52,692 nt of DNA from an uncultured Bacteroidota bacterium (GTDB taxonomy: Bacteria; Bacteroidota; Bacteroidia; Flavobacteriales; Flavobacteriaceae), in the NCBI GenBank assembly GCA_902574335.1, contig CACGNO010000003.1, forward strand, positions 1 to 52,692, in the 5' to 3' direction. This document shows positions 1-52,692 of the stretch, piece after piece. Within the stretch, counting starts at the first letter, position 1. Every line of letters starts with the position of its first letter. The notes below the pieces were generated by a model. It worked only from the letters and a program-made list of their open reading frames with translations, searched no databases and was not told where the DNA came from. The translations under genes were made by a program, and so were the position numbers.

Positions 1-44
1 AATATAAATCGCATCCAATCAAATTATTATTTTTGGCGAAAATT

Positions 45-1649
45 ATGATTAGTACAACTAATTTATCAGTCCAATTTGGTAAAAGAATCTTATTCGATGA
101 GGTAAATGTAACTTTTAAAAAAGGAAATTGTTATGGAATTATTGGTGCTAATGGATCTGGAAAATCTACTTTTTTAAAAATTCTCTCTGGAAAATTAAAC
201 CCAAACTCAGGAAATGTAATTATTGATGCAAATAAAAGACTTTCTGTTCTAGAACAAAATCAAAATGAGTTTGATGAGTTTGAAACCTTAAAAACTACTA
301 TTATGGGAAATAAGGTCCTTTATGATATCAAGAAAGAAATGGATGATTTGTATTCAAAAACAGATTTTAATGATGAGGATGGGGTAAGAGTTGGTGAATT
401 GCAAAACAGATATGAAGAGATGGATGGATGGAATGCAGAAAGTGATGCTGCTTCTTTACTTTCACAACTTGGTGTTAATGAAAATTTGCATTATACTAAA
501 ATGTCTGATTTAGAACCAAAAACCAAAGTTAGAGTTTTATTGACTCAAGCACTATTTGGTAATCCTGATATATTAATTATGGATGAGCCAACTAATAATC
601 TTGATTTTGAAACTATTAAATGGTTGCAAAATTTTCTAATTAATTATGAAAATACAGTTATTGTTGTATCCCACGACAGGTATTTTTTAGATTCTGTATG
701 TACACATATATCCGATATTGATTATGGAAAAATTAGTCATTATACAGGTAATTACTCATTTTGGTATCAGTCTAGTCAATTAGCACTAAAACAAAGAGCT
801 CAACAAAACAAAAAGGCTGAGGATAAAAAGAAGGAACTTGAGGAATTCATTTCCAGATTTAGTGCAAATGTTGCAAAATCAAAACAAGCAACCTCTAGAA
901 AGAAAATGATAGAAAAGTTAAATATTGAAGAAATAAAACCATCTTCAAGAAGATATCCGGGAATAATTTTTGAACAGGAAAGAGAGTCAGGAGATCAAAT
1001 ATTAACCATAGAAAATCTAAATTTTTCATCTGCTATTAATGATTTAAATTTAATTCTAAATAAGGGAGATAAATTAATTTTATTTTCAAAGGATTCTAAA
1101 ATAACAAGTAGCTTTTATGATATAATTTTAAATAACTCTAATCAAAGTGAAGCGATTAAATGGGGAAGTACGATATCTAAGTCATTCATACCTAATGATC
1201 ATGACTCTTATTTTAATAAAGATTTAAACTTAATAGATTGGCTCAGACAATGGGCTAATAATGATGAGGAAAGGAAAGAAGATTTTATTAGAGGTTTTCT
1301 TGGCAAAATGATATTTAGTGGTGATGAGGCATTAAAATCTTGTAAAGTTTTATCAGGTGGTGAAAAGGTTAGATGTATGCTTTCAAAAACCATGATGGAA
1401 AGATCTAACTTCTTATTATTTGATGACCCAACTAACCATTTAGATCTAGAGACAATTACAGCTTTAAATAATTCTCTAATAAGATTTAAAGGAAATTTAA
1501 TTCTAACTACACAAGATTATGAGTTTGCTAATTCAGTAGGGAATAGAGTTTTTGAAATAGGTCCTAAAGGATACATTGATAAACTTATGAAGTTTGAAGA
1601 CTACCTAAATGATGAAAAAGTTAAAGAACAAAGAAATCTAATCTACTGA
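45..1649 (+). CDS. ABC-F family ATP-binding cassette protein (two ABC domains)
   Basis: Two Walker A/signature/Walker B sets (GANGSGKST, LIMDEPTNNLD; LSGGEKVRCML, LLFDDPTNHLD), no TM segments. ATG at 45 preferred over the TTG at 33. Confidence 0.93.
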   Translation: MISTTNLSVQFGKRILFDEVNVTFKKGNCYGIIGANGSGKSTFLKILSGKLNPNSGNVIIDANKRLSVLEQNQNEFDEFETLKTTIMGNKVLYDIKKEMDDLYSKTDFNDEDGVRVGELQNRYEEMDGWNAESDAASLLSQLGVNENLHYTKMSDLEPKTKVRVLLTQALFGNPDILIMDEPTNNLDFETIKWLQNFLINYENTVIVVSHDRYFLDSVCTHISDIDYGKISHYTGNYSFWYQSSQLALKQRAQQNKKAEDKKKELEEFISRFSANVAKSKQATSRKKMIEKLNIEEIKPSSRRYPGIIFEQERESGDQILTIENLNFSSAINDLNLILNKGDKLILFSKDSKITSSFYDIILNNSNQSEAIKWGSTISKSFIPNDHDSYFNKDLNLIDWLRQWANNDEERKEDFIRGFLGKMIFSGDEALKSCKVLSGGEKVRCMLSKTMMERSNFLLFDDPTNHLDLETITALNNSLIRFKGNLILTTQDYEFANSVGNRVFEIGPKGYIDKLMKFEDYLNDEKVKEQRNLIY

Positions 1650-2527
1650 TCCCTTATTACTGCGTCGTGTTTTTTGCTTACTAATTTTATAATCTTTTCT
1701 GAAATACTTTTTATCTCTTTATCACTCAAGGTTTTTTCTTTTGAACTTAATGATACTGAAAAAGAATACGATATCTTATTTTTTGTATTATCTGACTTGT
1801 AAGAATCTGTTAGGCTAATTCCGTTAATAAGTTTTGGTGAAACAGACATAACAGTACTTTTTATATCCTTGTACAAAATATCATTATCAATTAAAAATGA
1901 AAAATCTCTTACAACGAATGGAAATTTAGATATTGGTTTAACATTAAAAAAATCATCATTTATTAAGGAATAGAATAAATCTAAATCAACATTTGAATAA
2001 TAAACATCAGATTTAATTCCAAATTGTTTAAGGTCGTTCATGTTTATTTGTTCTATAGTTGCAATAACTTTATCAACAACTTTAATGTGTAAATTACCAT
2101 TGTTTGAGATTTCTTCAGAATGGGATATATTAAACCTGTTCATCAGATTAACAATGATATTTTTAAGAATGAATAAATTAGATTTAACATTATTATTTGA
2201 CCAGTTTTTTGAAATCACGTCACCATTTAAAGCAACTCCCAAAACTTTTTTCTCTTCATAACTCTTTCCTGATTTATAATAAATAGATCCAAACTCATAC
2301 AGGTTGTTTGAGATGCTTTTTCTATTTAAATTATATGATATTGAACTTAGAAATCCACTTTTGAGATCATTTCTCATCAATGATATGTCTTTGCTAAGTG
2401 AATTTTTTAAAAAAACAGAATCTTTATTATTTGTGTTTGAATTTTCTGAAACTAATGAAAACAGTCTAGATTTTAATATACAGAGACTTTTATACACTGA
2501 TAAAATTATAAAATCAAAGCTAGTCAA
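1643..2527 (-). pseudogene. pheT: C-terminal fragment of phenylalanyl-tRNA synthetase beta subunit; N-terminal ~500 aa absent
   Basis: Contains the PheT core motif (NSLSKDISLMRNDLKSGFLSSISYNLNRKS...YEFGSIYY) and C-terminal FDX-ACB-like region (KPISKFPFVVRDFSFLID...). In-frame stop just upstream (about 2546-2548); full PheT is normally ~800 aa. Confidence 0.8.
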
Positions 2528-2681
2528 GTCAAGAATTCTTAGGTTTCATGCCTTTGGGTTTATATTACAAAGACAGGATGATATAAAAAATAAAACTTTC
2601 TTAAAAACTTTTTTTGAAATCTCAAAAGATAAAAAAGTTAATGAGGAAATAAATAATCTATACTACGAATTAAAAGAATAA
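2528..2681 (+). pseudogene. C-terminal remnant of an unidentified ORF (ends ...FHAFGFILQRQDDIKNKTFLKTFFEISKDKKVNEEINNLYYELKE)
   Basis: Protein-like plus-strand frame ending 1 nt before the fsa stop. Its upstream part in the ORF track is antisense to pheT, so the true 5' part is missing. Left boundary approximate. Confidence 0.35.
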
Positions 2682-2682
2682 T

Positions 2683-3339
2683 TTACTTGTTTCCTTTTTT
2701 ATAATCATCAAGAAATTTTTGTAAGCCAATATCTGTAAGAGGGTGGTTTAACAAGCTTTTAATTGACTTTAAAGGGGTTGTAACTACATCTGCACCAATT
2801 TTAGCACAATCGATTATATGCATTGGTCCTCTGATTGATGCTGCCAATATCTCTGTTTGAAAACTATAATTGTCGAAAATCATTCTAATATCAGAAATAA
2901 GTTCAATTCCGTTAGAACTAATATCATCAATTCTTCCAATAAAAGGTGAAATGTAAGTAGCACCTGCTTTAGCTGCTAACAGTGCCTGACCAGAAGAAAA
3001 AATAAGGGTGCAATTTGTTTTGATTGAATTTTCTGAAAAATATTTTATTGCTTTAATTCCTTCAGCGATCATTGGGACTTTAACAACGATTTGGTTGTGT
3101 AAAGCAGCTAACTCTTCACCTTCTTTAACAATACCATCATAATCTGTTGAAATAACTTCTGCAGAAACATCGCCAGTAACTATTTCACATATTTTTTTAT
3201 AATGATTGATAATATTTTCTTTACCAGTGATACCTTCTTTAGCCATTAATGATGGGTTGGTTGTAACGCCATCAAGAATTCCAAGAGATTGTGCTTCTTT
3301 TATTTCCTCAAGATTTGCAGTGTCGACAAAAAATTTCAT
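2683..3339 (-). CDS. fsa: Transaldolase / fructose-6-phosphate aldolase family
   Basis: MKFFVDTANLEEIKEAQSLGILDGVTTNPSL; 218 aa typical small transaldolase. Confidence 0.92.
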   Translation of the reverse strand: MKFFVDTANLEEIKEAQSLGILDGVTTNPSLMAKEGITGKENIINHYKKICEIVTGDVSAEVISTDYDGIVKEGEELAALHNQIVVKVPMIAEGIKAIKYFSENSIKTNCTLIFSSGQALLAAKAGATYISPFIGRIDDISSNGIELISDIRMIFDNYSFQTEILAASIRGPMHIIDCAKIGADVVTTPLKSIKSLLNHPLTDIGLQKFLDDYKKGNK

Positions 3340-4146
3340 TTATAGTTTATTGTATTTAATTAATATTTTTTCAAAAAGTAGATCAGGTAATAATCTTTTT
3401 AAAATTATAGAAAACTTTTGAAATCTTGTACCAATTACATAATGTATTTTTGGTTTTTTCTTATTAATAATTTTATGTACCAATATCGCAATCATCTTTG
3501 GATCACTTCCTCCTTTTTCAACGTGATCATTCATTTTTTTCCATAATCTATAGTATTTGTTGAAATACAAAGATTTTTTATCATTGAATGAATCTATTCT
3601 TCTTTTTACAATATCTGTTTTGAAATCACCAGGTGCAATATTTACAATATTTATGTTAAAATCTTTTACTTCCATCCTAAGAGATTCCGTAACAATTTCT
3701 AATGCACTTTTTGATGCACAGTAAATTCCTCTGAAAGGAAGCCCAATGTATGCAGCTATTGATGTTATATTTATAACCAATCCTCCACCATTTTTTCTCA
3801 TTAATGGTAAAACTTGTTTTGTTATCTCTAATGGTCCAAAGAAATTTGTTTTAAATAAACTTTCAACATCTGTTATATTAGATTCTTCAATTGGACCTGT
3901 AAAACCAATACCTGCATTATTAATTAATACATCAATTTTACCTTCTTTTTGATAAACATAATTTAAGCATTCATTAATATCATCTCTAATATTAATATTT
4001 GACTTAATTAGATTTATAATACTGTTTTTGTAGTTAGATGGATTTCTTGAAGTGCCATAAACTATATAATTTTTATTTTTTAAATATTCACCTATTGTCT
4101 TTCCTATTCCAGAGGAAGCACCAGTAATTAGAACAACTTTTGACAT
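3340..4146 (-). CDS. SDR family NAD(P)-dependent oxidoreductase
   Basis: TGASSGIG, NNAGIG, YxxxK (YCASKSA) motifs. Confidence 0.93.
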   Translation of the reverse strand: MSKVVLITGASSGIGKTIGEYLKNKNYIVYGTSRNPSNYKNSIINLIKSNINIRDDINECLNYVYQKEGKIDVLINNAGIGFTGPIEESNITDVESLFKTNFFGPLEITKQVLPLMRKNGGGLVINITSIAAYIGLPFRGIYCASKSALEIVTESLRMEVKDFNINIVNIAPGDFKTDIVKRRIDSFNDKKSLYFNKYYRLWKKMNDHVEKGGSDPKMIAILVHKIINKKKPKIHYVIGTRFQKFSIILKRLLPDLLFEKILIKYNKL

Positions 4147-4154
4147 AAAAAAAA

Positions 4155-4250
4155 GGGCAAGTAACTTATATCACACCGCTACGACCATATACCCTTGCTG
4201 TGTTCCCACCCTGGGGGATTCAATGGGAGCTGGTTGCATAAGCCCTGCCC
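4155..4250 (-). ncRNA. ffs: Signal recognition particle RNA (small bacterial SRP RNA)
   Basis: Minus-strand RNA GGGCAGGGC...CCCCCAGGGTGGGAACACAGCAAGGGTA...TTGCCC; apical loop resembles Bacteroidota SRP RNA (GGAA...AGCAAGGGT), ends pair (GGGCA/TGCCC), followed by T8. Confidence 0.85.
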
Positions 4251-4310
4251 ATAACAAATATACTATGTTTTAATAAATGTTTATTATTATTTAATTTTAC
4301 TAATGCATAA

Positions 4311-5324
4311 ATGAGGTATTTAATATTTTTAGTAGTTTTTATTTGCTCATGTGGAATAAAAAAATCTCCAGATTATAAAATTATTATAGACTCTAGTGAT
4401 GAATTTTTAAACAAAAACTCCTCTGTAAATCTTGCAATTGAAGGTTTAGTAAATACTGATTTTAAAGTTATCTACTACTTAAACGGAAAAAAAATAAATT
4501 CTAATAGTAGATTATTAAATTCAAGATTAGGATCTAACACAATTGAAGCGATTATATCAAATAATAGTGATCAAATCACTTTATCAAAAGAAATAGATGT
4601 TTTTTCCAATATATCACCTAAGGTTTACACATATGAAATATTAAATGAATTTAACCACGATATATCTTCTTATACGCAAGGGTTAGAATTTCATGGAGAA
4701 TATCTTTATGAAAGTACAGGTTTGAATGGATATTCATCTTTAAAGAAAATTGATTTATTTAAAAATAAAGTAATTGAAACCAGGTTTTTAGATAAACAAT
4801 ATTTTGGTGAAGGATTAACAATTATAAATAATAAAATAATTCAATTAACCTGGAAAAGTAAGGTTGGATTTATTTATGATTTAGATACTTTTGAAATGGT
4901 AGGATCATTTAATTATGGAAAAAGTACTGAGGGATGGGGACTTGCTAACGATGGAACAAACATTTTTAAATCAGATGGTACAGAGAAAATATGGCTATTA
5001 GATTCAGAAAACTATGAGGAAATTAACCACTTGGAAATAGTAACAAATAATAAAAAAATAAAAAACATTAATGAGTTAGAGATTGTTGATAATCAAATTT
5101 ATGCTAATACTTATCAATTCAATAACGATGTGTGCGTTATAATTAATAAAGATACAGGAGAAGTTACAGGAATAATCAACTTTAAAGGATTAAGAGATAA
5201 GGTCAGGGATCACCCGGAATTGGATGTTTTGAATGGTATTGCTTATAACAAGAAAAGAAAAACCTTCTTTGTAACTGGAAAGAAGTGGAATAAAATATTT
5301 GAAATTAGAATTTTTAAGGTCTAA
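4311..5324 (+). CDS. Glutaminyl-peptide cyclotransferase (glutamine cyclotransferase family), lipoprotein
   Basis: [27 protein letters not shown] motifs; N-terminal lipobox (VFICSCG). Confidence 0.85.
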
Positions 5325-6588
5325 ATAAAGGCAAATTAGACATGAATTCGTTTACCTCACTTTTAATTTTAGTAATCAAATTTTCATTTTCATGGTTAGT
5401 AATCGTTTGATCAATAAAATCAACAATTATTCTCATGTCATTTTCTTTTAGACCCCTTGTAGTTATAGCTGCAGTTCCAAATCTTATTCCAGAAGTAATA
5501 AATGGTGACTTATCATCAAATGGCACCATATTTTTGTTAGCAGTTATATCTGCATTAACTAGAGATTTTTCAGCATCTTTTCCAGTTATATTTTTATTTC
5601 TTAGATCTATTAACATCATATGATTATCTGTGCCTCTTGAAATTATGTTATAATTTCTGCTAATTAGCTCATTAGCCATTGCTTTAGCATTATTTCTTAC
5701 ACTAACAATATAATCCATAAAAGAATCTTCAATTGCTTCTCCAAATGCAATTGCTTTAGCTCCAATAATATGTTCTAGTGGACCACCTTGATTTCCTGGA
5801 AATACTGCTAAATCTAAAAGATTTGACATAGGTTTTAAATTCCCATTTTTAAATTTTTTTCCAAATGGATTCTCAAAATCCTTACCCATTAAAATTAAAC
5901 CACCACGCGGACCACGTAATGTTTTGTGAGTAGTTGTTGTAACAACATGACAATAAGGAAGAGGATCATTTAAAATTCCTTTTGCAATTAAACCCGAAGG
6001 GTGAGAAATATCAGCTAACAAAAATGCTCCAACAGAATCAGCAATGTCTCTAAATTTTTTAAAATCCATATCTCTTGAATATGCTGAGGCACCAGCAATA
6101 ATCATATTCGGTTTCTCTTTTTTAGCTATTTCTGCTATTTTTTCATAATTCAATAAACCAGTATCCTTTTCCACTCCATAGAAGGATGTCTTATAAAATA
6201 TTCCTGAAAAATTTACACTAGATCCATGAGTTAGGTGTCCACCATGAGATAGATCAAATCCCAATAATTTATCACCTGGCTTTAAAAAAGCATGGAATAC
6301 AGCAGCATTTGCCTGACTTCCAGAATGTGGCTGAACATTAGCATACTCAGCTCCAAATAAAGATTTTGCTCTTTCAATAGCCAATGTTTCAATTTCATCT
6401 ACAACTTCACATCCACCATAATATCTTTTACCGGGATAACCTTCAGCATATTTATTAGTTAAAACTGATCCACATGCAAGCATAACATCTGGACTGGTAA
6501 AATTTTCAGATGCAATTAATTCAATTCCAGAAAGTTGTCTCTGTTCTTCTTTTTTTATTAAATCAAAAATTTTTTTGCTATTACTCAT
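5314..6588 (-). CDS. glyA: Serine hydroxymethyltransferase
   Basis: [34 protein letters not shown]; 424 aa. Confidence 0.97.
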
Positions 6589-6619
6589 CAGGTAGAATAT
6601 TTTATATAAAGATACTTAT

Positions 6620-6627
6620 TAACTTTG
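6620..6627 (+). promoter_or_regulatory. Bacteroidota -7 box TAACTTTG, 4 nt before smpB GTG
   Basis: Matches TAnnTTTG. Confidence 0.6.
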
Positions 6628-6631
6628 CTTA

Positions 6632-7069
6632 GTGCAAGAGAATATCAACATACAGAATAAAAAAGCAAGATTCAAATATTTCACTCAGAAAAAATATGTT
6701 GCTGGCTTAGTTTTGACAGGTTTACAGATCAAATCAATTAGATCAAAAAATGTAAATATTGACAATTCATATTGCAACTTTGATTCTAATGAATTGTTTT
6801 TATATAATGTGAATTTTGAAAATATTCATGTTAATAAAAAAAACAACACTGTAAAGTTGCTGTTGAACAAAAAGGAGTTATTAAAAATTAAAAAAGAATC
6901 TGATAATCCAGGAATAACGATTGTTCCTTTAAAGATTTTTATTAATCAAAGTGGTTTTGCTAAAATTCAAATCAGTATTGCAAAAGGAAAAAAGAATTAT
7001 GATAAAAGACAAACAATAAAATCTAGAGAGGCAAAAATCAAAATTAGTAGAGTAATGAAAAAAAATTAA
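6632..7069 (+). CDS. smpB: SsrA-binding protein SmpB (GTG start)
   Basis: NIQNKKARFKYFTQKKYVAGLVLTGLQIKSIR; YDKRQTIKSREAK C-terminus. Confidence 0.95.
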   Translation: MQENINIQNKKARFKYFTQKKYVAGLVLTGLQIKSIRSKNVNIDNSYCNFDSNELFLYNVNFENIHVNKKNNTVKLLLNKKELLKIKKESDNPGITIVPLKIFINQSGFAKIQISIAKGKKNYDKRQTIKSREAKIKISRVMKKN

Positions 7070-7707
7070 ATTATTTTCTTTAGCATAGGAACAAATTTAA
7101 ATGACCCTAAGTCTGTTTTTTCAAAATTATTTGCATCAGTTTTTTTTATTAAAATCATTTTTTGATTTAAATCTCCAATAGGTATAATCATCTTTCCGTT
7201 AATTTTTAATTGCTTTAATAATTCTTGAGGAATTTCTTTAGAAGCTGCTGTTACTAAAATTTTATCAAAGGGAGCTTTTTCTTCGAAGCCTAAATATCCA
7301 TCAGCCCATATTATTTTTTTTGGTTTTAGTTTTAATTTTGATAAAGTTGTTTTAGCTTTTCTTTTCAATTCGAAAATCCTTTCAACAGAATAGACTTCAG
7401 TTTTTAAATAAATTAGAACTGCTGTTTGATAACCTGAGCCTGTTCCAATTTCCAAAATTTTTTCTCCTTCGTTTATACCCAGTTTTTCAGTTTGGAATGC
7501 AACAGTGTATGGTTGAGAAATTGTTTGACTGGCTGATATAGGAAATGCCTTATCTTCATATGCAAAATCTTGAAAGTCATACTCAATAAAAAAATGCCTT
7601 GGTATATTATATATAGCATTCAAAACTCTTTTACTTGTTATTCCTTTGGAAATTAATTCTTCGACTAATTTTTTTCTTTTTCCTTTATGCTTTGGAGAGT
7701 CAATCAA
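7066..7707 (-). CDS. pcm: Protein-L-isoaspartate O-methyltransferase
   Basis: SQTISQPYTVAF, ILEIGTGSGYQTAVL; 213 aa. Confidence 0.93.
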   Translation of the reverse strand: MIDSPKHKGKRKKLVEELISKGITSKRVLNAIYNIPRHFFIEYDFQDFAYEDKAFPISASQTISQPYTVAFQTEKLGINEGEKILEIGTGSGYQTAVLIYLKTEVYSVERIFELKRKAKTTLSKLKLKPKKIIWADGYLGFEEKAPFDKILVTAASKEIPQELLKQLKINGKMIIPIGDLNQKMILIKKTDANNFEKTDLGSFKFVPMLKKII

Positions 7708-7739
7708 AATATTATTTTTTTAACACAATTAAATATATG

Positions 7740-7747
7740 TAAATTTG
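7740..7747 (+). promoter_or_regulatory. Bacteroidota -7 box TAAATTTG, 5 nt before ATG of Gfo/Idh gene
   Basis: Matches TAnnTTTG. Confidence 0.6.
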
Positions 7748-7752
7748 AGATT

Positions 7753-8715
7753 ATGATTAAAGTCGGAATTATGGGTGTAGGACATTTAGGTGAGATACAC
7801 CTAAAATTAATCTCAAATTCTAAGTTATTTACTTTAGCAGGATTTTATGATAATAATCGAGAAACGGCAACTTTAATTTCTGAAAAGTATAATGTAATTT
7901 CTTATACATCATATGATGATTTATGTAATGATATTGACGCTGTCATTATATGTACTCCTACTCTCCATCATTTTGAAACAGCCAAATTCTTTCTCAGTCA
8001 AAATAAACATGTTTTTATTGAAAAACCTATAACAACTAATTTGGAACAAGCTAATAAACTGATTGAACTTAAAAATAAAAACAACTTAATTGGTCAAGTT
8101 GGCCACGTAGAAAGGTTTAATGGAGCTTTTATGGAAGTTGAGAACATTTTAAACCCTATGTTTATTGAATCACATAGATTGTCTAACTACCCAGCAAGAG
8201 GAACTGATGTCTCAGTAGTTTTAGACTTGATGATACACGATATTGATATTGTTTTGTCTATTGTAAAATCAAAGGTTAAATATATATCTGCAAATGGCAC
8301 AAAAATTATAAGCTCTAGCCCTGACATCGCTAACGCAAGAATTGAATTTGAAAATGGATGTGTAGCTAATTTAACATCAAGTAGGTTGTCTCTAAAAAAG
8401 ATGAGAAAAATGAGAGTTTTTCAATTAGATTCATATATTTCTATTGATTTTGATAAAAGTAAATCTGAAATAGTTCAAATTAACGATTACGACAAAAAAA
8501 ACAAATATGCTATGACTCTTCACAATAGTGAGGGCATAGAAAAAGAAATCAAGATTAAAACCTTAGAAAATTTAAATGTCAATTCAATAATTCAAGAACA
8601 TAATGATTTTGCTTCATCAATAAGAACTAAAAATCCTCCCAAGGTTTCTTTTGAAACTGGTAGAGATGCTCTTGAATTAGCTTTCAAAATATTAAAACAA
8701 ATTGATTCGAAGTAA
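7753..8715 (+). CDS. Gfo/Idh/MocA family oxidoreductase
   Basis: N-terminal Rossmann MIKVGIMGVGHLGEIHL and EKPITT motif; ATG at 7753 preferred over upstream start at 7687. Confidence 0.92.
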   Translation: MIKVGIMGVGHLGEIHLKLISNSKLFTLAGFYDNNRETATLISEKYNVISYTSYDDLCNDIDAVIICTPTLHHFETAKFFLSQNKHVFIEKPITTNLEQANKLIELKNKNNLIGQVGHVERFNGAFMEVENILNPMFIESHRLSNYPARGTDVSVVLDLMIHDIDIVLSIVKSKVKYISANGTKIISSSPDIANARIEFENGCVANLTSSRLSLKKMRKMRVFQLDSYISIDFDKSKSEIVQINDYDKKNKYAMTLHNSEGIEKEIKIKTLENLNVNSIIQEHNDFASSIRTKNPPKVSFETGRDALELAFKILKQIDSK

Positions 8716-9349
8716 GTTAAATCAAATAAAAAATAATATAGCTAATTCAATTACTATCGTAGCTGTTTCTAAAACAAAACCAGCTAGTGATATAATGGAA
8801 CTTTATAATCATGGTCAATTTCATTTTGGTGAGAATAAGGTACAAGAGCTAATCTTAAAATCTGAAACATTACCTAAGGATATAAAATGGCACATGATAG
8901 GTCATTTACAAAGAAATAAGGTCCGCACAATTCTTCCCTTTATTGAACTTATTCATTCAGTTGATTCTATAAGATTAATTAATAAAATAAATCAAGAAGC
9001 TAAGATTATCAATAGAAAAATTAACATTCTCTTACAGGTAAAGATTTCAAAAGAGATATCAAAGTATGGTTTTGATTTTAATGAATTGGAACAAATTTTA
9101 AACTCTGATTTGCTTAAAGATTTTGACTTTGTAAATGTTATTGGACTGATGGGAATGGCTACATTTTCTAATAATGAAACAGTTATTGAAAATGAATTTA
9201 ACACCCTGAATAATATTTATAATAGATTTAAAACTAAACATTCTTTTAAAGTCCTATCAATGGGTATGAGTAGTGATTATATAATAGCATTAAAAAATGG
9301 GTCCAATATGCTGAGATTAGGTAGTATAATTTTTGGTTCAAGAAATTAA
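8702..9349 (+). CDS. YggS/PROSC family PLP homeostasis protein
   Basis: VAVSKTKP, HFGENKVQE, WHMIGHLQRNK, GMSSDY motifs. Confidence 0.93.
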   Translation: MIRSKLNQIKNNIANSITIVAVSKTKPASDIMELYNHGQFHFGENKVQELILKSETLPKDIKWHMIGHLQRNKVRTILPFIELIHSVDSIRLINKINQEAKIINRKINILLQVKISKEISKYGFDFNELEQILNSDLLKDFDFVNVIGLMGMATFSNNETVIENEFNTLNNIYNRFKTKHSFKVLSMGMSSDYIIALKNGSNMLRLGSIIFGSRN

Positions 9350-9350
9350 A

Positions 9351-9839
9351 ATGTACGCTTTTATAGACTTAGAAACTAGTGGAGGAAAGTTCAATAAAGA
9401 AAAAATTATTGAAATTGCGATTATTATTTATGATGGGGAGAAAATCATTGAAACGTATTCTACTCTAGTAAATCCTTGTATAAAAGTAGATTTTTATGTT
9501 CAAAAATTAACAGGAATAAAAAATCTTGATCTTAAAAAAGAAAATACATTTGACCACTATGCTAAAAAGGTTTTGAATTTGGTAAAAGATAAAATATTAG
9601 TTGGTCATAATGTTGAGTATGATTACAGGGTTTTAAAAAATGAGTTAAAATCTTGCAAAATAAATTATAATTCCAAAACAATATGTACTATTGAAATGGC
9701 TCGTAAATCATATAAGGATCTTAAATATTATAATCTTAATTTTTTATGTAAATTTTTCGATATTGAACTTGTAAATCATCATAGAGCTTTAGATGATGCA
9801 ACAGCTACGTTAAATCTTTTTAAAAAGCTTATAATTTGA
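9351..9839 (+). CDS. DnaQ-like DEDDh 3'-5' exonuclease
   Basis: FIDLETSGG (ExoI), VGHNVEYDYRVL (ExoII), HRALDDATAT (ExoIII). Confidence 0.88.
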   Translation: MYAFIDLETSGGKFNKEKIIEIAIIIYDGEKIIETYSTLVNPCIKVDFYVQKLTGIKNLDLKKENTFDHYAKKVLNLVKDKILVGHNVEYDYRVLKNELKSCKINYNSKTICTIEMARKSYKDLKYYNLNFLCKFFDIELVNHHRALDDATATLNLFKKLII

Positions 9840-10738
9840 ATTCTACTTTAATATCAATTTCAGGTCCTACAGCCGTTGGGAAGACCTTATTTGCCATAGA
9901 ATTAGCAAAAAAGCTTGATACCGAAATTATATCTTTTGATTCTAGACAATTTTATAAAGAAATGTCAATTGGTACTGCTGTGCCAAGTAAAGAAGAACTA
10001 ATTCAAGTAAAACATCATTTTATTCAACATAAATCTATTCATGATCAATATACAGTAAGTGATTATAAATATGATGTTGATGAATTGATTAAAACATTGT
10101 CATCAAAGAAAAAACACATTGTACTTGTAGGAGGTTCTAACCTATATTTAAAGTCAATAATTTATGGCTTGGATGATATTCCTGAAGTCCCAATGGAAAT
10201 TAGAAATAAATTAAATTATGAATTTCAAATTCATGGAATTAAACACATTCAAAAATTGCTAAAAAAACTAGACCCTGAGTATTATAATAAGGTTGATAAA
10301 CAAAATCATAGAAGAATTATTAGAGCATTAGAGGTTTCAATTTTCTCAAATAAACCATTTTCTTATTTTTTAAAAGGAAAGTCAAAGAAAAGATACAACC
10401 ACCATTCTGTTGTTTTACATCTTGATAGAAACAAATTATATAATAGAATAAATAATAGAGTTGATCATATGATTGATCATGGATTAATTAATGAAGTAAA
10501 AAAACTAAACCTACATAATAGCTTAAACCCTTTAAATACCATCGGATATAAAGAGATTTTTAATTACTTAAATGGTGAACTTGACTTAGAAAAATCAATT
10601 GAATTAATAAAAATGAATACTAGAAGATTTGCAAAAAAACAATTGACGTGGCTTAACAATAACGGCGATCACTTATGGTTGGATAGCTCCAATAATAAAT
10701 TAAGCAATATTGAACTTTTATTTCAGAAACTCTTTTAA
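9836..10738 (+). CDS. miaA: tRNA dimethylallyltransferase
   Basis: ISGPTAVGKT, DSRQFYKEMSIGTA, GGSNLYLKS, TRRFAKKQLTWL. Confidence 0.96.
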   Translation: MNSTLISISGPTAVGKTLFAIELAKKLDTEIISFDSRQFYKEMSIGTAVPSKEELIQVKHHFIQHKSIHDQYTVSDYKYDVDELIKTLSSKKKHIVLVGGSNLYLKSIIYGLDDIPEVPMEIRNKLNYEFQIHGIKHIQKLLKKLDPEYYNKVDKQNHRRIIRALEVSIFSNKPFSYFLKGKSKKRYNHHSVVLHLDRNKLYNRINNRVDHMIDHGLINEVKKLNLHNSLNPLNTIGYKEIFNYLNGELDLEKSIELIKMNTRRFAKKQLTWLNNNGDHLWLDSSNNKLSNIELLFQKLF

Positions 10739-11665
10739 GTTACCTTGAATTCTATCAATAATGTCTTTATTAGATGGAAAATCAAACTTCTCACCTATTA
10801 ACTTTTCATATAATTCAATATATCTATTAGAAACCATTTTAACTACATCATCATTAATCTTAGGAATCTTTTGACCTTCTAATCCTCTAAAATTATTTTC
10901 CATCAACCATTCTCGAAAGAATTCTTTAGATAGTTGTTTTTGTTTTAGACCTTTAGTTTGTAGATCTTCGTATGAGTCCAAATAGAAATATCTTGAAGAG
11001 TCTGGAGTGTGAATTTCATCAATTAACGTTATTTCACCATTAGTATCATATCCAAATTCATATTTAGTATCTACTAGAATCAAACCACTCTTATTAGCTA
11101 TTTCATTACCTTTTTTGTAGAGCATTAAACTTATATCATGAATTTTTTCATAATCATTTTTATTCAAAAGATTTTTTTTTATAATATCTTTTGGATCAAT
11201 ATCTTGATCATGTAGTCCTTGATCTGCCTTTGTTGTTGGAGTAATAATAGGTGAAATAAATTTGTCATTTTCTTTTAACCCATTCGGAATTGTATTTCCA
11301 CATATCTTTCTTTTTCCTGATTTATATTCTCTATATGCATGTCCAGAGAGGTATCCTCTTACAACCATTTCAACCTTGATTGGATCACATTTTTTTCCAA
11401 TTGAAACATTGGGGTCTGGATTAATTTCTAACCAGTTAGGTACAATATCTTTAGTTTTATTTAGCATCTTTACAGCTATTTGATTTAATACTTGTCCCTT
11501 ATATGTTATTCCCCTTGGCATAACAACATCAAAGGCAGATATTCTATCACTAGCTATCATTACAAGAGTATTATCTCTTAGAGTGTATACATCACGAACT
11601 TTTCCCTCATATTTTGAGGTTTGATTTTTAAAATTAAAATTTGAATAATTTAAAACTTTACTCAT
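10718..11665 (-). CDS. purC: Phosphoribosylaminoimidazole-succinocarboxamide synthase
   Basis: YEGKVRDVYTL, ASDRISAFDVVMP, DTKYEFG, PDSSRY. Confidence 0.96.
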   Translation of the reverse strand: MSKVLNYSNFNFKNQTSKYEGKVRDVYTLRDNTLVMIASDRISAFDVVMPRGITYKGQVLNQIAVKMLNKTKDIVPNWLEINPDPNVSIGKKCDPIKVEMVVRGYLSGHAYREYKSGKRKICGNTIPNGLKENDKFISPIITPTTKADQGLHDQDIDPKDIIKKNLLNKNDYEKIHDISLMLYKKGNEIANKSGLILVDTKYEFGYDTNGEITLIDEIHTPDSSRYFYLDSYEDLQTKGLKQKQLSKEFFREWLMENNFRGLEGQKIPKINDDVVKMVSNRYIELYEKLIGEKFDFPSNKDIIDRIQGNLKEFLK

Positions 11666-11668
11666 ACA

Positions 11669-12613
11669 TTAAATGTTTTCATTTTTGTTGTATGCATCAA
11701 TAATTGATGTAACTAATTTATGACGGATTACATCGCTCCCATCAAGATATACAATCTCGATTCCTTCAATTCTTTGAAGAATATTATTTGCTGTTTTTAA
11801 TCCTGACAGAGATAACTTAGGTAAATCTATTTGACCTGGATCACCAGTTATCATAAATTTTGCTTTTTTCCCCATCCTGGTTAAAAACATCTTCATTTGA
11901 TTTTTTGTGGTGTTTTGTGCTTCATCAAGAATTACAAAAGCATCATCTAATGTTCGACCTCTCATATATGCTAATGGAGCAATTTCTATTATTCCCCATT
12001 TTATGTAATCATCTAATCTCTCTTGAGGAATCATATCTTTTAAAGCATCGTATAGTGGTTGCATATATGGATCGAGTTTATCTTTTAAGTCACCTGGTAA
12101 AAAACCTAAGTTTTCTCCAGCCTCAACTGCTGGACGAGTTAGAATAATTCTTTTAACTTCTTTGTTTTTTAAAGCTTTAACAGCAATAGCCACACCAGTA
12201 TATGTTTTTCCGGTACCTGCTGGTCCTATTGCAAATACCATATCATTATTTTTAAAAGCTTCTAAAATTTTAATCTGATTAAGTGTGTGCGCCTTGATCT
12301 TTTTTTTGTTCGTTCCGTATAGAATTACCCGACCATTTGTATCTTTTATTAGACTCTCACCTTTTCCATTTATAATTTGATTAAGATTAGACTGATTTAA
12401 GTTGTCATTATTCTTTAAAAAATATATTATTGAATCTAATGTTATACAAAGATTTAAAATATCCTTATTCTCTCCTTTTATAAGTAGTTTGTCCCCTTTA
12501 GGTTTGATATCAATTTTTTTATTACTCTTTTTAAGAGCTTTGATAATGTCAATTTCAGAATCAAAAAAATCTGAGGGATGTAATTCTTTAATGTAATATT
12601 CAAATTTTTCCAA
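11669..12613 (-). CDS. phoH: PhoH family protein (TTG start)
   Basis: FAIGPAGTGKTYTGVA, RPAVEAGENLGFLPGDLKDK, LDEAQNTTKNQMKMFLTRMG. Confidence 0.95.
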   Translation of the reverse strand: MEKFEYYIKELHPSDFFDSEIDIIKALKKSNKKIDIKPKGDKLLIKGENKDILNLCITLDSIIYFLKNNDNLNQSNLNQIINGKGESLIKDTNGRVILYGTNKKKIKAHTLNQIKILEAFKNNDMVFAIGPAGTGKTYTGVAIAVKALKNKEVKRIILTRPAVEAGENLGFLPGDLKDKLDPYMQPLYDALKDMIPQERLDDYIKWGIIEIAPLAYMRGRTLDDAFVILDEAQNTTKNQMKMFLTRMGKKAKFMITGDPGQIDLPKLSLSGLKTANNILQRIEGIEIVYLDGSDVIRHKLVTSIIDAYNKNENI

Positions 12614-12678
12614 AAAGAAACTAGATAATTTTGTAATTAAGTAAATTTATAAAATAAATATTATCGTAAAGTTAATAT

Positions 12679-13503
12679 ATGTCAATAATTACACTTACTA
12701 CAGACTTTGGTATAAAGGACTTTCATGTTTCAAAAATCAAGGGTTTATTAAATATTGAACTTGATAATCCTAAAATTATTGACATATCTCATGAAATCTC
12801 ACCCTTTAACATAATTGAAGGTGCTTATGTAATTAAAAATGCTTATCAAAATTTTCCAAGAGGATCAATTCATATTATTAATATTGATGCTGAAAAAAAC
12901 CCTGATCAGTCACATTTGGTAGTTCATATGGATGAGCATTTTTTTATATGTGCAGACAATGGAATTACATCATTAATTTCCAATAATATAAAACCTAACG
13001 ATGTATATGAAATTAATATTAGCGATTCTTTTAATTTATCTACAATCGACACATTTGTTAAAGTAGCTTCACACATTTACAGAGGGGGTCACTTAAATTT
13101 GATTGGAAAACAAATTGAAAAGATAAAAGAACTTATCGATTTAAAAATAATAGAAAAATCAAAAAACGAATTGCTATGTAGTGTTATTTATATTGATAAT
13201 TATGGAAATGTAATAACAAATGTTACAAAGGATTTTTTTGACAAATTTTCTTCATCGAGAAATTTTACAATTAATGCTAGGAATGTTAAGTTTAATAAAA
13301 TATTTAATTCATACTCTGAAGCTATAGATTTTTCTAAAGAAAAAAAATATAGAGAAGAGGATGGGAAAAAAATTGCACTCTTTAATTCTTCAGGTCATTT
13401 AGAATTGTCAATATACAAAAGTAATCCAGTTACAAGTGGAGGTGCAAATTCTCTTTTTGGATTGAGTTATGGAGATAATATTTCAATCATATTTAATAAT
13501 TAA
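12679..13503 (+). CDS. SAM hydroxide adenosyltransferase (DUF62) family protein
   Basis: ITLTTDFGIKDFHVSKIKG, DISHEISPFNI, CADNGI, IDNYGNVITN. Confidence 0.88.
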   Translation: MSIITLTTDFGIKDFHVSKIKGLLNIELDNPKIIDISHEISPFNIIEGAYVIKNAYQNFPRGSIHIINIDAEKNPDQSHLVVHMDEHFFICADNGITSLISNNIKPNDVYEINISDSFNLSTIDTFVKVASHIYRGGHLNLIGKQIEKIKELIDLKIIEKSKNELLCSVIYIDNYGNVITNVTKDFFDKFSSSRNFTINARNVKFNKIFNSYSEAIDFSKEKKYREEDGKKIALFNSSGHLELSIYKSNPVTSGGANSLFGLSYGDNISIIFNN

Positions 13504-13557
13504 AATGTTAATAAATAAATTTTATAATAATATTCTTTTACGATATCTTTAGATTAT

Positions 13558-14670
13558 ATGAAATTCATTATATCTTCCTCAGAATTACTTAAGAACCTAC
13601 AAATACTAGGGTCAATTTTAAACACAAATAATACACTCCCAATTTTAGATAATTTTTTGTTTGATATAAATAATAATGACTTAACTATTACATCATCAGA
13701 TTTAGAGACTACTCTATCATCAAAAATTTTAATAGAGTCAACAATCATTACAAAAGTAGCTATTCCTGCAAAGTTGCTATTAGATGTATTAAAATCACTC
13801 CCCGAACAGCCCTTAACTTTCTCTTTGGAAAATAATATTCTTGAAATTAATTCCAACAATGGAAAATATGCGCTTTCATATATGAATGGGGATGAATTTC
13901 CTAAGTCCGTAATTTTGGAAGATGCCTCTGAAATTGATTTTGATTCACAAGTTCTTTTGAATATTATCAATTCAACCATTTTTGCATCGGGAAATGATGA
14001 TTTACGACCAGTTATGTCTGGCGTATTTTTTCAAATTAACTCTGAGGGATCTTGTTTTGTTGCAACTGATGCTCATAAGCTGGTTAAATATGTAAGAAAT
14101 GACATTAATTCTGAAACTTCAATTGAATTTATTGTTCCGAATAAACCTCTAAATATCTTGAAGTCCATTGTGCCAGAAAATAAGTCTGAAGTAAAAGTTT
14201 TATTCAATAATACAAATGCAATTTTTAAATTTTCAACTTTTAAGCTAACATGCAGACTTATCGATGGTAAATTCCCAAACTATGAAGCTGTTATCCCAAA
14301 GGAAAACCCAAATGTCCTTGAGATTGATAGGGCTCAATTGTTAAGTTCAACAAAAAGAGCCAGTATATTTTCAAGTAAGACTACTAATCAAGTCAAGTTT
14401 GAAATAAAAGGAAATCTTTTACAAATTACAGCTGAAGACTTGGATTTTAATAATAAAGCAGAAGAAACTTTGGAGTGTAAATATAATGGTGATGATATAG
14501 GTATAGGTTTTAATTCAAGATTTATTGTTGAAATGCTGAATAATTTATCTTCAGACTTAGTAAAAATTGAATTATCATCTCCAAACAGAGCAGGATTAAT
14601 TTCTCCAGTTCATCAAAGTAATGAAAACGAGGATATTACAATGCTCGTAATGCCAATTATGCTAAACTAA
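13558..14670 (+). CDS. dnaN: DNA polymerase III subunit beta (sliding clamp)
   Basis: MKFIISSSELLKNLQILGSIL...LPILDNFL, RPVMSGVFF, IDGKFPNYEAVIP, MPIML C-terminus; 370 aa. Confidence 0.97.
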   Translation: MKFIISSSELLKNLQILGSILNTNNTLPILDNFLFDINNNDLTITSSDLETTLSSKILIESTIITKVAIPAKLLLDVLKSLPEQPLTFSLENNILEINSNNGKYALSYMNGDEFPKSVILEDASEIDFDSQVLLNIINSTIFASGNDDLRPVMSGVFFQINSEGSCFVATDAHKLVKYVRNDINSETSIEFIVPNKPLNILKSIVPENKSEVKVLFNNTNAIFKFSTFKLTCRLIDGKFPNYEAVIPKENPNVLEIDRAQLLSSTKRASIFSSKTTNQVKFEIKGNLLQITAEDLDFNNKAEETLECKYNGDDIGIGFNSRFIVEMLNNLSSDLVKIELSSPNRAGLISPVHQSNENEDITMLVMPIMLN

Positions 14671-14673
14671 TAG

Positions 14674-16257
14674 TTACAGATAATAATCTGTTCTTATGAA
14701 ATTCGACTTTTTGTTATCAATCAGTTTTCTAAGTATATTTTTGTTAGTTGGATTGTCTTTAGATGCGACAAAAGTTCTTATTGAAAATGATCTTAGAGCA
14801 TCATGAACACTCAGGGTAGCTACCGCGGAGTCTTTTCTTCCTGTAAATGGATAAACATCAGGTCCTCTTTGACATGAGCTATTTAAATTTACTCTACAAA
14901 CTAGGTTTACTAAAGAATCAATAATTGGCCCTAGTTTTTCCTCTGAATTTCCAAATAAGCTAACCTGTTGTCCATAGTTAGAGTTAGCCATAAAATTAAT
15001 TGGGGTATTTATATCTGAAAATGAAATTACTGGAATAACTGGTCCAAATTGCTCTTCTTTATATACATCCATATCTTCAGATACTGGATATAAAACAGCT
15101 GGAAAAACAAAGTTTTTAAATTTTTTACCACCATTTTTGTTAATGATCTTAGCTCCTTTTGATGTGGCATCATCAATTAACTCACTAATATATTTTGGCT
15201 TATTTGGTTCTGGAAGAGGTGTAAGTAATGTATTTTCCCATGGCAAACCTAATTTTAAGGAATCAACACTATCACAAAATTTCTTAAGAAACTTTTCTTT
15301 AATTTTTTCATGAACATAAATAACTTTTATTGCTGTACATCTTTGTCCATTGTATGAAAGTGAACCATTTAGACATTCATTGACTGTGAGTTCAAGATCT
15401 GCATCATCCATAATTATCGCTGGGTTTTTTGCTTCCAAACCAAGTACTAGCCTCAACCTGTTTTTTTGAGGATGCAAATCTTGCAGTGAGATAGCAGATG
15501 AACTATGTCCAATTAACGCAAGAACGTTAATTTTTCCTGTTTCCATTATTGGGGCAGCAATTTCTCTTCCTCGACCAAATACAATATTGACCACACCTGG
15601 TGGGAATGACTTCTTAAATGCTTCAAGTAAAGGAGCTATTAATAATACACCATGCTTTGCAGGCTTGAAAATAGCTGTATTGCCCATTATTATAGCAGGA
15701 ATAAGTAAAGCAAATGTTTCGTTTAAAGGGTAATTATATGGACCAAGACACAAAACAACACCCAATGGGCCTCTTCTTATTAATGCTCTTACTCCAGAAT
15801 TGTTATGAAAAAATGCTCCATCACGGTCAATTTTCTTATACTCCTTTATTGTTTCATTAATATAATCAACTGTTCTGTCAAACTCCTTCTCAGAATCTTT
15901 GAGGTTTTTACCAATTTCCCACATTAAAAGTTTAACCACCTCATCCCTCTTCAAAACCATTAAATCAACAAATTTTTGCATACAATTAATTCTTTCATAC
16001 ACTTTCATCGTTGGCCAGGTTCCAGTACCATTTAAATAAGCTTTATCAGCTGCCTCTAGAGCCAATAATGCATGTTTTTTATCCATTTTTGGAGAATCAC
16101 CTAGAGTTATATATTTATCATCTTCTTGGTTTGCTAGTAATGTTGATATAACTTCGGTAAATTCACCGTTCCATTTACCAATTTTACCATCAATTAAATA
16201 TGTGTCATGATGAATTGAAGAGTCTAATGCATATTTTGTTGGGATATTTTGGTTCAT
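14674..16257 (-). CDS. NADP-dependent glyceraldehyde-3-phosphate dehydrogenase-like aldehyde dehydrogenase
   Basis: ALDH fold with [33 protein letters not shown]; 527 aa, GapN-like. Confidence 0.8.
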
Positions 16258-16264
16258 GTTAATA

Positions 16265-17728
16265 CTATTTTAATTTTATCATATTACTCATGTTGTTTCT
16301 TAGAATAATACCAATTTTTTCAATTCTGTGATTTTTTGTTTTTAAATCATATTCATATAGCTTATTATCAATTTCTATACCATTAGGTTTTGAGCCAATA
16401 TGTTCTTTATTAATTTTTAACATAAAATCATTCAGTAAAGGCACACATTCGTTGTTAAATAAATAACATCCGTATTCAGCTGTATCTGAAATAATTCTAT
16501 TCATTTCATATAATTTTTTTCTTGCAACAAGATTTGCAATCAAGGGAAGTTCGTGAAGAGATTCGTAATATGCTGACTCATCTATTATTCCATTATCTAA
16601 CATCGTTTCGAATGCTAATTCAACACCTGACTTAACAAAAGCAATCATTAATATTCCTTTTTCAAAGTAGTCTTGGTTAGAAATTTCAATATCTGAGATA
16701 GAGGACTTTTCAAAATCAGTTAAACCAGTTTCTTTCCGCCAGTTAAGAAGCTTCACATCATCATTTACCCAATCTTCCATCATGTCCTTTGAAAAAGTTC
16801 CATCTAGAATATTTTTCATGTGATGTTTGAATAAAGGGGTTAAAATCTGTTTTAATTCTTCAGAAAGGGCATGAACTAAATATCTTGAATTATCATTTAA
16901 TCTAGCTAACATCCCATTAATACCATTATGTTTTAATTCTTCAGTTATTGTTTCCCATCCGAATTGAATCAATTTTGATGAAAAACCACTATCATAACCA
17001 AGCTCAATCATTTTATTAAAACACAAAATTGATCCTGATTGTAAAACTCCACATAAAATTGTTTGCTCTCCCATCAAATCAGACTTAACTTCAGCAACAA
17101 ACGATGATTCCAATACACCTGCTCGATGTCCACCAGTTGCAACTGCATAAGCTTTAGCATAATCTAATCCATCTCCATTTGGATCATTTGGTGGATGAAC
17201 TGCTATAAGTGTTGGAACTCCGAATCCTCTTAAATACTCTTCCCTAACTTCCGTTCCAGGACATTTTGGAGCTACCATAATTACTGTTATATCTTCTCTA
17301 ATTTTTAATCCTTCCTCAACAATGTTAAAACCATGAGAATATGATAAGATAGAGTTCTTCTTCATTAGGGGCATAACTTCATTAACAACTTGAGTGTGAT
17401 TTTTATCAGGTGTTAGATTGATTACCATATCCGCATTTGGAATTAGATCATTATATGTACCAACATCAAATTTATTTTTAGATGCATTTAAAAATGATTC
17501 CTTTTTATTATTTATAGATGATTGTCTTAATACATAAGAAATATCTAATCCAGAATCTCTCATATTTAGACCCTGATTCAAACCTTGAGCTCCGCATCCG
17601 ATAATAACTATTTTTTTGTCTATTAAAACATTAACCCCATCTGAAAACTCTTCAGACTTCATAAATCTACACTTTCCTAACTGAGATTTTTTTTCTTCGT
17701 TGTTTAGTGAATTATAATAATTAGACAT
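16265..17728 (-). CDS. ilvC: Ketol-acid reductoisomerase (long class II type)
   Basis: [38 protein letters not shown], duplicated C-terminal domain; 487 aa. Confidence 0.96.
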
Positions 17729-18248
17729 TTTTATTTGATTTTAAAAATTTTGTTATTTCCATTGATTTCTTTGATACTGATATTCTACCTGAACGAACGA
17801 ATTGCAATAATCCATATTTCTTTAATTTATTATATAAATCTTCAGTTTCTTCTCTCCATCCAGTCTTTTCAATTACAAAATATTCAGGTTTTACAGTGAC
17901 TATGTTAGCTCTACTATCCTTAATTATATTTTGTATTTGTCTTTCATTAAACAATGATTTTGATTTTACTTTGTAAAGTGCGGTTTCTAAAAAAATAGTC
18001 TCTTCATCTGTATGATAAAAAGCAGCGATTACTTCAATCTGTTTTTCAATTTGTTTTACAAGCTTTACAATTTTCTCATTATCAACTTTAACAACAATTA
18101 TAAATCTATAAATATTTGATATCTCTGACTCTGAGGATGTAATACTTCTAATATTAATATGTCTTTTTAGAAAAATCGCAGATATTCTGTTTAGTAAACC
18201 AACGTTATTTTCTGTATATATAGATATGGTAAACTTTGTTTTATTCAT
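17721..18248 (-). CDS. ilvN: Acetolactate synthase small subunit
   Basis: N-terminal ACT domain ([30 protein letters not shown]); adjacent to ilvB. Confidence 0.94.
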
Positions 18249-19939
18249 TATTCTAATCTTACATCGGAGACTGATGATCCAGAGGGAATCATAGGGAATA
18301 CATTATCTTCTTTTTCAATTATAACTTCCAGTAGGTATGGCCCCTTATGTTGTATCATCTTCTTTATCTCATCATTTAATTTTTCTCTTTTTTCAACTTT
18401 TTTTGCTTCAATAAAATACCCTTTAGCAATTGCAACAAAATCTGGGTTAATCATTTCAGTTGAAGCATATCTTTTATCGAAAAATAACTGCTGCCATTGT
18501 CTTACCATTCCTAAGAAGTTATTGTTTAATATAACAATTTTAACTGCAGCCTTGCTTTGAAAAATTGCTCCTAACTCTTGTATTGTCATTTGAAAACCAC
18601 CATCTCCAATTACTGCAATCACTTCCCTATTAGGATCTCCAATTTTAGCACCAAATGCAGCTGGTAGTGCAAATCCCATTGTGCCGAGACCTCCTGAGGT
18701 TATATTAGATTTACTTTGATTAAATTTTGTATATCTACAGGCAACCATTTGATGTTGTCCTACATCAGTAACTAAAATAGATTCACCATTTGTATTATCA
18801 TTTATACTTTTTATTACTTCTGCCATGGAAAGCCCACCACTTTTTTTATTATACTCTCTATCTATAACTTTATCAAACTCAATATCATAAAACTTTCCAA
18901 ACTTAGCAATCCAATCCTTATGATTGTTCTTGTCTAAAAATTTTAAAATATCATTAAGTGTATCCTTAACGTTACCTAGCACAGCAACATCAGCAATTAC
19001 ATTTTTATTTACTTCAGCTGGATCAATCTCAAAATGAATAATTTTTGCCTGTTTTGCATAGGAGTTTAGGTTTCCAGTTACTCTGTCATCAAACCTCATT
19101 CCAACAGCTATTAATAAATCACACTCATTAGTCAATACATTTGGTCCATAATTTCCATGCATACCCACCATTCCAACATTTAGTGGATGTTCGGTCGGGA
19201 CTGCAGACAAGCCGAGTATAGTCCATGCAGCCGGTATTCCGGTTTTCTCAATAAATTTTATAAATTCAGATTCAGCATTTCCAAGAATAACTCCTTGACC
19301 CCAAACTATGAATGGTTTTTTAGCTTTATTAATTAATTCCGCTGCATTTTTTAGACTCTCAGGATCTGTTTCTGGAACAGAAAAATAGCTTCTAATATTC
19401 TTACACTTTTTGTATTCAAAACTTTCAATTAACTCGAACTGTGCGTCCTTTGTTATATCAATTAAAACAGGGCCAGGACGACCAGATTTAGCAATGTAAA
19501 ATGCTTTAGCAAATATTTCTGAAATCTCAGAAGCTTTTGTTATCTGGTAATTCCACTTGGTAACGGGTGTAGAAATACCAATTATATCAGTCTCTTGAAA
19601 TGCATCTGACCCTAATAATGACGATGCTACCTGACCGGTTATACAAACCATTGGTGTCGAATCAATTTGTGCGTCAGCTATCCCTGTTACAAGATTTGTT
19701 GCTCCTGGACCAGATGTTGCGATAGCTACTCCAACTTTTCCAGATGATCTAGCATATCCCTGAGCTGCATGAGTTGCGCCTTGTTCATGTCTTGTTAATA
19801 TGTGATGTACCTTATCTTGAAATTTATACAATTCGTCGTAAACTGGCATAATAGCACCACCAGGATAACCAAACAAAACATCAACATTTTCTTTAATTAA
19901 ACAACGAATTACAGCTTCTGCTCCTGATATACTTTTCAC
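18248..19939 (-). CDS. ilvB: Acetolactate synthase large subunit
   Basis: FGYPGGAIMPVYD, RHEQGATHAAQGYAR, GDGGFQMTIQEL, NNNFLGMVRQWQ. Confidence 0.97.
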   Translation of the reverse strand: MKSISGAEAVIRCLIKENVDVLFGYPGGAIMPVYDELYKFQDKVHHILTRHEQGATHAAQGYARSSGKVGVAIATSGPGATNLVTGIADAQIDSTPMVCITGQVASSLLGSDAFQETDIIGISTPVTKWNYQITKASEISEIFAKAFYIAKSGRPGPVLIDITKDAQFELIESFEYKKCKNIRSYFSVPETDPESLKNAAELINKAKKPFIVWGQGVILGNAESEFIKFIEKTGIPAAWTILGLSAVPTEHPLNVGMVGMHGNYGPNVLTNECDLLIAVGMRFDDRVTGNLNSYAKQAKIIHFEIDPAEVNKNVIADVAVLGNVKDTLNDILKFLDKNNHKDWIAKFGKFYDIEFDKVIDREYNKKSGGLSMAEVIKSINDNTNGESILVTDVGQHQMVACRYTKFNQSKSNITSGGLGTMGFALPAAFGAKIGDPNREVIAVIGDGGFQMTIQELGAIFQSKAAVKIVILNNNFLGMVRQWQQLFFDKRYASTEMINPDFVAIAKGYFIEAKKVEKREKLNDEIKKMIQHKGPYLLEVIIEKEDNVFPMIPSGSSVSDVRLE

Positions 19940-19948
19940 ATCAATAAT

Positions 19949-21619
19949 TTAATCTGTTACACAACCACTGGATGCACTTGAAACAAGTTTAGAATATTTA
20001 TACAAAATTCCGGATTTAAATTTTAAATCTGGCTTAACCCATAGTTTTTTTCTAATTTCAAGTTCTTTTTTGTCAATATTAACATTAATTTCATTTTTTT
20101 CTGCATCAATCACAATTTCATCTCCGTTTTTCACAAGAGCCAGTACCCCACCTTTAGCTGCTTCTGGAGAAATATGACCAACAACAAATCCATGAGTTCC
20201 CCCAGAGAACCTACCATCAGTAATTAGTGCTACATCATTTCCTAAGCCAACACCCATAATTGCTGATGTTGGTTTGAGCATCTCAGGCATACCAGGACCA
20301 CCCACAGGCCCTTCATATCTTATTACTATAACATCACCCTTATTTATTGAATTACTCTTTATTGCATCATTAGCATCATCTTCACAATTAAATACATTTG
20401 CTTTTCCTTTAAATACTAGACCTTCCTTACCAGTAATTTTTGCAACTGAGCCTTCAGATGCTAGATTTCCATACAATATACGTATGTGGCCTGATGCTTT
20501 GATTGGATTGTCTATTGGCCTGATTATATCTTGATTAAAATCAAAAGATTGAACATTTTTTAAATTTTCTTTAATAGTTTTTCCAGTTACAGTTAAACAA
20601 TCTTCATTTAGTAAACCATTATCCATCATAAACTTCATAACAGCTGGAACTCCTCCAATTTCATGAAGATCTTCCATTAAATATTTTCCACTTGGTTTTA
20701 AATTTGCCAAAAAAGGAGTTTCATCAGAAATTCTTTGAAAATCATCAATATTAAAATCAATATTAGCTGTTTTACAAATTGCAAGTATATGCAATACAGC
20801 ATTAGTTGATCCACCAAGAATTGTTATTAAACGCACCGCATTTTCAATTGACTTCTTTGATAGTATATCACTTGGTTTGATATTTTGTTTAATTAAATTT
20901 ATTATTGATTTAGAAATTATAGTTTTTTCGTCTAATTTGTTCTGACTAGTTGCAGGGTTTGATGAATTGTATGGAAGTGACATACCCATTGCTTCAATAG
21001 CTGACGACATTGTATTTGCAGTATACATTCCCCCACAAGCACCTGGCCCAGGACATGCTTTGCTTATAATATTGTCATAGTCATCATCAGATAATTTTCC
21101 TGCAACTCTTTCACCCCAGGCTTCAAAAGCTGAAACAACATCAAGTTTCTTTCCCTTATAACAGCCAGCAGAAATAGTTCCACCATACACAAGTATTGAT
21201 GGTCTATTTAATCTAATCATTGCCATAAGTGCACCCGGCATATTCTTATCACACCCTACTACGGTAATAAGTGAATCATATGACATTCCGTTAACAACGG
21301 ACTCAATTGAGTCAGCAATAATATCTCTCGACGGTAATGAATATTTCATACCACTAGTTCCCATAGATATTCCATCACTTATACCAATTGTGTTAAAAAT
21401 TAATGGAACAGCCTCATCTCTATCAATTTTATTTTTTATTTGAATTGATAATTCGTTTAAATGCATATTACACGGATTCCCTTCATATCCAGTACTTGCA
21501 ATTCCAATAAACGGTTTATTAAAATCTTTTTTAGTTAAGCCTATTGCATGTAACATTGCTTGGGCAGCTGGTTGAGATCCTTTTTTGGTAATTACTTTAC
21601 TATATCTGTTGTAATCCAT
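19949..21619 (-). CDS. ilvD: Dihydroxy-acid dehydratase
   Basis: [50 protein letters not shown]. Start at MDYNRYSKV (21619) preferred over the ORF-track start at 21676. Confidence 0.97.
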
Positions 21620-21624
21620 ATAAT

Positions 21625-21651
21625 AAAAAAAAACTCCATATAACATGGAGT
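21625..21651 (-). promoter_or_regulatory. Hairpin plus T-tract immediately upstream of ilvD (candidate attenuator)
   Basis: Minus strand ACTCCAT-gttat-ATGGAGT (7-bp perfect stem, 5-nt loop) then T8, about 5 nt before the ilvD ATG. Confidence 0.5.
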
Positions 21652-21724
21652 GAATTGTAAATATAGTGTTTATCATATAAAAAGTAGAAATTATCTTATT
21701 ATATTGGAAAAAATAATTTTTAAA

Positions 21725-23119
21725 ATGTCAAGTAAAAAATATTCTTTTGTTTTTGAAAGTCAAAAAAATTTTTTTGAATCTAAAGCCACACTCGATATTA
21801 CCTACAGAATTAATTCCCTGAGGAAATTAAAGAAGCAAATTCAGCTTCATGAGAATGAAATTATTGAGGCCTTAAACAAGGATCTTGGAAAAAGTTTAGC
21901 TGAGTCCTACATGTCTGAAATTGGCATTATTTATAATGAAATTAATTATGTGTTAAAAAAAATTAAAAAATGGTCAAAAAAAAGAAAAGTGTCTTCATCG
22001 CTTTTTAATTTCTTATCGACCGACTATATCTTACCTTGCCCATATGGTGTAACTTTAAATATTTCCCCATGGAATTACCCATTTCAACTATCTATCTCTC
22101 CGATAATAGGTGCAATATCTGCTGGTAACACTGTTGTGTTAAAGCCCTCTGAACATTCTCCAAATACAACAAATGTCTTAGAGCTCGTCATTGAAAAATC
22201 TTTTGAAAGAGGTCATGTTGATATTGTAACAGGAGGCCCAGATATTGGTCAAAAACTTTTGAAGTTAAATTGGGATTACATATTTTTTACTGGAAGTACA
22301 GAAATAGGAAAAATTGTAGCAAAAGAAGCGGCAAAAACACTCACACCTGTGACTTTGGAGCTAGGTGGAAATAATCCGTGTGTAATAGATAAAAACATAT
22401 CTCTTAAGACAACTTCAAAAAGAGTCATTTGGGGAAAGTTTTTAAATTGTGGTCAAACATGTATAGCACCAAACTTTCTGGCGATTGATGTAAAAATTAA
22501 AGATTCATTATTGAATCAACTTATCTATGATATTAAGGATACTTTTGGAGATGACGTTTACAATAGTCCTTATTATTCAAGAATTATAAACAAAAAACAT
22601 GTTGAGAGATTATCAAAATTAATTAAAGGTTATAAATTATTACACGGCGGTAATTATAATATGGAAAAAAACTTTTTTGAACCAACTATACTGGAGGTTA
22701 AATCAATAAAAGACAAAATATTAAAAGATGAGATTTTTGGACCAATACTTCCGGTTTTAACTTACCAATCTGTTGATGATTTGAAAACTATTCTAAATGA
22801 ATATAATAATCCTTTAGCATTTTATGTGTTTTCAAATAATATTTCATTTGCTGAGGATTTAATTTCAACCAATTCATTTGGTGGAGGTGCAATTAATGAC
22901 ACAATCGGTCAAATTGTAAATAAGAAGCTTCCTTTTGGTGGAGTTGGTAATTCAGGAATTGGAAAATATCATGGACATGAATCTTTTAAAACGTTTAGTC
23001 ATTTTAAACCTTTTATAATAAAGTCTAACTATTTTGATCTTTCCTTTAAATATAAGCTAAGCGAAAATTCATTATTATTTAGATTAACTAGAAAATTTTT
23101 AAAATATATTTCTGTGTAA
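21725..23119 (+). CDS. Aldehyde dehydrogenase family protein (class 3-like)
   Basis: [56 protein letters not shown] at 21725. Confidence 0.92.
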
Positions 23120-23842
23120 ATGAAAGATGAATTCGATAAAATTGTAAGAACTAGACGTTCTGTTAGAAAATATAAAAAGACAGATATTCCTCATGATGAT
23201 GTTAAAAATTCTATAATACATGCATCATTAGCTCCAAACAGCAGTAATTTACAACTTTGGGAATTTTATCATGTTACAAGTGGTAATTTAATGAAAAAAA
23301 TTTCTAGAGCTTGTTTTGATCAACCTGCAGCTAGAACTGCAAATCAATTTGTAGTAATTGTTACTAGAAAAGATTTATGGAAGTCAAGAAGAAAATTTAA
23401 TATGAACTACATAAAAAACAGACCTGAAACCTCTAGCGGAAAAGGTCTTAAAAAAAGATCTATAGCAATTAAATATTATAAATATTTAATTCCAACAGTG
23501 TATAGAGAGTTCTTTGGTTTACTTGGCTACTTTAGATATGTAAACGCATTATTAATTGGATTGTTTAGACCTATTTACAGACAAGTTATGAATTCCGATA
23601 TGAGAATCGTCGCACATAAAAGTAGTGCATTAGCTGCTCAAAATTTTATGTTAAGTATGACCTCAAAAGGCTATGATACATGTCCTATGGAAGGTTTTGA
23701 TTCATTGAGAGTAAAAAAAATATTGTCATTAGCTAGTAGTTCAGAGATTAATATGATAATTAGTTGCGGAGTTAAAGATGAACAAGGCGTTTACGGAGAA
23801 CAAATCAGAGTTCCTTTTGATGAAGTTTATTTTAAAAAATAG
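23120..23842 (+). CDS. Nitroreductase family protein
   Basis: RTRRSVRKYKKTDIP, APNSSNLQLWEF, AAQNFMLSMTSKGYDTCPMEGFD. Confidence 0.88.
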   Translation: MKDEFDKIVRTRRSVRKYKKTDIPHDDVKNSIIHASLAPNSSNLQLWEFYHVTSGNLMKKISRACFDQPAARTANQFVVIVTRKDLWKSRRKFNMNYIKNRPETSSGKGLKKRSIAIKYYKYLIPTVYREFFGLLGYFRYVNALLIGLFRPIYRQVMNSDMRIVAHKSSALAAQNFMLSMTSKGYDTCPMEGFDSLRVKKILSLASSSEINMIISCGVKDEQGVYGEQIRVPFDEVYFKK

Positions 23843-25764
23843 GATTTATTATTAAAGTTTTTTAATCCTTCAGCTAGCCAAGTGTAATAAGTTTCAGTAT
23901 CTGTATATTGTAATGGTTTGTTTAATAGTTCTAGTTCTGGAGATAAAAGAACATAGTACGGCTGGGAATTATTTTTAAAATTTATGGTTTGAAATGCAGA
24001 CCACTTCTCTCCTACTTTGTCTAAAATCTTTTGATTTCCATTTTTATCTTTTAATACAATTATTTCTTCATCTGACAAATCAGATCTATCATCTACATAT
24101 AATGATATTAGAATAAACTGATTATTTATTAAATCATAAACTTTCGGAACTGACCAGGTATTTTCTTCAACTCTTCGACAGTTTGCACAAGCCCAACCTG
24201 TAAAGTCTAATAAAATTGGTTTATTTGTTAATATAGATTCATCTAATCCATCATTAAAATCTTTAATACAATCAAGTCCAAGCGGACAATTATTTGAATC
24301 ATTATAAATTGAGTAAAACTCAGGCGGCAATAAGCCACTTAATAAAGACATGTTTGTAGACTTTGTAAATAATGAACTACCCATATATAATCCAATCAAA
24401 ATAAATCCTAAAGATGAAATTATATAAGATGTTTTTCTTGATGTTATTATTAAGTAAATACCACATGCTATCGAAATTAACACCCAAATTGCTATAAATA
24501 CTTCTCTTTTTAATATACCCCATTCTTGAATAAGATCAACATTGGATAAAAATTTAAATGCTAATGCTAATTCAACAAAACCTAAAATAACTTTTATTGA
24601 ATTTGTCCAAGAACCTGATTTGGGTAGTTTATTAATGATATTTGGAAAAAATGCTAGCAATGTGAATGGAATTGCCAATGCAACTCCAAACCCTAACATA
24701 CCATAGGTTAAGTCAATTGCTCCTCCATCAGATGTCAAAGTTCCAACTAAAAGTGTTCCTAGAATTGGCCCCGTACAAGAAAATGATACCAAACATAATG
24801 TCAAAGACATAAAAAAAGTAGAGATTAAACCTTTATACATATTTGATTTTGAATCAACAGTATTTGACCATGAAGAAGGTAATGTGATTTCAAAGAGCCC
24901 AAATAATGAAAGTGCAAATGCAATAAAGATTGCAAAAAATATAAAATTTAAAACAGGGCTGGTTGAAATCTGATTTAATATTTCAGGATTGATATTTTCC
25001 AAAAAATAGAAAGGGATACTTAATGAAACGTAGATTAGTATTATGAATAGTCCATATGACATGGAATATAGCTTAGCTTTTTCGTTCTTGGTTGAAAAGA
25101 ATGATACTGTGAGTGGAATCATTGGAAAAACACAAGGAGTAAGTAACGCCAAAAACCCTCCCAATAGACCTAGTATTAAAATATTAAGTCTTCGAGAGAA
25201 ATTGTTATCTATTTCTGCAACATATTCGTTTTCTAAAAGTTCAGAATTTCCTAAATCAAGCTTTAGATCACTAACAATTGCAGAATAGTCAAATGAAGTT
25301 ACTGAAGCAGAGTATTCTGAATTTAGATTGAAAACAAGTTTTACATCTTGAAATATACAGACCCTATCATCACAAACTTGATAATATAAGTCTTGAATAA
25401 TAGAATTTTGATCATAATTTTCATTTAGCGTAATCTCTTGGGTAAATACTGTTTCATTTATAAAATATGATTGATCCATTTTAAATATTGGATCATACTT
25501 TGTTATTGCATCTAGTTCAATAACATCCGAAACTGACTCAAAAATAGATTCATCCTCAAATACGAATTCAGTTGGAAGTGCACCTCCTTCTTCTAAATTT
25601 TGAGAATATAATCTCCAATTTTCTTGAATAATTGCAATTGTGTTAAGTTTAAATTTATTCTCAGTAATCTTTTCGACTGAAGTTGACCATTTGACAGGGT
25701 CTTGTGAAAAAGATAAAATGGAAAATAAAACAAATAATATTTTTAAATAGAAATTTTTAAACAT
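23827..25764 (-). CDS. dsbD: Thiol:disulfide interchange protein, DsbD family
   Basis: N-terminal secreted domain, TM core with GLLGGFLALLTPCVFPMIPLT, C-terminal thioredoxin-like GWACANCRRVEE. Confidence 0.9.
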   Translation of the reverse strand: MFKNFYLKILFVLFSILSFSQDPVKWSTSVEKITENKFKLNTIAIIQENWRLYSQNLEEGGALPTEFVFEDESIFESVSDVIELDAITKYDPIFKMDQSYFINETVFTQEITLNENYDQNSIIQDLYYQVCDDRVCIFQDVKLVFNLNSEYSASVTSFDYSAIVSDLKLDLGNSELLENEYVAEIDNNFSRRLNILILGLLGGFLALLTPCVFPMIPLTVSFFSTKNEKAKLYSMSYGLFIILIYVSLSIPFYFLENINPEILNQISTSPVLNFIFFAIFIAFALSLFGLFEITLPSSWSNTVDSKSNMYKGLISTFFMSLTLCLVSFSCTGPILGTLLVGTLTSDGGAIDLTYGMLGFGVALAIPFTLLAFFPNIINKLPKSGSWTNSIKVILGFVELALAFKFLSNVDLIQEWGILKREVFIAIWVLISIACGIYLIITSRKTSYIISSLGFILIGLYMGSSLFTKSTNMSLLSGLLPPEFYSIYNDSNNCPLGLDCIKDFNDGLDESILTNKPILLDFTGWACANCRRVEENTWSVPKVYDLINNQFILISLYVDDRSDLSDEEIIVLKDKNGNQKILDKVGEKWSAFQTINFKNNSQPYYVLLSPELELLNKPLQYTDTETYYTWLAEGLKNFNNKSYFLK

Positions 25765-27013
25765 TCACCATCAGTTTTAATTAGTCTTTTATCAACTCTC
25801 ATACCAATAATCCATATAATTTGATTGTTAGCATCAGTTAGAATCCATTTATTTTGCTTGTCAAAAATCGACAATTTTTCATCTTTAAAAAATTTACTTA
25901 CCTTTTTTTTACCTATCATTCCATAAGGATAAAAAAAATCACCGGTTTCAAATTTTCTTACTTTTAGTGGCATTTTCACTTCATTACTTATATATATTTC
26001 ATTTTTTAAAGGTTTCTTTGATTTCTTGGATATCTCTACAATTATATTTATTGGATTTTTATTTTTACCCAAATTGATTTCAAAATTCTCATAAATTGTA
26101 TCAGAAATCTTTTTATTAAAAGTTTTTTTCTGTTTGAAATAATTTCATGTGATTGAGAGAAAATCCTTTTTCCGGTTGATGCCCTTAATATTTTAATAAT
26201 TTCAGAGTTTTTAAAAAAACCATATTTTCTAAATAGTATAAACTCAACTGATTTACTGTTTAAATCATTCCATTTGTTTTTGTCTGTTTGAATTATTCCA
26301 TTATCAATTGTCTCAAAAAATATTTTTTCAATTTTAAATAGATAATTGTTGGTGTTTTTCTTTTCAATTTTTGACTTTTCGATTAATTGTAGGAAGTTTT
26401 TTCGATATGATGGGTCAATTGATTTTATTTTAGGAATAAGAATATTTCTTATTTTATTTCTCAAATATTTATTTTCAAGATTAGACATGTCCTCTCTCCA
26501 TTTTAATTTATTTTCGGACGCAAATTTAATTATGTCATCTTTTGAAAAAATCAACATTGGTCTGATAATATTATCGTTAATCTCCTTTATACCACTGAAA
26601 ACATTTATTTTTTTTCCTCTATAAACATTTATTAGTAAGGTTTCAATGTTGTCATCTATATGGTGAGCAGTTAAGATATAGTCGTATTTATTTTGTTTAC
26701 ATAAATTATCAAAGAATTTATATCGAATTTTTCTTGCTTGCTCTTGAATTGATTTTCTTTGATTAGATAGGTTATGCCTTTTTAAATAAAATTTAATTTT
26801 ATTATCAAGACAATACTTATCTAAGAATAATTCATCTTTTTCACTTTGATTTCCCCTCAATTCATAGTTTACATGTGCAATTGAAAAATGAATTTTTGCT
26901 TTTTTTAGAAGCTCACACAAAACAATGCTATCAACTCCTCCACTAACTGCTACAAGCAATTTGCTTCCCGATGGAACTATTTTTTTAATATGCTGTTTGA
27001 ATTGATCAAGCAT
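25743..27013 (-). pseudogene. tilS: tRNA(Ile)-lysidine synthase split into two frames (26048..27013 and 25743..26072); frameshift or recoding at A-runs
   Basis: First frame has the SGGVDS PP-loop and TilS N-terminal domains; second frame has the C-terminal TilS domain (KVRKFETGDFFYPYGMIGKKKVSKFFKDEKLS). Frames join by a -1 shift between about 26110 and 26129. Confidence 0.85.
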
Positions 27014-27025
27014 ATTTCAAATATA

Positions 27026-28297
27026 CTACTTAAGTGATTTAATCATTGGCTCAGCTTTAAGGAGACATTCTTCAAATTCACTTTCCGGATCAGATTTAAA
27101 AGTTATTGCACTTCCAACACTCACATTGATTTCTTTCAGTACCTTATCATAAATAATTGATCTTATAACTACATTAAAGTCAAAATCTTTATTGGGTTTT
27201 ATATAGCCAATTGAACCACTATATAAACCTCTTTTTGTTGATTCGTATTCATCAATTATATTCATTGATTCAATCTTAGGAGCCCCGGTCATACTTCCCA
27301 TTGGAAACATTCCAGTAATTATTTTAGAAAATTTGGTTTTAATAGAAATTTCAGCTTCAATAGTTGAAATTAATTGATGAACTCTTTTGAACGTGTTTAA
27401 TTTATTAAGATTCTTTACTTTAACTGAACCCTTTTCAGCCACTCTAGATAAATCATTTCTAACTAGATCTACGATCATATGATTTTCTGATAATTCTTTA
27501 GGACTGGACAATAATGTATACTTTATTTTCTCATCTTCTTTTGAATCTAGACCTCTTTTTGCTGTTCCTTTTATGGGTTGGCTTATGATTTTTTTATTAA
27601 CTCTTTTTATAAATCTTTCGGGAGAGGATGACAATAAGTATAGTTGATTTAATTTAAAAAAAGTACTCATTGGTGACCTGGTATAATCATTAAGTTTTAT
27701 ATATGTTTTATAAGGATTAATTGTTTTGTTTTTACTAAACATATCAAAACAATAATTCATTTCATAACAATCACCTTGCAAAATTCTCTGTTTTATATTT
27801 TTTATTTTTCTTACATATTCCTCTTTTGATGTTCTTGTAATCAAATCCACTGAAGATTTCTCTGTACAATCTTTATAATCAATTGAATTTATATGATCCC
27901 AATCTTCATTTAGGTTTTTTTCATCCAGTGAATATATCTCTGCTTTTTCTTCTTTAATTAACCAAATGACCTTTGGCTGATAAAAATATAAATTTGGCAA
28001 ATTGAATACATCTTTGTTCAGGTCAGTTAAATTTTCAATTTCATTTTTTAAATCATATGAAAGATATCCAAATATCCAATCGTTAACTGTGTGAATGTAT
28101 TTGTCAATTTTTTTTAATGAATTTTTAGATGATTGTAAAAATGACTCAGCACCGTAAGCAATAATTAATTCATAATCATCAAAACCATCATTTGAATTTA
28201 AAAGGGTAAAATGACTTTGCTCAGATGAAAAATTAACAATTTTTTTTACAAATAAATCCTTGTTTTTAAGACTGTATGATTTTGAAAATCTTTTCAA
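27026..28297 (-). CDS. pabB: Aminodeoxychorismate/anthranilate synthase component I family (chorismate-binding; PabB-like)
   Basis: GDCYEMNYCFDMF, SSPERFIK, PIKGTAKRG, ELSENHMIVDLVRNDLSRVAEKGSV, FPMGSMTGAPK. Confidence 0.85.
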   Translation of the reverse strand: MKRFSKSYSLKNKDLFVKKIVNFSSEQSHFTLLNSNDGFDDYELIIAYGAESFLQSSKNSLKKIDKYIHTVNDWIFGYLSYDLKNEIENLTDLNKDVFNLPNLYFYQPKVIWLIKEEKAEIYSLDEKNLNEDWDHINSIDYKDCTEKSSVDLITRTSKEEYVRKIKNIKQRILQGDCYEMNYCFDMFSKNKTINPYKTYIKLNDYTRSPMSTFFKLNQLYLLSSSPERFIKRVNKKIISQPIKGTAKRGLDSKEDEKIKYTLLSSPKELSENHMIVDLVRNDLSRVAEKGSVKVKNLNKLNTFKRVHQLISTIEAEISIKTKFSKIITGMFPMGSMTGAPKIESMNIIDEYESTKRGLYSGSIGYIKPNKDFDFNVVIRSIIYDKVLKEINVSVGSAITFKSDPESEFEECLLKAEPMIKSLK

Positions 28298-28382
28298 TAT
28301 TTAAATTTAGTTATTATTAACTTTTTTATAAATTTTTTAAATTATTTTAATATTACATATGTATTATATTTGAATAACCTAT

Positions 28383-29447
28383 ATGCAAGATCTTAACAAG
28401 AAAGCAGAGAAATTATTAAAAAAATTAATTTCAATTAAATCTTTTTCCTTCAAAGAGGATAAAACTGCTGACTATTTAGAAAATTGGTTTAAAGAAAATG
28501 ATATTAAAACATGTAGATCAGTCAATAATGTTTATGCTTACAACAAGAATTTTCAAAAAAACAAACCTACCTTATTATTAAATTCTCATCATGATACTGT
28601 TGAACCTAATGATGGATACACTAATGACCCTTATGAGCCAATTACAAAGGATGGTAAATTATATGGATTAGGCAGTAATGATGCGGGAATTTCATTAGTT
28701 TGCTTAATTATGGTTTTTATTCATTTTTATGATAGAGAGGACTTAAACTTCAACATAATTATCTTAGCATCAGCTGAAGAGGAAAGGTCCGGTAAGAATG
28801 GAATAAAAAGTGTTATTCCTCTCCTGCCAAAAATAGATTTAGCAATTATTGGAGAACCGACAAAAATGGATGTAGCAATTGCTGAGAAAGGGTTAATTGT
28901 TTTTGACTTGATTGTCAAAGGTAAATCATCACATGCCGCTCACGAAAATGATAAAAACCCAATAGTCAAATCAAGCGAAATTATTAGACAAATTTCAAAT
29001 ATAACCTTCTCTAAGACTTCAGACTTACTTGGTGATGTTAAATTAACTGTAACTCAAATAAATGCTGGAGTTCAACACAATGTTATTCCATCCGATGTTA
29101 AAATTGTTTTAGATGCTAGAATTAATGACAAATATTCAAATAAGGAGATTTTTAATTATTTAAAACAAAATCTTGATTGTGAGGTTAAACCAAGAAGTTT
29201 AGATTTAAACTCTTCATCAATTTCCAGAAATCATAAAATTATTTTGGCTGCTGAAAACCTAAATTTTAAAAAATATGGATCACCTACTCTATCAGATCAA
29301 GCAAAAATTGATTGTAAATCTATTAAATTAGGTCCTGGTGATTCTTTAAGATCACATACTGCAAATGAATTTGTTTATGTTGATGAAATAAAAGATGGCA
29401 TAAATAAATACATTTTACTAATTGAAGAATATAATTCACTAATATAA
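28383..29447 (+). CDS. M20 family metallopeptidase, acetylornithine/acetylcitrulline deacetylase-like
   Basis: LLLNSHHDTVEP, YGLGSNDAG, ASAEEERSGKNG, IGEPTKMDVAIAEKG. Confidence 0.87.
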   Translation: MQDLNKKAEKLLKKLISIKSFSFKEDKTADYLENWFKENDIKTCRSVNNVYAYNKNFQKNKPTLLLNSHHDTVEPNDGYTNDPYEPITKDGKLYGLGSNDAGISLVCLIMVFIHFYDREDLNFNIIILASAEEERSGKNGIKSVIPLLPKIDLAIIGEPTKMDVAIAEKGLIVFDLIVKGKSSHAAHENDKNPIVKSSEIIRQISNITFSKTSDLLGDVKLTVTQINAGVQHNVIPSDVKIVLDARINDKYSNKEIFNYLKQNLDCEVKPRSLDLNSSSISRNHKIILAAENLNFKKYGSPTLSDQAKIDCKSIKLGPGDSLRSHTANEFVYVDEIKDGINKYILLIEEYNSLI

Positions 29448-29452
29448 ACACC

Positions 29453-30922
29453 ATGACAACTAGAAACATTTTTAAACTCCTATTTATTTTATTTATTATA
29501 ATATCATGTGCTAATTTATCTGATAAAAAACCAAATATTATAGTATTTATTGCTGATGATGTTAGTTGGGACGATATTGGCTGTTATGGAAATAATGATG
29601 TTGTAACTCCTAATATTGATTCGCTAGCAAAAAATGGATTAATATTTAAAAATGCCTACTTGACCACTAGCTCATGTAGCCCAAGTAGAAATTCTATCCT
29701 TACTGGAAGATATCCACACAACACTGGCGCAGCTGAATTACACACAGAACCACCAGTTGAAATGATATCTTTTGTTGAATTATTAAAAGATGATGGATAT
29801 CATACTTTACAAGCAGGAAAATTTCACATGGGTGAATATGCAAAAAGGGGGTTTGATCAGGTAAATGAAAATAAAAAGGCAAATGGACCAGGTGGTGAAA
29901 AGTTATGGGTAGAATCCGTTAAAAATAGACCAAAATCAAAACCTTTCTTTATGTGGTTTGCTTCATATGATGCTCATCGAGTTTGGGGAGATAACGAATT
30001 TTCAGGAACTCACAATCCAGATCTAATAAAAGTTCCAGAATATCTTGTTGACGGAGATTTAACTCGTTTGGATTTAGCTGATTATTATGATGAAATAACA
30101 AGATTTGATTTCCATATTGGAAAAGTTATCTCTGAGTTAAAAGCTCAAGGAGAATATGAAAACACTTTAATTATAGTCATGGCTGATAATGGTAGACCTT
30201 TTCCTCACAGTAAAACAAGGTTGAATGATCAAGGTGTTAAAACACCATTTATCATCCATTACCCCGAATTACTGAAAGAAAATAATGTTGTGAATAGCTT
30301 GATTAGCTCTATCGATATTGCTCCAACTTTACTCGATATTGCTGAAATTGAAATAAAAGATAATTTTCAAGGAAGAAGCTTCTACAGCCTTATTAAAAAT
30401 CCAAATCAAAAATTTAGAAACTATGTATTTGCTGAACATAATTGGCATGATTATGAGTCTTATCAAAGAATGGTTAGAAACGATAGGTATTTATATATTT
30501 TAAATTCTAGACCTGATTTTCCACAAGAAGGCCCTTTGGATGCTATAAATAGTCCTACTTACATAGATCTTAAAACAGCACAAAAAAACAATACTATTAC
30601 TAAGATTCAAGCTGAAATCTTTATTCAACCTAGACAAGCAGAGGAATTATATGATTTAATTAATGACCCATATCAGTTTAATAATCTTATATCTAGTGAA
30701 AAAATAGAAGATGAATATTTATTGCTAAAAAATATTTTAAATAATTGGATAACAGAAACTGGAGACTCAAAACCAATCCAGATAACAAACGATTGGTATC
30801 TTAGAGAACAAGAGCCATTTAACGAATCATCATTACTTAAGACTGAATTTCATGGAATTAGAGGAGAAATGCCTGGAAAGTCAACAAATGCAGTCAAAAA
30901 CAATAATAAGGGTCCTTTTTAA
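29453..30922 (+). CDS. Sulfatase (S1 family, Cys-type), lipoprotein
   Basis: PNIIVFIADDVSWDDIGCYG, CSPSRNSILTGRYPH (formylglycine motif), MADNGRPFPHSKT; lipobox IIISC. Confidence 0.92.
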   Translation: MTTRNIFKLLFILFIIISCANLSDKKPNIIVFIADDVSWDDIGCYGNNDVVTPNIDSLAKNGLIFKNAYLTTSSCSPSRNSILTGRYPHNTGAAELHTEPPVEMISFVELLKDDGYHTLQAGKFHMGEYAKRGFDQVNENKKANGPGGEKLWVESVKNRPKSKPFFMWFASYDAHRVWGDNEFSGTHNPDLIKVPEYLVDGDLTRLDLADYYDEITRFDFHIGKVISELKAQGEYENTLIIVMADNGRPFPHSKTRLNDQGVKTPFIIHYPELLKENNVVNSLISSIDIAPTLLDIAEIEIKDNFQGRSFYSLIKNPNQKFRNYVFAEHNWHDYESYQRMVRNDRYLYILNSRPDFPQEGPLDAINSPTYIDLKTAQKNNTITKIQAEIFIQPRQAEELYDLINDPYQFNNLISSEKIEDEYLLLKNILNNWITETGDSKPIQITNDWYLREQEPFNESSLLKTEFHGIRGEMPGKSTNAVKNNNKGPF

Positions 30923-30923
30923 T

Positions 30924-32327
30924 CTAAATATGTAATGGCCTATTATCTAATGCAGATAAAGCGGCTTCCTTCATTGCTTCTGAATATGTTGGATGTGGGT
31001 GACTCATAATTGAAATATCTTCACAAGAGGCTCTAAATTCCATAGCAGTAACCCCCTCTACAATTAAATCAGCTGCTCTTGCTCCAATAATGTGTACACC
31101 AAGAATCTCATCAGATTTTTTATCTGCGATGATCTTAACAAAACCATCCAGATCTGAACTAGCTCTTGACCTTCCTAAAGCTCTCATTGGAAATTTTCCA
31201 ACTTTATAGTCTACATTATCATCGATTAGCTGTTGCTCTGTTCTACCAACAGAGGAAACCTCAGGCCATGTATAAATAACATTAGGCACTAAGTTATAAT
31301 CAATGTGAGGTTTTTCGCCTTTTAAAATTTCAGCTACTGCTATACCTTCCTCCTCTGCTTTGTGAGCTAACATTGGACCACTAATAACATCTCCAATAGC
31401 ATATATGTTCTCAGCATTTGTCTTAAATTTTGAATCCGTCACAATTTTTCCAGCAGAATCTATCTCAACTCCAACATTTTCCAAACCTAAACCTTCTGTA
31501 TATGCTTTTCTACCAACAGAAACTAAACAATAGTCACATTCAAAAGTTTTTATTTCATCATTATTATTTTTTGCTTTAACAGTGATGATATTTTCTTTAT
31601 TTTCAACTTCAAAAACCTTGTGAGATAAGTAAAAATTTATTTTTTGTTTCTTTAAAATTTTTAGTAGTTCCTTAGAAATATCGGTATCCATAAAAGGCGT
31701 GATTTTATCAGAATATTCTATTACACTAACCTCAGAACCTAATCTTTTATACACCTGTCCAAGCTCTAAACCAATCACACCCCCTCCAATAATAATTAAG
31801 TGTTTTGGTATTTCATTCAAAGAAAGTGCTTCTGTTGATGTGATAACTCTTTTTTTGTCAATATTTATAAATGGTAAAGATATTGGCTTAGATCCTGTTG
31901 CAATAATACACTTATCAAATATTATATTGGGTTTCTTTTCTGCAATTTTTAATGTGTTATTATTAATAAACGATGCTTTACCTTCAAATACAGTGATTTT
32001 GTTTTTATTCATTAAATAATCAATCCCTTTAACGGTTTGCTGAACTACCCCGTCTTTCCTTTCAATCATCTTTTTAAAGTTGAGGTTAATTTTTCCTAAA
32101 ATTTCTATACCATGATTTTCTGCATGTTTTATAATATCTTCATAATGATGAGATGAATCTAAAAGTGATTTTGAAGGAATACAACCAACATTTAGGCATG
32201 TACCACCAAGTGATTTATATTTTTCTATTATTGCTGTCTTGAATCCTAACTGTGCTAATCTTATCGCACATACGTATCCTCCAGGGCCTGAACCGATAAC
32301 AACAACATCAAACTTATTTTCTGACAT
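30924..32327 (-). CDS. lpdA: Dihydrolipoyl dehydrogenase
   Basis: GSGPGGYVCAIRLAQLG, GGTCLNVGCIPSK, HPHPTYSEAMKEA; start at MSENKF. Confidence 0.96.
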   Translation of the reverse strand: MSENKFDVVVIGSGPGGYVCAIRLAQLGFKTAIIEKYKSLGGTCLNVGCIPSKSLLDSSHHYEDIIKHAENHGIEILGKINLNFKKMIERKDGVVQQTVKGIDYLMNKNKITVFEGKASFINNNTLKIAEKKPNIIFDKCIIATGSKPISLPFINIDKKRVITSTEALSLNEIPKHLIIIGGGVIGLELGQVYKRLGSEVSVIEYSDKITPFMDTDISKELLKILKKQKINFYLSHKVFEVENKENIITVKAKNNNDEIKTFECDYCLVSVGRKAYTEGLGLENVGVEIDSAGKIVTDSKFKTNAENIYAIGDVISGPMLAHKAEEEGIAVAEILKGEKPHIDYNLVPNVIYTWPEVSSVGRTEQQLIDDNVDYKVGKFPMRALGRSRASSDLDGFVKIIADKKSDEILGVHIIGARAADLIVEGVTAMEFRASCEDISIMSHPHPTYSEAMKEAALSALDNRPLHI

Positions 32328-32332
32328 TAATA

Positions 32333-32340
32333 CAAAAATA
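32333..32340 (-). promoter_or_regulatory. Bacteroidota -7 box TATTTTTG, 5 nt before lpdA ATG
   Basis: Matches TAnnTTTG (CAAAAATA on + strand). Confidence 0.6.
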
Positions 32341-32425
32341 CAAATGTTCAAATTATTATTTAATCCTTTATTACTTTATTTTAAGATGAAAATTCACCAT
32401 TTTTACAAATATATTAGCTATCATA

Positions 32426-33880
32426 ATGTCAAAACAAAAAACTACTATTAATAAAAACACTAATATTAGTCTTTTTGATTCACTAACGCCTATATTTCTT
32501 TTAGTTGGGTTATTGTATGTTAATGTTAATATTTATGGAGATTCATCTCTAGAGGGATCAAATCAATTTATTTTACTTATTGGAGCCGCCATAGCATTTT
32601 TAGTCGGACTCAAAAATAAAATAAAAGTAGATTTCATATTCAATACAATATCAAAAAACATTAAATCGATAAGTAATCCTATAATAATCTTATTACTTGT
32701 AGGAGCTCTTTCAGGAACTTGGTTATTGAGTGGTGTTATTCCATCCATGATATACTATGGTTTTAATATAATAAATGCATCTTTTTTTCTTCCTGCATGT
32801 GTTATAATAAGTGCTATCGTTGCTATTGCTACAGGAAGTAGTTGGTCAACATCTGCAACAATAGGAATTGCATTGATTGGAATTGGCAAAGCACTTGGTT
32901 TCGAAGTTGGTGTTGTTGCCGGGGCTGTAATATCTGGTGCATATTTTGGTGATAAAATGTCACCTCTAAGCGATACAACAAATTTAGCTGCAGCAGTTGC
33001 AGGGTCAAATTTATTTGATCATATAAAATATATGATGATAACAACTGTACCAACCATATGCATTGCTCTTGTTTTTTTTGTTTTTTATAATTTATTTAAC
33101 CTTCCCTCTGAAAATTTAAATACTGTGAACTATATAGAATCAATTAAAGATTTTTTCTATATCTCACCTATATTATTTATTGTTCCACTAATTGTTGTTT
33201 TAATGATTATTAAGAAAATAAATCCAATTATCTCATTATTTGTAGGGACCATAGCTGCGGCATTATTTACATTAATATTTCAATCAGAATTAATTGATAA
33301 CATTATAAATCAAAATTCTAACATTGAAGTTTCTACTTACACAATTATTATGGATTCTATAGTTTCCAAAACTACTATTGAAACAAATACTTTATTTTTA
33401 AACGAATTATTGACATCAGGAGGAATGAGTGGCATGTTAGATACAATATGGCTTGTAATATGTGCAATGATTTTTGGTGGTGTTATGGAAGCAATAGGAG
33501 CTCTAAAAAGTATAAGTTTGTCGTTGTTAAATATTGCAAAATCTACCCTTAATTTGTTTGCTAGTACGATATTAAGTTGTATAACAGTCAATATTACCGC
33601 ATCTGATCAATACCTATCAATAGTAATTCCAGGGAAAATGTTTTCAGAAGCTTTCCGAGATAGAAAACTTTCTAACGTCAACTTAAGTAGAACGATTGAA
33701 GATTCAGGAACAGTAACTTCAGTATTGATTCCGTGGAACACTTGCGGAGCTTACCAATCCAGTGTTCTTAATGTTAGTGTTTTTGACTATTTTGTATATG
33801 CAATATTTAATTGGCTTAGTCCATTTATGACATTATTTATTGCAGCTATTAATTATAAAATTAAAAAAGTATTGAATTGA
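32426..33880 (+). CDS. nhaC: Na+/H+ antiporter NhaC family
   Basis: Multi-TM protein with ATGSSWSTSATIGIALIGIG, GDKMSPLSDTTNLA, GTVTSVLIPWNTCGAYQ. Confidence 0.88.
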   Translation: MSKQKTTINKNTNISLFDSLTPIFLLVGLLYVNVNIYGDSSLEGSNQFILLIGAAIAFLVGLKNKIKVDFIFNTISKNIKSISNPIIILLLVGALSGTWLLSGVIPSMIYYGFNIINASFFLPACVIISAIVAIATGSSWSTSATIGIALIGIGKALGFEVGVVAGAVISGAYFGDKMSPLSDTTNLAAAVAGSNLFDHIKYMMITTVPTICIALVFFVFYNLFNLPSENLNTVNYIESIKDFFYISPILFIVPLIVVLMIIKKINPIISLFVGTIAAALFTLIFQSELIDNIINQNSNIEVSTYTIIMDSIVSKTTIETNTLFLNELLTSGGMSGMLDTIWLVICAMIFGGVMEAIGALKSISLSLLNIAKSTLNLFASTILSCITVNITASDQYLSIVIPGKMFSEAFRDRKLSNVNLSRTIEDSGTVTSVLIPWNTCGAYQSSVLNVSVFDYFVYAIFNWLSPFMTLFIAAINYKIKKVLN

Positions 33881-36189
33881 AAGAGAATACTAATTTAAAA
33901 TACATAACTGGTGTTTTTTTAACATTATTATCCATTATGGTTTTTATATCCATGATTTCATTCTTTTTTTCTTGGACCAAAGACCAATCATCTATAACTG
34001 CACTATTAGACGAATCTATTGAAGTTGAAAACATTGGAAAAAAATTTGGTTTAAGTATATCTTTTTACCTAATCTATAAAGGTTTTGGTATAGGTGCTTT
34101 ATTTCTCCCTGCTCTGACATTTATAATTGGACTTTCACTTACTTTTAATAGTGGAATTAATAAAATTTTAGATAGAACAATTTTATTCATTCTATGTATG
34201 TTTTGGTTTTCATTACTTGCTTCATATTACTTTAAAAATCAAATTTATGGTGGTGTATTTGGATTTGAAATGAAATTAAAAATAATTGAATATGTTGGAG
34301 ATATTGGGTTTATATTTCTTCTATTGTTTGGTTTTTTATCTTTTTTGATAATAAAATTAAAATTTAGGCCTGTTGATTTACATAAATTTTTAAATCAGAT
34401 AGTTTATAATTTAAAAAACAGATTACCTAAAAAAGTTAATAACGAAAATATATATGATGAAATTGAAAAAGAGGAGAACGATGAAGATATTTCTGCCCCC
34501 AATGATAAAGAACCCGAAGAAAACACAGTTTCATCAAGTGCTATTAAACCTACTATTAAAAATTTCTCTAATGTAAATAAAGAAATAGATGAGAAAAACA
34601 TTAAAGATAATAATGTAGAAATTGAAATAAACAAAGTCACTGACGAAGAAACTATTACTGAAAAACAAAAGAAAATTTTAGATGAATTTGGTGAATTTGA
34701 TGAAACATTAGAGCTGCCTTCATTTAAAATTCCTGAATTAAAGCTTTTAAATGATTATGGAAAAAATACATCAATTACTGTAAATCAAGAAGAACTTGAA
34801 GCTAACAAAGAAAAAATTATTGAAACACTACAGAATTATAATATAGCAATAGCAAATGCCAAAGCCACTATTGGTCCAACTGTTACTTTATATGAAATAA
34901 TTCCTGCCGCTGGTGTAAGAATTTCTAAAATAAAAAGTCTTGAAGATGATATTGCTCTATCCTTATCAGCTCTCGGAATAAGAATTATTGCACCTATCCC
35001 TGGAAAAGGAACAATTGGAATAGAGGTTCCAAATAAAGACAGAAAGATTGTTTCTATGAAATCTCTTATAAGTTCAAAAAAATATCAGGAAGCTGAAATG
35101 GAATTACCCTTAGCACTTGGTAAAACAATCAGTAATGATACCTTAGTTACAGATTTAACTAAAATGCCCCATTTGCTAGTAGCTGGCGCTACAGGACAAG
35201 GCAAGTCTGTTGGTATCAATGCAATTATTACTTCTATTTTATATAAAAAACATCCAGCTGAGGTTAAATTTATTTTAGTTGATCCTAAAAAAGTTGAACT
35301 AACTCTTTTTAATAAAATTGAAAGACATTATTTGGCAAAACTTCCAGACTCTGATGAACCTATTATAACTGATACTAAGAAAGTTGTAAGAACATTAAAA
35401 TCTTTATGTATGGAGATGGATAAAAGATATGAGCTTTTAAAGGATGCTACATGTAGAAATATTAAGGAATACAACAAAAAGTACAAGACAAGAATTTTAA
35501 ACCCTAATGATGGGCATAAGTTTTTGCCCTACCTAGTATTAATTGTTGATGAATTTGCTGATATTATAATGACTGCTGGCAAGGAAGTTGAAACACCAAT
35601 TGGAAGATTAGCGCAACTAGCTAGAGCAGTTGGTATTCATTTAATAATTGCTACCCAAAGACCTTCAGTTAATGTAATCACCGGTTTAATAAAAGCTAAT
35701 TTTCCAGCAAGAATAGCATTCAAAGTTACTTCAAAAGTAGATTCAAGAACAATTCTTGATTCTGGTGGCGCTGATCAATTAATTGGAAATGGCGACATGT
35801 TATACACAAAAGGAAATGATTTAATTAGATTGCAATGTGGATTTGTTGATTTAGATGAAATTGAAAAGATTACCGATATAATTGGATCTCAAAGAGGTTA
35901 TTCAAATGCATATCTCTTACCTGAATGTGAAGAAGATAACATATCCACAATTAATGATGATGTGGGAGATAGAGATCCGCTATTCAATGATGCAGCAGAA
36001 ATTGTTGTAAATGCCCAACAAGGATCTGCATCTCTTTTACAAAGAAAAATGAAACTTGGTTATAACAGAGCTGGCAGAATTATTGATCAACTTGAGGCTG
36101 CTGGAATAGTTGGTCCATTTGAAGGAAGTAAAGCTAGAGCTGTTTTAGTTAAGGATTTAATGGACCTTAAAGAATTACTTGACAATTAA
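33877..36189 (+). CDS. ftsK: DNA translocase FtsK/SpoIIIE family
   Basis: N-terminal TMs, MPHLLVAGATGQGKSVGINAI, LVDPKKVELTLF, C-terminal gamma winged helix. Confidence 0.96.
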   Translation: MKENTNLKYITGVFLTLLSIMVFISMISFFFSWTKDQSSITALLDESIEVENIGKKFGLSISFYLIYKGFGIGALFLPALTFIIGLSLTFNSGINKILDRTILFILCMFWFSLLASYYFKNQIYGGVFGFEMKLKIIEYVGDIGFIFLLLFGFLSFLIIKLKFRPVDLHKFLNQIVYNLKNRLPKKVNNENIYDEIEKEENDEDISAPNDKEPEENTVSSSAIKPTIKNFSNVNKEIDEKNIKDNNVEIEINKVTDEETITEKQKKILDEFGEFDETLELPSFKIPELKLLNDYGKNTSITVNQEELEANKEKIIETLQNYNIAIANAKATIGPTVTLYEIIPAAGVRISKIKSLEDDIALSLSALGIRIIAPIPGKGTIGIEVPNKDRKIVSMKSLISSKKYQEAEMELPLALGKTISNDTLVTDLTKMPHLLVAGATGQGKSVGINAIITSILYKKHPAEVKFILVDPKKVELTLFNKIERHYLAKLPDSDEPIITDTKKVVRTLKSLCMEMDKRYELLKDATCRNIKEYNKKYKTRILNPNDGHKFLPYLVLIVDEFADIIMTAGKEVETPIGRLAQLARAVGIHLIIATQRPSVNVITGLIKANFPARIAFKVTSKVDSRTILDSGGADQLIGNGDMLYTKGNDLIRLQCGFVDLDEIEKITDIIGSQRGYSNAYLLPECEEDNISTINDDVGDRDPLFNDAAEIVVNAQQGSASLLQRKMKLGYNRAGRIIDQLEAAGIVGPFEGSKARAVLVKDLMDLKELLDN

Positions 36190-36775
36190 AATTTTGATTA
36201 ATCATTTATCATACCTTCTTCTTTTATACTTCATTGTTTTTTCACAAAATTTTGTTGATTCTTTCATAAAGCATTATGAAAAAACTGATAATTATTTAAT
36301 GGAATTTGAATACGTTAGTAAAAACAACAAAGAAATTATTTTTAAAAATAAAGGTGAATTAATTTATTCGAATAACAAATACAGGATAACAATTGATGAT
36401 GTAATCTTTATTTTTGATGGTAATAAACATTACAATATTATCAAGGAAAATATGGAGGTAAATGTTTTAAAATCAAATGAACTATCCAACTATCTTATTC
36501 CATCAAATTTGTCTAAGGTCATTAAAACAAACAAAAACAAACTTAAAATATCATTAAATGAGAAAGTTGTAATATCATATGTTGACGATAATGATTATAA
36601 GTATAAAATTGAAATAGATAAAAACTACAATATTCTTCGAATAGACCAACAATTATCAAAGACTTACTCCAATTCTATTTTTTTTAATAAAATATCATTT
36701 GATCAAGATTTAGATATTAACTTATTTATTTTTAATAAAGCTGATTATAATGATTATTACATTAATGAATTATGA
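36179..36775 (+). CDS. LolA-like outer-membrane lipoprotein carrier protein
   Basis: Secreted ~200 aa beta-rich protein directly after ftsK, as in other Bacteroidota. Confidence 0.7.
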   Translation: MTIKILINHLSYLLLLYFIVFSQNFVDSFIKHYEKTDNYLMEFEYVSKNNKEIIFKNKGELIYSNNKYRITIDDVIFIFDGNKHYNIIKENMEVNVLKSNELSNYLIPSNLSKVIKTNKNKLKISLNEKVVISYVDDNDYKYKIEIDKNYNILRIDQQLSKTYSNSIFFNKISFDQDLDINLFIFNKADYNDYYINEL

Positions 36776-38205
36776 AGATTTTAGATAAATACATATTAAG
36801 ATCCTATTTGACTAAATTCTTTAGTTTCTTTTTTTTAATAATGTTTGTCTTTATTTTTCAAACAATATGGATGTTTATTGATGATTTGGCTGGAAAGGAA
36901 ATTGATTTTGAAATAATTTTTAAGTTTTTAATTTTTTATTGTCCAAAACTGATTCCACTTGTTCTTCCCCTGACGGTTCTTTTGGCATCTATTATGACTT
37001 TTGGAGATTTAGCAGAAAACTATGAGTTTGCGGCTATTAAGTCATCTGGCATATCATTATTTAGATCGATGAAAAGTTTAATGTATTTCAATATTTTACT
37101 TTGTATTGTTGTTTATTTTGTATCAAATAATCTAATTCCCTACTCAGAGTTCAAATCATATAATCTCAGAAAAAATTTAGCAAAAGTTAAACCATCACTT
37201 GCTATTAACGAAGGAATATTTAACGACCTAGGTTTAATGAATATTAAGGTTTCTAATAAATCAGGAATTGACAATTCCAATTTAGAAGATGTTATAATAC
37301 ACAAAACAAACAGAAACAATGACAACACAATAGTTATTAAAGCAAAAAATGGAAAGCTAATTTCTGATGAAGAAAATGATATTTTAAGAATTCAATTAAA
37401 TGATGGATACAGATATGAGGAAATCCTAGCTGAAAATCCAAATTCAAAACAATACAAGCCGCATACACAAATTTATTTTGAAACACACGAAATATTCATT
37501 GATCTAAAACAAATTTATAATGTTGATTTTTCTGAAGAGAGGTATAACAATACATTTAGAATGCAAAATTTGAAACAACTTAATTTCAGTATTGATTCCT
37601 TGGAAAACAAATTAGTTAAGGAGTATGGTAATTTTGGTGATAATTTTTATAGAAGAACAGGAGTTTTTAATTTTCAAACATCATACAATAGACCATTTAA
37701 AAAAAACACTATTGATATAACTAACTACAATACAATTTTAGTAGATTTTGATTTACAATCACAAAAATCAATTATCAATTCAGTTGAAAATAATATTAAC
37801 AATCAGATTGCTAATCTTGACACACAAAAAGCAAACTTTTTTATTCGAGAAAAAATAATTAATCTTCATAAGACAAGCTATCATGATAAATATGCAATAC
37901 CAATTTCGACATTAATATTATTTATTTTGGGTGCACCTCTTGGAGCTATTATAAGAAAAGGAGGTTTTGGATTTCCAGTGGTAACAGCATTAATAATGTT
38001 CCTGTTTTATCATTTTCTAGGAACCTTTGCTAAAAATGCAGCTGAAGATGGAAGTATAACTCCTTTTATTGGAAGTTGGATTTCAAATATCATTATGCTT
38101 CCTCTTGGCATCTATCTTCTTAAACGAGCATCATCCGATAAATCTCTATTAAATATTGATAATATATTTGAAGAACTGAAAAATAACTTAATTAAGATTA
38201 AATGA
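36772..38205 (+). CDS. LptF/LptG family permease
   Basis: MKILDKYILRSYLTKFF, LPLTVLLASIMTFGDLAENYEFAAIKSSGIS, C-terminal TMs. Confidence 0.9.
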   Translation: MKILDKYILRSYLTKFFSFFFLIMFVFIFQTIWMFIDDLAGKEIDFEIIFKFLIFYCPKLIPLVLPLTVLLASIMTFGDLAENYEFAAIKSSGISLFRSMKSLMYFNILLCIVVYFVSNNLIPYSEFKSYNLRKNLAKVKPSLAINEGIFNDLGLMNIKVSNKSGIDNSNLEDVIIHKTNRNNDNTIVIKAKNGKLISDEENDILRIQLNDGYRYEEILAENPNSKQYKPHTQIYFETHEIFIDLKQIYNVDFSEERYNNTFRMQNLKQLNFSIDSLENKLVKEYGNFGDNFYRRTGVFNFQTSYNRPFKKNTIDITNYNTILVDFDLQSQKSIINSVENNINNQIANLDTQKANFFIREKIINLHKTSYHDKYAIPISTLILFILGAPLGAIIRKGGFGFPVVTALIMFLFYHFLGTFAKNAAEDGSITPFIGSWISNIIMLPLGIYLLKRASSDKSLLNIDNIFEELKNNLIKIK

Positions 38206-39323
38206 AATTAAACTCAATTAAAGAGGCACTTGAAGATTTAAAAAATAACAAAGTAATAATTGTTGTTGATGATGAAAATAGAGAAAATGAAGGTGACTTT
38301 ATATATCCAGCCGAGATCATATCAGCTGACGTTGTAAACTTTATGGCTACACATGGAAGGGGTTTAATTTGCGTACCATTAACATCTAATAGATGTAAAC
38401 ATTTAAAACTTGACCCAATGGTTTCAAATAATACTGAGCTAATGCAAACAGCTTTTACAATTTCAGTTGATTTAATTGGCGACGGAGTTACGTCAGGGAT
38501 TTCTGCAAGTGATAGATCAAAAACTATCAATGCTCTAGTAAATGAAAAAACCAAACCCTCTAATCTTGCAAGACCTGGACATATTTTTCCTTTATCCGCT
38601 AAAGATGGTGGAGTATTAAGAAGGACAGGTCATACTGAAGCTGCTGTTGATTTGTCAAGATTAGCTGGATTTAAACCTGCTGGTGTATTATGTGAAATAA
38701 TGAATGAAGATGGAACAATGGCAAGACTTCCGGATTTATTTAAAGTTGCAAATAAATTTGATTTAAAGATTATTTCTATCGAAGATTTAGTTTCATATAG
38801 AATGAAAAACGATAGTCTAATTGATCTTATTGATGAATTTAATCTAAAGACCATATATGGTGAGTTTAATTTGAACACATTTAAGCAAAAAAATAATGAT
38901 CAGATTCATCTTGCTTTATCAAAGGGCAATTGGCTTAAAGATGAACCAGTTTTGTGTAGAGTAAATTCCTTTGGTTCAATTAACAATAGTATTGATGATT
39001 TAGTAATTAATGAGGATCCAATAATTAAAAAAATTACCAAAAAAATAAACAAAGAAGGCAAGGGTGTTATAGTTTTTGTGAATCAAGATTCTGAGGCTAA
39101 ACCAATACTTAACAATATAAATCATTTAAAAACACTTCAGAAGTCTGGAAAAGATTTCAAGCCTTATAAAAAGATGGATGCTAAAGATTTTGGAATTGGT
39201 GCTCAAATTTTACATAAATTAAATGTTTCAAATATCAGACTGTTAACTACTAAGGATAGAAAAATTAAAAGAGTTGGGATGGCTGGTTATGGTCTAAAAA
39301 TAACAGAAACGGTAAATTTTTAG
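38202..39323 (+). CDS. ribB: 3,4-dihydroxy-2-butanone 4-phosphate synthase fused to a degenerate GTP cyclohydrolase II-like domain (RibBX-like)
   Basis: RibB motifs DDENRENEGDF, TSGISASDR, RPGHIFPLSAKDGGVLRRTGHTEAAVDL intact; C-terminal RibA-like domain lacks the Cys cluster and GRGIGL. Confidence 0.9.
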   Translation: MKLNSIKEALEDLKNNKVIIVVDDENRENEGDFIYPAEIISADVVNFMATHGRGLICVPLTSNRCKHLKLDPMVSNNTELMQTAFTISVDLIGDGVTSGISASDRSKTINALVNEKTKPSNLARPGHIFPLSAKDGGVLRRTGHTEAAVDLSRLAGFKPAGVLCEIMNEDGTMARLPDLFKVANKFDLKIISIEDLVSYRMKNDSLIDLIDEFNLKTIYGEFNLNTFKQKNNDQIHLALSKGNWLKDEPVLCRVNSFGSINNSIDDLVINEDPIIKKITKKINKEGKGVIVFVNQDSEAKPILNNINHLKTLQKSGKDFKPYKKMDAKDFGIGAQILHKLNVSNIRLLTTKDRKIKRVGMAGYGLKITETVNF

Positions 39324-40087
39324 AAAAACCAAAGTTTAATAGCAATTATAACTGCTGATATAACCAAAAATACTTTAACTACACCCTCTCCTTTTTCGAC
39401 GGAAAATCTACTAGCATTCCAACCACCAATCATAGTGCCAATTCCAAGACATAACCCATATGGTAAATCTACTAAACCGTTAAAAAAGAAAGTTAAAAAA
39501 GCTCCAATTGTATATACTAGAACAATTACAACTTTAGTTGCATTTACACGGATTAAATTTAATCTATTATAAAAATGAAGAAATAGCATAATTATAAAAC
39601 CAATTCCTGCATTTATAAAACCTCCATATAAACCAATAAAGAAAAAAACTAAGCATGAAATTTTTAAGTGCTTTCCTTTGAGTCTTACCGATAAGTTTTT
39701 ATTAACAATTCTAGGTTTGAAAATAATTATAGTGATTACTAAAATCATTATAATTGATAAAATTTTATTGAATAATGCATCATTTATTTCAACAGCAATG
39801 TGAGCACCTATAACAGATCCAATTAAGGCAGCTGCACCTGTATATGCACTAAAGGGAAAAGTAGATATGCCCTTGCTTTTAAAGCCCATGTTTGCTGAGA
39901 ATGCTGTCATCATTAATGCTATTCTGTTTGTTCCATTGGCAACATTAGAAGGTAGACCTAAAAAAATTAATATTGGTAGAGTAATAATAGAGGCTCCACC
40001 TGCCATTGTATTAATAATTGAAACAAAAAATCCAAGTAGTATTAAAAATGGGTATTCCCAGGGAATTTCTAACAATAAATACATCAA
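39320..40087 (-). CDS. Sulfite exporter TauE/SafE family protein
   Basis: GFFVSIINTMAGGASIITLPILIFLGLP.. plus repeated TM half (GLYGGFINAGIGF). Confidence 0.88.
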   Translation of the reverse strand: MMYLLLEIPWEYPFLILLGFFVSIINTMAGGASIITLPILIFLGLPSNVANGTNRIALMMTAFSANMGFKSKGISTFPFSAYTGAAALIGSVIGAHIAVEINDALFNKILSIIMILVITIIIFKPRIVNKNLSVRLKGKHLKISCLVFFFIGLYGGFINAGIGFIIMLFLHFYNRLNLIRVNATKVVIVLVYTIGAFLTFFFNGLVDLPYGLCLGIGTMIGGWNASRFSVEKGEGVVKVFLVISAVIIAIKLWFF

Positions 40088-40159
40088 TAACGAAATTATG
40101 CATATTATTCGTTTATATTTTATTTATTAAAGAAAATTACTTTTTATATTTGCACCACT

Positions 40160-40244
40160 GGAGAAATGGCAGAGTGGTCGAATGCACTGGTCTTGAAAAC
40201 CAGCGTACCGCAAGGTACCGGGGGTTCGAATCCCTCTTTCTCCG
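40160..40244 (+). tRNA. tRNA-Ser (anticodon TGA)
   Basis: GGAGAAA/TTTCTCC acceptor, anticodon arm CTGGT-CTTGAAA-ACCAG, long variable arm GTACCGCAAGGTAC, T-arm GGGGGTTCGAATCCCTC. Confidence 0.95.
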
Positions 40245-40248
40245 CACT

Positions 40249-40283
40249 AGCCTTGTAATTTATTTATTGCAAGGCTTTTTTTA
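40249..40283 (+). terminator. Intrinsic terminator after tRNA-Ser
   Basis: AGCCTTG...CAAGGCT inverted repeat followed by a T-run. Confidence 0.8.
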
Positions 40284-40296
40284 TCTTTAATGTTAA

Positions 40297-40788
40297 ATGA
40301 TCAAAATATTTATTACAGGTGGAACTTTTGACAAAAGTTATGATTATATAAATGGAAAGCTTTTTTTTGAAAAGACTCATTTACCAGAAATGATAAAAAG
40401 AAGTAAATGTCGTTTAGATATTGAAATTGAAACCATTGTAATGAAAGATAGCCTAGATCTAACAACTAAAGATGTTTCAATGATAGTAGATTCATGTAAA
40501 AATGAAAAAAGCAACAGAATAATAATTACACATGGAACTGACACTATTACTAACACAGCAAAGTTAATATCAAATCAAAAACTTATTAATAAAACTATTA
40601 TACTTACTGGAGCTATGATTCCATATGCTTTTGGAAGTTCATCTGACGGTTTTTTTAACTTAGGATGTGCTCTTTCTTTTGTTCAAACATTAACCCCGGG
40701 TGTATATATTACCATGCAAGGAGAATATTTCAAATGGAATGAAGTTGAAAAGAATAATGAAATTGGTGTATTTGAAAGAAAAAAATGA
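40297..40788 (+). CDS. Short asparaginase-domain protein (N-terminal domain only)
   Basis: ITGGTFDK and THGTDTITNTAK motifs, but 163 aa with no C-terminal asparaginase domain. Confidence 0.8.
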   Translation: MIKIFITGGTFDKSYDYINGKLFFEKTHLPEMIKRSKCRLDIEIETIVMKDSLDLTTKDVSMIVDSCKNEKSNRIIITHGTDTITNTAKLISNQKLINKTIILTGAMIPYAFGSSSDGFFNLGCALSFVQTLTPGVYITMQGEYFKWNEVEKNNEIGVFERKK

Positions 40789-40833
40789 TGATAACTTTTT
40801 AAATTTTAATAATATTAGAGCAGGTTAAATAGT

Positions 40834-40841
40834 TAATTTTG
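40834..40841 (+). promoter_or_regulatory. Bacteroidota -7 box TAATTTTG, 4 nt before rocD ATG
   Basis: Matches TAnnTTTG. Confidence 0.6.
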
Positions 40842-40845
40842 CTAA

Positions 40846-42075
40846 ATGTTAACTGACCTTGAAAAATCACTAATACAAAAAGAGGAAACTTTCTGCTCTA
40901 ACACATATCATCCACTCCCTGTAGTTTTAAAAAAAGGTAAGGGTGTTTTTGTTTGGGATATTCATAATAAAAAATACTATGATTTTCTTTCGGCATACTC
41001 TGCCGTTAATCAAGGTCATTGTAATGAAAAGATTTTAGATGCTTTTATTAAACAAGCAAAAAAGCTAACCTTAACATCTAGAGCTTTTTATAACAATGAA
41101 TTAGGATCAAGTCTGGAGTATATAACTGACGTTTTTGGATATGATAAGATGCTCCCAATGAATTCAGGTGCAGAAGCTGTTGAAGCAGCAATTAAAATTT
41201 GCAGAAAATGGGGTTATGAAATTAAGAATGTTGAAAACAACAAAGCTAAAATACTTGTATGTAACGGAAACTTCCACGGAAGAACAACTACGGTTGTTTC
41301 ATTTTCTTCCCATCACGGCAGTAAAGAACATTTTGGTCCATTAACAACTGGTTTTGAAATAATTGAGTATAATAACATTAATGAACTTGAATCAAGGTTG
41401 ATAAATGATAAAAATATTGTTGGTTTTTTAGTAGAACCAATTCAAGGAGAAGGTGGTGTAGTTGTTCCTGATGATGGTTATTTAAAAAAATGTAAAAAGC
41501 TTTGTGAAAAACACAATGTTCTCCTCATAGCTGATGAAATTCAGACAGGTGTGTGTCGAACAGGAAAGCTATTAGCTAGTTATCATGAAAAAATACAACC
41601 AGATATTGTTATTCTTGGAAAAGCACTTTCTGGCGGATTCTATCCTGTTTCAGGAGTCTTAACCAGTAAAGAGATCATGAGTGTTATGAAAGTAGGACAA
41701 CATGGTTCTACTTTTGGAGGAAACCCACTTGCATGTGTTGTAGCTAAAGAAGCTATAAAGTTTTCTGTTGACAATAATTTGTCCGAAAAAGCGCATAAAC
41801 TTGGGGTCATGTTTAGAAATTATTTGGATGAAATAAAAGATGATATCCCAATAATGAAATCTGTTAGAGGAAAAGGTTTATTAAATGCAATAGTTTTAGA
41901 TTGTGATGAAAATTCAGAGATTCCCTGGAATATATGTCTAGACATGAGGGATAATGGGTTAATTGCAAAACCTACGCAAGGAAATAAAATTAGATTTGCT
42001 CCTCCACTAGTTATTTCTGAAAAGCAATTAAAAAAAGCTTTATTGATTATAGAAAACAGTCTTCGTAAATTCTAA
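40846..42075 (+). CDS. rocD: Ornithine--oxo-acid transaminase
   Basis: FLSAYSAVNQGHCN, MNSGAEAVEAAIKICRKWGY, NFHGRTTTVVSFSS, LADEIQTGVCRTGK. Confidence 0.95.
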   Translation: MLTDLEKSLIQKEETFCSNTYHPLPVVLKKGKGVFVWDIHNKKYYDFLSAYSAVNQGHCNEKILDAFIKQAKKLTLTSRAFYNNELGSSLEYITDVFGYDKMLPMNSGAEAVEAAIKICRKWGYEIKNVENNKAKILVCNGNFHGRTTTVVSFSSHHGSKEHFGPLTTGFEIIEYNNINELESRLINDKNIVGFLVEPIQGEGGVVVPDDGYLKKCKKLCEKHNVLLIADEIQTGVCRTGKLLASYHEKIQPDIVILGKALSGGFYPVSGVLTSKEIMSVMKVGQHGSTFGGNPLACVVAKEAIKFSVDNNLSEKAHKLGVMFRNYLDEIKDDIPIMKSVRGKGLLNAIVLDCDENSEIPWNICLDMRDNGLIAKPTQGNKIRFAPPLVISEKQLKKALLIIENSLRKF

Positions 42076-42080
42076 ATTAA

Positions 42081-42989
42081 ATGAACATTCATATTACCAA
42101 TGAAAATCATCGACTTACAGATGTAATTGTTGGCAACTCATTTAGTTTTAAATCAAATATTAATTTTAGAGATTTATATGATCCAATATCATTATTTTAT
42201 TATTTAAGAGGTAAATTTCCCAACAAGTATAAACTCCAAAATCAAATTTCAAATTTCAAAAAAGTATTACTCAAATATGGTGTTAAAATACATGACTTAG
42301 ATATCATAAATACTAATCAAATTTTTGCTAGAGATCTCGGATTTATAATAGAAAATAAATTTTTTATAGCATCTATTTTACCAGATAGAGAAAATGAAAT
42401 TAAAGGAATAAAAAATATATTAAAAAACATTAAAAATGTTATTAAATTACCAAAAGATGCTCATATTGAAGGTGGTGACGTGGTTTTAGATGATGATCAT
42501 ATTTTTATTGGATATTATGGTCAGAAAGACTATAAAAACCAAATTACTGCCAGAACAAATAAAAAGGCTATTAAATTGATTAAAAATCATTTTCCAAATA
42601 AGAATGTTATACCACTTGAATTAATTAAATCCCCACATTTACCTTCCTATAATGCTTTACATTTAGATTGTTGTTTTCAACCAGTTTCTGAAAACAAAGC
42701 TGTTATATGTAAAGAAGCTTTTAAAAATCCATTTGAATTAGACCTTTTAATTTCTCATTACGGAGCTAAAAATATTTTTGAAATTTCACTAAAGGAAATG
42801 TCAAAATTATATTCAAATTTCTTTTCAATAGAGAAAAATATAGTTATTTCAGATAAAAGATTTCATAGACTTAATAAATGGCTAAGTTCAGTAGGTGTTA
42901 AAGTGGAAAAAGTAAATTATTCTGAAGTTTCCAAACTTGGTGGCTTATTTAGGTGCTCTACCCTACCCTTATTTAGAAAAAAAGATTGA
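42081..42989 (+). CDS. Arginine deiminase/dimethylargininase-type amidinohydrolase
   Basis: IFARDLGFII, AHIEGGDVV, HLDCCFQP, C-terminal catalytic Cys in GGLFRCSTLP; next to rocD. Confidence 0.85.
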   Translation: MNIHITNENHRLTDVIVGNSFSFKSNINFRDLYDPISLFYYLRGKFPNKYKLQNQISNFKKVLLKYGVKIHDLDIINTNQIFARDLGFIIENKFFIASILPDRENEIKGIKNILKNIKNVIKLPKDAHIEGGDVVLDDDHIFIGYYGQKDYKNQITARTNKKAIKLIKNHFPNKNVIPLELIKSPHLPSYNALHLDCCFQPVSENKAVICKEAFKNPFELDLLISHYGAKNIFEISLKEMSKLYSNFFSIEKNIVISDKRFHRLNKWLSSVGVKVEKVNYSEVSKLGGLFRCSTLPLFRKKD

Positions 42990-43062
42990 AATAATTACAA
43001 AATGGTCTATTTATTGATGTAATTATAGTAATACATTTTTTTATAATAAGTTATTTAATGTA

Positions 43063-43070
43063 TAAATTTG
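43063..43070 (+). promoter_or_regulatory. Bacteroidota -7 box TAAATTTG, 4 nt before GTG of hypothetical secreted protein
   Basis: Matches TAnnTTTG. Confidence 0.55.
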
Positions 43071-43074
43071 TGAT

Positions 43075-43740
43075 GTGAGAATACTTGTTTTTTTTATATT
43101 TATACCTATAGTCGTAATGGCACAGACGAATTTTAACACGTCTGATATGTATGAATCAAATTTTCAATTGGTTCAAAGAGAAATAGCTTCTGTTTATAAC
43201 CCAAAAACTACAACCTTTACAGGTAATAAGTATTTTTATAAAAAATCCAAAGAAGCAGTACTTGTTTTAATTGATGGTGAAGACGCTATAAAAGTCAAAA
43301 CGAATTATAACTTACTTGATCAAACTTTTGACATTGAAGGAGAAGACAATATATTAAAATTAGAACCTAATAAGGTTTTAAAAGTCACATTCAGTGATAG
43401 AGTTTTTGTCTCTAAAAATGGAAAGTTTTATGAATCTATTGAAGAAAATTCTAATTTTTCTTTACTAGCCGATACTTTTCTTGAAGCATTTATACCTGAA
43501 TATCAACCAGGAATTCAGGAAAAACCAGATCCTAGATATAGAAAAAATAATTCTGTTTTCTTATTCTATAATAATAGGTTTACATACATTGAAAGAAGAA
43601 AAAACTTTTTGATTTCTATGTTTAACAAATCCAAAACAAAGGAAATAAACACTTTTTATAAGAAAAATAAAATATCACCGAGAGATAATGAAGAACTTAA
43701 AGATCTATTCATTACTTTTTTTGATTTTCTAAACTTATAA
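43075..43740 (+). CDS. Hypothetical secreted protein (GTG start)
   Basis: 221 aa, signal peptide MRILVFFIFIPIVVMAQ; family not recognised. Confidence 0.7.
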   Translation: MRILVFFIFIPIVVMAQTNFNTSDMYESNFQLVQREIASVYNPKTTTFTGNKYFYKKSKEAVLVLIDGEDAIKVKTNYNLLDQTFDIEGEDNILKLEPNKVLKVTFSDRVFVSKNGKFYESIEENSNFSLLADTFLEAFIPEYQPGIQEKPDPRYRKNNSVFLFYNNRFTYIERRKNFLISMFNKSKTKEINTFYKKNKISPRDNEELKDLFITFFDFLNL

Positions 43741-44343
43741 TTCGAGCATCAACTTAGCTCTTCTATTAATTTCTTTCCAATCTTTATTATTTATCAGTTC
43801 ATTTGTTGCGATCCAACTTGCTCCAACACCAATAAAGCATTCATTTTTAACAAAATCCTTGGCATTCATGTCATTGATTCCACCGAGAGCGATAAACTTC
43901 ACATCTAAGGATTTAAAAGGAGAATATATTGACTTAAAGTAAGTCAATCCCCCCAATTGAATAGTTGGAAATAACTTTAAAGTCTTACAGCCTAATTTTA
44001 TTGCAGTATTAATATCTGATGAAGTAGATACTCCAGGAACAAATTTATAATCAATCTTAAATGATTCTTTAATTATTTCAATATCACTACATGGAGATAG
44101 AGCAAAGTTTGCACCAATATCCTTAGCAAAATACAAATCTTCTAAATCTAAAACAGTTCCAACTCCAATATTAAAATCAAGGTTGGTATTTGATATGAGT
44201 TCAATTGCCTTTTTAGCTTCTTTGGTTCTTAAAGTAATTTCTAAATTTCTAATTCCCGAATCAAAAAGACATCTTGCAACATCAACAGCTAACGCAGAAT
44301 TCTCAATTGTAAGGACTGAAATAATTTTATTTTCCTTAAGCAT
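43735..44343 (-). CDS. eda: Bifunctional KDPG / KHG-type (or KDPGal) aldolase
   Basis: NLEITLRTKEA, GVGTVLDLEDL, FALSPCSD, FVPGVSTSSDI, LKLFPTIQLGG. Confidence 0.9.
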   Translation of the reverse strand: MLKENKIISVLTIENSALAVDVARCLFDSGIRNLEITLRTKEAKKAIELISNTNLDFNIGVGTVLDLEDLYFAKDIGANFALSPCSDIEIIKESFKIDYKFVPGVSTSSDINTAIKLGCKTLKLFPTIQLGGLTYFKSIYSPFKSLDVKFIALGGINDMNAKDFVKNECFIGVGASWIATNELINNKDWKEINRRAKLMLEL

Positions 44344-45325
44344 AATTAATTGAATTATTTATTCTAAAAGCTTCTATTTCCTTATCATCAAAGCAGTTTA
44401 CATCCCCAAATTTTGTGTGTGATATTGCAAATGCTGCTGTTGCAAAAGAAACTACTTTTTCAATCGGCCAGCTTTTTAAAAATCCATATAAGGTAGCTCC
44501 TGTAAATGAATCTCCTGCACCTACTCTATCAACATGTTCAAAATTGTATATATTACTTTTATATATTTTACTTTTTTGAAATATTAACCCTCCAATTTGA
44601 TCTTTATTTCTAACTGTCATACATATAGTTGGTATATTATTCACATTTAATATATTTTTTAAAGTCTCCTCAGATTCATTATAAAAGTCATTTAATTTTA
44701 CCTTTGATTTTAAATCAAAAACATGATTAAATGTATTTGAATTAGTAAAAAGAATATCTATATATTTTAAAATTTTCAAGTTAAAATTTTTACTTTCAGA
44801 CCTGGACCATAGATCTTTTCTGTAATTAATATCATAAACAATCTTTATGTCGTTGTTCTTAGCTTTTTCTATTAGCTTAAAAATATTATCGTAGCAAACA
44901 TTTGAAAGTGGTGGTGTGATCCCTGATATAATTATATGAGAACAATTCTTAAGGGATTTATTTATGAACTTATCATTTAATTTGAATTTAGAAAAACTAC
45001 TATTTTTTCTATCGTAAATAATTTTAGATGGTTTATTTTTTGTTCCAGGGATTATGAGGTATTTTCCAAGTCTATTATGATCAATATTAGCGTTGACCTT
45101 TACTCCGTGTGAGTTTAAGAAGGATGTTGCTTTATTACCTATTTCATTTTCTGGAAATGATGATAAAAATTCACAATTATACCCTCTTCTTCCTAAAAAA
45201 GACAATGAGTTAGCTTCAGAACCACCATAAGTACTAAGTAATTTTTCACTAAAAGTTGAAAGAAAATCATAATTTTCAGGGGTCAACCTAAGCATTAATT
45301 CACCATATCCAACAATTTTCTCCAT
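44336..45325 (-). CDS. kdgK: PfkB-family sugar kinase, 2-keto-3-deoxygluconate(/galactonate) kinase-like
   Basis: GYGELMLRLTP, YGGSEANSLSFLGRRGY, RVGAGDSFTGATLYG; adjacent to eda. Confidence 0.85.
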   Translation of the reverse strand: MEKIVGYGELMLRLTPENYDFLSTFSEKLLSTYGGSEANSLSFLGRRGYNCEFLSSFPENEIGNKATSFLNSHGVKVNANIDHNRLGKYLIIPGTKNKPSKIIYDRKNSSFSKFKLNDKFINKSLKNCSHIIISGITPPLSNVCYDNIFKLIEKAKNNDIKIVYDINYRKDLWSRSESKNFNLKILKYIDILFTNSNTFNHVFDLKSKVKLNDFYNESEETLKNILNVNNIPTICMTVRNKDQIGGLIFQKSKIYKSNIYNFEHVDRVGAGDSFTGATLYGFLKSWPIEKVVSFATAAFAISHTKFGDVNCFDDKEIEAFRINNSINYA

Positions 45326-45326
45326 A

Positions 45327-46328
45327 TTATACAGAATTTCCTAACCCTAAAACAACTGCAGAAATGATTAATACGAATAAACCAATCAATAATTTATTGA
45401 AAGGTTTTTGTGCATTATCCCATTCACCAGCATTGTATGCCCAATAATTACTGATAATTAGAGATAAACCTAATAATATGGGCCAACCGATAACTGGACC
45501 AATTTCACCAAGTAAAGCAGCTCCTTGGCCGTAAACACCTAAGGCAGCAAACCAACAAAAACCTGCAATTAATGACCATTTATAAGCATTCAGTGAATTT
45601 TTCAAACTAAAAGTACTCCATGAATTATTTTTAAATAAAAGCAGTACAGCGTATGTGAAATTCATAATAAAAGCACCCCATAAAACAACGACCCATGCAG
45701 CAAGACTTGAATTTCTAGTAATAACTCCAAATTCTTGAGCTTTTTCTGCAATTGGAGCAGCATTTGCAAAACCAACATTCAATAAGGATGATAGCAATCC
45801 ACATGTTACAGCAATCAACAATCCTTTTAATATATTTTTAGATTTACTTGAGGAATTAATTAATTTGTCTCTATCAATTCCGGCTTTTGCTGTAATGGCA
45901 ACCCCAATTAGTGATATTATTAAACCTCCTATTATGTAAGGAAATGATGGTTGAGAAGTAGCATTCTCAATCTGAAAGAGTGGAATTAAACTACCAGCAG
46001 ATCCTGCAAGACCCATAACAATTCCCATTGTAAGAGATAAGCCAATGTAAGGGACACTAACACCAAACATTATACCTCCAATTCCCCACAAAAAACCATA
46101 TAGCATTGCAGAATAAATAGCATCTTTTGGAGAACTAGCTATAATGTCAAACAAATCTGGAATTACAATATATGCCCAAATCATTGGGAATAAAATCATA
46201 GCGACTAAAACGTGAATCACCCACCATGATTCCCATGACATTGGATTCATATATTTCATTCCTAAACCGAACGTTCCTTGAAAAAAACTTGCAAAAATTA
46301 ATAGTAAAAAAGGTAAAAATAGTTCCAT
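45327..46328 (-). CDS. RhaT-like (L-rhamnose/proton symporter family) sugar transporter
   Basis: ~10 TM, FFQGTFGLGMKYM, WESWWVIHVLVAMILFP, VMGLAGSAGSLIPL. Confidence 0.8.
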   Translation of the reverse strand: MELFLPFLLLIFASFFQGTFGLGMKYMNPMSWESWWVIHVLVAMILFPMIWAYIVIPDLFDIIASSPKDAIYSAMLYGFLWGIGGIMFGVSVPYIGLSLTMGIVMGLAGSAGSLIPLFQIENATSQPSFPYIIGGLIISLIGVAITAKAGIDRDKLINSSSKSKNILKGLLIAVTCGLLSSLLNVGFANAAPIAEKAQEFGVITRNSSLAAWVVVLWGAFIMNFTYAVLLLFKNNSWSTFSLKNSLNAYKWSLIAGFCWFAALGVYGQGAALLGEIGPVIGWPILLGLSLIISNYWAYNAGEWDNAQKPFNKLLIGLFVLIISAVVLGLGNSV

Positions 46329-46330
46329 AG

Positions 46331-47773
46331 TTATTGTTTTGTAATAGTTATTCTTTTTTTAATGAGATAATCCTCCAATGCTAGTTCTGAGCAATCATGA
46401 CCCACACCACTCTCCTTAATTCCACCATGTGGAAGATAAATATCATACTTAATCCCATTTACGTGGATCTCCCCAAAGTCAAGTTCATCAATAAATCGAT
46501 TAATTCTAATTTTATCATTGGTAAATATATATGATGCGAGTCCATATTTTGTATTGTTTGCAGATAATAGAACATCATCATCAGATTTAAATGGTATTAA
46601 TGTTGCTACAGGACCAAAAATCTCCTCATGAAAAATCTTCATTTTATCATTTACACCAGAGATAATTGTTGGATATATCCAATTTCCTTTGTCTAAGTTT
46701 TTGGGTGTTTTACCTCCGTATTCAAGACAACCACCACTTTCTACAGTGTTTTTAATTAACCCTAATACTCTGTCTTTAGATTTATTTGTAATTAATGGTC
46801 CAATGTCATAGTCAAGTTCTTTATTATAACCAATCTTAAGATTTTTGGCTTTTAAGATTAGTTTATTTAGAAAGGAATCAAAAATATTTTGATGAATATA
46901 AAATCTATTAGCAGCAACACATATTTGTCCACAATTTCCAAATTTAATAGCAGCTCCTATATCGGCTGCAAGATCAATATCAGCATCATCAAATACAATG
47001 AAAGGTGCATTTCCACCAAGCTCCATACTATATTTTTTAATTGATGTAGATGAATCGGATATTACTTTTTTTGCAGTTTCAGTTGAACCAATCATCGTAA
47101 TTAAATTTGGAATGATACTTTTTGACAATGTTGTTGCAACCTGATTGGGTTCTCCACAAATAATATTTACCACACCCTTAGGAAAATCAATTTCATCAAG
47201 AATTTGAGCAATAATATACATGGATAATGGTGATAATTCAGAGGGTTTTAGAATAATACTACAGCCAGAAGCAAGAGCAGGACCTAATTTAAAACCAGCA
47301 TTTAACAATGGAAAATTCCAGGCTAAATATGCTACCACCACACCAATAGGTTTTGAAATCAAATAATGCTTATGAGTATTTTCATTATCTATAATTTCTT
47401 TGTCTGATTGATAATCTTCAATAATATCAGAATAATATTTTAAGCTGTTTGTTATTGATTCAATATCTTCAGCTGTGGCTGAGTATGGTTTTCCCATCTC
47501 ATAAGAGATAGACTTTCTTAATATTTCTTCATTTTCCAATATTTTTTCTCTAAAAAGAAGCATCCACTCTTTCCTTTTTTTAATAGGAGTATTTGACCAA
47601 ACTTTAAATCCCTCTTTTGCCGATTCTAGAGCCCTAATAGAGTCATTGCTTGATCCCCATGCAAGAGTTGCTATTTTTTCATCATTTAATGGGCTAATAA
47701 TATCCTTAGTAATAGTGTTGTGTGAGGAGGTTAACTCTCCATTAATATACATTTTAAGGTTACCAAAAAACAT
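46331..47773 (-). CDS. Aldehyde dehydrogenase family protein
   Basis: VAYLAWNFPLLNAGFKLGPAL, ELGGNAPFIVFDDAD, NCGQICVAANRF, EEIFGPVATL. Confidence 0.93.
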   Translation of the reverse strand: MFFGNLKMYINGELTSSHNTITKDIISPLNDEKIATLAWGSSNDSIRALESAKEGFKVWSNTPIKKRKEWMLLFREKILENEEILRKSISYEMGKPYSATAEDIESITNSLKYYSDIIEDYQSDKEIIDNENTHKHYLISKPIGVVVAYLAWNFPLLNAGFKLGPALASGCSIILKPSELSPLSMYIIAQILDEIDFPKGVVNIICGEPNQVATTLSKSIIPNLITMIGSTETAKKVISDSSTSIKKYSMELGGNAPFIVFDDADIDLAADIGAAIKFGNCGQICVAANRFYIHQNIFDSFLNKLILKAKNLKIGYNKELDYDIGPLITNKSKDRVLGLIKNTVESGGCLEYGGKTPKNLDKGNWIYPTIISGVNDKMKIFHEEIFGPVATLIPFKSDDDVLLSANNTKYGLASYIFTNDKIRINRFIDELDFGEIHVNGIKYDIYLPHGGIKESGVGHDCSELALEDYLIKKRITITKQ

Positions 47774-47775
47774 AA

Positions 47776-48903
47776 CTAAATCTTTATTTCATTTAAATAA
47801 GTTTCATCAACATCAACACCCAGACCAGGTTTATCATTAACAGAAATATAGCCATCCTTCATTATAATATTATCTTTTATAATGTTTTCTCGAATTTTAT
47901 TTTCTGTTCTATCATATTCAATATATGCATCTTCTTTATATAATCTTCCTGGAATTGGTTCAAGATTAGAAATAAAATTAATTGCTGTATAAAAGGCAAT
48001 GCCTGAACCCCAAGTGTGAGGAATAACTTTTACTCCTTTTGTTGAAGATAAAGCAGATATCCTTTTTGCCTCAGTTAAACCTCCACATGAACATATGTCC
48101 ATCTGTAAAAAATCAACACAGTTTTTGTCCAAAAGTTTTTGAAAACCGTATCTGAGATACTCACACTCACCAGCTGCAACTGGGATTAAGGATTTTGATT
48201 TAAAATCTGAATATTGATCGTAAAACTCAGGCGACAATGGTTCTTCAAACCATTTAATATCTTGATCTTCTAATTTCTTGGATAATTTTAAAGCCTCATC
48301 ATATGAGTATGCGTGGTTTGAGTCTATCATTAATTCAATATCCGGACCAATGGCATTTCTAACTGCTTTAACATTAGAAATATCATCCTTTAAATTTAAA
48401 CCAACCTTCATTTTAATTGATTTAAAGCCCTCATTTACATATTCCAAAGCTTCATTACATAAATCATCAGTTAACGTCTTTGAATCAGAAAAATAAAGTC
48501 CAGTTGCATATGGTCTTATTTTTTCTCTATATGAACCACCTAATAAAGTAGATACAGGTAGTTTATGATATTTTCCTTTAATATCCCACAAAGCAATGTC
48601 TATAGCGCTTATTGCAGAAACAAAAACACCTGATCTACCATAATCATGAACTCTTCTAAATAATGTTGACCAAATAACATCAGACTCAAGTGGATTCATA
48701 CCAATTATATTTTGTTTGATATAATTAATACTTTCTTTAACGACTGGAGCTGGTCCATAAGCTTCACCCCATCCAACTATTCCATTATCACAGATGATCT
48801 TTACAATACAAATTTTTCTATTACTATATTCCCATTGGGAAAAAAAGAACTCTGTTTCAAGATCCTCATTTAATACATATGGGATAATTGTAGATATTTT
48901 CAT
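47776..48903 (-). CDS. Enolase-superfamily mandelate racemase/muconate lactonizing-type enzyme (sugar-acid dehydratase or cycloisomerase)
   Basis: SAIDIALWDIKGK, SIKMKVG (KxK), IDSNHAY, WFEEPL, AGECEY, HTWGSG; start at MKISTI. Confidence 0.9.
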   Translation of the reverse strand: MKISTIIPYVLNEDLETEFFFSQWEYSNRKICIVKIICDNGIVGWGEAYGPAPVVKESINYIKQNIIGMNPLESDVIWSTLFRRVHDYGRSGVFVSAISAIDIALWDIKGKYHKLPVSTLLGGSYREKIRPYATGLYFSDSKTLTDDLCNEALEYVNEGFKSIKMKVGLNLKDDISNVKAVRNAIGPDIELMIDSNHAYSYDEALKLSKKLEDQDIKWFEEPLSPEFYDQYSDFKSKSLIPVAAGECEYLRYGFQKLLDKNCVDFLQMDICSCGGLTEAKRISALSSTKGVKVIPHTWGSGIAFYTAINFISNLEPIPGRLYKEDAYIEYDRTENKIRENIIKDNIIMKDGYISVNDKPGLGVDVDETYLNEIKI

Positions 48904-48904
48904 T

Positions 48905-50503
48905 TTAAAATCCTTTCCAGAGACCATTTGAATCTCCATTTATATAATCAATTTTAATATTGCTAAAAAACTTTGGATATGGATAATTATAAGTATGATT
49001 CACACTATATCCATTATCATCTAATAATCCCGCATCATCAAGAAATGCTTGATAAAAACTATTTGTATAAATGTTATTACTGGGTTGAATTAATACGTTT
49101 TTTGGCCAATGGTTTTTTAAAAACAGATTATTTTCAAAAAACACATTTTCAATTTCTAATTTACCTCCAGAATCCGGCTTGTATTGATCTCCTAGGACCA
49201 TAACGGGATCGTTTTCAAAATAAAATATATTGTTTGCTACAAATACACCTTTTGCTTTTTTATCTACAGCAATCTTTGGTATAATTTCTTTTCCAACATA
49301 AATATAATTGCCATAAATATATGAGTTGTATGGACCTTTTCTCTCATTTCCTTTTCCTGAATATCCACTTAACCAGAAAGTTTTACCCTCTTGAAATGCA
49401 TTTTTCTTTCCTTTAATCCTATATCCATCATTAATACTGACATTGTTTCTGTATGAGCAATTAAAGTTTGTTCCTAAAATTTCAATAAAACCACCAGCAT
49501 TATTTCTACTTAAATTATTTTCAACTATGATATCATTACAGTTAAAGTCAATATGACATCCTGCTGAGTCAGCTGGTCCATTGGCATTTTGAAAACTATT
49601 ATTTGTGATTAAACCATAGGAACTTCCCCATGTCCATAAACCACTTCCCCTTCCCCATTTTCGGGGGTCATCATTTGATCCTGTATAATTAATATCATTA
49701 TTTTTAGCTAATAGATTTGTAGTACTATTAAAAACCATTCCTGGACCCCCAGTTTTAAATACTTTATTTTTTAAAATATTTATGTTTTTAAATTGATTGT
49801 TCCTTTTACCAATAAGTCTAATAGCAGTATGTGAAATATTTATAAACTCTGAATCTTGAATAGTAATATTCTCGAGATTTCCATTTTCAGAAAGATTTAG
49901 AATTCTAATACCCCAACCGTAATTCTGTGTTCCATTAGGAGTTTTAACCTCTTTTTTATCTCTAATAAAACCTTGATTTTCATAAAAAACATCTTTTATT
50001 GAAACGTTAGTTATTTCTAAATTATTATGTTCTTTTTTATCAGTTACTAAGTATAAAATTCCAGATCTTAAATCAGATTTTAGTTTTTTATGTAAAAATT
50101 CATTAGCACCACCACCGTTAGCTGTAATTTCAATATTGTTAATATTAATATTTGACGAATTTTCAATAAAAACAGATGCTATTTTACCTTTTGAGTTGAT
50201 TGTTGGAAGTTTATTAATACTATCAGCTTGGTAGTTTGAGATTTCAATTCCATTTTTGTTTACTAACTCAATTGTATTTAAAAAAGTAGAACCGTTTGAT
50301 AGTAATATCTTATCTCCGTTATATAATTCAATCTTATCTAAATAATCAAGGCTTTTGAAAGGCTTTTCTTTTGTTCCTAAATTTGAATTCTTACCGTAGA
50401 TTGAATTAAAGTAATAAGAGTTGCCAATTTCATTTTTCTCTCCATATTGTACCCCATCACATGATATAAAAATAGATAATATAAGTACAAATATTTTTTT
50501 CAT
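48905..50503 (-). CDS. Right-handed parallel beta-helix lipoprotein, putative carbohydrate-active enzyme
   Basis: Lipobox FISCDG; repeated beta-helix rungs; motif GPADSAGCHIDFNC...NLSRNNAGGFIEILG shared with the neighbour. Confidence 0.85.
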   Translation of the reverse strand: MKKIFVLILSIFISCDGVQYGEKNEIGNSYYFNSIYGKNSNLGTKEKPFKSLDYLDKIELYNGDKILLSNGSTFLNTIELVNKNGIEISNYQADSINKLPTINSKGKIASVFIENSSNININNIEITANGGGANEFLHKKLKSDLRSGILYLVTDKKEHNNLEITNVSIKDVFYENQGFIRDKKEVKTPNGTQNYGWGIRILNLSENGNLENITIQDSEFINISHTAIRLIGKRNNQFKNINILKNKVFKTGGPGMVFNSTTNLLAKNNDINYTGSNDDPRKWGRGSGLWTWGSSYGLITNNSFQNANGPADSAGCHIDFNCNDIIVENNLSRNNAGGFIEILGTNFNCSYRNNVSINDGYRIKGKKNAFQEGKTFWLSGYSGKGNERKGPYNSYIYGNYIYVGKEIIPKIAVDKKAKGVFVANNIFYFENDPVMVLGDQYKPDSGGKLEIENVFFENNLFLKNHWPKNVLIQPSNNIYTNSFYQAFLDDAGLLDDNGYSVNHTYNYPYPKFFSNIKIDYINGDSNGLWKGF

Positions 50504-52279
50504 CTAATTTCCATTATATGCACCAATATTAGGTTTTGAATTAGAACTTACTGAATTTCCAAAGTAATCTCTTCCCCCATTATTCTGTATATAGTTTTTG
50601 ATATCGTCACTACCGTTAATAATATAACCTGATCCAATTGCAGGACTAGAAGCTTGTAATTTATAATCATTCGGGGTTGAACCACCAGGATTAGCTAAAA
50701 GTGGATTTGTAAAAATTTCTGTACCATTATGCTCATAATCAGATCCTCCATCAATAACTAAATTACCAAAGAATAGATTGTTTTTCCAATCATTTACTGT
50801 TCCATCATTCCTCGTATCAATTTTTAATTTTGCTTTATCGCTTATATATATTAAGTTGTTATAAATGTATGTATTCTTAGTATTTGGTCTTATAAAAATT
50901 TCTAGATGATCAAATGGAGCATTATTATTAGCTGGATTTTGGCTTGGAATAAAAACTGTATTGTTGTATATGAAATTATCCTCAGATCCAATTCTTCTAG
51001 TATTGCTTCCAGCATAGTCAGAGATCCAAAAGGTTCTACCCGTATTAGAATTTGTTCTACCTCCATCACCAATACTAATATTATACCTGTATCCACACAT
51101 TATGTTTTCACCTAAAATCTCTGCAAAACCACCATAATTATTTTTACTCAAATTATACTGAATAACAACTCTTTCACATCCCCAATCTATATGTGCTCCA
51201 TAAGAATCTTGAGGTCCATAAACATCCTCAAATAGATTATTTTGAATTACAGTATCATTACAAGTGTATGTCCACAAGCTGCTTCCCCTATTCCACATTC
51301 TGCTATCTTTTCCTGAACCCGATCCCTTAAATTCAGAATTTTCAACAATAACATCCTTACATCTGGCTAAAACAATCCCTGAGCCACCGGTATCTGTAAA
51401 CTTTGAATTTTTTATTACAATATTTCTATGGTAATAATCTTCTTGAGCACCAGTCATTCTATTTACTATATGTAAACCATAATGTCCAGTGTTTGAAATA
51501 TCTAAGTTTTCTGCAGTAATACCATCATAATAATTCAATACATTGTCATCATTTTCTGATTCAAATCTAATACCATAACCTTGATGATTATTATCAGAAT
51601 CTGTTGGTGAAGGATATATATTATTTATTTTTAAGTCACTTAAGCTTATATTTTTAACGTTATTAGATCCACTTCTTAAAACCAGTAGTCCATATCTTTC
51701 ATTTAATCCTGATCTACTTGATTGGTTCATAAGTTTAACTGATCCATTACTATTTTTGTGAGATGCTTGATTTGTTAATTCTAAGCCCGAAATAGTAACA
51801 TATTCTCTATTTTCAATGAACACAGCTGCTTGATATCCATCACCATCAATAACAGGTTTGGTACCACTAGCATAGTTTTCAATGACAATTGGTTTGTTTT
51901 CAGAACCAGACCCTCTAAGCTTAAAATAACCTTTCCATGTTTCACCTGATTTAAATTTAATTTTATCACCAGGGTTAAAGGTAATGCTATTAATTTTTCC
52001 TAAATTTTTAAAGGGCTTATCTTCACTTTTACCATCATTGTTATCATTTCCAGAGTTATAACTTATATAGTAAGTTGTATCACCAGGTGATGTTGTCGAA
52101 TCAAAATCATTTGGGTCTGTAGTGTCAGTGGTTCCTGAATTATTTCCTCCACCGTTATTGTTCCCCCCACCGTTATTGTTTCCTCCGCCGTTATCAGAGC
52201 CTCCACCATCACCCCCCGAGTCAGATGAACATGCAATAACAAAAAACGATATAATTAGTAAAAAAATTTTCTTTTTCAT
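50504..52279 (-). CDS. Right-handed parallel beta-helix lipoprotein with Gly/Asn linker, putative carbohydrate-active enzyme
   Basis: Lipobox FVIACSSD, GGGNNN linker, beta-helix rungs, motif GPQDSYGAHIDWGC...NLSKNNYGGFAEILG. Confidence 0.85.
   Translation of the reverse strand: MKKKIFLLIISFFVIACSSDSGGDGGGSDNGGGNNNGGGNNNGGGNNSGTTDTTDPNDFDSTTSPGDTTYYISYNSGNDNNDGKSEDKPFKNLGKINSITFNPGDKIKFKSGETWKGYFKLRGSGSENKPIVIENYASGTKPVIDGDGYQAAVFIENREYVTISGLELTNQASHKNSNGSVKLMNQSSRSGLNERYGLLVLRSGSNNVKNISLSDLKINNIYPSPTDSDNNHQGYGIRFESENDDNVLNYYDGITAENLDISNTGHYGLHIVNRMTGAQEDYYHRNIVIKNSKFTDTGGSGIVLARCKDVIVENSEFKGSGSGKDSRMWNRGSSLWTYTCNDTVIQNNLFEDVYGPQDSYGAHIDWGCERVVIQYNLSKNNYGGFAEILGENIMCGYRYNISIGDGGRTNSNTGRTFWISDYAGSNTRRIGSEDNFIYNNTVFIPSQNPANNNAPFDHLEIFIRPNTKNTYIYNNLIYISDKAKLKIDTRNDGTVNDWKNNLFFGNLVIDGGSDYEHNGTEIFTNPLLANPGGSTPNDYKLQASSPAIGSGYIINGSDDIKNYIQNNGGRDYFGNSVSSNSKPNIGAYNGN
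52139..52190 (-). repeat. ~18-bp tandem repeat encoding GGGNNN linker
   Basis: Plus-strand units ttattgttccccccaccg (52155-52172) and ttattgtttcctccgccg (52173-52190), with a partial unit at 52139-52154. Confidence 0.8.
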
Positions 52280-52332
52280 AGATTAGTAATAATGATATTT
52301 ATATGAGAATAATAAATATAAAAATAAATATT

Positions 52333-52692
52333 ATGATAAAACACTTACCACTTTTATTCCTTTCATTTTTTTTATTAAATAGTTGTATTAATCATGAAAA
52401 AAAATCACCAAATATTCTTTTAATCATGATTGATGACTTAAATGATTATAATGAAGACCTTAATGGACATCCACAAGTCATTACTCCAAATATCAAAAAT
52501 TTTGCTAAATCAGCTGTATCATTTAAGAATGCTTATTCAAACGATCCAATGTGTGGTCCGTCCCGATCTAGCATGTTACTTGGAGTGTATCCTCATAACT
52601 CATCTAACTTTTGGCAAAGATCATGGTTACATAACAATGTGTTGTCAAACACAAAAACCATAATGGAAAAATTTAAAGAAAATAATTATGAT
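52333..52692 (+). CDS. Sulfatase (S1 family), lipoprotein; truncated by window end
   Basis: Open frame to window end: MIKHLPLLFLSFFLLNSCINHEKKSPNILLIMIDDLNDY...NDPMCGPSRSSMLLGVYPHNS (CxPSR formylglycine motif). Confidence 0.9.
   Translation, partial: MIKHLPLLFLSFFLLNSCINHEKKSPNILLIMIDDLNDYNEDLNGHPQVITPNIKNFAKSAVSFKNAYSNDPMCGPSRSSMLLGVYPHNSSNFWQRSWLHNNVLSNTKTIMEKFKENNYD

Follow-up and report, generated by a model that had tools for sequence, protein, structure and literature searches.

A tightly packed operon of seven minus-strand genes (43735-52279) probably serves the utilisation of 3,6-anhydro-D-galactose (D-AHG) together with the extracellular breakdown of a carrageenan-like galactan, a reading that we hold at a probability of about 0.83. 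The window analysed here, 52,692 nucleotides in length, is the entire contig C3 of its genome (G000; 0.92 Mb, 57% complete), so the right side of the locus was read from relatives instead. As the initial annotation had it, the seven genes, which follow one another with gaps of -8, 1, 2, 2, 1 and 0 nt, lie 53 bp (52280-52332, read from the sequence) away from a divergent sulfatase. The Pfam families of all operon genes score over cut-off, and some 20 other genomes have the genes in the same order, far beyond chance. The D-AHG route is supported by the scores of two enzymes, DauA and DauB, by the match of a symporter and by the bracketing of DauB in a phylogenetic tree, which together lead us to reject a plain dehydratase route.

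The MR/MLE protein (47776-48903, start ATG at 48903) is predicted to be DauB, the 3,6-anhydro-D-galactonate cycloisomerase. Compared with the PDB, its best match is DauB (5OLC, 445 bits), followed by AtGCI (312 bits), whereas L-rhamnonate and L-fuconate dehydratases reach 132 and 101 bits, values that rule out the dehydratase clades. It keeps all the catalytic residues named for DauB (K166, D194, E220, E246, H296, D87 and W298; PMC5698469), and also the lid-loop motif FxFSQWxY and the ECEY motif. At 50 diagnostic positions, invariant across eight DauBs of GH127- or DagB-bearing loci and different in AtGCI, the window protein equals DauB at 38 and AtGCI at 3, although it shares with AtGCI the enolase subgroup, the catalytic residues and the ring-opening chemistry. 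A 51-sequence tree, whose root is approximate because the AtGCI outgroup branch is long, nests it among the DauBs, with the Zobellia branch on one side and DauBs from other GH127-bearing loci on the other. By scores, tree and diagnostic residues, then, the protein groups with 3,6-anhydro-D-galactonate cycloisomerases and outside the rhamnonate, fuconate and gluconate dehydratases. A single origin of the GH127-free type of locus was not supported, as the same tree mixes both locus types. In L130, L131, L132, L141 and L126-L128 the bh1-bh2-symporter block is kept while DauB comes from other branches of the tree (55-58% identical to that of the window), which suggests replacement of dauB inside the operon.

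The aldehyde dehydrogenase (ALDH; 46331-47773) is, likewise, the predicted DauA, or 3,6-anhydro-D-galactose dehydrogenase. Its best PDB match, at 475 bits, is 6PNU, the characterised DauA of Pseudoalteromonas PS47 (PMC6923384), with a 170-bit lead over the next family (305 bits), and it is about 50-57% identical to the ALDHs of other dau loci, several of them with GH127. Its nearest relative is thus DauA and not a lactaldehyde or semialdehyde enzyme, and the assignment of the two proteins as DauB and DauA orthologs is well supported by these comparisons.

The scores bear on two other pathways. The first, a plain sugar-acid dehydratase route in which the MR/MLE protein would dehydrate an ordinary aldonate (gluconate, galactonate, rhamnonate or fuconate) to a 2-keto-3-deoxy acid, would agree with the KdgK/PfkB kinase and Eda-type aldolase of the operon, which fit a KDG route, and the NCBIfam arabinonate and galactonate dehydratase models do score weakly on the MR/MLE protein. 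All these scores, however, fall far under cut-off (best 242.9 against 650), and with the PDB scores of the rhamnonate and fuconate enzymes so low beside that of DauB, DauB-like diagnostic residues and a DauA-like ALDH, we consider this route very improbable. The second is the pathway for the L enantiomer of anhydrogalactose (L-AHG; agar/porphyran). The L-AHG cycloisomerase 5XD7 is also a member of the enolase superfamily, and the L-AHG pathway ends at KDG, which would suit a PfkB kinase and Eda; but 5XD7 matches the window protein with 151 bits, compared with 445 bits for the D enzyme, which leaves this pathway hardly any probability.

Returning to the D-AHG route, the RhaT-like DMT sugar/H+ symporter (45327-46328, PF06379), which had been suggested as the importer of the released sugar, is 60% identical to the Zobellia-type counterpart of ZGAL_3157 (DMT3157) and 61-68% identical to those of other dau loci. 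ZGAL_3157 belongs to the carrageenan cluster and is induced by carrageenan (PMC5698469), and we propose the same role, predicted from this match, of anhydrogalactose importer. The identities of DauA, DauB and the transporter are in this way shown, at the level of protein comparison.

The last two enzymes depart from those of Zobellia. The kinase (44336-45325, PF00294), predicted to act on a 2-keto-3-deoxy sugar acid, belongs to the PfkB family, unlike the DgoK-type DauC, and its best solved relative is the Thermotoga maritima KDG kinase 2AFB (163 bits); the KDPG/KHG aldolase (43735-44343; PF01081, 7.6e-48; TIGR01182 over cut-off) is Eda-type, unlike the DgoA-type DauD, with 28% identity to a Zobellia-type DauD. 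These families are encountered more often with the gluco isomer (KDG/KDPG). A PfkB kinase is also found in a GH127 and DagB carrageenan locus (L039/L040), and an HpaI-type aldolase in other loci, so this step is readily exchanged. We therefore propose the PfkB kinase in the role of DauC and the Eda-type aldolase in that of DauD, splitting 2-keto-3-deoxy-6-phosphogalactonate. The expectation that the operon holds the activity set of the Zobellia D-AHG branch thus holds for DauA, DauB and the symporter, while kinase and aldolase come from other families. In this part of the window (43735-45325), kinase and aldolase are just 47-53% identical between close relatives, against 86-89% for DauB and the symporter and medians of 67-78% for neighbouring housekeeping proteins; as judged from these identities, the kinase and aldolase genes evolve or get replaced much faster than the remaining operon genes.

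The two right-handed beta-helix proteins, bh1 (50504-52279) and bh2 (48905-50503), present but unplaced in the initial annotation, can now be placed as GH136-related glycosidases. Both N-termini, read by eye, carry a lipoprotein signal. A family profile built from 19 homologues matched the GH136 lacto-N-biosidases of the PDB with E-values from 1.5e-49 (7V6M) to 7.6e-40, the sole other significant match being a beta-helix alginate lyase (8e-11). AlphaFold2 models (pLDDT 88.5 for bh1 and 87.7 for bh2) gave as best Foldseek matches TnX (7V6M, 6.2e-21) for bh1 and LnbX (5GQC, 2.7e-14) for bh2, with PL6, PL9 and other folds far behind. An Asp-x6-Asp pair, D358/D365 in bh1 and D312/D319 in bh2, is invariant in alignments of 42 and 34 sequences and falls on the acid/base and nucleophile positions of ErLnb136 (D568/D575 in PMC7335108, positions 570/577 of the 6KQS chain, the offset of 2 being our deduction). 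On models and alignments, bh1 and bh2 have the GH136-type fold and dyad.

It could be argued that bh1 and bh2 are instead polysaccharide lyases or uronan-modifying proteins (of the PL6 or mannuronan epimerase type) that have no part in the anhydrogalactose route, since PL6 and AlgE folds do occur lower down the Foldseek lists. The E-values for GH136 are better by several orders of magnitude, however, the Asp pair is invariant, and close homologues of the bh proteins are dau-linked, all of which makes a lyase improbable.

Within the GH136-related assignment, several features set bh1 and bh2 apart from the lacto-N-biosidases LnbX, ErLnb136, TnX and BsaX. They share the beta-helix and the acid/base and nucleophile Asp seven residues apart, but identity in the Foldseek alignments is only about 16-22%, they are lipid-anchored, and their context is a marine galactan rather than milk oligosaccharides, in which lacto-N-biosidase activity seems unlikely. 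GH136 activity requires a GH136-I partner domain or subunit (PMC7335108). We found none in the operon, where bh1 has only a Gly/Asn-rich linker ahead of the helix, bh2 has nothing and there is no extra gene, and for that reason call the proteins GH136-related, not GH136. Another beta-helix family of carrageenan breakdown, the GH110 alpha-1,3-galactosidases of lambda-carrageenan loci (9BEU, 9BEV), matches them weakly in structure (Foldseek, 7.2e-4 and 3.9e-4).

By elimination, context and catalytic residues, we infer that the bh pair substitutes for the missing GH127/DagB anhydrogalactosidases and/or for a carrageenase. Since the linkages that GH136 enzymes cleave are beta bonds and their products disaccharides, release of neocarrabiose by one of the two is at least as likely as anhydrogalactosidase activity. 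Of the 26 rows in the window-type bh1 clade of a tree, 25 are dau-linked, as are all 24 rows of the bh2 clade. Some bh2-type relatives belong to genomes and loci that carry no dau genes (L099, L100, L115 and L116), so bh2 is not tied to anhydrogalactose and need not act on such a bond. A general link between bh1-like proteins and dau was rejected: a large Crocinitomicaceae/Flavobacteriales branch is unlinked, with dauB in 1 of 14 such genomes. This separate branch (L143-L166, L170-L188; about 37-45% identical) is found in metagenome-assembled genomes (MAGs), where its conserved gene neighbourhoods are different ones and lack dau. Small-genome Flavobacteria (L049, L091, L092, L098, L220 and L221) have a third bh1-like paralogue, which adjoins a conserved GH16 or is close to it; this GH16 is 56-92% identical between loci, and dau genes are also nearby in L049 and L091.

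The divergent gene on the plus strand (52333-52692, cut at the contig end; PF00884, 9.2e-17) encodes a sulfatase lipoprotein with a CGPSR formylglycine motif, starting at ATG 52333 or at an alternative in-frame ATG at 52303. Its full-length relatives have 550-559 aa, with a GH2 gene next. With only about 30% identity to the counterpart of ZGAL_3146, it falls outside the CgsB-type S1_7 sulfatases. A second, isolated sulfatase (29453-30922, CSPSR motif) is flanked in the window by a peptidase and a dihydrolipoamide dehydrogenase. To the right of the operon, relatives carry the sulfatase, the GH2 gene and then housekeeping genes. The prediction that the locus continues rightwards with polysaccharide genes thus holds for the sulfatase and GH2, but housekeeping genes follow, and SusCD lies mostly at another locus. 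An orthologous SusCD pair is beside the operon in L127, L128 and L138; it is not in the window and was not found in the 57%-complete window genome. The SusD adjoining the operon in L128 has counterparts 62-76% identical in eight related genomes, among them AG-447-L22 (L121/G400), whose bh1 is 97% identical to that of the window. Seven of the eight, all with surroundings that were read, belong to a conserved separate locus that also encodes SusC, a GH2 of LacZ type, several S1 sulfatases and perhaps an esterase; the eighth (L138) adjoins dau genes.

The usual anhydrogalactosidases, GH127 and DagB, were found neither in the window genome nor in its relatives of the same genus. GH127 (PF07944) was not found in G000, G334, G151, G004, G363, G068, G194, G240 or G400-G404, several of which are incomplete; it was found in the Zobellia-like G001 and in G248, once, unlinked, in G406, and as a borderline fragment in G405. 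DagB gave no match in 13 small genomes, in a search run without a positive control, though the same protein scored by BLAST in other loci. GH78 was rejected as the missing anhydrogalactosidase: it occurs in L128 and some larger loci, but just one of the 11 carriers searched has it. An AraC regulator (CgrA-like) is absent from the operon and present in only some related loci. Elsewhere in the window genome, a GH16 gene and an S1 sulfatase gene are neighbours (contig C1, about 24841-27429; L218:7842-10430), and the GH16 protein has kappa-carrageenase as its best NCBIfam match, at 94.8 bits (cut-off 350). G248 carries two dau loci (L083-L086); GH127 is present in one and missing from the other, which has the operon-type sulfatase and a GH2. 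This suggests two D-AHG polymers or polymer forms.

Compared with the Zobellia galactanivorans carrageenan cluster ZGAL_3145-3159, which contains dauABCD and dagA/dagB (PMC5698469), the operon has in common DauA, DauB, a ZGAL_3157-type DMT symporter, sulfatases and GH2-type beta-galactosidases. In most relatives SusCD is unlinked, as cgtAB is in Zobellia. The operon differs from that cluster in being without GH127 (dagA), DagB, the S1_7 sulfatase and the AraC regulator, in having a PfkB instead of a DgoK kinase and an Eda-type aldolase, and in its two added GH136-related lipoproteins. The canonical Bacteroidetes carrageenan polysaccharide utilisation locus (PUL) core comprises dauA-D, dagA, cgsB, cgrA, cgtA and cgtB (PMC5698469). 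The view of the operon as the monosaccharide end of a sulfated algal PUL is supported by the D-AHG route, while the locus, in which no GH127 or DagB was found, is not a standard carrageenan cluster. The kappa/iota-carrageenan locus of Pseudoalteromonas, a gammaproteobacterium, shares with it DauA and cytoplasmic D-AHG oxidation, and likewise has no identified anhydrogalactosidase (PMC6923384); it has GH16/GH167 enzymes and, in the part of its description available to us, no GH136-related proteins.

A scan of named genomes returned 22 loci whose bh1 shows 59-97% identity, 21 of which have adjacent dau genes, mostly in the same order; on their divergent side stands the sulfatase, usually with GH2 too where the contig reaches far enough. 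About 20 small-genome marine single cells and MAGs (mostly 0.9-1.9 Mb) share the operon; further bh lineages with linked dau genes are those of Saprospiraceae-type genomes (L169, L177 and L182), of L191 and of L049/L091. From the record names (AG-numbered single cells, MED-G, NAT and FRAM) we take the carriers to be marine plankton; in a literature search, no paper tied AG-447 to a site, and for MED-G14 only the unrelated name MED-G140 appeared.

To our knowledge, D-AHG, the hallmark sugar of carrageenan from red algae, occurs only in red-algal galactans; with carriers that are apparently ocean plankton, a related anhydro-sugar is possible. In that case the substrate of the same enzymes might be some other anhydro- or lactone sugar, released from a microalgal polymer unlike carrageenan, much as AtGCI acts on galactaro-1,4-lactone. 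Red macroalgae are scarce in the habitat to which the names point, kinase and aldolase are unlike those of Zobellia, and the window protein differs at 12 of the 50 DauB-diagnostic positions. Nevertheless, its DauB is bracketed in the tree by DauBs of GH127/DagB carrageenan loci, the lid loop, the ECEY motif and the transporter counterpart are all kept, and the same genome holds the kappa-carrageenase-like GH16 and S1 sulfatase, so that we regard a different sugar as unlikely and a carrageenan-like polymer, possibly a planktonic food source, as the probable substrate.

For D-AHG from such a polymer, the lipid-anchored bh1 and bh2, the sulfatase and the neighbouring GH2 would degrade a sulfated carrageenan-like galactan outside the cytoplasm, the galactan being taken up via a SusCD pair whose genes lie at another place in the genome. 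The symporter would bring released D-AHG into the cytoplasm, where DauA would oxidise it to 3,6-anhydro-D-galactonate and DauB would open the ring to give 2-keto-3-deoxy-D-galactonate; phosphorylation by the PfkB kinase and cleavage by the Eda-type aldolase would then yield pyruvate and glyceraldehyde-3-phosphate.

The intracellular D-AHG pathway is known from algae-associated bacteria. What sets the operon apart from known D-AHG clusters is the presence of bh lipoproteins in place of the usual sugar-releasing enzymes, and the combination of pathway and bh pair in small-genome plankton is a hint that ocean plankton feed on a carrageenan-like polymer. We entertain, at somewhat less than even odds, a stronger version: that the bh proteins form an undescribed carrageenan-type glycosidase family, acting as anhydrogalactosidase and/or neocarrabiose-releasing enzyme and replacing GH127/DagB, and that a D-AHG polymer regularly serves as food in the open sea; it draws on the spread among small-genome planktonic Flavobacteria. 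Our literature searches found nothing relevant on GH136 with carrageenan or on anhydrogalactose in bacterioplankton, and no report of a steady supply of carrageenan-like sugar in the water column. The operon offers specific candidates for the release of anhydrogalactose, a step for which some carrageenan degraders have no identified enzyme (PMC6923384), and makes bh1 and bh2 candidates for GH136-type enzymes outside the gut. Its retention in about 20 streamlined marine genomes would point to just such a steady supply of carrageenan-like sugar in the water column.
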